Positions 1 to 64,000 of a stretch of DNA of 64,000 nt are shown here, piece after piece. The stretch is from Hellea sp. GTDB taxonomy: Bacteria > Pseudomonadota > Alphaproteobacteria > Caulobacterales > Maricaulaceae. The DNA is taken from positions 1 through 64,000 of the forward strand of contig JAHDGM010000008.1 of NCBI GenBank assembly GCA_020627655.1, given 5' to 3'. Position 1 is the first letter of the stretch. Every line of letters starts with the position of its first letter. Position numbers and translations under genes: made by a program. The notes beneath the pieces were generated by a model. It saw only the letters and a program-made list of their open reading frames with translations. It did not search any database and was not told where the DNA came from.

Positions 1-148
1 AGCGCTGCAAAACCATTAGAAGATTATCAACATTAAATAGCCTGTACTGAGTGCCCTAAATTCACTCAAAATAAGGCACTCGTCTAATGACCGCTTTGGG
101 GATTATTGCGACATGCACATCCTCACAAAACTGTGAAAGCCATATGAT

Positions 149-183
149 TTGAACTCGCCATGTGCGGGCTCTAAGACGGGCTC
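149..183 (+). promoter_or_regulatory. Putative leaderless promoter: TTGAAC-N17-TAAGAC-N6-ATG
   Basis: -35-like 149-154, -10-like 172-177, ATG at 184; no Shine-Dalgarno before ATG. Confidence 0.45.
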
Positions 184-864
184 ATGAGAAAACCTTTTAT
201 GCATCTATTTCTTCTGAGTCTTCTTGCTCTATCTGCGCCTATGGCTTTGGCAGGTGAAAACCCTGAGGCGGCTTCCCCCAAAACAGTGGTGGAACTGTTT
301 ACGTCTCAGGGCTGTTCTTCCTGCCCGCCGGCTAACCGTTTTGTCGGTGAACTGGCGGATGATCCGGACAAGCTGGTGCTCTCTTACGGCGTCACCTATT
401 GGGATTATCTGGGCTGGAAAGACACATTTGCGAGCGCGGATTTCACCAAACGTCAGAAAGATTACAGCCGCTCTTTAGGCATCGGATATTCATATACACC
501 GCAAATCATTCTTAACGGGGAAAAGCATAATTCGCGATATTCCAAACGCGCTGTCGAGAAAGCCGCCATCAGGGCTTCGGATATTGATCTGGATTTATCC
601 GTTAAAGATAATCACCTGAGCCTGAAAAGCTCAGCACCGAAAACCCTGATCGTGACCTATACGCCCGGCTGGCAATCTGTTCCTGTCGCGCGCGGGGAAA
701 ATCATGGGCGGACATTGCGCATTGCCAATGTTGTGAATGATATTCAGTGGGTGAAAACGTCCGGTCTGACCCATATAAAAATCAAAGACGGGCTGGCTTA
801 TGCGGCGCTGGTCCATGATCCGGTGGATAACCGGGTAGTGGCCGCCTCAGTGGTTACGCCTTAG
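184..864 (+). CDS. DUF1223 family secreted thioredoxin-like protein
   Basis: N-terminal signal peptide; VVELFTSQGCSSCPPANRFVGELA motif typical of DUF1223. Confidence 0.9.
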   Translation: MRKPFMHLFLLSLLALSAPMALAGENPEAASPKTVVELFTSQGCSSCPPANRFVGELADDPDKLVLSYGVTYWDYLGWKDTFASADFTKRQKDYSRSLGIGYSYTPQIILNGEKHNSRYSKRAVEKAAIRASDIDLDLSVKDNHLSLKSSAPKTLIVTYTPGWQSVPVARGENHGRTLRIANVVNDIQWVKTSGLTHIKIKDGLAYAALVHDPVDNRVVAASVVTP

Positions 865-1621
865 TTCCGACCGTTATATAATTAATCGACAGATCATCGC
901 TGAATGACCAGTTTTCCGTGAGCGGATTAAGGCTCATCCCGATAGGGGGCTCGGGTGTCAGTCCGGCATCTTTGATCCAGAGGCGCAGTTCTGAGGGTTT
1001 CACCAGCTTGTCATAATGATGAGTGCCGCGCGGGAGCCAGCGCAACACATATTCGGCCCCGACAATGGCAAAGGCAAAGGCCTTAAACGTACGGTTAATG
1101 GTGGAGCATATTAGAAGCCCGCCCTCTCTGACCATTGCGCCGCAATCTTTCATAAAGTCGGGCGGATTGGCGACGTGTTCAATCACTTCCATATTCAGCA
1201 CAGCATCAAAAGGCGCTTCGCCGCTTTGCACCAATTGTTCAATGGTACCGTGGCGATAATCAATATCCAGACCCATTTGATTGGCGTGAGTTTTGGCGGT
1301 TTTAAGGTTGTTTTCCAGGGCGTCTACGCCGGTAATGCTTGCGCCCAGCCGCGTCAAAGGTTCGCAGAGAAGCCCGCCGCCGCAGCCAATATCCAGAATA
1401 CGCAGGCCTTTAAGCGGGGTGTCTATGTCTGGATCACGGTGAAAATGCTCGCAAAGTGTTGCCTTGATAAAGCCGATCCGAAAGGCATTCATCACATGAA
1501 GCGGCTTGAACTTGCCCGAAGGATTCCACCAATCCGCCGCCATACGGGCAAAACTTTCCATTTCCTTGGGATCGACGGAAACTGAGGATATGTGATCAGG
1601 GGCAATATCAGCGTGGGCCAT
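854..1621 (-). CDS. ubiG: Ubiquinone biosynthesis O-methyltransferase UbiG
   Basis: LRILDIGCGGGLLCEPLTRLGASITGVD SAM-binding motif; full-length UbiG-like protein. Confidence 0.95.
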   Translation of the reverse strand: MAHADIAPDHISSVSVDPKEMESFARMAADWWNPSGKFKPLHVMNAFRIGFIKATLCEHFHRDPDIDTPLKGLRILDIGCGGGLLCEPLTRLGASITGVDALENNLKTAKTHANQMGLDIDYRHGTIEQLVQSGEAPFDAVLNMEVIEHVANPPDFMKDCGAMVREGGLLICSTINRTFKAFAFAIVGAEYVLRWLPRGTHHYDKLVKPSELRLWIKDAGLTPEPPIGMSLNPLTENWSFSDDLSINYITVGTKA

Positions 1622-1655
1622 AGTCCCAGCATAGGCCTATAATTATGTTTGTAAA
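1622..1655 (-). promoter_or_regulatory. Putative leaderless promoter of ubiG: TTTACA-N16-TATGCT-N6-ATG
   Basis: Minus strand -35-like 1655-1650, -10-like 1633-1628, ATG at 1621; no SD. Confidence 0.45.
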
Positions 1656-1708
1656 AGCCAAACCAGCCGCGTAAAAGCGCCGCGATTGTTAATTTCAGGA
1701 AGAGATTT

Positions 1709-2974
1709 ATGGCGCGCATCGTCATGAAATTTGGCGGGACATCCGTAGCAGATCTGGATCGCATACGCCGGGTTGCAGATCTTGTAGCCGCTGAGGCCAA
1801 GGCCGGTAATGAAGTGGCTGTTGTTGTTTCGGCCATGAGCGGCGAAACCAACCGTCTTGTAGCCTTTGTTGATGCGCTCGACGCAGACCGCGTGGACGGC
1901 GCTAATGATAAACGTGGCGGCGCAATCGAAGACGAATATGATACGATTGTTTCCTCCGGAGAGCAGGTCACATCAGGTCTGCTGGCTATTGCGCTGCGCC
2001 GTAGAGGTATTCCGGCCAGATCCTGGCTCGGTTGGCAATTATCGCTCAAAACCGATAAGGCGCACAGCAAGGCCCGGATCGCCTCTATTGATGACAGCGA
2101 AATCGGCCAATCTTTGCGCGGTGGCAGCGTGGCCGTGGCTGCGGGGTTTCAGGGCATTACGGATGATCGGCGTATTTCAACACTGGGCCGGGGCGGCTCT
2201 GATACATCGGCTGTCGCGCTGGCGGTGGCGCTTAAGGCAGACCGCTGTGATATTTATACGGATGTGGACGGCATCTATACGACCGATCCGCGCATCGTGC
2301 CGGAAGCCCGCCGCCTGAACCGAATTGCTTTTGAAGAAATGTTAGAGCTGGCCTCTCTTGGGGCCAAGGTCTTGCAGGTGCGCTCGGTTGAGCTTGCCAT
2401 GAATAATAATTTACCGGTCCGTGTCCTGACCAGTTTCGCCGAAGACGGCGTGGACAATCCCGGTACGCTTGTCTGTCATGAGGATGAAACTATGGAAGAA
2501 CGTGTTGTTAGCGGAGTGGCCTATTCCCGTGATGAGGCCCAGATTACGATTTTACGTCTGGCCGATAAGCCAGGCATGGTGGCCAAAGTCTGTAAGGTCA
2601 TGTCGGACGCCAATATCATTGTGGACATGATTGTTCAGTCCATTTCCAAATCTGATAGCTCGGCCAATCTGACCTTTACAGTCGGAAAACGTGATCTTGA
2701 AAAGGCGGTAAAAGCGCTCGAACTGGCCCAAAGCGATATGGGATTTGAAGGCATAGTTTCTGATTCCAATGTTACCAAAGTCTCTATCGTTGGTATCGGT
2801 ATGCGCTCCCATACGGGCGTCGCCCAAACCATGTTCGAGGCCTTGGCCGAGCGCAATATCAATGTGGAAGTTATCGCCACATCCGAGATCAAAATCTCGG
2901 TCCTGATCAACGCCGAATATACAGAACTTGCCGTCCGCGCCCTCCACAGCGCCTTTGAGCTTGAGGTGAGTTAG
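1709..2974 (+). CDS. lysC: Aspartate kinase
   Basis: MKFGGTSVAD start motif, C-terminal ACT domains; SD AGGAAGAG upstream. Confidence 0.97.
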   Translation: MARIVMKFGGTSVADLDRIRRVADLVAAEAKAGNEVAVVVSAMSGETNRLVAFVDALDADRVDGANDKRGGAIEDEYDTIVSSGEQVTSGLLAIALRRRGIPARSWLGWQLSLKTDKAHSKARIASIDDSEIGQSLRGGSVAVAAGFQGITDDRRISTLGRGGSDTSAVALAVALKADRCDIYTDVDGIYTTDPRIVPEARRLNRIAFEEMLELASLGAKVLQVRSVELAMNNNLPVRVLTSFAEDGVDNPGTLVCHEDETMEERVVSGVAYSRDEAQITILRLADKPGMVAKVCKVMSDANIIVDMIVQSISKSDSSANLTFTVGKRDLEKAVKALELAQSDMGFEGIVSDSNVTKVSIVGIGMRSHTGVAQTMFEALAERNINVEVIATSEIKISVLINAEYTELAVRALHSAFELEVS

Positions 2975-3094
2975 GGTAGTATTGAAGTTTATTTATCTAT
3001 GGTCATGTTAGATTTTCCTAACGCAGTATAAACGTTTTCAAAATTTCATAATTTCGACCTAGTCCTGCCCCAATCGGGTGGTGTAGGATAGGGC

Positions 3095-5374
3095 GTGAGC
3101 CGCAACCCAAATATCAATACAACGCCGCCCCGTCTGATGCGGGCGATCCGCAAGGCTATGGCGGGTACAGAGTCGGTTCAGGAACGTCTGGACCACTTTG
3201 TTGAAGTGATTACCCAGGCCATGAAAGTCAAAGTGGCCTCCATTTACCTGCGCCGTCCCAGCCGTGAGCTGGAGCTTTCCGCCACTAAAGGTCTGAAAAA
3301 ATCAGCCGTCCATAAAACCCTGATGGCGCGCGGAGAGGGTCTGGTTGGCCATGTGGCGCAAACGGCGCGGCCGCTTAATCTGGCTGATGCTCCGGCTCAT
3401 CCTTTGTTTTCCTATCGCCCTGAAACGGGCGAGGAAAAATACAGTTCATTTTTGGGTGTGCCCATCCTGCGCGGCGGCCGAACTCTGGGCGTTTTGGTTG
3501 TCCAAAGCGAAGAGCGCCGGAATTTCAATGAAGAAGAGGTCGAAGACCTTTTGACTGTAGCTATGGTGCTGGCCGAAATCATCGTCGATGATGAAAGGGT
3601 TGGCGGGAAAAAAGGCGCGCTTAAGGGCATCACTCTAACGCCGACCAAGCCGGAAACTATAACCGGCAAAGCTTTTGCTGATGGCCTTGCCGAGGGTATC
3701 GCCCATCTTCATCTACCGCCTGTTGCTCCGTCTAATCTTCTGGCCGATAATATAGCCGCCGAAGAAATCCGGCTTGAAGAAGGGGTCGCTAAATTACGGG
3801 CATCTGTTGATGCCATGGTCAGCGGCGAGGCGGCCAGCCTATCTCGGGCGTCCAAAGAAATTTATGAAACCTACCGCATGTTCGCCTATGACCGGAAATG
3901 GGTCAAACGGCTGCGCGAAGCGGTTCACTCCGGCCTGACGGCTGAAGCTGCCGTAGAGCGTGTACGCAATGAACATCGCGCCCGGTTGATGAAATCGCCG
4001 GACCCTTATATGCGGGCCAGACTTCATGATCTTGAAGACCTTGCCAATCGTTTGTTACGGGCTTTATCGGGCGAAGCTCTGGGGCCGAAATCCATCCCGC
4101 AAAACGCCATTATCTTTGCCCGTGATCTCGGCCCGGCCGAGCTTCTGGATTATGACCGGGATAAGCTGGCGGGAATCGTTCTTGAAGAAGGTGCTCACAG
4201 CAGTCACACATCTATTATCTGCCGGGCTATTGGCGTTCCGCTTATTGGCCGCGCCGAAGGTATTCTTGACCGGATTGAAGTTGGGGATGTTGTACTAATC
4301 GACGGGGAAAGCGGTGAAGTCCACATGCGCCCCGTTGAAAGCCGCGTGGCGAATTTTCATCTGCGGATGAATATTCGCGGCGAGGTGGCCAAGGCGTATG
4401 AGGCAGTGAAACACAAGCCTGCGGTGACCAAAGACGGGCGCCATATTGCATTGCAGCTTAATGCGGGGCTTATTGTGGATCTGCCCCAGCTCGATGCAGC
4501 GGGCGCTGATGGGATTGGTCTGTTCAGAACAGAATTTCAATTCATGGTCTCGGATTTCATGCCGCGTCTTAAAGAGCAAACGGATCTTTATCGGCAGGCC
4601 CTCGAGGCAGCCGGACACCGCCCGGTTACGTTTCGCACGCTTGATCTGGGCGGAGATAAAATTCTGCCCTATATGGATCCGGTTCCCGAAGAAAATCCTG
4701 CCATTGGTTGGCGGGCCATTCGCATCGGTCTCGATAGGCCGGCTCTGCTGCGCTATCAGTGCCGGGCGCTGATCGCAGCAGCTGCAGGCCGTAATTTACG
4801 GGTCATGTTCCCTATGGTGACAACGGTGGACGAATTTATCGCCGCACGGGGTTTGTTTGATACAGAGGTCAAGCGGGCTTCTTCCCTTGGCCATAGCCTG
4901 CCCCATAAAATCGAAGTGGGAGTAATGCTGGAAACGCCGTCACTGGCATGGTCAGTTCGGGCCATATGTGACCATGCGGATTTTGTCTCTGTGGGCTGTA
5001 ATGATCTTATGCAGTTTTTCTTTGCGGCAGACCGGGATAATATTCGTGTTTCTGATCGGTATGATCCGCTCCATCCGGCAGCTCTATCTATTTTGCGGTT
5101 CATCGCAGATGGTTGTCAAAAGGCCGATGTGCCAGCCTCTATATGCGGAGAGATTGCCGGGCGCCCCATAGAGGCGGTGACGCTTGTTGCTCTTGGTTTT
5201 GAATCTCTATCCATGCCCGTGACAGGTATCGGTCCGGTCAAGGCTGCGCTACTGGCGCTGGATGTTGGAAAGCTGAAAGCGCTGATCACACCTCTGATTA
5301 ATGTGGACTCCAGACTGTCCACCATTCGTGACCATGTGCGCGAATTTTGCATGGAAGAAGGCATCCCTGTGTAA
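3095..5374 (+). CDS. ptsP: Phosphoenolpyruvate-protein phosphotransferase PtsP (nitrogen PTS enzyme I with GAF domain); GTG start
   Basis: N-terminal GAF; SHTSIICRA phospho-His region; GIGLFRTEFQFM; C-terminal PEP-binding domain. Confidence 0.95.
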   Translation: MSRNPNINTTPPRLMRAIRKAMAGTESVQERLDHFVEVITQAMKVKVASIYLRRPSRELELSATKGLKKSAVHKTLMARGEGLVGHVAQTARPLNLADAPAHPLFSYRPETGEEKYSSFLGVPILRGGRTLGVLVVQSEERRNFNEEEVEDLLTVAMVLAEIIVDDERVGGKKGALKGITLTPTKPETITGKAFADGLAEGIAHLHLPPVAPSNLLADNIAAEEIRLEEGVAKLRASVDAMVSGEAASLSRASKEIYETYRMFAYDRKWVKRLREAVHSGLTAEAAVERVRNEHRARLMKSPDPYMRARLHDLEDLANRLLRALSGEALGPKSIPQNAIIFARDLGPAELLDYDRDKLAGIVLEEGAHSSHTSIICRAIGVPLIGRAEGILDRIEVGDVVLIDGESGEVHMRPVESRVANFHLRMNIRGEVAKAYEAVKHKPAVTKDGRHIALQLNAGLIVDLPQLDAAGADGIGLFRTEFQFMVSDFMPRLKEQTDLYRQALEAAGHRPVTFRTLDLGGDKILPYMDPVPEENPAIGWRAIRIGLDRPALLRYQCRALIAAAAGRNLRVMFPMVTTVDEFIAARGLFDTEVKRASSLGHSLPHKIEVGVMLETPSLAWSVRAICDHADFVSVGCNDLMQFFFAADRDNIRVSDRYDPLHPAALSILRFIADGCQKADVPASICGEIAGRPIEAVTLVALGFESLSMPVTGIGPVKAALLALDVGKLKALITPLINVDSRLSTIRDHVREFCMEEGIPV

Positions 5375-5375
5375 C

Positions 5376-5402
5376 AAAAACCCCGATGCAACGCACCGGG
5401 GG
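5376..5402 (-). terminator. Rho-independent terminator downstream of the M49-like gene (minus strand)
   Basis: Stem CCCCG/CGGGG followed on the minus strand by TTTTTG. Confidence 0.6.
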
Positions 5403-5429
5403 TAAAATTCTCTCAGCCAGTAAAAGCAC

Positions 5430-7115
5430 TTAAATCTTGTCAGGATAGATCGGGGTGATGTCCACGGGGACATGGCCTAGATCACCGAGGATTATATTGG
5501 CCTGTTCGTCCAGGGTTCCATATTCATCCAGAAAAGCTTTGGCTTTGTCATAGTCTCCATCGCCCTGAACCCGAATGAACATACCGGTAAGATCGGATAT
5601 GGCCTGCTCCATTTTATCATAATCGATCCGGAATCTTTGTTGTTCGGGGTCCCAGGTGACTGCGCCTGTGCGCCGATAATAATTATACTGAATAGTTCGG
5701 CCTTTAGCGTGCGCTGATTCTGTACCAAAACGCACAGATCTGAAAATGCCTGTAAAATGGGTGGCCATTAATTGTTTCTTTTCAGAAGCAGGAAGCTCGC
5801 CTTTTTCCATCATATAGAGGATGTTATAAGCGCCCATAATGTCGGCTTTGCCTTCTTCAAGGCCGGAATAAAGCTCCTTCAGTTCGGCAGCTACAGTTGT
5901 TTCCCGTCCGTCCACTGTGATGGAGCCGGGGCCGAGGCTGTGGGATAATTCGTGAAACAAAGTTCCGTTGGCCATATATTTTTTGTTGGTCAAAGCCGCT
6001 TGTTCAGGGACAAGGACTCGCTGACCAATAGGGGCAAGGATACGATCATATTTCGCGCCGAGCACATTATTGAGGATCACTTTCTTGGCACCTTTGGCTT
6101 CGCGTACCCGCTCGTCATTGGGCAGGTTGAAGGCAATGGTCTGAACGCCGGGCACATTATCGCCGCCGCCTTTGATCTGATAGGTCGCGGCAATGGGGCT
6201 TTCAAATCCGCGCTTGAAGTTTTTATAGTTCTCTTCAACCGGAAGGTTGGCTTCCATGTCGCGCAGATAGTTTTTATATTTGGCAAGCGCGGCGCTCTCT
6301 TCAGGGTTTTTAACCGTCAGGAACATTTCATAGGCTGTTTTGTAACCATAAAGGCCATCATCATAAGTTTCGTAAGGGCCGATGGCGACTTCGATATTAC
6401 CTTCAAGGTCCATCCACGCCATTTCGGATTCGTAATAATCATCAGATAAAAAAGAATCTGCTCGCAGGTTCAAAAACCGTTTTAGACTAGGTTCTTCTGT
6501 AAGTTCCGCGGCTTCGCGCAGTATAGAAACAATTTTGGTGACTTGGGGTTTATAAGCCTCGGCATAAGGTATGGCGATCAGCTTGTCTCCGTCTCGGCGA
6601 ATAACCGTATAGCCGGAGCGAAAAGCGGCTTCGTCTTGCGGGTGAGCCGTGATCCAGTTTTCAAATTCATCTTTGGTCATGTCTGCCGGATAGAAACCAC
6701 CACCTTTAGGGCAGGGCGTATCACCAAAGAAAATCTTATTGTCGTTAAGCCCGTCACAGGGGCCGTAATTCAGATCGAACATTTTCAGTACGATATCCTT
6801 GTCGGCGCGATCGGATTTAAGAATGGCCTCGCGGATAGAGGTGTTATCGGCGTTGAGTTGCTGCATGTAAATTTCGTTCAGGGGCGCGCTGGCCCCCATC
6901 AGTTTATTGACCACAGCCCGCTCGGAATTTGACAGAAAAGACGTGTCCACATCCATTTTAACCCGGGCAAATTTATTAAACTGAACTTCAAGATCAGATG
7001 ATACCGCTGTGTCCGCTGGCGTGGAAGGCGTTGTTGGACTCTGCGTGGATTCTGTCTGGCCCTTACATCCGGCCAGAAGCGCGGCAATAGTTATACCTGT
7101 GAGAAGTTTGCGCAT
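5430..7115 (-). CDS. Dipeptidyl-peptidase 3 (M49)-like zinc peptidase, lipoprotein
   Basis: Lipobox LLAGCKGQ; LFHELSHSLGPG (HEXXH) and LEEGKADIMG motifs. Confidence 0.8.
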   Translation of the reverse strand: MRKLLTGITIAALLAGCKGQTESTQSPTTPSTPADTAVSSDLEVQFNKFARVKMDVDTSFLSNSERAVVNKLMGASAPLNEIYMQQLNADNTSIREAILKSDRADKDIVLKMFDLNYGPCDGLNDNKIFFGDTPCPKGGGFYPADMTKDEFENWITAHPQDEAAFRSGYTVIRRDGDKLIAIPYAEAYKPQVTKIVSILREAAELTEEPSLKRFLNLRADSFLSDDYYESEMAWMDLEGNIEVAIGPYETYDDGLYGYKTAYEMFLTVKNPEESAALAKYKNYLRDMEANLPVEENYKNFKRGFESPIAATYQIKGGGDNVPGVQTIAFNLPNDERVREAKGAKKVILNNVLGAKYDRILAPIGQRVLVPEQAALTNKKYMANGTLFHELSHSLGPGSITVDGRETTVAAELKELYSGLEEGKADIMGAYNILYMMEKGELPASEKKQLMATHFTGIFRSVRFGTESAHAKGRTIQYNYYRRTGAVTWDPEQQRFRIDYDKMEQAISDLTGMFIRVQGDGDYDKAKAFLDEYGTLDEQANIILGDLGHVPVDITPIYPDKI

Positions 7116-7129
7116 TGATTTATCCTTAT

Positions 7130-7561
7130 TTATAGGGCCGCGTTGATTTTAGCGGCTAGTTGTTTGAGAACATCCATATCGGCCATTTGGCCGGATGCAT
7201 GATCACGCATTTGTCCACCTGTATAGCGCGGGAGAATGTGAAAGTGTAAATGAAAAACAGTTTGCCCGGCGGGCGCGCCGTTGAACTGGGTGATAACAAT
7301 ACCGTCTGGATCAAGGGCTGTTTTAACGGCGCTGGCTATGGTTTGGGTTGTGTGGATCACATGGGTGAGCATGTCGGGATCCGTATCCAGAAGATTTCGA
7401 GAAGGGGTTTTCGGGATGACCAGCGTATGGCCGCTGGTTTGCGGAAAAGCATCCATGAAAGATAGAACCTGATCATCTTCGTAAACTTTGGCGCATGGAA
7501 TTTCGCCGCGCAATATTTTCGCGAAAATATTATCCGGATCATATGTGCCGTTGAGACTCAT
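7130..7561 (-). CDS. HIT family protein
   Basis: Histidine triad HLHFHILPR; IFAKILRGEIPCAKVYEDD. Confidence 0.95.
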   Translation of the reverse strand: MSLNGTYDPDNIFAKILRGEIPCAKVYEDDQVLSFMDAFPQTSGHTLVIPKTPSRNLLDTDPDMLTHVIHTTQTIASAVKTALDPDGIVITQFNGAPAGQTVFHLHFHILPRYTGGQMRDHASGQMADMDVLKQLAAKINAAL

Positions 7562-7574
7562 GCCTGTTCCTTCT

Positions 7575-8708
7575 TCATGATTGGCTTTTCTTAAAGGGCG
7601 TATATTGCCTTAAAATTTCAATATTATCTTCTACTGCCTCGCGTTCCTGCGTCAAGTAATCGTCAATGGCGGCGCGCAGTCCCGGATGGGATAAATAATG
7701 AGCGGAATAGGTCGTGACGGGCTCATAACCGCGGGCCAATTTATGTTCCCCCTGTGCCCCCGCTTCGACGCAGGAAAGCTTCATCTCCAGGGCCGCATCA
7801 ATGGCCTGATAATAACACAGCTCGAAATGCAAGAAAGGTTTGCGTATCAGGCAGCCCCAGTTGCGACCATAAAGCGCCTGCGTTCCGATAAAGTTCAGAG
7901 CTGCCGCAATAGGCGCATCGTCCTGAAATGCCATGACCAGTAAGATGTTGTCTTTCATGCTGTCATGAATGCGGGCAAAGAATTCCCGGTTTAAATAGGG
8001 AGAGCCCCATTTGCGCGCGCCAGTGTCCACATAGCATTGATAAAATACATCCCAATGTTCACTTTTAAGATTATCCCGGGTTAGACGTTTTATGGTGATT
8101 CCATCCTGAGCCGCCGCCCGTTCTTTTTTGATGTTTTTACGTTTGCGCGATGAAAGCGCCGCCAGAAAAGCCTCAAAATTTTCATAGCCCTGATTGATGA
8201 AATGAAATTGACGGTCTTGCCGGATTAGTAAGCCTGCCTCTTGGCAGGCTGCGCGGTCTTTGTCTTCAAGGAACGTCAAATGCACGCCGGAATAGTTCCA
8301 TTCCTGACAGGCCTGAATCATGGTCGATAGCAAGGCATTTTTATGGGTTTCAGTTTTGGCTAACAGGCGTGGCCCGCTTGCAGGGGTGAAGGGTACTGCG
8401 CATTGGAGTTTTGGGTAATAACGCCCTCTGGCCCTGTGCAGGGCATCGGCCCAGCCGTGATCAAACACATATTCGCCCTGACTGTGGGTTTTGGCGTAAA
8501 ATGGTGCTGCGCCCACAGGGTTTTCGTTTTCATCGGTCAACCAGATATGTCGCGGAGCCCAGCCTGTCTCGAGGGCAGCGCAGCCGCTTTGTTCAAGAGC
8601 GGATAGGAAACGCCAAGACAAAAATGGGTTATGGGATCCAGCTAATTTATCCCAATCGGTTTCTGTGACTTCATCGATTTGGGTGAGAATTTTCGCCGTG
8701 ATGTTCAC
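7575..8708 (-). CDS. GNAT/FemAB-like N-acyltransferase (PF04339-like)
   Basis: HNPFLSWRFLSALEQSG...EYVFDHGWADALHRARGRYYPKLQCAVPFTPASGPRLL. Confidence 0.88.
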   Translation of the reverse strand: MNITAKILTQIDEVTETDWDKLAGSHNPFLSWRFLSALEQSGCAALETGWAPRHIWLTDENENPVGAAPFYAKTHSQGEYVFDHGWADALHRARGRYYPKLQCAVPFTPASGPRLLAKTETHKNALLSTMIQACQEWNYSGVHLTFLEDKDRAACQEAGLLIRQDRQFHFINQGYENFEAFLAALSSRKRKNIKKERAAAQDGITIKRLTRDNLKSEHWDVFYQCYVDTGARKWGSPYLNREFFARIHDSMKDNILLVMAFQDDAPIAAALNFIGTQALYGRNWGCLIRKPFLHFELCYYQAIDAALEMKLSCVEAGAQGEHKLARGYEPVTTYSAHYLSHPGLRAAIDDYLTQEREAVEDNIEILRQYTPFKKSQS

Positions 8709-9172
8709 TCAATTTCGATAATCGCATCAATTTCTACGGCGGCGTCACGGGGCAAAGACGGGGCCGAAACAGCAAAGCGGGCGTGACGGCCTTTATCACC
8801 AAAAACAGCGACCATTATATCCGAGCAGCCATTGATAACTTTGGGTACATCAATAGCGGTGGAGGTGGGTAGAGCCTGGACAAAGCCGCCCAGTTTGACA
8901 ATGCGTTTGACCCGTGTGAGATCACCGCCGCAGGCAGCTTTCATTTGCGCCAAGAGGTTGAGCGCCGAATAGCTGGCGGCCTTTTGGCCCTGCTCGACCG
9001 TCAGATCCTCGCCGAGACGCCCGCCAATGGCATCATCGCCAATAATTGAAACCTGCCCTGAAATGAACACCAGATTGCCAGTAATCACATAAGGTACGTA
9101 ATTGGCTACGGGTGTGGACGGTGTGGGAATTTCCAAACCGAGCTTGGCGATTTTTTCGTCTATAGCGTTCAT
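8705..9172 (-). CDS. RidA family protein
   Basis: VFISGQVS...VKLGGFVQA...RDAAVEIDAIIE. Confidence 0.92.
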   Translation of the reverse strand: MNAIDEKIAKLGLEIPTPSTPVANYVPYVITGNLVFISGQVSIIGDDAIGGRLGEDLTVEQGQKAASYSALNLLAQMKAACGGDLTRVKRIVKLGGFVQALPTSTAIDVPKVINGCSDIMVAVFGDKGRHARFAVSAPSLPRDAAVEIDAIIEIE

Positions 9173-9240
9173 GGTGACTGCCTTTTATTTTATGCTAGAC
9201 ATGCTAGTAAAAAATAAAGCCATAAAGGTAAAGCTAAACC

Positions 9241-9846
9241 ATGTCTGACACGTCGCAAATTTTCCCAATGCCTAAACGTAATGAAGCTATGATTGAGCTT
9301 CTTCAAACGCGTCGGTCTAATCTGGCAAAGGTCATGAATGGTCCCGGACCAAGTTCAGAAGAGCTTGGAGATATTCTTGAAATTGCCGCGCGGGTTCCGG
9401 ATCATCGTAAGCTCGCACCTTGGCGTTTTATTATATTTAAAGGTGAATCACGAGAGCGAATAGGGCAACATCTGGGCCGGGTTTTTCAAACTCAAAATCC
9501 GGAAATATCTGATGATCGGATCATGTTTGAACGTGAGCGGTTCTTACGGGCGCCCATTGTAGTAGGGGTCGTGTCCAGTCCTGTTGACTGTCCAAGGGGC
9601 ACACCTGAATGGGAACAGCGCCTGTCATCTGCGGTTGTTTGTTACAATATGTGCCTGGCAACACAGGCTCACGGCTATGGAGCGCAGTGGTTAACTGAGT
9701 GGTATGCATATGATTCGGAGATTCAGGGGGAACTTGGACTCCAAAAGCAGGAAAAAATAGCCGGATTTATCTATATGGGTACACCGCAAAGCCCATCAGT
9801 AGAAAGAGCGCGGCCAAAAGTAGAAAATTTGATCACAAACTATTGA
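9241..9846 (+). CDS. Nitroreductase family protein
   Basis: LQTRRSNLAKVMNGPGPSSEELGDILEIAARVPDHRKLAPWRFIIF. Confidence 0.93.
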   Translation: MSDTSQIFPMPKRNEAMIELLQTRRSNLAKVMNGPGPSSEELGDILEIAARVPDHRKLAPWRFIIFKGESRERIGQHLGRVFQTQNPEISDDRIMFERERFLRAPIVVGVVSSPVDCPRGTPEWEQRLSSAVVCYNMCLATQAHGYGAQWLTEWYAYDSEIQGELGLQKQEKIAGFIYMGTPQSPSVERARPKVENLITNY

Positions 9847-9899
9847 TACAAGTGATCTGTTTCTTTGTTTATCTTACGTTCATATTCATTTAAGTAGAT

Positions 9900-10010
9900 A
9901 GCAACGGTCGGAAACGACCAGAGCTCCGCAGCCTGCCATTGCGCCCCGTGTAGGCGCGGAGTTCAAGTTTTCTAGCGGCGACTTCGGGGGAAGTCGCCGC
10001 TTTTATTTTT
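9900..10010 (+). ncRNA. Candidate structured small RNA with three hairpins, ending in a terminator
   Basis: GGTCG-GAAA-CGACC (9906-9919); GAGCTCCGC/GCGGAGTTC (9921-9929/9956-9964, one G-T); GCGGCGACTTC/GAAGTCGCCGC (9975-10000) then TTTTATTTTT. Confidence 0.5.
9975..10010 (+). terminator. Strong Rho-independent terminator
   Basis: 11-bp perfect stem followed by TTTTATTTTT on the + strand only. Confidence 0.9.
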
Positions 10011-10011
10011 C

Positions 10012-11184
10012 TTATGATGTTTCAGCGAAAAGTTCCCGTCCAATAAGCCAGCGGCGGATTTCTGATGTTCCGGCCCCGATTTCCATGAGTTTGGCATCCC
10101 GTAAAAGACGCCCGGGTGAGTTTTCATTCATATAGCCATTCCCGCCCAGCATTTGAATAGCGTCAAGGGCGAGCTGGGTAGCTTTTTCGGCGGCATATAG
10201 AATACACCCAGCAGAATCTTTACGGGTTGTTTCGCCGCGGTCACAGGCCGCAGCAACGGCGTACGTATAGGCACGGGCTGTTGATGTGGTTACATACATA
10301 TCGGCAAGTTTGCCTTGCATGAGTTGAAACTCACCAATGCTTTTTCCAAATTGTTTGCGCTCATGGATATAGGGCAGAACCACATCTAGACAGGCCTGCA
10401 TTATACCAATGGAGATACCCGATAATGTCACACGTTCATAATCCAGGCCGCTCATGAGGATTTCAGCCCCTTGACCCAGGCGGCCAACAAGGTTCTCTTC
10501 GGGCACATGACAGTCTTCAAAGACAAGTTCGCAGGTATCAGAGCCGCGCATGCCGAGCTTGTCTAGCTTTTGCGCCGTGGTGAAGCCTTCCATGTCAGGG
10601 GTGATAACAAAGGCCGATATGCCTTTTGAGCCAGCTTTGGGATCGGTCTTGGCATAAACCAATAAAACATCGGCTGTGGGTGCGTTGGTGATCCACATTT
10701 TATTGCCGTTTAAAAGATACCCCCCTTGGGCGGCATCCGCGCGTAAGGTCATGGAGACAACATCAGAGCCTGCGCCCGGTTCACTCATGGCCAGTGATCC
10801 GAGATGTTCTCCGGATATGAGTTTGGGAAGATATTTGGCTTTTTGCTCGGCATTGCCCCAGCGGCGCAGCTGATTGACGCAAAGATTAGAGTGGGCGCCA
10901 TAAGACAGGCCAACCGAGGCCGAAGCGCGGCTTATTTCCTCAATGGCGATCGTATGGGCCAGATAACCCATATCTGTTCCGCCGTCTTCTTCTGGAACTG
11001 TAATTCCATGCAGGCCAAGCTCACCCATCATGGGCCAAAGCTGCCGCGGAAATTTATTGGTTTGGTCAACTTCGGCCGCAATAGGTTCAATATGCTCTTG
11101 AGAAAACTTATAGACCATATCGCGAAGCATTTCGATTTCTTCGGAATGTCCAAAATTCAGGGTAGGGTAAGTTGTGCTGTTCAT
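10012..11184 (-). CDS. ivd: Acyl-CoA dehydrogenase, probably isovaleryl-CoA dehydrogenase
   Basis: [81 protein letters not shown]; next to mcc genes. Confidence 0.9.
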
Positions 11185-11188
11185 GCGT

Positions 11189-13060
11189 CTATTCCTCTTT
11201 TTCCATTTCCAGTAATACATCGCCATCATTGACCAGCTGATCGGCTGTGGCATTGATAACGGCGATGATGCCATCGCGCGGTGCGTCCAGCGACATTTCC
11301 ATTTTCATGGCTTCCATGACAATAAGTTTATCGCCCGCCTTAACCTGATCGCCGGCCTTGGCTTCAACAGAGATAATTTTGCCTGGCATTGGCGCAAATA
11401 ATCCATTGGCATTGGTTGTGGCAGATGCATCCAGTGTCAGAGCATCCATCACATAAGCCGTGCCATTAATAAAAAGGGGCGCGTCTTCATGGGATTGATA
11501 CCAGCTGCGAAGCTGCGGCGGGGCCTCAGGCGCGCCAATAGGAAGTCTGACTTCCTGGCCATTGGCGTAACGAATTTGGTAACTCCGTTTCGGGCCGTTC
11601 AGACGCCAACCGGACTGATCATCAAATGCGATATCTTTGAACATCGGGTCCAGGGCCTCGGCCATGGCCGGTCTGTCGCTATCAAGTGGGTCGGCTGTCA
11701 GATTTGGCTTTTGACCAATAAAATGTGTGGACACATTTCCTTTAATGAAATCCGCTTCCTGAAGACAGTTGAGCATAAAGCGCGCATTGGTTTTTACAGG
11801 ATAAACGCGGGCCATTTGGCAGCTATGGGCCAGCCGGGCAATGGCGTGCTCACGGGTTTCAGCGTGGTGAATTACTTTAGCAATCATGGGATCGTAGTAA
11901 ATGCTGACCTGATCCCCCTGCGCCACGCCCGTATCGATACGTGCATGCGGGTCTTCGTCAAAGCCGCCCAGGATATCCAGCTTGCCGATACTGGGTAGAA
12001 AATCATTGATCGGGTCTTCGGCATAAAGGCGTGCTTCGATTGCGTGTCCTGAAATGGAGATGTCTTTTTGCGCAGGGAGTTTTTCACCTTGGGCGACACG
12101 GATTTGCAGCTCAACCAAATCAAGCCCGGTGATCATTTCTGTGACGGGGTGCTCCACCTGCAGGCGTGTATTCATTTCCATGAACCAGAAGCCATCTTCT
12201 GAAAGTTTGCCTGACCCGTCCACAATAAATTCAACCGTTCCCGCGCCCACATAGTTCACGGCTTTGGCCGCATTAATGGCCGCCGTGGTCATGGCTTTGC
12301 GGACATCTTCCGTCATGCCGGGGGCTGGAGCCTCTTCGATGACCTTCTGATGACGGCGCTGCAGCGAGCAGTCTCTTTCAAACATATGAATCACATTGCC
12401 GTGCGTATCTCCGAAAACCTGAACTTCGATATGGCGCGGACTGGTAATATATTTTTCAATCAGAACAATATCATTACCAAAGCTTGACTTGGCTTCGCGC
12501 TGACAAGAGGCGAGCATGTCTTCAAAATCTTCGGCTGCGTCGACTTTGCGCATGCCTTTACCGCCGCCGCCGGCAACGGCCTTGATTAAAACAGGATAGC
12601 CGATTTTTTCGGCTTCGGCCGCCAGGTGTTTGGGGTCTTGATTATCGCCCTGATAGCCGGGCGTGACGGGGACGCCGGCTTTTGTCATCAGGGCTTTGGC
12701 GGCGTCTTTGAGGCCCATGGCTTCCATACTTTCAGGAGCAGGGCCGATAAACGTGATTTTTTCTTTTTTTAAAAGGCGGGCAAAATCAGGGTTTTCCGAT
12801 AAAAACCCATAGCCCGGATGAACAGCGTCTGCGCCAGTTTTCTTACACGCCGAAATAATTTTATCCATGACCAGATAGCTTTCAGCTGCAGGGCTCGGGC
12901 CAATGTGAACGGCTTCATCGGCCATACGGACGTGCAAGGCTTTGGCGTCCGCGTCAGAATAAACGGCCACAGTTTTAAGGCCCATTTTTCGAGCGGTTTT
13001 AATGATGCGGCAAGCAATTTCGCCGCGATTGGCAATGAGAATTTTCTTAATTTTGCTCAT
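11189..13060 (-). CDS. mccA: Methylcrotonyl/acyl-CoA carboxylase biotin-containing alpha subunit
   Basis: Biotin carboxylase N-terminal domain; biotinyl motif [17 protein letters not shown]. Confidence 0.92.
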
Positions 13061-14070
13061 GATGTTTTCCTGTAATGGGAAGATGGCAAGAGGGCACGCT
13101 TTTCAACCAGATGCCACAAGGCATAGCTAGCGATCAGCGTCAGGATAAAAGAGGCGCCGTAACCGACCAGAGGCGACACGGCGAACAGCCCTAGGGCTAC
13201 GCACATTTGAATGATCGGGAAGTGGGTAATATAAATACCATAGCTGAGATCGCCATAGCGGGCCGCGTTCAGTTTAGGCCCTTTTGCAAAAGCCACCCAG
13301 GCAATAATGAAAGCCAGACCAGCCGGACGTACAATGCGAAGCTCATCCTGCCATAAGGATAAAAGGGTCAGGGCGAGGCCTAGTCCAAGCCACCATAATT
13401 TTGGGGATTTAATTTTTTCCCAGTTGAGCCACAAAGCCATGCCGGCAGCGAAATACCCGATTTGTCCCGGCAGCTGGCGGCTTAAATGTTCGGCATAACC
13501 GCCTGTATAAATATTTAGAAAATAATACCGCCAGATTTCACCCATAATCATCATTAATATGATCAACGGAATTTGAAGTTTTGACGCGCGTTTCATCATC
13601 CACCAAATCATCGGCAGGGCTATATAAAACATAACCTCAATTTTCAGAGTCCATAAAGCCCCGTTAACGGCATTATGCCTATGCCCTTCGAAAAGGCCGG
13701 GCAGGCTATGTTCTATAAAATTTAAAAAGCCCAAATTCGGGATGACATAAGCCAGGACTTTTCCGGCTTGGCCTGTAAGCAATAATGCAATCAAGGCCGG
13801 AATTAGAATTACAATGACATAGGCTGGATAAAGTCGCCGGATACGCTTTTCACCATAGTGCCCAAGGGTTTCAGAGCGGATGAGTGACCCGAGAACCAGA
13901 CAACCTGATATAACAAAAAACCCCTGTATGGCCAGTTCTGCGCCAGTGGTCAGAGCATTCTCAAACGGGCTGAAGGGTATAAGGTTAGATAAAAATACGG
14001 CATGATAAATGGCCACGGCTCCGGCAAAGAGCAGGCGTAAAAAATCAAATCTGTTGATCTGATTGTTCAT
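13057..14070 (-). CDS. Acyltransferase 3 family membrane protein
   Basis: MNNQINRFDFLRLLFAGAVAIYHAVFL; multiple TM helices; overlaps the mccA start. Confidence 0.88.
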   Translation of the reverse strand: MNNQINRFDFLRLLFAGAVAIYHAVFLSNLIPFSPFENALTTGAELAIQGFFVISGCLVLGSLIRSETLGHYGEKRIRRLYPAYVIVILIPALIALLLTGQAGKVLAYVIPNLGFLNFIEHSLPGLFEGHRHNAVNGALWTLKIEVMFYIALPMIWWMMKRASKLQIPLIILMMIMGEIWRYYFLNIYTGGYAEHLSRQLPGQIGYFAAGMALWLNWEKIKSPKLWWLGLGLALTLLSLWQDELRIVRPAGLAFIIAWVAFAKGPKLNAARYGDLSYGIYITHFPIIQMCVALGLFAVSPLVGYGASFILTLIASYALWHLVEKRALLPSSHYRKTS

Positions 14071-14071
14071 C

Positions 14072-15667
14072 TTACATCCGGAAAACGCCGAATTTAGTCT
14101 CTTGCGTTGGCGCATTCGCAGCCGCCGCAAGACCGAGACCTAAAACACGCCTGGTATCACGCGGCGCAATAATACCATCATCCCAAATACGGGCGCTGGC
14201 ATAATAGGGATGTCCTTCAGCTTCGTATTTTTCACGGATGGGTTTCATGAAAGCTTCTTTATCTTCGGCGCTCCAGTTTTCGCGGTCACGGTGAACGGTA
14301 GCCAGTACAGACGCGGCTTGTTCCCCGCCCATGACAGAAATACGGGCATTGGGCCACATAAACATCAAATTTGGGTCATAGGCCCGCCCGCACATGCCGT
14401 AATTGCCTGCGCCAAACGATCCGCCCACAAGAACAGTAAATTTCGGGACTTTGGCACAGGATACGGCGTGAACCATTTTCGCACCGTTCTTGGCAATACC
14501 GCCGGCCTCGGCGCGAGAACCAACCATAAATCCTGTTATGTTCTGTAAAAATACAAGCGGGATATTACGGGCACAACATAACTCAATGAAATGGGCGCCT
14601 TTTAATGCGCTTTCGCTAAATAACACACCGTTATTGCCGAGGATGCCGACTTCGTATCCTTCTATATGCGCAAACCCGCAGACTAATGTTTCGCCGTAAA
14701 GTTTTTTAAATTCTTTAAACTCAGAACCGTCCACAAGACGGGCAATGATTTCCCGGCAATCATAAGGCTGACGAATGTCAGCAGGTACAACACCATCGAT
14801 TTCATCAATGTCATAGGCTGGCATACGCGGTTCTTGTGTAGGGCCATAGGAAAGCTTTGCGGCGCCAAGACTGGCAACACTGTCGCGGGCGATTTGCAAT
14901 GCGTGGGCATCATTGCTCGCCAGATGATCAACAACTCCAGATGTCTTGGCATGCAGTAGTCCGCCGCCTAATTCTTCGGCGCTGATCTTTTCGCCGGTGG
15001 CCGCTTCAACCAAAGGCGGACCCGCTAAAAATATAGTGCCTTGTCCGGCCACGATAATACTTTCATCGGCCATGGACGGAATATAGGCCCCGCCTGCTGT
15101 GCATGAGCCCATGACAACGGCGATTTGCGGTATGCCTTTAGAGCTCATAATGGATTGGTTATAAAAACACTGTCCGAAATGGCCCCGATCTGGAAAAATT
15201 TCGGCCTGTAGGGGTAAGTTAGCGCCGCCGCTATCAACCAGGTAAATACAGGGGAGATGATTTTTTTCGGCTATTTCCTGAGCGCGGCTTTGTTTCTTAC
15301 AAGTCAGCGGGAAATATGTACCGCCTTTAACGGTGGCGTCATTACAAATGATCATAACCTCGCGACCGGACACGCGGCCAATTCCTGTGATAATGCCGGC
15401 CGCAGGAACTTCAGTATCTCCGTAACATTCATAAGCTGCCATTTGAGAGAGCTCTAAAAACGGCGTTCCGGGATCCAGCAGGCGCTCAACCCGTTCCCGA
15501 GGGAGAAGCTTACCGCGATCCAGATGTTTCTTGCGCGCCCGTTCTGACCCGCCTTCAGCGATCTTCGCAACTTTGACTTCAAGATCGGCAACCAGTTCCG
15601 CCATGGCCGCTTTATTGGCTTTAAATTCTGCGCTGTGAATATCGATAGATGAGGACAGTTTAGGCAT
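14072..15667 (-). CDS. mccB: Methylcrotonyl-CoA carboxylase carboxyltransferase beta subunit
   Basis: [52 protein letters not shown]. Confidence 0.95.
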
Positions 15668-15709
15668 AGGGACTCCGCGCTGTAAAAGCGTATTTGACTT
15701 TACGTACAA

Positions 15710-15733
15710 AAATTTGACTCTTGAGTCAAATTT
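15710..15733. promoter_or_regulatory. Perfect 24-bp palindrome (11+2+11), probable TetR operator
   Basis: AAATTTGACTC-TT-GAGTCAAATTT between divergent mccB and tetR; extra half-site ATTTGACT at 15692-15699. Confidence 0.75.
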
Positions 15734-15756
15734 ATTCGGATGCTATAGTGAATGAA
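15721..15756 (+). promoter_or_regulatory. Putative tetR promoter TTGAGT-N17-TATAGT-N7-ATG overlapping the palindrome
   Basis: -35 at 15721-15726 lies inside the palindrome; -10 at 15744-15749; ATG at 15757. Confidence 0.5.
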
Positions 15757-16383
15757 ATGAATGCCCAAACTAACATGACGATTAAAGAACCCTTTAACCG
15801 TGAAAAACAACACGAAAATAAACGTCGCGCGGTTATCCGGGCGGCAGGGGAAGCCTTTCGGCGGCAGGGTTATCACAATACGTCTATGACTGAAATCGCG
15901 CAGGCGCTTGGCCTCACCAAAGCCGCGCTTTATTATTACGTCAAAAACAAAGAGGAAATCCTGTTTGAGTGCCACCTCATGGTTTATGAGGCTATGGAAG
16001 GTCTTCTTGAAATTCATAAAGGCGGTGACAAGGATGGCTTGTCAGAATTGACCTATGTGTTTTCGGATCTGGTTAAACTTTTGACCCGCGACGGGCTTTC
16101 TTTGCTCACAGATGTTAGCTCACTGGGCGGGGAATGGAAAGCGGGCGTCCTCTTACGCCGCCGCGCTATTGAAGCACGGATCACGGCAATTGTTGAGCGG
16201 GGCATGGCTGACGGCTCGATCACGCCCGGTGATCCTCGTCTGACTGTGTTTTTCTTTATGGGCGCGCTCAACTGGCTAAACGCTTGGTATGATCCGGATG
16301 GCCGCATGGATGGAGATGCAATTGCTGATCAGTTCACCCGTCAAATGCGGAATGGTCTTAAAAATATTGTCATTCCGGATTAG
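15757..16383 (+). CDS. TetR/AcrR family transcriptional regulator
   Basis: HTH: AAGEAFRRQGYHNTSMTEIAQALGLTKAALYYYVKNKEEILFEC. Start placed at ATG 15757, not TTG 15721. Confidence 0.92.
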   Translation: MNAQTNMTIKEPFNREKQHENKRRAVIRAAGEAFRRQGYHNTSMTEIAQALGLTKAALYYYVKNKEEILFECHLMVYEAMEGLLEIHKGGDKDGLSELTYVFSDLVKLLTRDGLSLLTDVSSLGGEWKAGVLLRRRAIEARITAIVERGMADGSITPGDPRLTVFFFMGALNWLNAWYDPDGRMDGDAIADQFTRQMRNGLKNIVIPD

Positions 16384-16439
16384 AGCGCGGTGAGATTCCG
16401 GCTCGCGTCTTGTGGACTTGACCGGGATGACAGTTATTA

Positions 16440-16474
16440 TTGTTTTATGAACTCAACTCCCCCATAGTCCCGGT
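16440..16474 (+). promoter_or_regulatory. Putative leaderless promoter TTGTTT-N17-CATAGT-N6-ATG
   Basis: -35 at 16440-16445; -10 at 16463-16468; ATG at 16475; no SD. Confidence 0.45.
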
Positions 16475-17563
16475 ATGAGTTCAAAAACAAAAACAGCACC
16501 TGATGAAAGCCTGACCGCGCCGCGTGATAACTCGTCGCGCTTGCTAAATTTTATCGTCGATGAAGCACCCGAAGCGGGCAGCGCCATTGAGATTGCAGAC
16601 GGTGTTCACTGGCTGCGTTTTTCCCTGCCCATGAAGGGGCTGAACCACATCAACCTTTGGGCGCTCAAAGACAAAGATGGCTGGATGGTTGTTGATACGG
16701 GCATTGCAGATAAGGCCAGCAAAGAGATCTGGAAAAACCACTTTAATGAATTGATGCGAGGCCGCCCGATTAACCGGGTTTTATGCACGCATTTACATCC
16801 GGATCATACGGGTCTTGCCGGTTGGCTCTGCCGTAAATTTGACGCGCCATTATTAATGACGCGCGGAGAATATTTTCTTTGCAGATTGCTGGCGGCAGAT
16901 ACTGGAAACCCTGCGCCGCGCGAAGGCATTAAATTCTACCGAAAAGCCGGATTTACCGAAGATCAGATTGAACTCTATAAAATGCGCTTTGGCGGATTTG
17001 GCAAAGCCATTGCGTCACTGCCACATTCTTATGATCGCCTGACCGATGGGGAACTGGGCCTGATCAATGGCCGGGAATGGCGGATCATTATAGGATCGGG
17101 GCATTCACCGGAACATGCCTGTCTGTATTGTCCCGAGTTGAATATCTGTCTCACCGGAGATCAGCTCTTACCGAACATTTCCTCCAATGTCTCTGTCTGG
17201 CCGACAGAGCCGGAGGCCAACCCGCTGGAGAACTGGATAGATTCCTGTCACAAGCTCAAAGACGAACTGCCCGAAGATGTGCTGGTCTGTCCGGCCCACG
17301 GTATTCCGTTTCGCGGAGCTCATAAGCGTCTTGATAAACTGATTGCGCATCATGAAAAAGCGCTGGATCGCCTGTTGGAATATTGCGCCGAGGAAAGGCT
17401 CGCAACCGAAGTCTATTCGGTTCTCTTCCGGCGGGAGATTAATGATAATAACCGTATCATGGCCGTGGGCGAATCCGTTGCTCACTTAAACTGTCTCAAA
17501 GGCCGGGGCCTGATCCGCCGCCGCCTGAATGACGCCGGACAATTTGTTTATAAGGCGAAGTGA
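16475..17563 (+). CDS. MBL-fold metallo-hydrolase
   Basis: CTHLHPDHTGLAGWL; GSGHSPEHACLY; LTGDQLLP. Confidence 0.93.
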   Translation: MSSKTKTAPDESLTAPRDNSSRLLNFIVDEAPEAGSAIEIADGVHWLRFSLPMKGLNHINLWALKDKDGWMVVDTGIADKASKEIWKNHFNELMRGRPINRVLCTHLHPDHTGLAGWLCRKFDAPLLMTRGEYFLCRLLAADTGNPAPREGIKFYRKAGFTEDQIELYKMRFGGFGKAIASLPHSYDRLTDGELGLINGREWRIIIGSGHSPEHACLYCPELNICLTGDQLLPNISSNVSVWPTEPEANPLENWIDSCHKLKDELPEDVLVCPAHGIPFRGAHKRLDKLIAHHEKALDRLLEYCAEERLATEVYSVLFRREINDNNRIMAVGESVAHLNCLKGRGLIRRRLNDAGQFVYKAK

Positions 17564-18349
17564 TTAATCCCGCGAAGGGCTGGCGGCTGAACCCGCTAGT
17601 AATCCACCATCAATCGTTATCTCAGTTCCTGTCATATAGCTGGCTTCATCGGAGGCGAGCATAACCGCTATGGCGGCGACCTCTTCTGGCATTCCAAACC
17701 GCCTGGCGGGTGTGTCGGCGACGAGAGCATCCATGCGGGCTTGCCTGTCCGGGCCGTCTCCTAACATAGGTTCCCAGATCGGTGTCAGGATTGCGGCGGG
17801 GTGGATTGAATTGCACCGAATGTTCAGCCCGTGTTGCGCGCAATATAGCGCAACGGTTTTACTATGATTACGAATAGCTGCTTTGGACGATGCGTAGGCC
17901 GCTGCGCCCGGAATGCCGACCATGCCGGAACGCGATGACATATTTATGATCGAACCTTCGCCCTTTGGCCGCATGGCTTTTATGGCATAGCGGCAGCCGA
18001 GAAATGTTCCGTCCAGGTTCACGCGGTGAACGCGCCGCCAGTCGTCAAGCGATGCGTGTTCAGGGTCTTGCGGGGCCGGGCTATCTTCGAACCCCGTAAT
18101 TCCGGCATTATTCACCAAAACATCAATTTCGGGATAAGCTGTGTAAACCGCTTCCCAATCGTCTTCGCATTGGACATCTAGTTTCATGCCCGTGCCGCCT
18201 AATTCTTTAGCTTTGCTAATAACGGCTTGGTGGTTGATATCGGTCAGGATTACCTTAGCGCCTTCCTGGATAAATGCTGCGGCAATTGACGCGCCAATAC
18301 CTTGGGCTGCACCTGTAATCACACAGGTTTTGTTTTCTAATCGTTTCAT
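17564..18349 (-). CDS. SDR family oxidoreductase
   Basis: TGAAQGIGASIAAAF; NNAGITG; YASSKAA; C-terminal DGGLLAGSA. Confidence 0.93.
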   Translation of the reverse strand: MKRLENKTCVITGAAQGIGASIAAAFIQEGAKVILTDINHQAVISKAKELGGTGMKLDVQCEDDWEAVYTAYPEIDVLVNNAGITGFEDSPAPQDPEHASLDDWRRVHRVNLDGTFLGCRYAIKAMRPKGEGSIINMSSRSGMVGIPGAAAYASSKAAIRNHSKTVALYCAQHGLNIRCNSIHPAAILTPIWEPMLGDGPDRQARMDALVADTPARRFGMPEEVAAIAVMLASDEASYMTGTEITIDGGLLAGSAASPSRD

Positions 18350-18490
18350 AGTGTATATCTCAAGAGTAAGTGAACCGCGTTAGCGGTGAAAGTTCAAAGC
18401 GTAAAATTCTAGCTTAACTGTTCACTGTCTTTCTCCCGATGATGCATTCTTATAGAATTTCAAGACAATGTTTTCAAGATATTAAAATAA

Positions 18491-20014
18491 TTACCCACCT
18501 AAAAAATAGCGGTAGGCCACATTGCCGGTTTCCTGCACCATAGGATATCCGATTTTTGATAGCTGTTCATGGAGCGCCTTAGCGTCGCCTTTTGGGACTT
18601 GAAATCCACAAAGGACATGGCCGGTTGAGCTGCCGTGATTGCGGTAATGGAACAGGGAAATATTCCAGCGGGCGTCAAGATTAATCAAGAAATCTGTAAG
18701 CGCGCCGGGACGTTCCGGAAATTCGAATCGGTAAACGACTTCGGGAATATCGACACCTGTACGCCCGCCGACCATATGGCGAAGATGGCGTTTGGCCAAT
18801 CTGTCTTCGGAAAGGTCGGCAACGGAAATACCTTCATCCTGCATGGCGGATAAAACATTACTGCGCTCACTGATTGCGGCAAGCTTTACACCTACAAGGA
18901 CATGGGCTTCGGCCTCTTTGGCGTAGCGGTAATTAAATTCAGTGACCGCGCGAGCGCCAAGTGCCCGGCAAAAATTTAAAAACGCGCCGGGTTTTTCCGG
19001 AATGGTGGCGGCAAATAACATTTCCCCGCCTGCGCCAAGCTCGGCCCGCTCCACCATATGGCCGATACGGTCAAAATTCACATTAGCGCCGGAAATAATA
19101 ACAACACAATCTCCGTCCGGGGCCGTGCCGTTTCTGACCTGAGCGATCAGTCCAGCAAGAGCCAGCGCACCAGCGGGCTCTACCACTGTGCGTGTGGCTT
19201 CGAAGACATCTTTCACGGCCGCGCAAATCTCGTCATTTGTGACGGTGATCGCGTTATCGGCAATTCGGTTTGCAATATCAAATGTGTTGGTACCCACCAT
19301 TTTTACGGCAACGCCGTCGGCAAATTTATCAACCCTGTTCAGGGCTGTGGGTTGCCCGGCATTGCGGGATGTTTTGAAGGTGGATGCCCCGGCCGGCTCG
19401 ACAGCAATGATCTGTGTGTCTGGGCTTTGGGCTTTGACCCATGTGCCTATGCCCGAGATCAGCCCGCCGCCGCCAAAGGGCGAATAGATTGCTGCAGGCG
19501 TACGGGGCATTTGTTCCAGAATTTCTTTGCCCACAGTGCCTTGCCCGGCAATGACGTCTATTTCGTCAAAGGGGTGAACAAATACCGCGCCAGTTTCCTT
19601 GGCATAATCAAGGGCCGCGTCGCAGGCCGCATCATAACTATCTCCCACAAGGCGGGTTTCACCGCCGCGTGCGTGAACGGCCTCGACTTTAATGGGCGGT
19701 GTTGTGATGGGCATGAAGATAACGGCTTTGGTGCCGTAATGGGCGGCGCTGGCCGCAACACCCTGGGCGTGATTACCCGCGCTTGCTGCGCAAACCCCGC
19801 GTAGCTTTTCCTCATCGGTTAGGTTGGCCATACGGTTGGCTGCACCACGAATTTTAAATGAAAACACATCCTGAAGGTCTTCGCGTTTCAGCCAGACATT
19901 GCGGCCCAACTGCGCCGATAACCCCTTAGCCAGTTCCAAAGGCGTGCGTTTGGCGAGGGCATAAACATCCGCCGCTTCAATGCGCGCTTTCAGGTCTGAC
20001 AGATTAACCGGCAT
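18491..20014 (-). CDS. ilvA: Threonine ammonia-lyase, biosynthetic
   Basis: REDLQDVFSFKIRGAANRM; two C-terminal regulatory domains (RPGALTDFL...). Confidence 0.95.
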   Translation of the reverse strand: MPVNLSDLKARIEAADVYALAKRTPLELAKGLSAQLGRNVWLKREDLQDVFSFKIRGAANRMANLTDEEKLRGVCAASAGNHAQGVAASAAHYGTKAVIFMPITTPPIKVEAVHARGGETRLVGDSYDAACDAALDYAKETGAVFVHPFDEIDVIAGQGTVGKEILEQMPRTPAAIYSPFGGGGLISGIGTWVKAQSPDTQIIAVEPAGASTFKTSRNAGQPTALNRVDKFADGVAVKMVGTNTFDIANRIADNAITVTNDEICAAVKDVFEATRTVVEPAGALALAGLIAQVRNGTAPDGDCVVIISGANVNFDRIGHMVERAELGAGGEMLFAATIPEKPGAFLNFCRALGARAVTEFNYRYAKEAEAHVLVGVKLAAISERSNVLSAMQDEGISVADLSEDRLAKRHLRHMVGGRTGVDIPEVVYRFEFPERPGALTDFLINLDARWNISLFHYRNHGSSTGHVLCGFQVPKGDAKALHEQLSKIGYPMVQETGNVAYRYFLGG

Positions 20015-21086
20015 GGTTTGACCTTATGTGATCAGCTATCCAGTCACCGACTTCAAATGTGGATAGAGATCCTCCAAGATCAGCGGTTGTATGTCCGCCG
20101 TAAAGGGCTGCATCAACCCCGGCTTCAATAGCAGCGGCCTCGGCCTCCATACCGAAAGACAGTCTGAGCATCCAGGCGGCAGATAAGATCATGGCAAGTG
20201 GATTGGCCTTGCCCTGTCCGGCAATATCCGGCGCGCTGCCATGTATAGGTTCATACATACCCATTGTGCCGTCTGATAAGGATGCGGACGGGATGACGCC
20301 CATAGAGCCGCATAAAACCGAAGCTTCGTCGGTCAGGATATCGCCAAACATGTTTTCGGTCAGGATAACATCAAAATCTTTGCCGCGTGTCAGCATATGC
20401 ATGGTCATGGCATCAACGAGCAGGTGCTCCAGTTCAACATCCGCGTAATCTTTGGCTACGTCTTCGACGATTTTGCGCCAGAGGCGGGATGTTTCCAGAA
20501 CATTGGATTTATCAACCGATGTAACTTTATTCTTTCGCAGGCGCGCCAGGTCAAAAGCTTTAATGGCGATACGGCGAATTTCGGCTTCGCTGTAACGGCA
20601 CTCATCATAAGCGCTTATGTTATTAGAGGGGGAATTATCCATGCCCTTTTTGCCAAAATATATCCCGCCGGTCAGCTCCCGCATGACGACGAAATCCACG
20701 CCTTCGAGATATTCTCGCTTTAGCGGAGCTTTATCAATCAGGGCCGGGTGAGGGGCGGCTGGCCGGATATTGGCATAAAGGTTCAGCTCTTTACGAAGGG
20801 GTAGAAGCGCGCCCAGTTCAGGCCGGTCAGGCCCTTTCAGGTGGTCCCACTTCGGACCGCCGACCGCGCCGAGTAATATGGCTCCGGTTTCCCGTGCTGA
20901 TACAAGACTTTCATCAGGCAGTGGTTTAAGGCCAGCGTCAATGGCGGCTCCGCCAATGAGATGTTCCTCAAAGTCCAGCGCATGTCCAAAACGGCCCGCT
21001 GCGGCATTTAACACATTAATGGCCGCTTCGCCTACTTCCGGGCCGATCCCGTCACCGGGCAGATATGTAAACTTAATTGTCGCCAT
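20004..21086 (-). CDS. leuB: 3-isopropylmalate dehydrogenase
   Basis: FTYLPGDGIGPEVGEAA; NMFGDILTDEASVLCGSMGVIPSASL; start at MATIKF. Confidence 0.96.
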   Translation of the reverse strand: MATIKFTYLPGDGIGPEVGEAAINVLNAAAGRFGHALDFEEHLIGGAAIDAGLKPLPDESLVSARETGAILLGAVGGPKWDHLKGPDRPELGALLPLRKELNLYANIRPAAPHPALIDKAPLKREYLEGVDFVVMRELTGGIYFGKKGMDNSPSNNISAYDECRYSEAEIRRIAIKAFDLARLRKNKVTSVDKSNVLETSRLWRKIVEDVAKDYADVELEHLLVDAMTMHMLTRGKDFDVILTENMFGDILTDEASVLCGSMGVIPSASLSDGTMGMYEPIHGSAPDIAGQGKANPLAMILSAAWMLRLSFGMEAEAAAIEAGVDAALYGGHTTADLGGSLSTFEVGDWIADHIRSNHAG

Positions 21087-21669
21087 GACGTGCCTCAAAC
21101 TCTGTAATCGCGACGTCCTGCGCGCGCAGATAGCCCATCTCATCCACCCCTTCCATCAGGCAGTGGCGGGAAAAGGCATCAATATCAAAACTATAGGTGC
21201 CGCCATTTTTCGGCAGGCGTACTTCGCATTTTTCCAGATCAACGGTGACGTCTTCGCCCGGATGATCGAGCAGCCATTGATGGGCGGATTTTTCAATCAC
21301 AATGGGGAGTAATCCGTTTTTGAGAGAATTTCCGCGAAAGATGTCCGCAATCTCGCTGCTGATGACAACGCGAAAGCCGTAATCGGTCAGTGCCCAAGGC
21401 GCATGTTCGCGTGACGACCCGCAGCCAAAATTATGACCGCCGACTAATATCTGACATTGTGGGCTACTATCCTGATTAAGCAGATGATCATTCGGCGTGC
21501 CGTCATCATTATAGCGCCAGTCATTAAAGGCGTGTTTGCCAAGTCCGTCGCGTGTGGTGACGGTCAAAAACCGCGCAGGAATGATCTGATCTGTATCAAT
21601 ATTAGCCGCAGGCAGAACCAGCGTTTTGGATGTGATGGTTTTAAGGGGCTCAAACGACATCGTGCGCAT
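21073..21669 (-). CDS. leuD: 3-isopropylmalate dehydratase small subunit
   Basis: [31 protein letters not shown]. Confidence 0.96.
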
Positions 21670-23086
21670 CCTCTCCGGTGTTAGAAAATATCCGGGGGTC
21701 TACAAGGACGCCGGAAATGGCCGCCGCCGCCGCGGTTTCAGGGGAGGCCAATATGGTGCGCGCGCCCGGGCCTTGCCGTCCGGCAAAGTTGCGGTTTGAA
21801 GTTGAAACCACCAACTCACCGGGGGCGGCCTTATCACCGTTCATGGCGATACACATTGAACATCCGGGCTCGCGCCACTCTGCGCCGGCAGCGGTGAAAA
21901 TTTCGTGCAGGCCTTCGGCCTCTGCTTGTTTCTTCACCAGCTCTGAACCGGGTACAATAATGGCGGTCAGGCCATCCACAACTCTGGCCCCGGACATGAT
22001 CTGCGCGGCAGCGCGGAGATCTTCCATGCGGGAATTTGTGCAGGAGCCGATAAAAACGCGGTCGACTTTAAGGCCTGTGATCTCTTCTCCGGCTTTGACC
22101 TGCATATAGGAAAGCGCGTTTTCCTCGGCTTCATCGGCCGCATCCGGTATGAGCGCATCAATGGGCATGGCCATGCCGGGATGGGTGCCATAGGTGACCA
22201 TGGGACGAATGTCTTCAGCCTTTAAGAAAACTTCCTTGTCATAGCTTGCGCCCGGATCACTGGCGAGAGAGGCCCAGTCTTCACAGGCGGCTAAATAATC
22301 CCCATTATCAGATGAAGGCGCGAATTTACGGCCTTCCAGATAAGCAAAGGTCTTATCATCAGGGGCGACCATGCCGCAGCGCGCTCCGGCTTCGATAGAC
22401 ATATTGCAAACCGTCATGCGGCCATCCATGCTCATGTTCTCAAAAACAGAGCCACGATATTCAAGGGCGTAGCCTGTGCCCCCGCCGACACCGATTTTCG
22501 CAATAATGGCAAGGATTACATCTTTGGGCGTTACGCCTTCGGATAACTCTCCGTCCACATAAACGGCCATGGTTTTAGGTTTGCGCATTAATATGGATTG
22601 ATTGGCGAGCACATGCCCCACTTGGGTTGTGCCGATACCAAAAGCGATAGCCCCAAACGCGCCGTGGGTTGAGGTATGGCTGTCTCCGCACACAATAGTC
22701 ATACCGGGGCGGGTTGCCCCCAGCTCCGGTCCCATCACATGGACGATGCCGCGATTTTCACTCTCCCAGCCATGAACTTCGATATCATGCTCGGCAACAT
22801 TGGCCAGCAGGGTTTTAACCTGTGCCTCTGCTTGCTTGGTGACAAAGGGACGAGAGCCGTCATCATTTAAAAGCGTTGGCGTGGAATGATCGATCGTCGC
22901 CAGAGTCCGGTCCGGACGACGGACTTTCAGGCCGCGTTCTTTTAGGACTGTAAAGGCCTGCGGGCTGGTAACCTCATGGATCAGATGCAGGTCGATATAC
23001 AGAGTCGCCGGATGGTCTGCCGTTTCCGGCACGACCACATGGCGTTCCCAGACTTTATCGAAAAGTGTTTTAGGCATGCTACTCAT
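21650..23086 (-). CDS. leuC: 3-isopropylmalate dehydratase large subunit
   Basis: [43 protein letters not shown]. Confidence 0.97.
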
Positions 23087-24633
23087 CAGTGCTGCGCCGC
23101 GATTTTCTTTTGCCGAACCGCGCGGCGTTCTATCCGGTTGATCACATCCAGATAGGCTTTGGCTCCGGCCAGAACTGTATCCGTTGATGTGCCGCGTCCG
23201 TGATAGCTTTCAAACTTGGTAGAGACCTGCACGCTCGCTTCGGCCATGGCGTCCTTACCTTGCGAGACAGACTGAACCGCGAAACTATCAAGATGAAGTG
23301 GATGGCCCGTAATTTCCGAGATCGCTTCGAACACGGCGTTCACAGGTCCGGCGGCTTCATTGATAGCGGCCAATGCCCGGCCATCTTCGTGTTTTAACTT
23401 CACGCTGGCCTGGGGGTTGCGATTATCATCTGACCCCGCCGAAACATACAGGCTATCAATGGACCATGGTCCCTGCGTACCAACTGTTTCGCCCATGATC
23501 AGCGCTTCGATATCGGCGTCAAAGACTTCCTTTTTGGCGTCGGCGAGTTCTTTGAAGGCGACAAAAACAGACTGCAATTGATTATCTGATAATTCAAATC
23601 CCAGCTTAGAAGCCCGATCTTTCAAGGCGGCCCGCCCGGAATGTTTCCCCAAGACAAGATTATCCGTTGAAACACCGACATGTTCTGGCTTCATGATTTC
23701 ATAGGTTTCCCGATTGGCCAGTACGCCGTGTTGATGAATGCCGGATTCGTGGGCGAAGGCATTTCGGCCAACAATGGCTTTATTGCGCGGGACAGGATTG
23801 CCGGTAATGGTCGCTAAAAGTTTTGAGGCAGCGTAAATGCCTTCGGTCTTAATGCCCGTTGTCAGATTGTAAAAATCCTTACGGGTATTGATCGCCATGA
23901 CCACTTCTTCGGTGGCGCAGTTTCCGGCCCTCTCTCCGATACCGTTCATGGCGCATTCGATCTGCCGCGCCCCGCCGCGTACGGCGGCTAATGAATTGGC
24001 GACAGCCAACCCCAGATCGTCATGACAATGCGCGGAGAAGGTCACATCATCCGCCCCTTCAACCTGTGTGGTCAAAAAGGTGAAAAGGTCCTGAATTTCT
24101 TCTGGTGTTGTATAGCCGACAGTGTCGGGTATATTGATGGTTGTTGCGCCGGCTTTGATAGCTGCTTCGACAACACGTTTCAAATAATCGCGCTCAGTGC
24201 GGATGGCGTCTTCGGCGGAAAACTCAACATTATCCGTATAGCTGCGAGCCAGTTCAACGCCAGCAACGGCGCGGGTGACTATTTCGTCCTTGCTCATCTT
24301 AAGCTTAAATTCCCTGTGCAAAGGCGAAGTCGCAATAAAGGTGTGAATACGTCCAGAGGCGGCAGGCTTTATGGCTTCGCCGGAGGCTCGGATATCACCT
24401 TCATTGCAGCGCGCCAGAGAACAGACCGTGCTGTCTTTGATCTCACTGGCGATGGTGTGAATGGCATCAAAATCACCAGGGGAGGCGGCGGCAAATCCGG
24501 CCTCTATAATATCAACTCTCAGGGCTTCCAGGGTTTTGGCCAGACGAAGTTTCTGACCCGCCGTCATGGAAAACCCGGGGGCCTGCTCACCGTCGCGTAA
24601 TGTAGTGTCGAATATTTTTACGTGTTTTGTCAT
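23086..24633 (-). CDS. leuA: 2-isopropylmalate synthase
   Basis: [34 protein letters not shown]-terminal LeuA dimer domain. Confidence 0.97.
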
Positions 24634-24677
24634 TAGATAATCCTCTCATTTCATAATATGGAATGAGTGGACGGCCG

Positions 24678-24980
24678 TTAGGCCCGTTCCGCTCTTTTAC
24701 GTCGTCCCACCTTTTCGGCTGAGACGACGTTGTAAAGTCGCTCGAGCTGTTTACACAATGTATCAAGATTACGTGGTCCGCCAATGTCTTCAATGCGAAC
24801 CAGTAAATCAAAATCACCATCGACTCGCTGGGTACAGTGGACATCCCGGTAATCATAACCCCTGCGCTCAATAGTGCCTAGAGCACGTATGAGTGTCCCG
24901 GATACGTCATGTAGAACGATTTTTAGGGTTCCGGAAACACCGGATGGTTCAAAGGTTTTATCCCGCTGTAATTCAGACAT
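24678..24980 (-). CDS. Short ACT-domain protein, IlvM-like acetolactate synthase regulatory subunit
   Basis: 100 aa, single ACT fold (GTLKIVLHDVSGTLIRALGTIERRGYDYRDVHCTQ); between ilvI and leuA. Confidence 0.75.
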   Translation of the reverse strand: MSELQRDKTFEPSGVSGTLKIVLHDVSGTLIRALGTIERRGYDYRDVHCTQRVDGDFDLLVRIEDIGGPRNLDTLCKQLERLYNVVSAEKVGRRKRAERA

Positions 24981-25137
24981 CGTCTGCCCCTTTGTCTTTT
25001 TTCAAAATGATGAAAATACCAATTGCCTGCAGGATTAAAAAGATAATACCGCCTAGCATGATACGGTCTTTCCAAACGCCAATACCGAGAGCGATGAAGG
25101 ATAGAATTAAAAAATGTCCGGCAATAAAAAGTTTCAT
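24973..25137 (-). CDS. Small (54 aa) predicted membrane protein
   Basis: MKLFIAGHFLILSFIALGIGVWKDRIMLGGIIFLILQAIGIFIILKKDKGADDV; two hydrophobic segments; stop overlaps next ORF. Confidence 0.6.
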   Translation of the reverse strand: MKLFIAGHFLILSFIALGIGVWKDRIMLGGIIFLILQAIGIFIILKKDKGADDV

Positions 25138-25189
25138 CTTTGAAGCTCTCTGGCCTGATAATATGTTTGGGTTAAAGCGCCAAAGTGGG

Positions 25190-25462
25190 TCATTCGAAAG
25201 CACCTTTGTGAATAAACTTTTCTTTGCGTTCCTTGGTAAGGCGCTGCGAAATTTTAAAGAATTTCCATGTTCCAAATATTGGCAAAACAACAAAGATAAT
25301 CACCAACAAGATCGTCAATAATACACCAATTGTATCGGGATATGTTCCTTCGCGAATGAGAGAGACGAAGGCGTAGATAAACATTAAGGTCCAACAGATA
25401 GAGAGGAAGCCGCAAATTACGGCGCCTATTGTCGACCAGGCAATTTTAGCCTCAAGGCTCAC
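25190..25462 (-). CDS. Small (90 aa) predicted membrane protein, GTG start
   Basis: Starts 1 nt after the ilvI stop; two long hydrophobic segments. Confidence 0.65.
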   Translation of the reverse strand: MSLEAKIAWSTIGAVICGFLSICWTLMFIYAFVSLIREGTYPDTIGVLLTILLVIIFVVLPIFGTWKFFKISQRLTKERKEKFIHKGAFE

Positions 25463-25463
25463 C

Positions 25464-27188
25464 CTACCGCTCCATCATATCGGCATTGGAACGTCCGGGC
25501 GGCACGAGCGGCCAGACATTCTCATAAGTGTCGATTTTCACATGCATCAGGATAGGCCCTTTGGCGGCCAGCAACCGATCAATACCGGCATCAACTTCAT
25601 CGCCGCGCGTCACCGTGAACGCATCAATTTGAAAAGCCTTGGCGACTTTGGCGAAATCCGGATTATCATCCAGATTCACTTCGGAATAATTCTGATCGAA
25701 GAAAACTTCCTGCCACTGACGCACCATGCCTAGGGCTGAATTATCCAGAAGAACAATTTTGACCGGAATATCATAGCGAAACAAAGTAGCGAGTTCCTGA
25801 ATATTCATCATGATCGACCCGTCGCCTGACACTGTAATCACAGTCCGGTCTGGCGCGCCAAGCTTGGCACCAAGTCCTGCGGGCAGGCCAAAGCCCATCG
25901 TGCCAAGGCCGCCGGATGTGATGTGATCTTTGGGATCGTCAAAATAGCAGTGCTGGGCCACCCACATCTGGTGCTGGCCGACATCACAGGTAAAAATAGC
26001 TCTATCATCCGCGCGGCGTGACAGATCATGAAGCAGTTTAGGTGCGTAGACCCCGCCGCTTTTCATGGACGTAATCGGGGATTTATAATCCCAGGCGTGT
26101 TCCGCGCGGCGTTCATAACAAAGCTTGCGCCACTCATCGATATCCGCCTTGCCCGGATTGAGTGCGGCCAGATTCTTTTTCAAGGACCCATCCAGATAAA
26201 CATCAACTTTACGCAGCTTATTAATTTCTGCGATATCGATATCCATATGGATAACTTTTGCGTGAGGCGCAAATGTATCCAACTTACCTGTCGCGCGGTC
26301 ATCAAAGCGCGCACCCGCGACAATCAGCAGATCACATTCCTGCACGGCGAAATTGGCGGCCTTTAGACCGTGCATGCCGAGCATGCCTAGAAAATGCGGG
26401 TGATCGGATGGTAATGCCCCAAGGCCTTTCAGGGTTGAGACAACTGGAATTTCTGTGCGTTCGACCAATTCACGCAGTTCTTTCACCCCATCGCCTTGAG
26501 CAATGCCGCCGCCAATATAGAAGAGCGGTTTTTCCGCGGCTTTGATCATCTCTTCCGCACGGGTGATGTAATCACTTTGGCCCATTTCAGGTTTGACCTT
26601 GGGATAAGGCCTCCAGCGATGGCGCTCAGTCGTCACCGCATTGGCGACATCTTTGGGCAGGTCAATCAGGACGGGCCCGGGCCGACCTTCAGCTGCGATA
26701 AAATAGGCTTCGGCGACCATGCCCGGAATATCGGCTGGGTCGCGGGCAATATAAGAGTGTTTGACGATAGGCAGGGTGATGCCGAAAATGTCGACCTCTT
26801 GGAATGCGTCCGTTCCCATTAAATCTGATGTGACCTGACCCGTAACAAACACTGTTGGCACGCTATCCAGATAGGCATCGGCAATGGCGGTCACGAGATT
26901 AGTGGCGCCGGGGCCGGATGTGGCAAAGGCTGTCCCGACCCGGCCTGTAGCACGGGCATAGCCAATGGCCGCCATGCCGCAGCCTTGTTCGTGACGGCAT
27001 AAAATATGCCGCAACTTTGTTTTCGGGAGAACATCATAGACGGGCATGATAGCGCCGCCAGGATAACCAAAAATGGTTTCCACACCCTGCCGCTCAAGGG
27101 CTTCAAGCAGAAGCTGCGCACCTGATTTTGGTTCACGGTCTTCCAGGACTTCTGTGTCCTGTCTGGAAAATTGTGTGGCTGTGGTCAT
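25464..27188 (-). CDS. ilvI: Acetolactate synthase large subunit
   Basis: ThDP enzyme: IFGYPGGAIMPVYD; GDGSIMMNIQELATLFRYDIPVKIVLLDNSALGMVRQWQ. Confidence 0.96.
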   Translation of the reverse strand: MTTATQFSRQDTEVLEDREPKSGAQLLLEALERQGVETIFGYPGGAIMPVYDVLPKTKLRHILCRHEQGCGMAAIGYARATGRVGTAFATSGPGATNLVTAIADAYLDSVPTVFVTGQVTSDLMGTDAFQEVDIFGITLPIVKHSYIARDPADIPGMVAEAYFIAAEGRPGPVLIDLPKDVANAVTTERHRWRPYPKVKPEMGQSDYITRAEEMIKAAEKPLFYIGGGIAQGDGVKELRELVERTEIPVVSTLKGLGALPSDHPHFLGMLGMHGLKAANFAVQECDLLIVAGARFDDRATGKLDTFAPHAKVIHMDIDIAEINKLRKVDVYLDGSLKKNLAALNPGKADIDEWRKLCYERRAEHAWDYKSPITSMKSGGVYAPKLLHDLSRRADDRAIFTCDVGQHQMWVAQHCYFDDPKDHITSGGLGTMGFGLPAGLGAKLGAPDRTVITVSGDGSIMMNIQELATLFRYDIPVKIVLLDNSALGMVRQWQEVFFDQNYSEVNLDDNPDFAKVAKAFQIDAFTVTRGDEVDAGIDRLLAAKGPILMHVKIDTYENVWPLVPPGRSNADMMER

Positions 27189-27230
27189 TTTGATTTCCCT
27201 GTCATGCCTTTGGCAGCATTCGGCCTTTTG

Positions 27231-29938
<2,708 letters not shown>

Positions 29939-29981
29939 TTTCTTTCCTTACATTTGCTTCGCAACATCATTACAAAGCCAT

Positions 29982-30011
29982 AAAAAAACCCGCTCTTTTA
30001 ACGGAGCGGGT
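29982..30011 (-). terminator. Attenuator-type intrinsic terminator in the ilvD leader
   Basis: Minus strand ACCCGCTC-CGTTAAAA-GAGCGGGT-TTTTTT; perfect 8-bp stem plus T-run; 44 nt before the ilvD ATG. Confidence 0.88.
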
Positions 30012-30044
30012 CATATTAGCCTGTTTTCAGCTTTACGTCCCGCT
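30005..30044 (-). promoter_or_regulatory. Candidate antiterminator pairing in the ilv leader
   Basis: AGCGGG in leader codons 43-44 (30044-30039) is perfectly complementary to CCCGCT in the terminator 5' arm (30010-30005). Confidence 0.6.
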
Positions 30045-30170
30045 TACGCCTCTCACAATAAGAAGCAGCACAAGTAAAACCACAGATACAAGAATGACGT
30101 TCACAGGAATGACCTGTGTTTGTATTGCCACTTTTACTTTTGGCGTATTTTCGTGTCTTGGATCCCGCAT
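30033..30170 (-). CDS. Branched-chain amino acid-rich leader peptide (45 aa), ilvL-like
   Basis: Hand translation: MRDPRHENTPKVKVAIQTQVIPVNVILVSVVLLVLLLIVRGVSGT*; SD GAAGG 6 nt upstream; stop about 20 nt before terminator stem; too short for the ORF track. Confidence 0.75.
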   Translation of the reverse strand: MRDPRHENTPKVKVAIQTQVIPVNVILVSVVLLVLLLIVRGVSGT

Positions 30171-30235
30171 TTTGGGCCTTCAAAAATTTCTCATAGTCTT
30201 AAGACAAAGTTTTGAAGGGAATTCAAGCAAAAAAT

Positions 30236-30265
30236 TAACCTCTTGGCGCTGTTTTTTTGGAGGTT
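30236..30265 (-). terminator. Possible terminator downstream of metC
   Basis: Minus strand AACCTC-N17-GAGGTT followed by AATTTTTT. Confidence 0.4.
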
Positions 30266-30283
30266 GATGGCAAATGTTTCCGG

Positions 30284-31444
30284 TTATTTGGATGTTTGCG
30301 AAAAAGAATTCTCAAAATCTCCAGTAAGATCGTTGATTTGCTCCATCCCTACGGAAATCCGGATGAGGTTATCCTTTATCCCGGCGTTTTGACGCGCTTC
30401 AGGGGCCATGCCTGCATGGGTCATGATGGCCGGCTGGCAGATCAGGCTTTCGGTTCCGCCGAGCGATGCGGCGAGGGAGAATATTTCCAGGCCCGACAGA
30501 AAAGTTTTAGCCGTTTGCAAATCACCTTTGATCTCAAAGCTTAGCATAGCGCCGGGGCCGGATTGCTGACGTTTGATAAGCTCGGCTTGGGGATGATTGG
30601 AAAGACCGGGGTAATAGACGCGGTCAACTTGATCATGGCCCGTTAAATATTCAGCGAGCAGCGCGGCATTGGCTTCCTGAATGTCCATTCGGGCGGGCAG
30701 GGTGCGCAGGCCGCGTAAGGTCAGCCAGGCGTCAAAAGGCGCACCTGTTAATCCGGCGCAATTAGCCCACCACCGCAGCTGCTCGACAATGTCTTGATCT
30801 TTGGCGATTATGCAGCCGCCGACCACATCGCTATGACCATTGATATATTTCGTATTGGAATGAAGAACCATATCACAGCCAAGTTCCAGCGGCTTTTGGC
30901 GAAGCGGGGATAGGAATGTATTGTCACATACGGACAGTGCGCCGATTTTACGGGCCGCTTCAGAAATCATCGCAATGTCGACAATGCGCATTAAAGGATT
31001 TGACGGTGTTTCGATAAATACCATTTTGGGCTTGAGCGCCATGGCGGCTTTGACAGCAGCTGTATCACCTTGATCTACAAATTCGACTCGCACGCGGCCT
31101 TGAAGCGCGCGGTGGGTGAACAGGCGGTGGGTGCCGCCATAACAGTCATGAGGCGCAATGATCAGGTCATCAGCCTTTAAAAGGTTAAGGCAAAGATCAA
31201 TGGCGGCCATGCCGGAATTGACAATCTCGCCGCCCAGCCCGCCTTCAAGTTCAACAAGAGAGCTGGTGAGGATTTCCCGGGTCGGGTTTTTGGTACGGCC
31301 ATAATCAAAATCACCCTTGGTCTCTATATCCTGCCAAATATAAGTAGAGGATGTGTGCAGCGGGGCTGCTACAGACCCGGTTGACGGATCCATGCCAATA
31401 CCGGCGCGCACTATACGGGTTTGATCGGACTTATTTTTGGTCAT
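30284..31444 (-). CDS. Cys/Met metabolism PLP-dependent enzyme (cystathionine beta-lyase/gamma-synthase type)
   Basis: HTSSTYIWQDIETKGDFDYGRTKNPTRE; LHSNTKYINGHSDVVGG PLP-lysine motif; start at MTKNKSDQ. Confidence 0.92.
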   Translation of the reverse strand: MTKNKSDQTRIVRAGIGMDPSTGSVAAPLHTSSTYIWQDIETKGDFDYGRTKNPTREILTSSLVELEGGLGGEIVNSGMAAIDLCLNLLKADDLIIAPHDCYGGTHRLFTHRALQGRVRVEFVDQGDTAAVKAAMALKPKMVFIETPSNPLMRIVDIAMISEAARKIGALSVCDNTFLSPLRQKPLELGCDMVLHSNTKYINGHSDVVGGCIIAKDQDIVEQLRWWANCAGLTGAPFDAWLTLRGLRTLPARMDIQEANAALLAEYLTGHDQVDRVYYPGLSNHPQAELIKRQQSGPGAMLSFEIKGDLQTAKTFLSGLEIFSLAASLGGTESLICQPAIMTHAGMAPEARQNAGIKDNLIRISVGMEQINDLTGDFENSFSQTSK

Positions 31445-31686
31445 TTGAATTTTTCCAAATATGCGCAGAATAATGAAGCGACGGCTAGGATTATTGTGCC
31501 TCCAACAAAACTGTTGGACACTCTCTCTTTCCAAAGATCAAAAAAACTTACTTGACTTGATACGGAATCATAGAATGTAAAAAAAGCGCCGAATAGTTCG
31601 ACCCCAATAAATAAAATACTGAAGTATAGAAGGAAATTTTTCCAAAATTTCTTAGATGTATTTATTTTCACACCAGTATCCCGCAA
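31441..31686 (-). CDS. Small (81 aa) predicted membrane protein between metX and the PLP enzyme
   Basis: Two hydrophobic segments; overlaps metX by 19 nt and the downstream start by 4 nt (ATGA). Confidence 0.6.
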   Translation of the reverse strand: MRDTGVKINTSKKFWKNFLLYFSILFIGVELFGAFFTFYDSVSSQVSFFDLWKERVSNSFVGGTIILAVASLFCAYLEKFK

Positions 31687-32621
31687 AATTCTTCCAGCTT
31701 TGGAGCCATCATGTCGAACTCTTTGAGAAAGGCATCATGACCAAACAGAGAGGTAAAAGTATAAAGCTCTGACGGGCCGGCGAGACGGTCACGGAGCTCT
31801 CTCATATCTGGCAGCGGGGCGAGCTGATCCGAAATAGCCGTCATCAAAAGGGTCGGCGTTGAGATATCTTCGGGCGTGACCCGGTGAATATCGATGGATT
31901 CCGATAAAAGCAGAAACCGCTCCGCGTCCATACGCTTGGCAAAATCATCGCCTCGGGATCCGAGATAATCACAGATGTCAAACATGGATGGGTCGGAAGA
32001 GGTTTCCTCAAGGTCAAAGCGATCAGCAAATTCTACGGGTGTTCGATAAGTTGTCATGGCCAGTTCGCGCGCGAGCTTGAGACCTTCTTCGGGCACGCCC
32101 GCTTTAATGGCGACTCTGACCATGCGCCGCTGTATGCCGCGCCAGGCGACGCCGATAGGGTAAGGGCGGTGCGCCGCGCCGATTATACAAAGATTGTTGA
32201 CCCGCTCGGGATAATCCTTCGCAAAAGCAAGAGCCGTCATGCCTCCATAGGATGAGCCGATAAGAGCGGCGGCTTGGTCGATGTTCAGGTGATCCAGCAG
32301 CATTTTAAGCCGCGCGGCTTGATCTTGAGTTGTGATGGCTTTGGGTAAGTCATCACAATTATTAGCCGGTGCAAAATCATATCCCAGAACCTGAAACTTA
32401 TTAATATCAATCGCGCCGCCTTTTCGGACAAGTGGTGACCACCAGCCTTTATGGTGCACAGGGTCGTCGGCGACATAGCGGTCAGCCGAGATGCCGCCCA
32501 TGACAACTATAACGGGGGCGCCTTCTGGCCCGTAAAGCCGCCCTTTGACCATGTCATTTTGAATGACATCACCGCGAGAGAGCTTTGTATCTCCAATTTT
32601 AAATTCTACATTCCGTGCCAT
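31668..32621 (-). CDS. metX: Homoserine O-acyltransferase MetX-like alpha/beta hydrolase (short form)
   Basis: ALIGSSYGGMTALAFAKDYPERV nucleophile elbow; C-terminal LFGHDAFL; downstream of SAM-I riboswitch. Confidence 0.82.
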   Translation of the reverse strand: MARNVEFKIGDTKLSRGDVIQNDMVKGRLYGPEGAPVIVVMGGISADRYVADDPVHHKGWWSPLVRKGGAIDINKFQVLGYDFAPANNCDDLPKAITTQDQAARLKMLLDHLNIDQAAALIGSSYGGMTALAFAKDYPERVNNLCIIGAAHRPYPIGVAWRGIQRRMVRVAIKAGVPEEGLKLARELAMTTYRTPVEFADRFDLEETSSDPSMFDICDYLGSRGDDFAKRMDAERFLLLSESIDIHRVTPEDISTPTLLMTAISDQLAPLPDMRELRDRLAGPSELYTFTSLFGHDAFLKEFDMMAPKLEEFCGILV

Positions 32622-32686
32622 AAGGCCTCTCTGTTAGGGCCAATCTGCTCGGTTACATAGAAAGGAAAGATGCGAAATTATTCGCT

Positions 32687-32790
32687 CTCTCATCTTCCAA
32701 CGAAACGTTGCAGGATTTGGCACCTTTGTGTGGTCACAAGGTTGCCCCGACATCTTTGGGCCTGTCCCTCAGTCGGTCTTGATGAGTGAG
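32687..32790 (-). promoter_or_regulatory. SAM-I (S-box) riboswitch aptamer upstream of metX
   Basis: Minus strand CTCACTCATCAAGACCGACTGAGGGACAGGCCCAAAGATGTCGGGGCAACCTTGTGACCACACAAAGGTGCCAAATCCTGCAACGTTTCGTTGGAAGATGAGAG: GAGGGA, GGCCC, GGCAACC, GGTGCcAAaTCCtGC and closing P1 CTCATC/GATGAG all present. Confidence 0.92.
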
Positions 32791-32875
32791 ATTTCTATGA
32801 CGGAAGTTTTGAGCGTGGTCAAGACGTGGAACTTTGTTTTCACGCAACCGTTTCACGCTTGTTTCACGTATGACC

Positions 32876-33247
32876 CTAACTCGTCGGAGCGCCTGTGGCC
32901 CAGATTAGACCGATAAACAGACCTTTCATCCTCGGTAGCAAAAGCAGGCAAAGTCCAAGCCCGAGGCCGCCTAAAATCAGAATGGGGGCCCAGCTCGGTA
33001 GATCCAGTTTAAAGGTCAAATAGTGAAACAACGGCGCGAGCATATGCAGCACGATCAGCATGGTCGCCCAGGCAGGGCCGTCATCTGCGCGCACCTTGGC
33101 CCAATCCGTCTCGCAAGAAGCACAGCTTTCCACAGGTTTGAGATAGGCACGAAATAACGGCGCGTTATCACATTTGGGGCAGGTCATTTTAAGCCCGCGT
33201 TTCATGGCTGTTTTTTTGGATAGAGTTTCCATAATTTGCTCATACAT
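32876..33247 (-). CDS. DUF983 family protein
   Basis: CPKCDNAPLFRAYLKPVESCASCETDW zinc-ribbon plus TM helices. Confidence 0.88.
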   Translation of the reverse strand: MYEQIMETLSKKTAMKRGLKMTCPKCDNAPLFRAYLKPVESCASCETDWAKVRADDGPAWATMLIVLHMLAPLFHYLTFKLDLPSWAPILILGGLGLGLCLLLLPRMKGLFIGLIWATGAPTS

Positions 33248-33363
33248 AATCCCTTTCATCACGGCCAAGGCACATAGTGCCGCAGAGTCGGGACCGCTTC
33301 ACAAATGCAATTGACTCCCATGTCCGCCCGACTATGGTCGCGCGCGAATTAATGGAGCCTTTC

Positions 33364-34194
33364 ATGAACACTGCCGAGCTGTCTAAAATTATTGATGCCG
33401 CCTGGGAAGACCGCGCGTCTTTGACCCCGGATAGTCAAGGCGAGCGCCGGGAGGCTATTGAGACAGCGATTATGGCGCTGGATAGCGGAGAGCTTCGTGT
33501 GGCTTCAAAAACCGAAAGTGGCGATTGGCAAGTTCATCAATGGTTGAAAAAAGCTGTGCTTCTGGGCTTTCGTATTCATGCCAATAAAATTATGACGGGC
33601 GGTCCTGCTGCGGGAAATTGGTGGGATAAAGTTCCGTCCAAATTTGAAGGTTGGGGCGAAGCCGAGTTTTCACAAGCGGCTTTTCGCGCGGTTCCCAATG
33701 CGGGCGTCCGCCGCGGCGCTTATATTGCGCCGAACGCCGTCCTTATGCCGTCTTATGTCAATATTGGTGCCTATGTGGATGAAGGTACCATGGTTGATAC
33801 ATGGGCTACGGTTGGCTCTTGCGCCCAGATCGGTAAAAATGTGCATCTTTCCGGCGGTGTGGGTATTGGCGGCGTGCTTGAACCGCTGCAGGCCAATCCG
33901 ACAATTATTGAAGATGACTGCTTTATCGGCGCGCGTTCTGAAGTGGTCGAAGGTGTTATTATTCGTCAGGGCGCAGTTCTGGCTATGGGGACGTTTATTT
34001 CTCAAAGCACCAAAATTTATAACCGAATGACCGGTGAAATTTCTTTTGGCGAAGTGCCGGCATATTCCGTGGTTGTGCCGGGATCACTTCCATCCAAGGA
34101 TGGCTCACATAGTCTTAACTGTGCGGTGATTGTGAAAATCGTCGATGAAAAAACCCGGTCTAAAACCGGGGTGAATGAGCTTTTGCGGGACTAA
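33364..34194 (+). CDS. dapD: 2,3,4,5-tetrahydropyridine-2,6-dicarboxylate N-succinyltransferase
   Basis: Hexapeptide repeats; [47 protein letters not shown]. Confidence 0.96.
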
Positions 34195-34487
34195 TGAAAG
34201 AGCTGAACACGGATAATTGTCCACTTTGCCAGCGCTTGGTGAAATTAACTTTCCATCATCTTATTCCGAAAAAAGTGCATGGCCGAAACTACTTCAAAAA
34301 GAAGTATAAGCGCCATGATCTGCAAGAGGGCATAAATATCTGCCGCAAATGCCATAACGGTATTCATGACCTGTATGACGAAATGTATCTTGGCAAGGTA
34401 CTCAACACTTTGGAACTTATCCAGGCGGATCCTGCTTTGGCCAAACATTTTGCCTGGGTCGCCAAGCAGCGCATTGCCACAATATGA
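34194..34487 (+). CDS. HNH endonuclease-like small protein
   Basis: CPLC...FHHLIPKKVH...ICRKCHNGIHDLYDE; start overlaps the dapD stop (TAATG). Confidence 0.82.
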   Translation: MKELNTDNCPLCQRLVKLTFHHLIPKKVHGRNYFKKKYKRHDLQEGINICRKCHNGIHDLYDEMYLGKVLNTLELIQADPALAKHFAWVAKQRIATI

Positions 34488-34560
34488 AGCAGGATTGCCT
34501 GTGGACTTGCGCGCCCAAAACCAGTAATTCGACCATAATCTTATCGTCCTTAAAGGAATC

Positions 34561-35520
34561 ATGATGACAAAAGGTTTGGTAACAGTATTTGGCGGCTCCG
34601 GCTTTCTAGGAAAACATGTTGTCCGGGCATTAGTCAAAGATGGTTGGCGCGTACGCGTACCCGTTCGTCGACCTCATACGGCGCAGGATTTACGGGTGAT
34701 CGGGAATGTCGGTCAGGTGCAATTGGTACAGGCTAATATCCGGTTTCAAAATTCTGTTATTCGGGCTGTTGAAGGCTCAGATGCGGTCATTAATCTGGTC
34801 AGTATTTTGTATCAGGAAGGTAAACAAAAATTCAGCAGCGTTCACGAAGGCGGCGCGTTGAATTTGGCCGCCGCCATAAAGCAGGCCGACATTACTAATG
34901 TTGTTCAGGTCTCTGCTATTGGAGCTGATACAAAATCGAAGAGTGCTTATGCGCGAACAAAGGCGAATGCGGAAGACGTCATTCGCGGGGCCGTGCCAAG
35001 TGCGGATATCATACGCCCATCCATCATGTTCGGGCCGGAGGATAGCTTTTTCAACCGGTTTGCGAAGCTGGCGACTATGAGCCCGGCTTTGCCGCTGATT
35101 GGCGGGGATACAAAGTTTCAACCTGTTTATGTGGGTGATGTTGCGGAGGCAATCGCAAAGGTGATCGGTCAGGGCACAACAGGCAGCACTTATGAGCTCG
35201 GCGGTCCGCGGACTTATTCTTTCAAAGAGCTACTGAATTTCACACTGGAGACTATTGATCGCAAACGAATTCTCGCGCCCGTTCCCTGGTTTGCTGCGGG
35301 CATGCTGGGCATGGTCGGTGAAGTTGTGGGCGCTCTACCTTTTGTGAAACCCTTTTTAACCCGTGACCAGGTTGCGAATTTGAAGATTGATAATATCGTC
35401 TCCGATGATGCTAAAAGCTTTCACGATTTGGGTGTTGATCTGGAAACAGTGGAATCCATCGTACCTGCTTATCTTGAGCGCTATCGCCGCTATGGGCAGT
35501 TCCACGAAAAGACCAGTTAA
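34561..35520 (+). CDS. Complex I NDUFA9-like NAD(P)-binding protein
   Basis: VTVFGGSGFLGKHVVRALVKDGWRVRVPVRRP; IIRPSIMFGPEDSFFNRFA. Confidence 0.92.
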   Translation: MMTKGLVTVFGGSGFLGKHVVRALVKDGWRVRVPVRRPHTAQDLRVIGNVGQVQLVQANIRFQNSVIRAVEGSDAVINLVSILYQEGKQKFSSVHEGGALNLAAAIKQADITNVVQVSAIGADTKSKSAYARTKANAEDVIRGAVPSADIIRPSIMFGPEDSFFNRFAKLATMSPALPLIGGDTKFQPVYVGDVAEAIAKVIGQGTTGSTYELGGPRTYSFKELLNFTLETIDRKRILAPVPWFAAGMLGMVGEVVGALPFVKPFLTRDQVANLKIDNIVSDDAKSFHDLGVDLETVESIVPAYLERYRRYGQFHEKTS

Positions 35521-37059
35521 TTGGTATTTGCCGCAGCCGATAATGATAATATTTCGGTTCGGGGCGGCCCGGACTTTCACTTTTATGTGTTGCTTTTGAT
35601 TGGCGGTATTTTTCTTATCCGTCTGGCCGCATTATTTTTATCCCCGTATAATTTACACGGTGACGAAGCTCAATATTGGGCTTGGTCAAAAGAACTCGAT
35701 TGGGGCTTCTTTACCAAACCGCCCGGCATAGCTGCTGTCATTGCAGCGACCACCAGTGTCTTCGGGGACGCGGAATGGGCGGTGCGTATATCTTCGCCTA
35801 TACTCCATAGCCTGACCGCTTATGTGATTTACCGAACGGCGCGGTTTATGTATTCAGGCGCAACCGGGTTTTGGGCGGCGGCTATTTACCTTTTAATGCC
35901 AGCTGTCTGGCTCTCTTCAGGAATTGTGAGCACGGATGTACCGCTGCTTTTATGCTGGGCCTTGGCACTCAATGCCTGGGCGCATTTACGGCGTGCTGCA
36001 AATTGGAAATGGGCGGTGCAATTAGGCCTTGCTCTTGGATTGGGCCTTCTTTGCAAATATGCTATGTTGTTCTTTTTCCCAGCGCTTTTATTAGCTGTTT
36101 TATTTGACGCCCATAGTCGCAAAGCGCTGATCTCCCCAAAGGGTGTGTTGGTCGCGGTTTTAATTGTAGTCTGTATTGCCCCGAATATGATGTGGAACGC
36201 CCAGAATGATTTTGCGACTTTTTCTCATACGGCGGCAAATGCTAATCTGAGTGAAGGCATACCTTTTCATCCACTGGCGCTTTTAGAATTTATAGGCAGC
36301 CAATTTGCCGTGTTTGGGCCGGTCTCACTGCTCCTGCTGGCCCTTGCTATTCGGGCTGCATTTAAAAACCGCTTGAACCCGCCATCGATTATGTTGGCTC
36401 TGTTTGTCTTAAGTCCGCTGCTTATTATTGCCCTGCAATCTCTATTATCTCGGGCCAATGCCAATTGGGCGGTCACCGCTTATATTGCTGCGTCTATTTT
36501 GACAGCTCATTACGCAGTGAAGTTTTGGCCGCGCCTTAAAAAGTGGATGGGATATAATCTGATTTTACAAACTGCTGCCTGTCTCATATTGGTCGGGATT
36601 TATCTGAGCCCGGCCGTCGTTAACGCGCTGGGCCGCGCCAATGATGTCAAGCGTGTACGCGGCTGGCCCGAGACGGTTCAAGCTTTGCAGACCGTCTATA
36701 AAGAGGGGCATGACGGGCAGGCATTTCAGGCGCTTGCCAGTGATAAACGTATTCATCTTTACGATCTGAATTACTACGGAAACCAAGACTATACTCTGGG
36801 TGATAATATGCCGATCTATATGTGGCGTTATAAATCCTACCCGGCTCATCACGCGGATCTTACGCGCGCACTACCTGCCATGAGTGGCCCTGTATTAATG
36901 GTCAATTATGAAGCAGAGGAATATAAAGAAGAGCTAGCCGAGGATTTCGAACGCTTAGTGCCTTTAACCGATTTGGATATTGATCTGGGCGGTGGCAAAA
37001 GGCGACAGTTAAAGCTTTGGGCGGGCTATGGTTACACGCCCACTACGAGCAGGCATTAA
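35521..37059 (+). CDS. Glycosyltransferase family 39 membrane protein
   Basis: LHGDEAQYWAWSKELDWGFFTKPPG; many TM helices; TTG start. Confidence 0.88.
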   Translation: MVFAAADNDNISVRGGPDFHFYVLLLIGGIFLIRLAALFLSPYNLHGDEAQYWAWSKELDWGFFTKPPGIAAVIAATTSVFGDAEWAVRISSPILHSLTAYVIYRTARFMYSGATGFWAAAIYLLMPAVWLSSGIVSTDVPLLLCWALALNAWAHLRRAANWKWAVQLGLALGLGLLCKYAMLFFFPALLLAVLFDAHSRKALISPKGVLVAVLIVVCIAPNMMWNAQNDFATFSHTAANANLSEGIPFHPLALLEFIGSQFAVFGPVSLLLLALAIRAAFKNRLNPPSIMLALFVLSPLLIIALQSLLSRANANWAVTAYIAASILTAHYAVKFWPRLKKWMGYNLILQTAACLILVGIYLSPAVVNALGRANDVKRVRGWPETVQALQTVYKEGHDGQAFQALASDKRIHLYDLNYYGNQDYTLGDNMPIYMWRYKSYPAHHADLTRALPAMSGPVLMVNYEAEEYKEELAEDFERLVPLTDLDIDLGGGKRRQLKLWAGYGYTPTTSRH

Positions 37060-37623
37060 TCAAACATATTGGGACACGCCCATCAATATCATCATTAACC
37101 CCATTGCCGTTATGATGCAGGCTGTCAGGATTGCGGCGCCCCAATCAAATCCTGCTATCTTTTTTGCAAGCCTTATATCGATAAACAGGGTCCCCATATA
37201 AATGGTAAAAGCGGCAATATTGGCGATCATGAACGGGACGATACCGGCCATATAAAGCCCGAAAAAAGCGGCGGCGAGCAGTGCGGAGAAAAACACCGCC
37301 CAATGCCTAACAATAACCCAGGGCCGGAACCTGTCTTGCCGGTCAAAAACCAGGCATAAAATATAGGCCACAAGTAAAAACATCAGCGCGTATAATAGCA
37401 ACACAATGAAGAAGGCCGCCGCCGGAAGGCTGCTGGTTTCTTCCAGGATTTTCGCGCGGTGCATTTGTACGGCCGCGGCGCAGACATAATAAAAGGGCAG
37501 GGATAATAGCAAGGCAATAAAAGATTGTTGCAGGCCTTTGCGGGATAGATCAAAAAATATTTCCCAATCCTCTCGCTTGCCTAAAGCCGCGAGACAGCCG
37601 GATAAAAGTCTCGGCAGGTTCAT
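37060..37623 (-). CDS. Conserved membrane protein, unknown function
   Basis: Several TM helices; overlaps the dapE stop. Confidence 0.7.
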   Translation of the reverse strand: MNLPRLLSGCLAALGKREDWEIFFDLSRKGLQQSFIALLLSLPFYYVCAAAVQMHRAKILEETSSLPAAAFFIVLLLYALMFLLVAYILCLVFDRQDRFRPWVIVRHWAVFFSALLAAAFFGLYMAGIVPFMIANIAAFTIYMGTLFIDIRLAKKIAGFDWGAAILTACIITAMGLMMILMGVSQYV

Positions 37624-38783
37624 GCAAAATACCTTTGTAGAATTTTGGTATAAATATCTGTGAGCGTATGAATGTCCGCCACATCCACTCGCTCATTAAC
37701 TTGATGGATGGTTGCGCCGACCAATCCAAACTCTACGACTGGGGCATAATGGGTTATGTAGCGGGCATCGGATGTGCCGCCAGATGTCGAGAGTTCAGGT
37801 CGCCGGCCCGTGACGTCTTGGACGGCTTGTTGGACTGTATCCGTAAAGCTGCAGGGATCTGTTAAAAATGCTTCGCCTGTCACTCTTAGGTCAGCTAAAA
37901 TTTCGCCATCAAACCCGGCCTGTACTGCCGCGACCTCTTCATGGATCCAGTCTTTGAGGTCATCACCGCAATGTTCCGTGTTAAACCGGATGTTAAATTT
38001 TGCCCGCGCGATTTCTGGGATGACGTTGTGAGCCGGGTTTCCAACATCAATTGACGTAACTTCTAGATTAGACGGTTGGAAAAATTCATTGCCGCTATCT
38101 AAATGCCGTTCCTGCAAATGAGATAAAAGCGTGATAAGTGGCGGGATAGGGTTTTGCGCTCTGTGTGGATAGGCAACATGACCCTGATAGCCTTTAACTT
38201 CGATTATAGCATTTAATGAACCGCGTCGCCCGTTTTTGACCATATCGCCAAGGGCGTCCGGATTGGTTGGCTCTCCGACCAGGCAATGATCAATTTTTTC
38301 GCCGGCATTGGTAATGGCTTTTAAAACTTTGTCAGTACCATTAACCGCGGGACCTTCCTCATCGCCTGTAATCAAAAAACTTATGGATCCGTTTGGGGCC
38401 CAGCCACTCTGGATAAGATTTGTGACGGCGGCTGTGAAAGCCGCGATGGACCCTTTCATATCGGCTGCGCCCCGCCCCCATAAGACATCGTCTTTAATCA
38501 CAGCATCAAATGGGGGATTATCCCATTTTTCCGCATCGCCTACAGGCACTACATCTGTGTGCCCCGCATAGCAGAAATTCGGCGCAGTGATACCGAACCG
38601 GGCGTAGAGATTATCGACCCGGTCATCGCCTTCGCCAAATGGGTATCGCGTGCACTTAAAGCCGAGCGTTTCCAAATGGGTTTGCAACAAGTCCAACGCC
38701 CCCGCATCAATAGGGGTCACAGATGGCCGCTGGATCAACTCTTGGGCAAAACTTACCGGATCATATATGAGATCATTAGACAT
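37620..38783 (-). CDS. dapE: Succinyl-diaminopimelate desuccinylase
   Basis: CYAGHTDVVPVGD; DDVLWGRGAADMKGSIAAF; ITGDEEGPAVNGT; start at MSNDLIYDP. Confidence 0.95.
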   Translation of the reverse strand: MSNDLIYDPVSFAQELIQRPSVTPIDAGALDLLQTHLETLGFKCTRYPFGEGDDRVDNLYARFGITAPNFCYAGHTDVVPVGDAEKWDNPPFDAVIKDDVLWGRGAADMKGSIAAFTAAVTNLIQSGWAPNGSISFLITGDEEGPAVNGTDKVLKAITNAGEKIDHCLVGEPTNPDALGDMVKNGRRGSLNAIIEVKGYQGHVAYPHRAQNPIPPLITLLSHLQERHLDSGNEFFQPSNLEVTSIDVGNPAHNVIPEIARAKFNIRFNTEHCGDDLKDWIHEEVAAVQAGFDGEILADLRVTGEAFLTDPCSFTDTVQQAVQDVTGRRPELSTSGGTSDARYITHYAPVVEFGLVGATIHQVNERVDVADIHTLTDIYTKILQRYFA

Positions 38784-38833
38784 AGGCTGGTTAAAGCGTT
38801 TAAATTCAATGCGCGCAAGATATGGAGAGAGAT

Positions 38834-39298
38834 ATGCCGAAAATAAATCTGGAAGATTTAGACGTTCGTGTCGGTACTGGATATCCAAGCCCATATGATG
38901 AACCGTGCCTGGAGCGTAGGGGGATTGATTTGTCGACTTCGTCAGGGCTGACACAATTCGGAGCCAGGTTAGTGACATTACCTCCCGGTAGTTGGTCATC
39001 TCAGCGCCATTGGCACTCACATGAGGACGAGTTGGTTTATATTATTTCGGGTAACCCGACATTTGTGGATAATGATGGGCCGCAACTCCTATCGCCCGGT
39101 GACGTGACAGCTCACCCCGGCGGGGATGGGAACGGACATCATATGAAAAATGAATCGGATGAAGATGTCACATTTCTGGTTATTGGTACGCGGGCTGCAC
39201 AGTTTGACCATTGCCGCTATCCTGATATTGACTTGGATCTTCCTATGAGCGGAACTGAGAGCCGATTCTTTGTGCGCAAAGATGGCAGCAAGTTTTGA
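38834..39298 (+). CDS. Cupin domain-containing protein
   Basis: QRHWHSHEDELVYIISGNPTFVDNDGPQLLSPGDVTAHPGG. Confidence 0.9.
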   Translation: MPKINLEDLDVRVGTGYPSPYDEPCLERRGIDLSTSSGLTQFGARLVTLPPGSWSSQRHWHSHEDELVYIISGNPTFVDNDGPQLLSPGDVTAHPGGDGNGHHMKNESDEDVTFLVIGTRAAQFDHCRYPDIDLDLPMSGTESRFFVRKDGSKF

Positions 39299-39346
39299 TT
39301 GTTTGTTTCCAGCTATAATCTGTGATATGGTGATTTTGGGACGCGA

Positions 39347-39781
39347 ATGAGTTTGTATAATTTAACATATGTCAGTTCGGCTAGTGGCTGCTACGATAAA
39401 GATATTTATCGTCAAATTGCTAAAGACTCCGCCTGTTTTAACAAAGTGCACAACATTACGGGCCTGTTGTTGGTTTATAATGAAAGTATCATTCAATTTC
39501 TTGAAGGCGCAAAAGCCGACATTGAGGCCCTTTATGGGCGCATAGAAATTGATCAAAGGCACAAATCTCCTTTAGTTATTTCGAGACGGGAAATTAATCA
39601 TCGTGAATTTCCAAACTGGTCCATGGGTTATCAAGAGATAGTTTCTGGGTCAGAGCAAGCTTATTTATTTGAATTAAGCCTGAATTCACTTCAGGCTAAG
39701 ACTCCTGAAAGTATATCCACAGTAACGCAGTCGCTGCTGACAAGTTACAAACGGAGCAGTGGTTTAGAAGTCTTAGCTTAG
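39347..39781 (+). CDS. BLUF domain blue-light photoreceptor protein
   Basis: LTYVSSASG; KVHNITGLLLVYNESIIQFLEGA; FPNWSMGY: conserved Tyr, Asn, Gln and Trp/Met region of BLUF. Confidence 0.92.
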   Translation: MSLYNLTYVSSASGCYDKDIYRQIAKDSACFNKVHNITGLLLVYNESIIQFLEGAKADIEALYGRIEIDQRHKSPLVISRREINHREFPNWSMGYQEIVSGSEQAYLFELSLNSLQAKTPESISTVTQSLLTSYKRSSGLEVLA

Positions 39782-40249
39782 AAGAGCCGCCATTTTATCC
39801 ATCGCTTGATGCCATCCACTTTCGCCGCGGGACCCGGCAGGTACGCCAATATGAACCATTTTCATTTTAGTGCCGCCATTGTCCTCGGATAATTCAACAA
39901 TAATTTCGGTAACTTCCGGATGGCCTTCGGGCATACCCATTTGGGTGGGTGAAATAATATTGCCGTCCGCATCGCTCATGCTTTCTGTGTAAACAAGACG
40001 GTTTGGTTTTTGCACTTCTTTATATTCGCCAATAAACCACATTGTCATGGTTCGATCCGGCATTTTCATTTCCACGCATATTTTACGGATCCCGCCGGCT
40101 TTTACATCCATCTCAGCTACGGGTATTGTCATTCCATTGGGACCGTACCACTGGGCAAATAGCTCAGAACTTGCCCACATGTCCCAGACTCTATCGATTG
40201 AAGCTTCAAAACGACGCTCAATTGTTGTCCATTTATTGTCATCGCTCAT
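39773..40249 (-). CDS. SRPBCC (AHSA1-like) domain protein
   Basis: IERRFEASIDRVWDMWASSELFAQWYGPNGMT. Confidence 0.92.
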   Translation of the reverse strand: MSDDNKWTTIERRFEASIDRVWDMWASSELFAQWYGPNGMTIPVAEMDVKAGGIRKICVEMKMPDRTMTMWFIGEYKEVQKPNRLVYTESMSDADGNIISPTQMGMPEGHPEVTEIIVELSEDNGGTKMKMVHIGVPAGSRGESGWHQAMDKMAALLS

Positions 40250-40580
40250 GTTTTGGCTCCTGTAAGGTGTTTAATATCTGATCCATTTTATCAAAGCGTG
40301 CTTCCCAAATGGGGCGATAATACTCTGTCCAGTTGGCTATATTTTTCAAGGGTTCAGGGTTTAGGGTGCAGGGACGGAATTGGGCTTGCTTGCCTTGGAT
40401 AATAAGTCCTGCACGTTCCAATACTTTGATATGTTTTGATATGGCAGGCAGGCTCATGTCAAAAGGCTCTGCCAATTCCTTTACCGTAGCGGGGCCTGCT
40501 GAAAGTTGAGAGAGAATGGCTCGCCGCGTAGAGTGAGCCAAAGCCGCAAAGGTCAAATCTAGAGTGTTGTGATCTTGCAT
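40239..40580 (-). CDS. ArsR family HTH transcriptional regulator
   Basis: ALAHSTRRAILSQLSAGPATVKELAEPFDMSLPAISKHIKVLERAGLI. Confidence 0.94.
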   Translation of the reverse strand: MQDHNTLDLTFAALAHSTRRAILSQLSAGPATVKELAEPFDMSLPAISKHIKVLERAGLIIQGKQAQFRPCTLNPEPLKNIANWTEYYRPIWEARFDKMDQILNTLQEPKHER

Positions 40581-40695
40581 AATTTTATATTTAACCAATT
40601 AGTTAAATAAAGCAAGAATAATATTTTTGCATTAAAACATCATTATAGTTAACAAAAATTAAGGTTGATTGACTTTGAGTGGTTTCCTGTCACTT

Positions 40696-40712
40696 TGCGT
40701 CAGTCTGACGCA
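40696..40712. promoter_or_regulatory. Perfect 17-bp palindrome upstream of a small membrane protein gene
   Basis: TGCGTCAG-T-CTGACGCA. Confidence 0.5.
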
Positions 40713-40755
40713 GCATAGAAAATGTGCAGACACAAAGACATAGGGGAGAGAAAAT

Positions 40756-41088
40756 ATGTCACTTGCTAGAATTGTATGGGCTGTCAGCGCCTTGGCGGCC
40801 GTAGTTTTATCTTTTGTTAGCAGTAGCGACTTTGCTCATGGCGGTGCTATCCTGGCCCTTTTGGGCTTGCTAAGTGGTTGGTTTTTGGATGCGGAACACA
40901 GGCGGGGTGTTATTATCGCTGCTGCGTTCTTCTTAGTTGGCGGCTCATCTGCGTTGGGAAGTATTCCGGGCATTGGCGGTCATCTGACTGGAATTTTAGG
41001 AGCTTTAGGATCCGTATTTGCGGCAGCATCCGTAATGGCAATCCTTCGCACACTTGCTGAGCGCATTATGAAAGCTAATAACACCTAG
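40756..41088 (+). CDS. Small membrane protein, unknown function
   Basis: 110 aa, Gly/Ala-rich TM segments; followed by a terminator. Confidence 0.7.
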   Translation: MSLARIVWAVSALAAVVLSFVSSSDFAHGGAILALLGLLSGWFLDAEHRRGVIIAAAFFLVGGSSALGSIPGIGGHLTGILGALGSVFAAASVMAILRTLAERIMKANNT

Positions 41089-41110
41089 TTTCAAAGAATC
41101 GGGGGGAGAA

Positions 41111-41137
41111 AACGGTGCTTTTAGCACCGTTTTTTAT
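41111..41137. terminator. Bidirectional Rho-independent terminator
   Basis: AACGGTGC-TTTTA-GCACCGTT then TTTTATT (+) and TTTTCTCC (-). Confidence 0.85.
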
Positions 41138-41140
41138 TGC

Positions 41141-42343
41141 TCAAAATCTATCCCAAGCTATCACATCGCATAGATCACCCACCTGCATTGCAGGTGCATT
41201 TGAGACCTGGACAATAAAGGCATTGGCTTGGGCAAAGGGCGTTAATAACGAGCTGTCCTGTTTGGGAAAGGGGGTGGCCATAAGGCGTGCATCTGAACTG
41301 ACTTCAACCCGGGCCCGGGAAAATAAAGTGCGCGGACCGTTAGCGCGCATGTCTTTAGTAAGAGCAGCTTTTATTGTAGGAAGATCTATGCTTGGGTTCA
41401 GGCTGGTCATAGCCTCGATGAGTGGGCGCAGGAAAATTTGAGCGCAGACAAGTCCAGATGCCGGATTTCCTGGAAGGCCGAGGATGAGCGTATTTTCTAG
41501 CCGTCCAAACCAGGTGGGTTTGCCGGGCTTAACCGCGATTTTAGAAAAAATATTCTGATACCCGTTTTTTGAAAATGCCTCTTTGACCAGATCATACTCT
41601 CCGACGCTGGCCCCGCCGAGAGGCACGATCACATCATATTTGCGGCCCCTATCCACTTTGAAATTCAGGCTTTTATAATTGTCCCGAGCAATCCCCAAAT
41701 ACTCGGCCTCAGCGCCCCATTCCGTCAGCCAGGCGGCCAATGCGGCGGGCGTGCTGGATATGACAGACCCTCGCTTGGCAGGCGCGCCGATTTCTGTCAG
41801 CTCGTCACCATTTGAGAATATGGCTACGCGGGGGCGCCGATAGACCTGTATGGTTTCAATACCGGCTGAAGCCATAACAGAAGTGTGAAGGGCGCCAAGC
41901 TTTATACCACGCTCATAAAGGGCGTCTCCAAAACTGAAGTCAATTCCCGAGCGCCGTATATGCCGGGGGGGATGCTGATCATCGAAGATCGTAATTTTAT
42001 CCTCGTCGCGCTCGACGTCTTCCTGAATGATGACGTGGTCGGCTCCGTCGGGAATAATGCCGCCAGTAAAAATTCGAACGGCCTGACCAGGGCCAACTTC
42101 GCCGCCAAATTCACTACCTGCTGGGGCTTCGCCGATAATTGTAAGCGTGTTGCCTTTACGGGCATCTATGCTGCGGGCAGCATATCCATCCATGGCGGAG
42201 GCGTCAAAAGGCGGCTGCGTGCGCAGTGCGGTGATATCTTCAGCCAGTATTCTGCCCGCGCAGTCCTGCACTTTCACCTTTTCGGAAGGCATAGTGCTCG
42301 CAGCATTTATAATAAAGTCGCGGGCCTCGGATACGGTTATCAT
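41141..42343 (-). CDS. moeA: Molybdopterin molybdotransferase
   Basis: [53 protein letters not shown]. Confidence 0.96.
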
Positions 42344-42807
42344 TTTTTGTAGTGGCCTGACTTACCACCCGTTTTTTCCATAAGTTCAATATCCGTGATG
42401 ATCATATCCTTATCCACGGCTTTAAGCATGTCATAAACGGTGAGGCAGCTAACGGACACAGCGGTAAGGGCTTCCATTTCTACGCCGGTTTGGCCTTTGG
42501 TTTTTGCGCGCGCTGTAATGTCGACGCCAATTTCGGAAATTGTCAGTTCCACTTTTACTGAAGTGAGCGGCAATGGATGACATAGAGGAATTAATTCAGA
42601 TGTTTTTTTGGCACCCATAATACCGGCGAGTTCCGCAATTGTCAGAATATCGCCTTTTTTGTTCTCGCCAGATTTCAAATGCGCCAAGGCTGAGGCTGAC
42701 ATGTGAACTGAGCCGCGGGCAATGGCAATGCGTTCAGTCACGGCTTTGCCGCCCACATCCACCATATTCACCCTGCCATCTTTGTCGAAATGTGTCAGCT
42801 CACTCAT
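42340..42807 (-). CDS. moaC: Cyclic pyranopterin monophosphate synthase
   Basis: [59 protein letters not shown]. Confidence 0.97.
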
Positions 42808-42839
42808 ATCAAATCTCATTCAAATCAGTTTTCATTGAG

Positions 42840-43373
42840 TCATTTCTCATTGAGTCTGGGCATAAGCTCGACCATGTTACACGGCCCGTGACGACTATCG
42901 AGCTGGGCTTTGATCACCTTGTCCCATCCATCTTTGACGGCGCCGTTGGAACCGGGCAGGCAGAATATAAAGGTTGAATTAGCAAGGCCAGCCATGGCGC
43001 GGCTTTGCAGCGTTGAAAGACCAATGCTCTCATAACTGACCATATGAAAAACTACAGAAAAACCATCAATGATTTTTTCAAATAACGGCCGCACGGCTTC
43101 TACCGTTACATCTCTTCCGGTTAGGCCGGTTCCGCCCGTTGACACAACGGCATCAATATTAGGGTTATCAATCCAGCTTTTGACCTTCGCGCGGATGATA
43201 TCTTTATCGTCACGCAACAGGGCGCGGTCTCCGAGATTATGTCCTGCGTCTTTTATGCGGCTGACAAGCAAATCCCCGGAAGTATCATTCTGTGCTGTAC
43301 GCGTATCAGAAACCGTCAATACGGCGATAGAAATAGGTTTAAATTCGCGTGTTTCGTCTATCCTAATTCCCAT
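42840..43373 (-). CDS. moaB: Molybdenum cofactor biosynthesis protein B
   Basis: VLTVSDTRTAQNDTSG; VVSTGGTGLTGRDVTVEA; FCLPGSNGAVKDGWDKV. Confidence 0.96.
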   Translation of the reverse strand: MGIRIDETREFKPISIAVLTVSDTRTAQNDTSGDLLVSRIKDAGHNLGDRALLRDDKDIIRAKVKSWIDNPNIDAVVSTGGTGLTGRDVTVEAVRPLFEKIIDGFSVVFHMVSYESIGLSTLQSRAMAGLANSTFIFCLPGSNGAVKDGWDKVIKAQLDSRHGPCNMVELMPRLNEK

Positions 43374-43376
43374 GTC

Positions 43377-43823
43377 TTAAACCTTATTAGTCCATTGTTT
43401 TTCAGCGGCGTAATCGCTTGCCTTGGGTTCTATCCAGACCCCTTTATCGCCGGAAATTTCTTTCTTCCAGAAGGGAGCTCTGGTTTTCAAAGAATCCATT
43501 AAAAATGTGGCTGCCCGAAAACTGTCCTGTCTATGGGCTGAGCAAACGGCTACAAAAACAATAGGTTCGCCTGGCTTCATTTTGCCATAGCGGTGAATAA
43601 TATGAGTATGGATACCGGGCCAGCGCCTTTGCGCCTGGATCTCTATTTTACCAATTTCGGTTTCGGTATACTCGGCATAATGCTCCAGCTCTAAAGCGGA
43701 GATATCGTTTTGTCCGCGAACATGGCCCGTGAAACTCACTACCGCGCCCATATCAGTACGCCCCTGCATGAAATTGTTCAGCTCGGCGCCCGGGTCGAAA
43801 ATATCTGATTGAACTTTAATCAT
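43377..43823 (-). CDS. moaE: Molybdopterin synthase catalytic subunit
   Basis: GAVVSFTGHVRGQND; IIHRYGKMKPGEPIVFVAVCSAHRQDSF. Confidence 0.95.
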   Translation of the reverse strand: MIKVQSDIFDPGAELNNFMQGRTDMGAVVSFTGHVRGQNDISALELEHYAEYTETEIGKIEIQAQRRWPGIHTHIIHRYGKMKPGEPIVFVAVCSAHRQDSFRAATFLMDSLKTRAPFWKKEISGDKGVWIEPKASDYAAEKQWTNKV

Positions 43824-44068
43824 CCGCCGGAGAGCGGCGGCATAAAGGCCACTTCCTCTATGGTGTCCGGCAGGGTTTTACCCGCGAGTACGGATTTATT
43901 TATAATCATCCGAATGGAAGGTTCAGCGAGCTGTTCTGCGAGAGATTGATTATCTCCTGCCACAAAGGCGATCAGCTCTTCAGGCGTTGCCAAGCTCGGC
44001 AATTCGACCTGCCGTTCGGCACAGCCAGCCATTTCTTTGAGCCATCCTAAAAATACAATCCTGGTCAT
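43820..44068 (-). CDS. moaD: Molybdopterin synthase sulfur carrier subunit
   Basis: MTRIVFLGWLKEMAG; C-terminal VAFMPPLSGG diglycine. Confidence 0.94.
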   Translation of the reverse strand: MTRIVFLGWLKEMAGCAERQVELPSLATPEELIAFVAGDNQSLAEQLAEPSIRMIINKSVLAGKTLPDTIEEVAFMPPLSGG

Positions 44069-44070
44069 AA

Positions 44071-44835
44071 TTACATTGTGAACCACTTAACGGTCAGGCG
44101 TAAAGCCACATAAAGAATTAAAATAGCGGTCAATCGTTTAACCCAGATTTCAGAGAGCTTAAAAACTCCCATGTAGTTTCCAATCAATCCTCCGAAAAAG
44201 ACTGCGGGTAGTAAGGGCCAATAAGGCAGAGCCGTTTCAATCTGCCCCATATTCACAAGCTTAGAGCTTTGTCCGGCCAGGCCAGCTATTGAATTAACCA
44301 GAATGAAAAAGCTACAGGCTGCGGCGATAGCCTTGGTACTGCCCCAGCGGGCAAAATGCAATATGGGAGCAAGGAATATGCCGCCGCCAATGCCTACTAA
44401 TCCTGCGTAAAATCCGACACCACCACCAATTAGTGCTGTTGGCATATGGCCAAGGCGGGACGGGGTGGGTTGGTGATTGTTATTGGGTTGAAAACTACTC
44501 CATAAAAGACGCAGACCTGCAAATAGTAGTGCTATAGCCAGTAATCCGATGAAGAGTTCAGGAGAAATAGGTAGAGACCCTCCAAACCAGGCCATTGGGA
44601 CAGACAGGATAACCAGTGGCCAATAGCGTTTAAAATCTAAAAGGCCAGCCTGGGCATACCGAAAGACATTGCCGCTGACGACAATGATATTGCAGGCGAG
44701 AGCAATCAGCGGCATGATTAAAAGATCAGTTCCGGCCATAACCAGTAGCGCGTTATAGGTGGATCCGCCGCCAAAGCCGACACTGGCGTAAAGAGCGGCT
44801 GTAATAAAAAACAATATGATCAAGCTGATTTTCAT
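44071..44835 (-). CDS. TSUP/TauE-SafE family permease
   Basis: GFGGGSTYNALLVMAG; GGGVGFYAGLVGIGGGIFLAPILHF. Confidence 0.9.
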   Translation of the reverse strand: MKISLIILFFITAALYASVGFGGGSTYNALLVMAGTDLLIMPLIALACNIIVVSGNVFRYAQAGLLDFKRYWPLVILSVPMAWFGGSLPISPELFIGLLAIALLFAGLRLLWSSFQPNNNHQPTPSRLGHMPTALIGGGVGFYAGLVGIGGGIFLAPILHFARWGSTKAIAAACSFFILVNSIAGLAGQSSKLVNMGQIETALPYWPLLPAVFFGGLIGNYMGVFKLSEIWVKRLTAILILYVALRLTVKWFTM

Positions 44836-44884
44836 ATGGTGGGGCTTATACACCTGCCCTCATTCTGTGGAAGCAGGAAATCGT

Positions 44885-45451
44885 CTATAGGCGATCAAAA
44901 TCTCTGGCTGAGTCAATATCAATCGCTAACTCCGGCGGTAGGTTTAGATGCTCAAGCTGACAGCCGGAAAAGTCCAAAGCCCGTGCACCTTGATCTCCGG
45001 TAAGTGTTGTAAGTTTGTGAAGAGCGTCTGATTTAAATATAGCAGGCGGCATAAAGCGACCAGCATGTCGACTGAACATAACCTCTTGACCTTCGCTTGC
45101 AGCGATCAATTTTTTGAGAAACTGTGACGTGATGAATGGCATGTCGCCCAGTAAAATACAGGTTGCATCAAAGCCTTTTTCGATAAGTTTCCCTGCGCCG
45201 AGAGCCAGAGAAGCCCCTTGCCCAAACTCTGGGTTCGGATTGTTGATAACATTAAAGCCGTGATTGCGCGCTAATATGGCGCGCGGGTCAGGATCGGGTG
45301 TTACAACAAAATAATCATCAAACGGAGCAGCTTTAGCAGCATTGAGGCAATACGCCAAAAGAGCCTGCCCCTTAAATTCGGCGAGTAATTTATCGTTATG
45401 CCCAAACCGCCGCGATAAACCACTGGCCAGTACAAGGCAGGCCATGCTCAT
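44885..45451 (-). CDS. MobA/MocA-like nucleotidyltransferase
   Basis: CLVLASGLSRRFGHNDKLLAEFKGQALLAYCL; LLGDMPFI. Confidence 0.92.
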   Translation of the reverse strand: MSMACLVLASGLSRRFGHNDKLLAEFKGQALLAYCLNAAKAAPFDDYFVVTPDPDPRAILARNHGFNVINNPNPEFGQGASLALGAGKLIEKGFDATCILLGDMPFITSQFLKKLIAASEGQEVMFSRHAGRFMPPAIFKSDALHKLTTLTGDQGARALDFSGCQLEHLNLPPELAIDIDSARDFDRL

Positions 45452-46323
45452 GATAGACGGCCCTGTTTTTGAGCGTCTTCGATAATTTCTGCAAGAATAG
45501 ATATGGCGAGCATTTGCGCGTCGCGCATGGCGGGGATCAGTCCAATCGGCCCTTTGATTCTTCTGGTGTTTTCGGCCCCATTTTGCGTGAGAGTTGCAAT
45601 ACGTTTGGAGTGAGTCTTGGCGCTGCCCATCGCGCCGATGTAAAAAGCGGTTCCGTTTAGAGCCTGAGCAAGTAGTGCTGGTTCCCAGTCATGATCATGA
45701 AATAAAAATATAACAGCAGTCCAAGGATCATCCTGTGTTGATGGAATTTTTGCAGGATCGGTGAGGTGATCAAATTTTGCAAAAGCGCTCTGCTGAAGAC
45801 ATTCATCTGGGCTTTGTCCTATGACTTGAAAGCCGCTGGTTAGCGCGAGATTAGCAAGTGCTGTAAACGGCGCGCCGCGCCCGGCCAGGCGTAGCCGGAG
45901 TTTAGGCGCGTAATATAAAGCATGTCCGCCGATAAACAATTGGGCAGACTTTCGGTTTTTCAAATTTACCAATATCTGATTGAGCTTGGCTTTATCTGGA
46001 TTAGGGTTGATATGGACAGATATGGAGCCGCCGCACGGTAAAATAATATCCTTGAAAGGTGAGCCTTCACCATAAATAAGGTCGCGTGATTGACCTGATC
46101 TCAGGCATTCCCGAGCTTGGAAAATAATATCACCATCTACACAGCCAGCGGAAATATATCCAATTGAAGACTCTGCACTGACAGCCATTAAAGCGCCTTT
46201 AGCGCGCAAGGTTCCACCGGAAATTTCCGTGACAACCACCAAAGCAAATTCACCGCCCTTTAGCTTTTTGGGGGCGGTGATGATTTCTAATACATCATGG
46301 GGATGGCTGTCATTTGTGATCAA
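45448..46323 (-). CDS. XdhC/CoxF family maturation protein
   Basis: SIGYISAGCVDGDI; LFIGGHALYYAPKLRLRLAGRGAPF; FYIGAMGSAKTHSKR. Confidence 0.88.
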   Translation of the reverse strand: MITNDSHPHDVLEIITAPKKLKGGEFALVVVTEISGGTLRAKGALMAVSAESSIGYISAGCVDGDIIFQARECLRSGQSRDLIYGEGSPFKDIILPCGGSISVHINPNPDKAKLNQILVNLKNRKSAQLFIGGHALYYAPKLRLRLAGRGAPFTALANLALTSGFQVIGQSPDECLQQSAFAKFDHLTDPAKIPSTQDDPWTAVIFLFHDHDWEPALLAQALNGTAFYIGAMGSAKTHSKRIATLTQNGAENTRRIKGPIGLIPAMRDAQMLAISILAEIIEDAQKQGRLS

Positions 46324-46655
46324 TGAGGAGCTTTCTTATTGGGCCAAAGAATGCGGAATAGATAATAAACCGCCAATATGTCCATAAGAAAAATCAGCCA
46401 CCACCACCAGGTACCGCCAAATTGGGCGAAAGCGTATACGGCTCCAAAAAGCATCAGGACAAATGCTATATATGCCAGCCAGCGATGCCGCCCACGCAGC
46501 CATAATCCAATACCCATCCAAACAAGGCCGACAAAGAACATCAGCTTCGTGTGTGGTGAGGTTCCTTCAATCAGGAAAAGGGGTAAGTGAAACAAGCCGG
46601 AGAGCATGACAAATGCTCCGGCAAAATCATAGTTTCGACGAATAGGTCTAGCCAT
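46320..46655 (-). CDS. Membrane protein, unknown function
   Basis: 111 aa, several TM segments, overlaps the xdhC start. Confidence 0.65.
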   Translation of the reverse strand: MARPIRRNYDFAGAFVMLSGLFHLPLFLIEGTSPHTKLMFFVGLVWMGIGLWLRGRHRWLAYIAFVLMLFGAVYAFAQFGGTWWWWLIFLMDILAVYYLFRILWPNKKAPH

Positions 46656-46671
46656 TTAAGTGCTCCTGTTT

Positions 46672-47334
46672 CTAGTCTTTCGGACAAGGCTGCCCGCCTA
46701 CGCCCCAGATAGTCATATCATCCACATGTTGCTGAAGGCTAAAGGGCGCGGCTTCGCGATCTCCGCTGGGACTCCACCCCCAAAGAACTGGACCGCGATG
46801 TCCGGCGTCCATGACTAAATGTTCTGCGAGGCCCATCCAATCCCGGCCGCCATTACGTGCAGGGTCTTTGAGCTGCTCGCAAATTTCATTTGGAGATTTT
46901 CCAAACCATTCAAATTCAACGGGCGCTAATTGCCAGTCAATTCCGAAATGGGGCGGGCTATGCGGCGCGCTATCAAGATCAGGCGTAGTCTGGTGACAGG
47001 TGGAGCAGGGCATGGTTTCCGCGCCAATTCGGCTATCATCCGCATTGACGTTCATCCCGTGGTAACGCCAGTTTTGACCGGGCGGGAAGGGGGCATAGGA
47101 TGGTCCTGACCAACGGGGGCGATTATCTTCGCCGACGTGACAGTTTGCACAGCGCGGATGGCTTGCGACCTCATATATTCTCGCAAAAGCCTCAAGCGCC
47201 TGAGCTTCGGTAACTGTGCCTTTGGCCGGGGGATTAATGTCAGCGATAGGTCCAGTAGAATTTTCCGCTGCGAGTGTTAATCCGCTTACAAGACAAAGAG
47301 CTGAAATGAAGGTTATGGATTTCTGAAATTTCAT
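46672..47334 (-). CDS. Periplasmic diheme c-type cytochrome-like protein of the molybdoenzyme cluster
   Basis: Signal peptide; two CXXCH motifs (CANCHVG, CSTCHQT). Confidence 0.85.
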   Translation of the reverse strand: MKFQKSITFISALCLVSGLTLAAENSTGPIADINPPAKGTVTEAQALEAFARIYEVASHPRCANCHVGEDNRPRWSGPSYAPFPPGQNWRYHGMNVNADDSRIGAETMPCSTCHQTTPDLDSAPHSPPHFGIDWQLAPVEFEWFGKSPNEICEQLKDPARNGGRDWMGLAEHLVMDAGHRGPVLWGWSPSGDREAAPFSLQQHVDDMTIWGVGGQPCPKD

Positions 47335-47343
47335 CTTATTAGT

Positions 47344-49587
47344 CTATGCAAATGCTACAAATTTATTGAGCGGTAATTCGCGATACCGCTCTCCGGTCAG
47401 CGCGAAAATAGCGTTAGCTAAGGCCGGGGCTGCAGGCGGCGTTCCCGGTTCTCCGATGCCGCGAATATGTTTTCCGTTTTCCAGAATCTCAACTTCGACC
47501 TTGGGGGCTTGGTAGAGTCGCAGGCTGTCATAATCATGGAAATTGGTTTGGTTGATCTTTCCATCTTTAACATCGATCTCACCCATTATGGCTGCGGCGA
47601 GACCAAAATTAAGTCCGCCAAATACCTGAGCTTCAATATTGCGAGGATCCAGAGCCGTTCCAACATCGACTGCGGCCCAGGCATTGATAATTTTAATGCC
47701 GTCATTTGTTTGTTTGATCTCGATAACCTCGGCGGTTGGGACGGCAAAGCCAAGTACAAAGGCGCAGCCTAGGGCATGTCCTTCGGGCCTTTGCCGATCC
47801 CACCCTGACATGTCTTTAACGGTTTCAAGAACTGTTTTGCAGACATCATTGTTCATCATCTCGAGCCTAAAATCCATTGGATCACGGCCAGCTGCGTGCG
47901 CCATTTCGTCAATCATGCTTTCTTGAAAAAAGGCGTTTTGGGTGCCGCCCACAGAGCGCCAGGCACCTACGGGTAATAATTTGCGCGCGCGCCATGCTGT
48001 GGTCCGATAATTTGGAATGGCATAGGGTTGGTCCCAAATCGTCATGGCATTTGTGATGTCGCCGCCTGGAAGATCAGGCCCACCGCGTTCGGCTCCTGAT
48101 TCTAAAATAGATGGGCAGGCCACATTAAGGTCGAAGGCATGGATATTCCCGTCTTTTACAGATCCCCGGAAACGACCCATGGCGATCGGCCTATAATAAT
48201 CATGGGTCATATCTTCTTCCCGTGACCACATAATTTGAACCGGAGTGTCTTTCATGGCCATAGCCGCGCGGACAGCATATTCGCTAAAATCGACTTCAGA
48301 TTTTCGTCCAAACCCGCCGCCCATAAACTGGGTGTGAATATGTACCTGATCCTGGGAAAGGCCAGAGACTTCCATGGCGTGAGCTTTCAGATCTCCCGGA
48401 GCTTGATTGCCTGCCCAAACATCCAGACGACCATCTTGATACATAGCTGTAGCGTTGACAGGTTCCATACAGGCATGAGCCAGGTAAGGAACTTTATATT
48501 CAGCCGATAAAACCTCGGCACCCTCAAGGGCCGTATCAACATTACCGATATCGCGATTTCGGCTATCGTAAGAGGCATTATCAAAAGCTGCTCCTACAGC
48601 TGCATAATGCTCAGCCATTGTATCGGGATAGTCGGCTTTACCCCAGTCACAATCAATAAGATTAGCGGCTTTAAAAGCCGTCCAGGTATTATCAGCAATA
48701 ATGATTACGCCGTGATCTGTGGCAATAACTTTATCGACGCCTTTCATGGCCAGGGCTTTGTCAGCGTTATAGCTTTTTAAGGCGCCGCCCAAGTGCGGGT
48801 TCATTTTGACAGTACCGAATTTCATGCCTTCAAACCGCAGGTCGGGTGCAAAATTGGCTGTGCCCGTGACCTTGGTTTTCATATCTAGTCGCGGCATGGA
48901 TTTACCCAGATATTTCCATTCTGAGGGTGGGCGCAGGGAAATATTCTTGGGCATTTTCAGGGCCGCTGCATCAGCGGCTAAATCTCCATAAGGAATCTCT
49001 TCTCTGTCTGGCGTTATGACTTTACCGTTTACGGTCATGAACTGAGATGCCTTAAGCCCCAGTTTCTTTGCCGCGGCGTTTTTAAGCATTTCGCGGGCGG
49101 TAGCGCCAGCAACGCGAAGCTTCACAAAACCATCAGCGGCGGCAGAAGATCCGCCTGTGACCTGCATAGCCATAACTTTGGCCGCAATAGGCGCAATTTT
49201 TTCGCGCATGAAGTTAGCCTGCCCGCTATGATCCAGTGAGGAAATAGGCAGACCTTCTTCGATAACAGCGGCGTTATAATATGCTTTGCCGGGCGGGCCG
49301 TGGGCGATCTTTACATCATCCCAGGCGACGTCAAGCTCTTCAGCAATCAGAGCTGCCCATGTGCTTTGTACGCCTTGGCCCATTTCGCCTTTGGGTGTTA
49401 TAAGGGTTACGCCGTCCTGGTTGATTAATACGTAATTTGTGAGGGTAAACTCACCGTCTTCTAAAGTATCGAGTAATGGGTTGGGATAGGGTTTTTTGAT
49501 TGTGTGGACGCCAAAAGCCGCGCCCCCAGCGAGCGCGACGCTGCCGACGAGAAATGTACGGCGAGCAATTGTTCGTGCAGCGCCCAT
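47344..49587 (-). CDS. Xanthine dehydrogenase-family molybdopterin-binding subunit (IorB-like), Tat substrate
   Basis: Twin-arginine ARRTFLVGSVAL; FMGGGFGRKSEVDF; GAWRSVGGTQNAFFQESMIDEMA; GIGEPGTPPAAPALANAIF. Confidence 0.92.
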   Translation of the reverse strand: MGAARTIARRTFLVGSVALAGGAAFGVHTIKKPYPNPLLDTLEDGEFTLTNYVLINQDGVTLITPKGEMGQGVQSTWAALIAEELDVAWDDVKIAHGPPGKAYYNAAVIEEGLPISSLDHSGQANFMREKIAPIAAKVMAMQVTGGSSAAADGFVKLRVAGATAREMLKNAAAKKLGLKASQFMTVNGKVITPDREEIPYGDLAADAAALKMPKNISLRPPSEWKYLGKSMPRLDMKTKVTGTANFAPDLRFEGMKFGTVKMNPHLGGALKSYNADKALAMKGVDKVIATDHGVIIIADNTWTAFKAANLIDCDWGKADYPDTMAEHYAAVGAAFDNASYDSRNRDIGNVDTALEGAEVLSAEYKVPYLAHACMEPVNATAMYQDGRLDVWAGNQAPGDLKAHAMEVSGLSQDQVHIHTQFMGGGFGRKSEVDFSEYAVRAAMAMKDTPVQIMWSREEDMTHDYYRPIAMGRFRGSVKDGNIHAFDLNVACPSILESGAERGGPDLPGGDITNAMTIWDQPYAIPNYRTTAWRARKLLPVGAWRSVGGTQNAFFQESMIDEMAHAAGRDPMDFRLEMMNNDVCKTVLETVKDMSGWDRQRPEGHALGCAFVLGFAVPTAEVIEIKQTNDGIKIINAWAAVDVGTALDPRNIEAQVFGGLNFGLAAAIMGEIDVKDGKINQTNFHDYDSLRLYQAPKVEVEILENGKHIRGIGEPGTPPAAPALANAIFALTGERYRELPLNKFVAFA

Positions 49588-50045
49588 TACGCACCTCCCA
49601 TCTTAGCAGCAGCCGTTTTCACAGCTGCGCGAATACGAGGATAGGTACCGCAGCGGCAAAGGTTTGCGCTCATGGCCTGATCTATGGTCTCGTCAGAGGG
49701 ATTTGGATTGCGTGCCAGCAAGGAGGCAGCGGACATAATCTGTCCCGGCTGACAATAGCCGCATTGTGCCACTTGATGTTCTTTCCAGGCGGATTGCACG
49801 GCGTGCATGGCTTCCGGGGAACCAAGACCTTCAATAGTCGTGACTTCGCCATTCACTTCACTTGCGCGAATTGAACAAGACCGAACGGCCTGGCCGTCGA
49901 TGTGAACCGTACAGGCACCGCACATGGCTATACCGCAGCCATATTTAGGCCCAGTAATATTAAGTTTGTCGCGAAGCGCCCATAATAGAGGCATGTCCTC
50001 ATCAATGTCTAAATTATGAGCTTGCCCATTAACAGAAAGTTCCAC
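49587..50045 (-). CDS. (2Fe-2S) subunit, IorA-like; GTG start after SD AAAGGAGAA
   Basis: [54 protein letters not shown]. Confidence 0.94.
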
Positions 50046-50138
50046 AGTGTTCTCCTTTAACGGGAGCATAGCGGAAAAGCTTCGTCAGGCAAAACACATA
50101 AGTGATAAACCGTCTTGTCAAAAATGAATGGGAGAAAC

Positions 50139-50444
50139 TTACCCAAGAACTGGGAAAAGTTTTTGCATCAAGACAAAGCCGCTAAACCATTGCAGGCCAA
50201 AGAAGACAATCAGTGGAGAAAAATCAAGTCCGCCAAGAGGGGGTATGATTTTGCGAATTGGATCAAGAGTGAAACTGGCGGCGCGTTCTAGGACTAAATA
50301 TATCTGACGCACATTTTGATTGCGCATATTAATAACGCCAAAGCTGATGAGCCAGCCCATAATCACATAGACGAATATAATGAAAATATAGGCGCTGATA
50401 ACTGGCACGAGGAAATAATAAATAATCGATTGTGCAAATGACAT
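50139..50444 (-). CDS. YggT family protein
   Basis: RAASFTLDPIRKIIPPLGGLDFSPLIVFFGLQW. Confidence 0.9.
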   Translation of the reverse strand: MSFAQSIIYYFLVPVISAYIFIIFVYVIMGWLISFGVINMRNQNVRQIYLVLERAASFTLDPIRKIIPPLGGLDFSPLIVFFGLQWFSGFVLMQKLFPVLG

Positions 50445-50554
50445 GCCGTTTGGCTCCTGTTGTTTAGGCGTATGTAAGGACAGTGCTTTGGAAAATCCAG
50501 TTTAAATATGAGCAAAGCTTGACGATTTATAGGCTTCGCCCCACATGAGGCGTT

Positions 50555-52378
50555 ATGCGTCCCTTAGAAACATCTGAAAAACTTCCTGAAGAGAGTCTGA
50601 TATATCAGTTGAAGAGCTTTTTTCGGCTCTGGCCCTATCTCTGGCCAAAAGATAAGCCGGGTTTTAAAGTCCGGACATTTTTGGCGCTTATCCTGACAAT
50701 TGCAGGACAATTTATATTGGTCGGCGCGCCGTTTTTTTTAGGCCGGAGTGTGGACGCCGTGGAAAATGCGAGCGGTATCACTTCAGTCTTTTCGTCATCC
50801 GGTCTTTTTATCACGGCATTGATATTAGGGTATGGTGGCCTGAGATTTGTGTCGGTACTTATAAGCGAAGCTAGGGAGTATTTATTCACTCCTGTCGGAC
50901 AATATGCGCAGCGTTCTGTAGCCACGGCAACTTTTGCGCATTTGCATAAATTATCCCTCCGTTATCATTTGGAGAAACGCACGGGCGGTCTGTCCCGGAT
51001 GATTGAACGGGGCATACGTTCCATTGATTTTTTGTTCCGTTTTTTGCTCTTTAATATCGGCCCGACATTATTGCAGCTGGCTATTGCGGGCGCAGCTTTC
51101 TGGTTGGCTTATTCGTTTGAGTTCGCGCTTATCGCAGTTGCGACCGTGCTTTTATATATCTGGTTTACAGTGGTCACCACAGAGTGGCGGCTCAAATTTC
51201 GCCGGACTATGAATGCCAAGGATACAGACGCCAATGCCAAAGCAATTGATAGTCTTTTAAATTACGAAACTGTGAAATATTTCTCTGCCGAAGGCTTTGA
51301 AACATCCCGTTATGACGCGGCGATGGAGGGCTATCAGCAGGCGGCTATTAAGTCCCGGACGTCGCTGGCAACCGTTAATATCGGCCAAAGCTTTCTGATG
51401 AATGCTGGCTTGATCGGTATGATGTTATTGGCGGCCCAGTTTATCCTGGGCGGAAAAATGAGTATTGGAGCCATGACAACCATTACGCTGGTCATGATGC
51501 AGGTTTATCGCCCGCTTAATATTTTGGGCTTTGCCTATCGAGAAATTAAACAAGCTTTGACCGATATGGAAAAAATGTTTGCGCTTTTAGATGTGGAGCC
51601 GGAAGTCAAAGATCGGACTGATGCTAAAGACATTGTGGATGCAAAAGGCGCGATCCGCTTTGAAAATGTTGACTTCCGATATGAAGCCGAACGTCCCATA
51701 CTCAAAAATGTATCCTTTAATATAAATCCAGGCGAAACAGTTGCTGTTGTTGGCCCGACGGGTGCTGGAAAGTCTACATTGTCGCGTATTCTATTTAGGT
51801 TTTACGATATTGAAAGCGGTGCGGTGACTGTGGACGGCCAAAACATACAGGACATCACGCAGGATTCACTACGAAAAATCACGGGTATTGTCCCGCAAGA
51901 TACTGTGCTTTTTAATGATACCATTGGCTATAATATCGCCTATGCAAATCCCAAGGCAAATCAAGCTGAAATCGAAGCCGTCGCGAAGGCTGCACAAATT
52001 CACGATTTTATCCAAGGATTGCCTGAGGGATATAAAACTAAAGTCGGGGAACGGGGCTTGAAGCTTTCGGGCGGCGAGAAGCAACGTGTTGCGATTGCCA
52101 GGGCGCTTTTAAAAGATCCCGCAATTCTGATTTTAGATGAAGCAACTTCGGCCCTCGACAGCGTCACCGAACATTCTATTCAGGATGCTTTGGATATGGC
52201 CGCCAAAGATCGCACGACTCTGGTGATTGCACACCGCCTGTCAACGATTGTCAATGCGGATAAAATCATTGTGCTTCGAGATGGGGCGGTGGCCGAAATT
52301 GGAACCCACGCAGAATTACTATCCAAAAACGGTCTTTATACCGAGCTTTGGGCGCAGCAGGAATTAGAGGCCCAGTAG
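50555..52378 (+). CDS. ATM1-type ABC transporter, fused permease/ATPase
   Basis: Walker A GPTGAGKSTL; LSGGEKQRVAIARALL; ILDEATSALDS; SLLNYETVKYF. Confidence 0.94.
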   Translation: MRPLETSEKLPEESLIYQLKSFFRLWPYLWPKDKPGFKVRTFLALILTIAGQFILVGAPFFLGRSVDAVENASGITSVFSSSGLFITALILGYGGLRFVSVLISEAREYLFTPVGQYAQRSVATATFAHLHKLSLRYHLEKRTGGLSRMIERGIRSIDFLFRFLLFNIGPTLLQLAIAGAAFWLAYSFEFALIAVATVLLYIWFTVVTTEWRLKFRRTMNAKDTDANAKAIDSLLNYETVKYFSAEGFETSRYDAAMEGYQQAAIKSRTSLATVNIGQSFLMNAGLIGMMLLAAQFILGGKMSIGAMTTITLVMMQVYRPLNILGFAYREIKQALTDMEKMFALLDVEPEVKDRTDAKDIVDAKGAIRFENVDFRYEAERPILKNVSFNINPGETVAVVGPTGAGKSTLSRILFRFYDIESGAVTVDGQNIQDITQDSLRKITGIVPQDTVLFNDTIGYNIAYANPKANQAEIEAVAKAAQIHDFIQGLPEGYKTKVGERGLKLSGGEKQRVAIARALLKDPAILILDEATSALDSVTEHSIQDALDMAAKDRTTLVIAHRLSTIVNADKIIVLRDGAVAEIGTHAELLSKNGLYTELWAQQELEAQ

Positions 52379-52406
52379 TAAAAAACCCGGTCTTAAAAAG
52401 ACCGGG
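52379..52406 (-). terminator. Terminator of the TonB-dependent receptor gene
   Basis: CCCGGTCTT-TTT-AAGACCGGG followed on minus strand by TTTTTT. Confidence 0.9.
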
Positions 52407-52433
52407 CATCCTCCCCTAGGATTAAAATATTAT

Positions 52434-54668
52434 CTAGTTGAAATTACCTGATAAAGCGACCCCAATGACGCGGGGTTCATTTACGAACCCTGTCAGATTG
52501 TTGAAATCAATAGCGCCTTTGAGATTTTCTTCATCGGTAATATTGCGGGCAAAGAGGGAAACCGTGTATTTGCCATCTGCTGCGCGGTATCCGACAGATG
52601 CTCCGCCTTCAAAATTACCTGATGTGGAAAATTCTTCGGCTTCATAAAGAAAGATATTAGTCTTTCCTTGCAGCGCCCAATCCGTATTGATGAAGAGCTC
52701 GCCATTACCCATTGGAGCTGTGTATTCAGCAAAGCCGTTAAGTGTTAAGTCCGGGGCATTAGGAAACGGATTACCGTCAATTAAAGCTTGTCCAAGATTA
52801 TTTTGTGGGTCGGTTGGTGTGCATAACCCTGAACCACAAACGGCTGTAGCCAGATCAGCATCTTGTATTTCCGTGTCTACATATCCAATGCCTGCTTGAA
52901 GCAACAGATTATCTGTCACTAAGAAGTCAAGATCTGCTTCAAAACCCATACCACGACCTTTATCAGCATTGATCACCTGATTAGTGTTGTTTTCGCCGCC
53001 AATGATAGAGAATTGCTGGTCATCTATTTCATAATAAAAAGCTGTCGCATTGAGCCGCATTCGATTATCCAGAAGCTCGCTTTTAAAGCCGGCCTCAAAA
53101 GACTGTATCGTTTCGGATGTGGCTACGGATTGTGGATCAACCAGCCCAAATTGAAATGCACTAAATGCTACGTCTCGTCCTTGAATGGTGGGTCCTCGAT
53201 ACCCCCGGGCAACACGTCCGTAAACATTGAAATCATCATTGACTTTGTAAAGGGCGCTCACATCCCAGCTTATATTGTCATCACTGATAGATGTTGGATT
53301 AACCGTTGGTCCTGGAGGAGGTTGAGGGGCTTCAAAATCACGATTATCTTCGGTGTATCTTAGGCCGCCTGTGAATGTTAACTGGTCAGACATGTCATAG
53401 CTGGCCTGGCCAAAAACGGCCCAGCTATCATTACTATGTGTCACAACGGTTTCAGGTGGGAATCCTGGTCCAACCGTGCGGACATCAAAACTGGTATCAA
53501 AAATATAGACCCCAGCCTGCCAATTCAGCGCCTCTTGATTATTGGAAGCCAGACGGAATTCCTGCGTGAACTGCTTCAGATCTTCAAGACGATCCTGAGT
53601 TTCTGCTGGAAAGGCGATTGTATCAGGCGTTAGCGGGTTCGGCGCACCTGCGTTGTTAAAAGAATTAGGTCCGACAAAACCTCCATCAATATCTCCAACA
53701 CTGGCGCTTTCACCCTTTTCGTAACCAGTGATACTGGTGAAGGTTAAGCCGCCAAGGTCATAGTTGATTTTTGCAGAATAACCGCTTGTGTCGGCTTCTT
53801 GTTCATTATCGGCTCCACCGTCGAAAAACACTGTGTCACGGTCGAAATCATTAATGAGTCCGCCTTCGCCTCTCTGGATAATATTAGCTCTGAAAAGAGC
53901 AGAAGTTCCATTATATTCCCGCATGTGGGCATTAAGCAAGATGTCCATATCTGCGTTAGGTGTAATCAGCATCTGCGCGCGTCCGGCAAATTCAGTAAAT
54001 TCCCCGAGGTCATCACCTGCCGTGTTTAAAACAGCATTGTCAACATAAGCGCTGCGAGAGCGGTGCAGAGCTGACAAACGTACAGCGACTTTGTCCTCAA
54101 CGATACCGCCACCCATGCCGCCTTCAGCATGAACAGTGTTAAAGGAGCCATAGCTAAGAGTGCCATTGGCGGAAAAATCTTGTGTGGGTTTGCGCGAGTC
54201 AAACTTAATAATGCCGGCGGGTGTATTACGTCCAAATAATGTGCCTTGTGGTCCGCGTAGTACTTCGACCTGCTCTGAGTCAAAGATAGGATTGCTTTTG
54301 AGAAGCACATTTTCCTGGACCACATCATCAATAATGATTGAGACAGGCTGTGATGCTGCAAGATCAAAGTCTACATTGCCCAGACCTCGTATATAAAAGC
54401 GCGGAGCTGTTCGCCCGTTTGAGCTTTCAGCGTAAACGCCAGGGACACGCGCTGCAATGGCCAGTATATCTTCCCCACCCAGCTGCAAAGCCTGAAATTC
54501 ATCACCTTCAATAGTTGATACAGAAATAGGAACGTCTTGAATATTTTCTGTGCGCTTTTGAGCCGTTACGATGATTTCATCTAGACTTGCATTTTGGGCT
54601 AGGGCAGGCGTAGCCAATAGTAATGGGGATACGAGTGCTGTGAAGACAGCAAGTTGGGATTTCAACAT
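52434..54668 (-). CDS. TonB-dependent outer-membrane receptor
   Basis: Signal peptide; DEIIVTAQKRTENIQDVPISV; plug and beta-barrel; start at MLKSQLAVF. Confidence 0.95.
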   Translation of the reverse strand: MLKSQLAVFTALVSPLLLATPALAQNASLDEIIVTAQKRTENIQDVPISVSTIEGDEFQALQLGGEDILAIAARVPGVYAESSNGRTAPRFYIRGLGNVDFDLAASQPVSIIIDDVVQENVLLKSNPIFDSEQVEVLRGPQGTLFGRNTPAGIIKFDSRKPTQDFSANGTLSYGSFNTVHAEGGMGGGIVEDKVAVRLSALHRSRSAYVDNAVLNTAGDDLGEFTEFAGRAQMLITPNADMDILLNAHMREYNGTSALFRANIIQRGEGGLINDFDRDTVFFDGGADNEQEADTSGYSAKINYDLGGLTFTSITGYEKGESASVGDIDGGFVGPNSFNNAGAPNPLTPDTIAFPAETQDRLEDLKQFTQEFRLASNNQEALNWQAGVYIFDTSFDVRTVGPGFPPETVVTHSNDSWAVFGQASYDMSDQLTFTGGLRYTEDNRDFEAPQPPPGPTVNPTSISDDNISWDVSALYKVNDDFNVYGRVARGYRGPTIQGRDVAFSAFQFGLVDPQSVATSETIQSFEAGFKSELLDNRMRLNATAFYYEIDDQQFSIIGGENNTNQVINADKGRGMGFEADLDFLVTDNLLLQAGIGYVDTEIQDADLATAVCGSGLCTPTDPQNNLGQALIDGNPFPNAPDLTLNGFAEYTAPMGNGELFINTDWALQGKTNIFLYEAEEFSTSGNFEGGASVGYRAADGKYTVSLFARNITDEENLKGAIDFNNLTGFVNEPRVIGVALSGNFN

Positions 54669-54812
54669 AGGTTTCTCCGAGAGAAGAGTTGGGGATTGTG
54701 AGGGTTCAAAAGACTGAATCATGATGCAAAGTACAAAACTCATGCCTTCAAGTCGATAAACAATACGATCCTTTAATGGAAAAGTCATAAGTTATGATAT
54801 TTTTACCACACT

Positions 54813-55352
54813 CTATTCTGAGAGATTGCTGATTCTCATCATCAAGGTTTGCAATTCTTCAATTTGCCGTGCTTCATTTTTGATGCCCATTTCCAGAACA
54901 AAAAGTTTACCGGTCTGATTTTTATTCAAAGTTTTCCCGTCATAATGGCGTTCTTTGATTTTGTGAAACTGAGAGAGCTTGGTTTTATGCTGATCAATTC
55001 GCACAGTGAGCTGATCTTTCAGGGCATCAATATCCATATGTTCGAGCGCGTAAAACTTGGCCAGTAATTCATCTTTTAACGAAGGCATTCTGTTAGGTTT
55101 TTTAGACCAGTTCCTCAGCGCCGTCTGACCTTTTTTTGTAATTGTATGGACAATGCGGTTGGGCTTGCCGGATTGGCTGATTTCTTGGCTTTCAACCAGC
55201 CCTTTATCCCGTAACTTTCCAAGTTCGCGATAAATTTGCTGATGGGATGCCCGCCAAAAAAAACCAATAGAGGCGTCAAAGTTCTTTGCAAGATCATAAC
55301 CACTCATTGGGCGGTCAGTTAAACAGACTAATATCGCTTCCGCGAGGGCCAT
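54813..55352 (-). CDS. PadR family transcriptional regulator
   Basis: AILVCLTDRPMSGYDLAKNFDASIGFFWRASHQQIYRELGKLRDKGLVE. Confidence 0.94.
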   Translation of the reverse strand: MALAEAILVCLTDRPMSGYDLAKNFDASIGFFWRASHQQIYRELGKLRDKGLVESQEISQSGKPNRIVHTITKKGQTALRNWSKKPNRMPSLKDELLAKFYALEHMDIDALKDQLTVRIDQHKTKLSQFHKIKERHYDGKTLNKNQTGKLFVLEMGIKNEARQIEELQTLMMRISNLSE

Positions 55353-55477
55353 TGAATATTCCTTTGTTTTTCCCGTTATTAAAGAGGTTAGGACTTGAGT
55401 TTCATTTAAGGATTGCACATAAGCGCCCAACAATAAAGATAATCATGCGCATGTACCATATCTAGCAGGGGGAATGC

Positions 55478-56353
55478 ATGTCACTGAAAAATAAAACCAT
55501 CTTTATGTCCGGAGGTTCCCGGGGAATTGGTTTGGCAATTGCAAAGCGTGCAGCTCAGGATGGTGCAAATATCGTAATTGCAGCCAAGACTGCCGAACCC
55601 CATCCGAAATTGCCCGGAACGATTTACACTGCAGCTAAAGAAATTGAGGCTGCTGGCGGAAAAGCCATGCCGATTTTGTGTGATATCCGCGACGAAAATA
55701 TGGTGCAAGAAGCTATTGATGCTACGATAGATAATTTTGGCGATATTGATATTTGCGTCAATAATGCCAGTGCTATTGCTTTGACCGGGACTGCAGGAAC
55801 TGAAATGAGGCGCTATGATTTGATGAATCAGGTCAATGCCCGCGGAACTTTCCTGTTATCAAAATTATGTTTGCCGCATCTGAAAAAGTCGGAAAATCCC
55901 CATATCCTTAATTTGTCACCACCTTTAGATATGTCGCCTAAATGGTTTAAAAATCATGTGGCTTACACCATGGCAAAATATGGCATGAGTATGTGTACAT
56001 TGGGTATGAGCGAAGAGTTTAAACCTTTTGGTATCGGGGTGAATTCTCTATGGCCTCTAACAGCTATCGATACGGCTGCAGTCCGTAATGTCTTGGGCGG
56101 TGATTCAATGGCGAAAATCAGCCGAACACCGGAAATTTTGGCAGATGCGGCTCATGTGGTTTTGACAAAACCGGGTAAGGAATTTACGGGCAATTTCGTC
56201 ATTGATGAAGAAATTCTACGGGCTGAGGGCGTGACGGATTTCTCAAAATATGCGCCTGGATATGACGGCCCATTGGCGGGGGATTTCTTTGTGCCTGATG
56301 AAGTCTTTGATCGATTGCCTACAGATGTCATGCGGCACCCGGGTTACGAATAA
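55478..56353 (+). CDS. SDR family oxidoreductase (HSDL2-like)
   Basis: MSGGSRGIGLAIAKRAAQDGANIVIAAKTAEPHPKLPGTIYTAAKEIEAAGG. Confidence 0.92.
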   Translation: MSLKNKTIFMSGGSRGIGLAIAKRAAQDGANIVIAAKTAEPHPKLPGTIYTAAKEIEAAGGKAMPILCDIRDENMVQEAIDATIDNFGDIDICVNNASAIALTGTAGTEMRRYDLMNQVNARGTFLLSKLCLPHLKKSENPHILNLSPPLDMSPKWFKNHVAYTMAKYGMSMCTLGMSEEFKPFGIGVNSLWPLTAIDTAAVRNVLGGDSMAKISRTPEILADAAHVVLTKPGKEFTGNFVIDEEILRAEGVTDFSKYAPGYDGPLAGDFFVPDEVFDRLPTDVMRHPGYE

Positions 56354-56354
56354 T

Positions 56355-56765
56355 ATGGCGACTCTCAACGCCACAGACCCTACGCCTGAGCAAATTAAAG
56401 CTTTTCTTTCGCACGCAAAAGCCGGGGAGCCAGTCTATATGCCCAACCTGCTGAAGTTCAAAGACAAGGCGACTTACAAGAACGGCGAAGATATTTCCGG
56501 ACGCGAAGCCTATAGCCGCTATGCCGAAGGGTTTGCAAAAATTAATGGGGCAAAAACCGAAACTATTTTTGGCGGAAATGCTAATGTGTTTATGATTGGC
56601 CAGGGCGATGGCGAATGGGATGCTGTTGCGCTTGTGAAATATGATAGCGCCCAGGCCATGTTTGACGCGGCTAGTTCTGACGCCTATCGTGAAATTCACA
56701 AACATCGCCGCGCCGGATTAGAAGGCCAGCTTTTAATCAGCTGTGATAATACAAAAATATTTTAG
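56355..56765 (+). CDS. DUF1330-like protein
   Basis: EPVYMPNLLKFKDKA...SGREAYSRYAEGF...SSDAYREIHKHRRAGLEGQLLI. Confidence 0.8.
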   Translation: MATLNATDPTPEQIKAFLSHAKAGEPVYMPNLLKFKDKATYKNGEDISGREAYSRYAEGFAKINGAKTETIFGGNANVFMIGQGDGEWDAVALVKYDSAQAMFDAASSDAYREIHKHRRAGLEGQLLISCDNTKIF

Positions 56766-56774
56766 GATAGATCT

Positions 56775-57605
56775 ATGAGCTACGAATGTTTTGACGTTTC
56801 CATTGAAGACAAAGTCGCCCATATCGTTTTATCCCGCCCCGAAAAACGTAATGCAATGGCTATGTCCTTTTGGACAGACCTACCTAAGATCATTGCAGAT
56901 ATAGATGATAACGCTAAAGCTAGAGCCATAGTTATTTCATCAACAGGCCCAATATTTTGTGCGGGCATTGATCTGACAATGCTGTCCAGTGTCGGTGGTG
57001 ATGGTAATAAGAATAAAGCCGATTATGGCGCTGCATTTCTCGATAAGGTCACCCAGCTTCAGGATAGCCTAAGCTCATTGGAAAGTTGCCGAATTCCAGT
57101 GATCATTGCTATTCAGGGCGGCTGTATTGGCGGCGGTGTTGATCTGGTTACGGCGGCAGATATTCGTTTGGGTACAGATGACAGTTATATCTGTATCCAG
57201 GAAATCAATGTGGGCATGACGGCAGATGTCGGGACCTTCCCGCGCATTTTAAATCACATGCCTGAGGGGATTGTCAGAGAGCTGGCTTACACGGGCCGCA
57301 AAATGGGTTCTAAAGAGCTCATGAAACACGGCTTTTATAATGAAGTCTATGACAGTCAGGAAGCTATGGTCGTGGCGGCACTGGATATGGCCAAGACCAT
57401 TGCGTCAAAGCCGCCTTTGGCTGTTTACGGATGTAAGCGGATTATCACCTATGCACGGGATCATAATACTCGCGATACATTGGATCAGATCGGTGTTTGG
57501 AATATGTCTATGCTTATTCCATCTGAAATGATGGAAGCCATGCAGGCCAATATGCAGAAACGCGACGGTACGTATTCGGATCTTCCGAAACGTAAAAAGG
57601 CTTAA
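56775..57605 (+). CDS. Crotonase/enoyl-CoA hydratase family protein (dienoyl-CoA isomerase-like)
   Basis: HIVLSRPEKRNAMAMSFW; FCAGIDLTML; QGGCIGGGVDLVTAADIRL. Confidence 0.92.
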   Translation: MSYECFDVSIEDKVAHIVLSRPEKRNAMAMSFWTDLPKIIADIDDNAKARAIVISSTGPIFCAGIDLTMLSSVGGDGNKNKADYGAAFLDKVTQLQDSLSSLESCRIPVIIAIQGGCIGGGVDLVTAADIRLGTDDSYICIQEINVGMTADVGTFPRILNHMPEGIVRELAYTGRKMGSKELMKHGFYNEVYDSQEAMVVAALDMAKTIASKPPLAVYGCKRIITYARDHNTRDTLDQIGVWNMSMLIPSEMMEAMQANMQKRDGTYSDLPKRKKA

Positions 57606-57685
57606 GGTTTAATTCCCCTCTCAGGCGGGTTTGTTTGCATTCGCCAATTACTTAGGCTTTAATCTCCCGAACTTACGGAGAGATC

Positions 57686-59008
57686 ATGTCTAAAAAATCT
57701 ATCTTATTATCGGGCGCAACAGGATTATTATTATCTATATCGGCGCAGGCTCACGACGCTGCCGAAAATATGGACGATCTAACCCGGGCTATTGCAGTTG
57801 ATTATGAAGAACGCCTTGAAGATCTCTATACGCATTTTCATGCCAATCCTGAACTATCATTTGTTGAAAATAAAACGGCTGCTCGTATGGCCGAAGAACT
57901 TCGGGCGCTCGGTTATGATGTGACCGAAGGTGTGGGCGGCACGGGCGTGGTTGCAGTATTAAAAAACGGGGACGGGCCGACTGTGATGATGCGCGCTGAT
58001 ATGGACGGACTGCCCGTTAAAGAAAATACGGGGCTCGCACACGCATCTAAGGCCGTACAAAAAGATCGCAATGGCAATGAGTTTCCGGTCATGCATGCCT
58101 GTGGTCACGACGTTCATATAACATCTATGGTCGGTTCGGCGAAAGCCATGCAGGATATTAAACATGAGTGGTCGGGCACTCTGGTTTTGATTGTTCAACC
58201 TGCTGAAGAAATTATTGCCGGCGCCAAGGCGATGATTGAGGATGGTCTTTTTACACGTTTTCCGAAACCTGATTATGTGATCGGATTTCACGTCTGGTCC
58301 GGTCTTACGCCAGGTAAAATCATTATTGAGCCAGGTACAGTTATGAGCAGTTCAGATTCTGTTTATATCACTATCAAAGGAGTTGGAGCTCACGGTGCGT
58401 CGCCGCATCAAGGTTTGGATCCCATAATGATCGGCTCAAGCATTGTTATGAATCTGCAAACTATTATTACGCGGAATGTAGCACCGCTGAAACCAGGCAT
58501 TATAACGGTTGGGACTTTCCATGCGGGCACTAAGAATAACATTATTCCTCATGAGGCTAAACTGGGTTTGACCGTTCGTTCGGATGATCCCGAAACTCGG
58601 GAAAAGCTCCTTGAAGGTATTAAGCGGGTTACGAATAATACGGCCAAAGCGCTGGGCGTACCCGAAGACCTTATGCCAGTGATCGAGCATGCGCCAAACC
58701 GGACGCCGCCAACAATTAATGACCCAGAAGTAACAGCTATTGTGAGAGGTGTTTTTGAAGAGGAGATGGGAGATCATCTCATGCGCCGCCCTAGGGACGG
58801 AATGGGTGCAGAAGATTTTGCCTATTTAATGGCGCCAGAAACCGGGGTGAAGGGTGTTTATTTTTCCGTAGGTGGTTCGATCAGTGAAGATCCAAGTCAG
58901 GCTCCCTCGCATCATTCTCCTGAATTCAACGTTTCGCCCAAGCCATCTATTTCGGTTGGGACTGAAGCTATGGTACGCGGCGCTGTGGCTCTGTTTAATC
59001 AAGATTAG
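57686..59008 (+). CDS. M20 family amidohydrolase, predicted exported
   Basis: Signal peptide; MMRADMDGLPVKENTGL; MHACGHDVHITSMVG; QPAEEIIAGAKAMIEDG. Confidence 0.94.
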   Translation: MSKKSILLSGATGLLLSISAQAHDAAENMDDLTRAIAVDYEERLEDLYTHFHANPELSFVENKTAARMAEELRALGYDVTEGVGGTGVVAVLKNGDGPTVMMRADMDGLPVKENTGLAHASKAVQKDRNGNEFPVMHACGHDVHITSMVGSAKAMQDIKHEWSGTLVLIVQPAEEIIAGAKAMIEDGLFTRFPKPDYVIGFHVWSGLTPGKIIIEPGTVMSSSDSVYITIKGVGAHGASPHQGLDPIMIGSSIVMNLQTIITRNVAPLKPGIITVGTFHAGTKNNIIPHEAKLGLTVRSDDPETREKLLEGIKRVTNNTAKALGVPEDLMPVIEHAPNRTPPTINDPEVTAIVRGVFEEEMGDHLMRRPRDGMGAEDFAYLMAPETGVKGVYFSVGGSISEDPSQAPSHHSPEFNVSPKPSISVGTEAMVRGAVALFNQD

Positions 59009-59033
59009 AAAGCGGTTTTCATAGTCTTTGTGC

Positions 59034-59067
59034 TTGCGTTTAATGGGCGAGCCCTTATAGGGCGCCC
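59034..59067 (+). promoter_or_regulatory. Putative leaderless promoter TTGCGT-N16-TATAGG-N6-ATG overlapping an inverted repeat
   Basis: -35 at 59034-59039; -10 at 59056-59061; GGGCG-AG-CCCT-TAT-AGGG-CGCCC abuts ATG at 59068. Confidence 0.4.
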
Positions 59068-60651
59068 ATGCTTACCATTACGGATTTAGATTATGCGGTA
59101 CAGGGCCGCCCGCTCTTTCGCAGTGCCTCGGCTTTTATTGCGGCGGGATGGAAGGTTGGACTGATCGGCCGTAATGGAACGGGGAAATCTACGCTTCTGA
59201 AAATCATCCGCGAAGAAGTTCAATCCGGCGCGGCGAATTCTTCAATCAGTTTGAATAAACGGGCTCGGCTTGGCTGGGTCGCACAGGAAGTTGCCGCGAC
59301 TGATGACACTATAATGGACGTGGTTCTGGCAGCCGATTCTGAGCGGCATGCTTTAATGCAGGAAGTCGAAACAGCGACTGATCCTGATCGCATTGGTGAA
59401 ATTTACGAACGTCTGACGGATATGGATGCCTGGAACGCTGATACGCGGGCGGCGATTGTGTTGTCGGGTCTTGGTTTCAAGCCCGAAGAATTTAACCGCG
59501 CCACCAAAGAGTTTTCAGGCGGCTGGCGGATGCGGGCCGCTATTGCCGGTGTATTAGTCTCGGAGCCAGATGTTTTATTATTAGACGAGCCGACCAATTA
59601 TCTGGACCTTGAAGGCGCGGCCTGGCTTGAGCGATATATCAGAAAATATCCGCATACAGTGATCATGGTCAGTCATGACCGGGAAATGCTCAATCGCTCA
59701 GTCACCCACACACTGGCTCTGGAACATCAACAGTTAACAGTAACGCCGGGCGGTTATGATGACTGGATGAAATTGCAGGCGGCCAAGACGGCGCAGCTTA
59801 CGGCGCAAAAAGCCAAGCAGGATGCGGAGAAAGCGCACCTTCAAGCTTTTGTGGATCGTTTCAAAGCGAAAGCCTCCAAGGCCCGTCAGGCCCAGTCGCG
59901 GGTGAAGATGCTGGAAAAAATGCAGGATATTGCTATTCCTATTGCGGAACGAACTGTGCCGTTTAGTTTCCCGGCTCCTAAAGGTAAACTGGCCCCGCCT
60001 ATGCTTGAGCTCGAAGACGCTGATCTGGGTTACGGTTCAGATGCGAAAATATTGTCCAATGTGAATCTGCGATTTGATCCTGATGATCGAATCGCCATTG
60101 TCGGCGCTAATGGGCAGGGTAAAACCACATTGGTGAAATCCATTGCGCAGCGCCTCCCGCTTATGGAGGGTCGTCGCAAAGCTTCCTCATCACTTCGGAT
60201 AGGGTATTTCTCTCAAGACCAATTGGACGAACTGACAGAGGGGGAGACGGTCCTCAATCATGTTCAGCAAAAATTAGAAAAAGGAACACCTGAAGGTAAA
60301 GCCCGCGCTGCGGCAGCACAAATGGGATTTCCCTATGAAAAAGTGGAAACCAATGTTGAGAAGCTTTCAGGCGGTGAGAAAGTTCGGCTTTTACTCGGCC
60401 TTATGGCCATCGATAAACCTCACGTTCTGATACTTGATGAACCGACCTCACACCTGGATATCGATAGCCGCGAAGCTCTTATTTATGCACTCAATGACTT
60501 TCCGGGCGCGGTGCTATTAATCACTCACGATGTTTATCTTGCCGAAGCAACCGCTGATCGTCTTTGGCTTGTGAATAATGGTAAGGCCGAACGCTATGAC
60601 GGTGATTTACGGGACTATAAAAAACTGGTGATGCAGGCTGATAAGGCTTAA
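59068..60651 (+). CDS. ABC-F family ATP-binding protein
   Basis: Two ABC domains: GRNGTGKSTL, FSGGWRMRAAIAGVL, LDEPTNYLDL; ANGQGKTTLVKS, LSGGEKVRLLLGL. Confidence 0.94.
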   Translation: MLTITDLDYAVQGRPLFRSASAFIAAGWKVGLIGRNGTGKSTLLKIIREEVQSGAANSSISLNKRARLGWVAQEVAATDDTIMDVVLAADSERHALMQEVETATDPDRIGEIYERLTDMDAWNADTRAAIVLSGLGFKPEEFNRATKEFSGGWRMRAAIAGVLVSEPDVLLLDEPTNYLDLEGAAWLERYIRKYPHTVIMVSHDREMLNRSVTHTLALEHQQLTVTPGGYDDWMKLQAAKTAQLTAQKAKQDAEKAHLQAFVDRFKAKASKARQAQSRVKMLEKMQDIAIPIAERTVPFSFPAPKGKLAPPMLELEDADLGYGSDAKILSNVNLRFDPDDRIAIVGANGQGKTTLVKSIAQRLPLMEGRRKASSSLRIGYFSQDQLDELTEGETVLNHVQQKLEKGTPEGKARAAAAQMGFPYEKVETNVEKLSGGEKVRLLLGLMAIDKPHVLILDEPTSHLDIDSREALIYALNDFPGAVLLITHDVYLAEATADRLWLVNNGKAERYDGDLRDYKKLVMQADKA

Positions 60652-60662
60652 TCATCAGAACT

Positions 60663-60785
60663 ATGAAAGGCAAAAGTCTCCACTATTGGGTTTACCCTGT
60701 GTATAGTCAATCCACGAAGGAGTTTTACGAAACGGGCATGAGCACAGGTTCTGAGCGTTTTGAAGAGATAAAGTTAGAAATATGA
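60663..60785 (+). CDS. Possible 40-aa small ORF, ATGA-coupled to the DUF1295 gene
   Basis: MKGKSLHYWVYPVYSQSTKEFYETGMSTGSERFEEIKLEI*; TGA overlaps the next ATG at 60782; no strong SD. Confidence 0.25.
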   Translation: MKGKSLHYWVYPVYSQSTKEFYETGMSTGSERFEEIKLEI

Positions 60786-61642
60786 AATTTATCGTCATTT
60801 TATGTATCGCCACTTTGATGGGTTTAGGGGTTGCCTGGGGCGGAAGCCAAGGCGGGAAATTTGCTATGGGTTACCCTATATTTCTGATGTCGGCGCTTTT
60901 GGCTTTTTTGATAAACTGGGTGGCTTATATTCCCGCACAGCTTAATCGAACTGAGAAATTTTATGATTTAACCGGATCATTGACATATTTGACGACAATT
61001 ATCTTGGCGGCATTTCTGGCTTCACCGTTAGATATCAGGGCTAAGATTGTTGTCGCTATGGTTTGTATCTGGGCGCTGCGATTGGGATCATTCTTGTTCC
61101 GCCGTATTCTGAAGGATGGTAAGGATCACCGCTTTGATCATATCAAAACTAATCCGCCCCGTTTCTTGATGGCCTGGACATTGCAGGCTCTATGGGTGGT
61201 TCTCACATCGGCCTGTGCTGTCGCCATTATTACATCTGAAACCCAAAAACCTTTAGGGCTTTGGGCCTATGGAGGTATTGGCCTGTGGGTTATTGGATTT
61301 GCGGTTGAGGTGATTGCCGATAAGCAGAAATCTGATTTTCGGAAAAATCCGGATAATAAAGGCCGGTTTATCAATTCTGGTCTTTGGGCCTGGTCCCGCC
61401 ATCCCAATTACTTCGGAGAGATTATATTGTGGATCGGCATTGCGTTGATGGCTGTACCCGTTTTATCCGGCTGGCAATGGGTCTGTTTAATCTCGCCTTT
61501 ATTTGTCATCTTCCTGCTGACAAAGGTCAGCGGAATACCAACCTTGGCCAAGGCCGGTCAAAAGCGATGGGGCGATGTGCCGGCCTATCAAGCTTATCTT
61601 GAAAATACACCGCTACTTGTACCACGGCCGCCTAAGGCCTAA
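60782..61642 (+). CDS. DUF1295 family membrane protein
   Basis: FINSGLWAWSRHPNYFGEIILWIGIAL; KQKSDFRKNPDNKGRF. Confidence 0.92.
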   Translation: MKFIVILCIATLMGLGVAWGGSQGGKFAMGYPIFLMSALLAFLINWVAYIPAQLNRTEKFYDLTGSLTYLTTIILAAFLASPLDIRAKIVVAMVCIWALRLGSFLFRRILKDGKDHRFDHIKTNPPRFLMAWTLQALWVVLTSACAVAIITSETQKPLGLWAYGGIGLWVIGFAVEVIADKQKSDFRKNPDNKGRFINSGLWAWSRHPNYFGEIILWIGIALMAVPVLSGWQWVCLISPLFVIFLLTKVSGIPTLAKAGQKRWGDVPAYQAYLENTPLLVPRPPKA

Positions 61643-61650
61643 GATTTCAC

Positions 61651-62532
61651 ATGCCCAGTTTTACCCACAACCTGATTTTGACTGCATACCGCATGGGACT
61701 TGTCCCTAACCCCATGAAAAAAGCGCTCGATACAGGACGGGTTATTCGTCAAAGACCATCAGACAAACATGTAAAAAAATTCGATTTAAGGACTGAGCAG
61801 TTTGAAGGATCACCTGTCTATAATTACGGCGTGCCCAACGACGGTGATCCGATTTTATATTACTGTCACGGTGGAGGTTATGTTATCGGCATGCTTGAGC
61901 CTTATTTTGACCTGACAGGGAATCTTTACAAGGCATTGCAGTTTCCAGTCATAGTGCCTGAATATCCCATGCCGCTTGAAATCGATGCCTTATCTATGCG
62001 GCAATGGGTTTTAAATCATTTCAACTCTGTCTTAGAAAACTATCCCAAATCACCCATTATACTGGCCGGAGATAGTGCTGGTGCCAATATGGCATTGGCA
62101 CTTGCGCAGGAACTACCCAAAAACAGACGTAAATCAATTGCTGGTCTTTATATGTTATTTAGCTGGCTCGACCTGCGCCGCGGCGAAGCCGACTATCCGG
62201 AACACAAAGAAGAGGTTTTGCTGCACCGGGAATATATGGAAGGCGTTACGGATCGTTTTCGTGGTGATCTGGCGGCGGCTGATCCACGGATCAGCCCAAT
62301 CTTTGGCGCGCTGGATCAGCTCCCGCCCATGCGTATTATTTCTGCCGATAGAGATATGCTGTATGAAGATTCGACGGAACTCGATCGATTGATGTCTGCT
62401 GGCAATTACCCCTATACCCATCATACATATGAAGGTTATGGCCATGACTTTTGGATGTTTCCCAGCTCTGATGGCCGAAAGGCCATCTCAAAGATTACCG
62501 CGAACATGAAAGAAGATGTCGCTGTAGCTTAA
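61651..62532 (+). CDS. Alpha/beta hydrolase (HSL-type)
   Basis: YYCHGGGYVIGM; LAGDSAGANMALAL; YEGYGHDFWMFP. Confidence 0.92.
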   Translation: MPSFTHNLILTAYRMGLVPNPMKKALDTGRVIRQRPSDKHVKKFDLRTEQFEGSPVYNYGVPNDGDPILYYCHGGGYVIGMLEPYFDLTGNLYKALQFPVIVPEYPMPLEIDALSMRQWVLNHFNSVLENYPKSPIILAGDSAGANMALALAQELPKNRRKSIAGLYMLFSWLDLRRGEADYPEHKEEVLLHREYMEGVTDRFRGDLAAADPRISPIFGALDQLPPMRIISADRDMLYEDSTELDRLMSAGNYPYTHHTYEGYGHDFWMFPSSDGRKAISKITANMKEDVAVA

Positions 62533-62555
62533 GAAACGACTTAGGTAGATTTAAT

Positions 62556-62942
62556 CTAACTTTGTTGTCTGATCTGTTGCTGCATTTGATGCTGAATTTG
62601 GGCTTGCTGTTGCTGTACAGGATTTTGTGGTGCTACTTGTTGCAGTGTAGCGGGCTGAGTTTGCTGCCGAGGCTGGGCTTGGGGCGGAGCTGAAGTTTGC
62701 ACCGCAGGTTCGGCGCGTGGTGTATCAACAATCGGGCGATTCACCCGGTTTTGTCCTTCATAACTCCGTAGACCACGGGTTGCGTCAAGGCATTCAGCAT
62801 ACATGTCTAAAATAGCAGGCATGTTTTTCTCACCCCATACGCCCTGGCCTTTAAGTTTGTTGACCAGGTCAAAGGCGACTTCTTCGGGGGATTTGCCGGA
62901 ACCGGCCGCTGCGAATGGATCTGATTTCTGACTGTCTGACAT
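62556..62942 (-). CDS. Conserved hypothetical protein with Gln-rich C-terminus
   Basis: Ordered N-terminal region, then a PQNPVQQQQAQIQHQMQQQIRQQS tail. Confidence 0.75.
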   Translation of the reverse strand: MSDSQKSDPFAAAGSGKSPEEVAFDLVNKLKGQGVWGEKNMPAILDMYAECLDATRGLRSYEGQNRVNRPIVDTPRAEPAVQTSAPPQAQPRQQTQPATLQQVAPQNPVQQQQAQIQHQMQQQIRQQS

Positions 62943-63006
62943 GATGTTTCCTTCAAAATTTGAAGCTGCCTATCATAATCGTCTTAAATATATATTTATG
63001 GGGAGA

Positions 63007-63285
63007 TCAGCCAGCATCGGCATCCAGGCTGAAGGCGTGAATGGTTTTCATCTCCTCAGCCAGAACCTCCATGACAGCTCGGTGCTTGGCCAGACGGCTC
63101 ATATCTTCAAAGGCATTTGACCGGATAATCACATGAAAATGACTCTCGCTCGATCCATGTTCGGCGGCATGTGCGCTGGCCCCGGCATGTCCAGCGTGTT
63201 TATGACTCTCATCGCGCACTTCCAACTGCGACGGATTGAAGGCTTTAGTCAGTTTTTCCTTGATTGCTGTCGCGATTTTGCCCAT
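63007..63285 (-). CDS. BolA family protein
   Basis: IKEKLTKAFNPSQLEVRDESHKHAGH...HFHVIIRSNAFEDMSRLAKHRAV. Confidence 0.94.
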   Translation of the reverse strand: MGKIATAIKEKLTKAFNPSQLEVRDESHKHAGHAGASAHAAEHGSSESHFHVIIRSNAFEDMSRLAKHRAVMEVLAEEMKTIHAFSLDADAG

Positions 63286-63333
63286 CTTGTGCAGTCCTTT
63301 AATTTTAGCATTTCATAATTATATATAGGCGCT

Positions 63334-63945
63334 ATGGCAGAGAATTACAGATATAAACCCAAAGGAATAGATATCCGGGTCAATAAGGGCAAAAAGAAAG
63401 CCCCTGATGAGAGTCCCTGTGACTGGGAAGGCTGCACAGCCCTGGGTGGTTGTAAGGCGCCTAAAGGCCCTGATCGGCTGCGAGAATATTATAATTTTTG
63501 TACAGCACATGCCCGTGAATATAATAAAAACTGGAATTTCTTCTCGGGAATGACCGATGACGATATCCGGGAATGGCAAGTTGGTGCCCGCCACGGCCAT
63601 CGTCCAACCTGGGATGTTCGTAAAAATACGGCTGAACGTGCTAAAGCCCGTAAAAATGCTAAAGCCGGAACTACTGCGTCTACAGCTGAGGGCTATGGAA
63701 TTTTTGGTGATGGCGGAGCTGAGCTGGGCGAAGCTCCCCGTAAGCGTCTGTCAAAAATGCAGCTTAAAGCCCTCCATGATATGGGCCTTGATGAAGGCGC
63801 GACCAAGGCGGATGTCCGTAAGCGTTATACCCAATTGGTGAAGCAGCTTCACCCTGACGCCAATAAAGGTGATCGGACCACAGAAGAAAGCTTTCAGCGC
63901 GTTGTCAAAGCCTATAAAATCCTTAAGACAACTGATCTGGGATAA
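63334..63945 (+). CDS. J-domain (DnaJ-like) protein
   Basis: C-terminal ADVRKRYTQLVKQLHPDANKGDRTTEESFQRVVKAYKIL; TATATA-N6-ATG upstream, no SD. Confidence 0.93.
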   Translation: MAENYRYKPKGIDIRVNKGKKKAPDESPCDWEGCTALGGCKAPKGPDRLREYYNFCTAHAREYNKNWNFFSGMTDDDIREWQVGARHGHRPTWDVRKNTAERAKARKNAKAGTTASTAEGYGIFGDGGAELGEAPRKRLSKMQLKALHDMGLDEGATKADVRKRYTQLVKQLHPDANKGDRTTEESFQRVVKAYKILKTTDLG

Positions 63946-63962
63946 TTTCATAAGAGTACATC

Positions 63963-64000
63963 ATGTCCGATAATCCGTTTCCAATATCCAAGCCGGATAC
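63963..64000 (+). CDS. Start of a gene running off the window; by synteny possibly cobS-like
   Basis: ATGTCCGATAATCCG (MSDNPFPISKPD...) open to the window end. Confidence 0.45.
   Translation, partial: MSDNPFPISKPD

Follow-up and report, generated by a model that had tools for sequence, protein, structure and literature searches.

The window, by which we mean the whole 64,000-nt stretch analyzed here (contig JAHDGM010000008.1, positions 1 to 64,000), comes from the 2.59-Mb draft genome of a Hellea species; Hellea balneolensis belongs to the Maricaulales within the Alphaproteobacteria. On the minus strand of the window a short leader region heads an apparent ilvD-ilvC-ilvB-(ACT subunit)-leuA-leuC-leuD-leuB operon, whose genes were assigned by the Pfam matches given in parentheses:

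29938-28271, minus strand: ilvD, the first structural gene (PF00920, PF24877)
28256-27231, minus strand: ilvC, 14 nt after ilvD (KARI_N, KARI_C)
27188-25464, minus strand: ilvB, acetohydroxyacid synthase large subunit (TPP_enzyme N, M, C)
24980-24678, minus strand: ACT-domain small subunit, ilvN/ilvM-like (ACT_5)
24633-20004, minus strand: leuA, leuC, leuD and leuB, on the same strand with no large gap (LeuA_dimer, Aconitase, Aconitase_C, Iso_dh)

ilvB and the ACT subunit are separated by two small hydrophobic ORFs that match no Pfam family (25462-25190 and 25293-24973, minus strand), and in one relative (G009, L264) ilvB directly adjoins the ACT gene without them. Upstream of the leader the same strand carries a metB-like gene (30284-31534, Cys_Met_Meta_PP), and beyond it a metX-like abhydrolase gene behind a SAM riboswitch of the S-box type (RF00162, 32687-32788, minus strand), here in an alphaproteobacterium. 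The leader region itself consists of the following parts:

30227-30198, minus strand: putative promoter, -35 CTTGAA at 30227-30222, 18 nt, -10 CTTAAG at 30203-30198 (by eye, in the aligned same-genus leaders L001-L005)
30181-30177, minus strand: Shine-Dalgarno sequence GAAGG of the leader ORF (sequence)
30170-30033, minus strand: leader ORF of 45 codons, MRDPRHENTPKVKVAIQTQVIPVNVILVSVVLLVLLLIVRGVSGT (ORF listing; homologous or analogous leaders in relatives)
30143-30126, minus strand: PKVKVA motif, leader codons 10-15 (amino-acid conservation in 13 of 27 leaders)
30098-30054, minus strand: control codons 25-39, 14 of 15 Val, Leu or Ile (sequence)
30070-30045, minus strand: candidate pause hairpin for RNA polymerase, covering the last of the control codons (codon resampling)
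30044-30039, minus strand: AGCGGG, the putative antiterminator strand (strand 2), leader codons 43-44 (sequence)
30037-30012, minus strand: spacer hairpin including the stop codon (summed folding energy against shuffles)
30012-29982, minus strand: intrinsic terminator including its T-run (terminator scan; model match)

As described in an initial annotation of this DNA, the leader ORF follows the Shine-Dalgarno sequence GAAGG, begins with ATG at 30170 and ends after 45 codons with TAA at 30035-30033 (minus strand). A Shine-Dalgarno sequence, an ATG and a stop codon are seen in the relatives as well, which points to a translatable ORF between the promoter and the first structural gene. The putative promoter was placed by the conservation of its motif upstream of the ORF in the five same-genus leaders, and a consensus promoter scan listed no minus-strand promoter at 30227-30198. 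The terminator that the initial annotation had proposed between the leader stop and ilvD is present as GACCCGCTC-CGTTAAAA-GAGCGGGTT-TTTTT at 30012-29982, with CCCGCT (30010-30005) as its 5' arm and AGCGGG (29994-29989) as its 3' arm, and the R1 model matches the window at 30089-29982 with 92.7 bits. The run of 14 Val, Leu or Ile in codons 25-39, likewise noted before, is far beyond the controls, since 9 or more of 15 were reached in only 10 of 1160 shuffled ilvD upstream regions, with a maximum of 10. Complementarity between the AGCGGG of leader codons 43-44 (30044-30039) and the CCCGCT of the terminator 5' arm (30010-30005) is also there, but this 6-nt match is not significant in the window alone (p = 0.109 relative to shuffled versions of this stretch) and is convincing only through being kept and compensated in relatives. 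Finally, the CACAGG/CCTGTG hairpin singled out by the initial annotation is found at 30118-30102, but its conservation is unclear (p 0.04-0.94 in five same-genus leaders), and we did not retain it as a conserved element.

A DNA search of 61 genomes yielded matches to the leader in 11 of them, from five genera. In addition, a one-genome-per-species collection was scanned with a pattern (at least 119 stretches) that demanded GCGGG/CCCGC/GCGGG, and elements with at least 10 Val, Leu or Ile among the 25 codons preceding the stop were kept; in the resulting set of 27 elements the invariant pairs and the overall Val/Leu/Ile content are thus partly given by construction of the pattern. A Vibrio stretch (L082) was dropped as a false positive, and the contig of L047 ends at the terminator. 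Among the matches listed, the Val/Leu/Ile-rich stretches precede ilvD, also in other genera of the family, or ilvC in two cases and, in L011, a short ORF with ilvD-ilvC-ilvB behind it; their carriers, where named, are Hellea, Robiginitomaculum, Hyphomonadaceae and unclassified alphaproteobacteria, and the element of Hellea balneolensis DSM 19091 is contained in L010 and L090. The order metB-leader-ilvC is kept with ilvD missing in G003 and G009, the latter continuing from ilvC with ilvB, the ACT gene and leuA, while in G027 the element precedes a 123-aa ORF followed by ilvD-ilvC-ilvB. Because the leader is kept before ilvC without ilvD in G003 and G009, it marks the operon head and not ilvD; the position upstream of ilvD, as first annotated, is correct for the window, but the switch is to be assigned to the ilvDCB...leuACDB operon, at whose head it lies. 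Secondary full-length R1 matches in the same genomes (L182-L192) were rejected, those inspected looking like ordinary terminators after other genes. The AGCGGG:CCCGCT columns of the 27 elements showed no covariation beyond shuffles, as the set had been selected by that very pattern, and because its pairs are partly a matter of construction the evidence for pairing rests on a sample that was anchored on ilvD instead.

For this unselected sample 160 genomes of the order were searched for ilvD, and the region upstream of each of the 67 hits was taken. A simple terminator was present in 58 of the 67 regions, and 53 of these 58 have a leader in which 9 or more codons of a 15-codon window specify Val, Leu or Ile, compared with 10 of 1160 dinucleotide-shuffled controls, a shuffle statistic that is inflated by the relatedness of the sequences. 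Several, if not most, of the remaining regions have a leader and an imperfect terminator visible by eye, and the device is absent at four ilvD loci (G089, G107, G023, G160). The run of end-product codons is thus conserved across relatives, both in this sample and in the profile of the 27 elements. Pairing of strand 2 with the 5' arm was better than shuffled (p<0.05) in 36 of the 53 leaders, with the same inflation through relatedness, and strand and arm change together between genera (AGCGGG:CCCGCT, GGGAGCGG:CCGCTCCC, CCGGAAGCGG:CCGCTTCCGG, CGGGAGCGG:CCGCTCCCG, GGGAGC:GCTCCC), with a CGGGCTC:GAGCCCG pairing recognized by eye in L197. The initial annotation had suggested looking in relatives for the Val/Leu/Ile codons and for this pairing, and since these proved conserved or compensated, the comparison strongly supports its reading of the leader as a probable attenuator.

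The spacing of these parts was equally regular. Among the 27 elements, which were chosen for their Val/Leu/Ile content and not for where the run ends, these residues account for 59-100% at each codon from -21 to -7 (27/27 at -10 and 26/27 at -9) and for 7% (2/27) at -6, and in this numbering AGCGGG occupies codons -3 and -2. The front edge of a ribosome reaches approximately 12 nt beyond the first nucleotide of the codon in its A site. A ribosome with codon -7 in this site would therefore end at about the last position before AGCGGG, while one at -6 would cover AGCGGG, and the sharp end of the run 12 nt before the antiterminator strand is as the footprint of a stalled ribosome would predict. 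In the unselected set the distance from the last control codon to strand 2 has a median of 14 nt, that from strand 2 to the stop codon varies from -3 to 30 nt, and the stop codon is never less than 22 nt from the terminator arm. Being tight to the last control codon and loose to the stop, strand 2 is therefore placed by the stall point and not by the end of the ORF; in G014 (L020) the stop even precedes AGCGGG, yet AGCGGG is kept outside the reading frame. The distance rule for strand 2, together with a design that puts the stop codon in a stem, allows the ribosome footprint to be read off the sequence itself.

Between codon -1 and the terminator arm, the spacer is predicted to fold into a hairpin (summed dG -95.4 versus -39.2 +/- 7.7 for shuffles, 0/1000), which usually includes the stop codon and nests within the pairing of strand 2 with the arm, resulting in a longer antiterminator. 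The AGCGGG:CCCGCT antiterminator of the initial annotation agrees with the compensated pairing in relatives, but its stem appears to be longer and its spacer to be a hairpin in itself. Resampling codons for the same amino acids revealed a further hairpin over the last control codons (summed dG -189 versus -139 +/- 12, 0/500), which may act as a pause hairpin. Neither hairpin had been noted in the initial annotation, and both statistics are inflated by the relatedness of the sequences. Strand 2 can also pair with the upstream leader, but a conserved 1:2 pairing was rejected because the partners differ between species. Leader codons 2-4 (MNP/MHP) of L048, L120, L010 and L007 contain a CCCG(C) complementary to strand 2, by which strand 2 could be kept hidden in an untranslated leader. 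When the stalled state was folded, using only the RNA between the ribosome edge and the 3' arm, 26 of 27 nascent RNAs formed the antiterminator, while with the ribosome at the stop codon the terminator formed in 27 of 27. Sequence and folding thus indicate an antiterminator that would exclude the terminator and be covered once a ribosome reached the stop codon. For about half of the elements, folding of the full RNA energetically favors the terminator, so antitermination would have to be kinetic, as it likewise is in classical attenuators.

We propose that the element is a ribosome-mediated transcription attenuator heading the ilvDCB...leuACDB operon, a reading to which we assign a probability of roughly 0.94. 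Its codon content, geometry, alternative pairings and operon-head position are provided by the comparison of genomes, and from these we infer actual transcription, translation, stalling and a response to starvation. In the proposed sequence of events, RNA polymerase would make the 45-codon leader with a ribosome trailing behind. If charged tRNA-Val, -Leu or -Ile were short, the ribosome would stall in codons 25-39 with its front edge just short of AGCGGG, and the free AGCGGG would pair with the emerging 5' arm of the terminator, with the stop-codon hairpin stacked inside; once this antiterminator had formed, the terminator could not, and the operon would be read. If the three amino acids were plentiful, a ribosome at the stop codon would mask AGCGGG together with some of the stop-codon hairpin while leaving the more distant terminator arm free, so that CCCGCT would pair with its own 3' arm and transcription would stop. 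In this way up to eight ilv and leu genes may answer to one translation-sensing switch.

The composition of the control region bears on what such a switch would sense. Its 405 codons in the 27 elements specify 142 Leu, 109 Val and 57 Ile (308 in total) compared with 5 Phe, 3 Met and 8 Ala. Leucine outnumbers each of the other two, and Leu or Ile predominates at codons -10 and -9, as might be expected if only one amino acid (e.g. leucine) or the general translation rate were sensed; however, nearly all leaders contain all three residues, and the operon supplies Val and Leu and also, by way of ilvDCB, Ile, which makes this narrower form of attenuation unlikely in our view. A synonymous codon bias in the control region also favors the attenuator reading. 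GTG supplies 75 of the 109 valine control codons (69%), whereas its share is 28% in the downstream genes and ilvD and 25 of 70 toward the N-terminus of the leaders; ATT supplies 51 of the 57 isoleucine control codons, compared with 53% downstream and 8 of 23 toward the N-terminus. Such a bias could result from selective tRNA charging or from the hairpin in the control region; the theory of selective charging, as well as the synchrony provided by a hairpin near control codons, has been treated previously (PMC1183508). These codon-level signals, the preference for GTG and ATT and the hairpin, constitute a natural test set for the tRNA-charging theory versus pause-hairpin constraints.

The PKVKVA motif has no place in the attenuation model, where no role for it is apparent. 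In 13 of the 27 leaders, from several genera, PKVKVA(T/A/S)R is kept at the amino-acid level with synonymous changes while the adjoining linker is not, and in these 13 the KVKVA codons have a pN of 0.09 and a pS of 0.77, compared with 0.66 and 0.68 for the linker codons, a difference that is inflated by picking leaders through the motif. These values would be in accordance with a leader that acts as an attenuator in cis and at the same time encodes a functional peptide, marked by PKVKVA, acting in trans or on the ribosome. However, the motif is missing in 14 of the 27 leaders and no target is known, so we regard such a double function as quite improbable, and an extended version of it, in which PKVKVA is under purifying selection and the synonymous choice of control codons is tuned to the pause hairpin beyond tRNA charging, as similarly speculative.

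The same motif, kept in 13 of 27 leaders, might suggest a conserved small single-transmembrane protein that lies upstream of ilvD by chance, with the terminator simply ending the metB transcript: the Val/Leu/Ile run resembles a transmembrane helix, and metB is located upstream on the same strand here and in several relatives. The initial annotation had itself named a stable, conserved membrane protein as the reading that would contradict attenuation, but the leaders diverge widely, with unrelated sequences between genera, and in some of them charges break the hydrophobic stretch (LLELFIGGVLSLEVLLISIKKSGI, RLLLVVGVEIINISNTSGM). No conserved amino-acid sequence was found through the hydrophobic segment, the control codons having a pN of 0.43 and a pS of 0.60 even when only the 13 motif-bearing leaders are considered. 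Moreover, Val, Leu and Ile almost wholly replace other hydrophobic residues, and the synonymous bias, the strand-2 complementarity and the AGCGGG outside the ORF in G014 are features of the RNA. Since approximately 1 kb parts the end of metB from the leader in G007 (L003), the terminator is not just that of metB. We regard a chance membrane protein as very improbable. A metabolite riboswitch or protein-binding leader with an incidental ORF, which a terminator and an alternative hairpin upstream of a biosynthetic operon could also indicate, can practically be dismissed, as none of the 4227 families of Rfam release 15 matches the leader at the gathering score, although the neighboring SAM riboswitch was detected as the sole match in the window, and as codon content, frame and pairing strands are conserved in place of an aptamer-like core.

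An attenuator of the kind proposed here is classical in mechanism. The ilvGMEDA, ilvBN and leu attenuators of Escherichia coli have a leader peptide rich in branched-chain amino acids, a terminator and an antiterminator. The present element appears to share these parts, and its candidate pause hairpin may correspond to the hairpin near the control codons that provides synchrony there. Its leader, however, is longer (45 codons), strand 2 is located within that ORF or straddles its stop codon, following the last control codon at a distance of only about 12-14 nt, and the antiterminator stem takes in the stop codon. Closer in lineage, attenuation of ilvBN in the related alphaproteobacterium Caulobacter crescentus, as described in PMC4117421, involves a leader with Ile and Val codons in tandem, ribosome stalling and a Rho-independent terminator (Tarleton et al., 1994); going by that description, both systems place an Ile/Val leader upstream of an ilv operon, but the Caulobacter leader controls ilvBN, whereas the present one heads ilvD/ilvC-ilvB-leuACDB. 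Likewise, the leader peptide predicted computationally for alphaproteobacterial ilvB (Vitreschak et al., 2004, as noted in PMC1273637) is a branched-chain amino acid leader from the same bacterial class but precedes a different gene. The ilvB-II motif of Corynebacterium, ilvB-OMG and the Leptospira ilvB motifs, for which transcription attenuation has been proposed (PMC10272879), are by their description also uORFs rich in branched-chain codons before ilv genes, although they occur in unrelated lineages and precede ilvB and not ilvD. No paper on an ilvD leader peptide, whether from Caulobacter or from other Alphaproteobacteria, was found in a literature search of partial coverage with few subscription journals. 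The ilvD-heading leader of Hellea and its relatives throughout the Maricaulales thus appears to be an undescribed, order-wide addition to the known leader-peptide attenuators of branched-chain amino acid synthesis.

The pattern scan also returned switches of other composition. In L113, L136 and L058 a GCGGG..CCCGC..GCGGG terminator switch precedes sulfhydrylase-like or metH-like ORFs without a Val/Leu/Ile-rich leader and is possibly a methionine-related riboswitch, while in Psychromonas hadalis (L069) a short leader, LMKKIFVLLPTFLLMLIACGW, with the same pattern is found before a leuA-like ORF.
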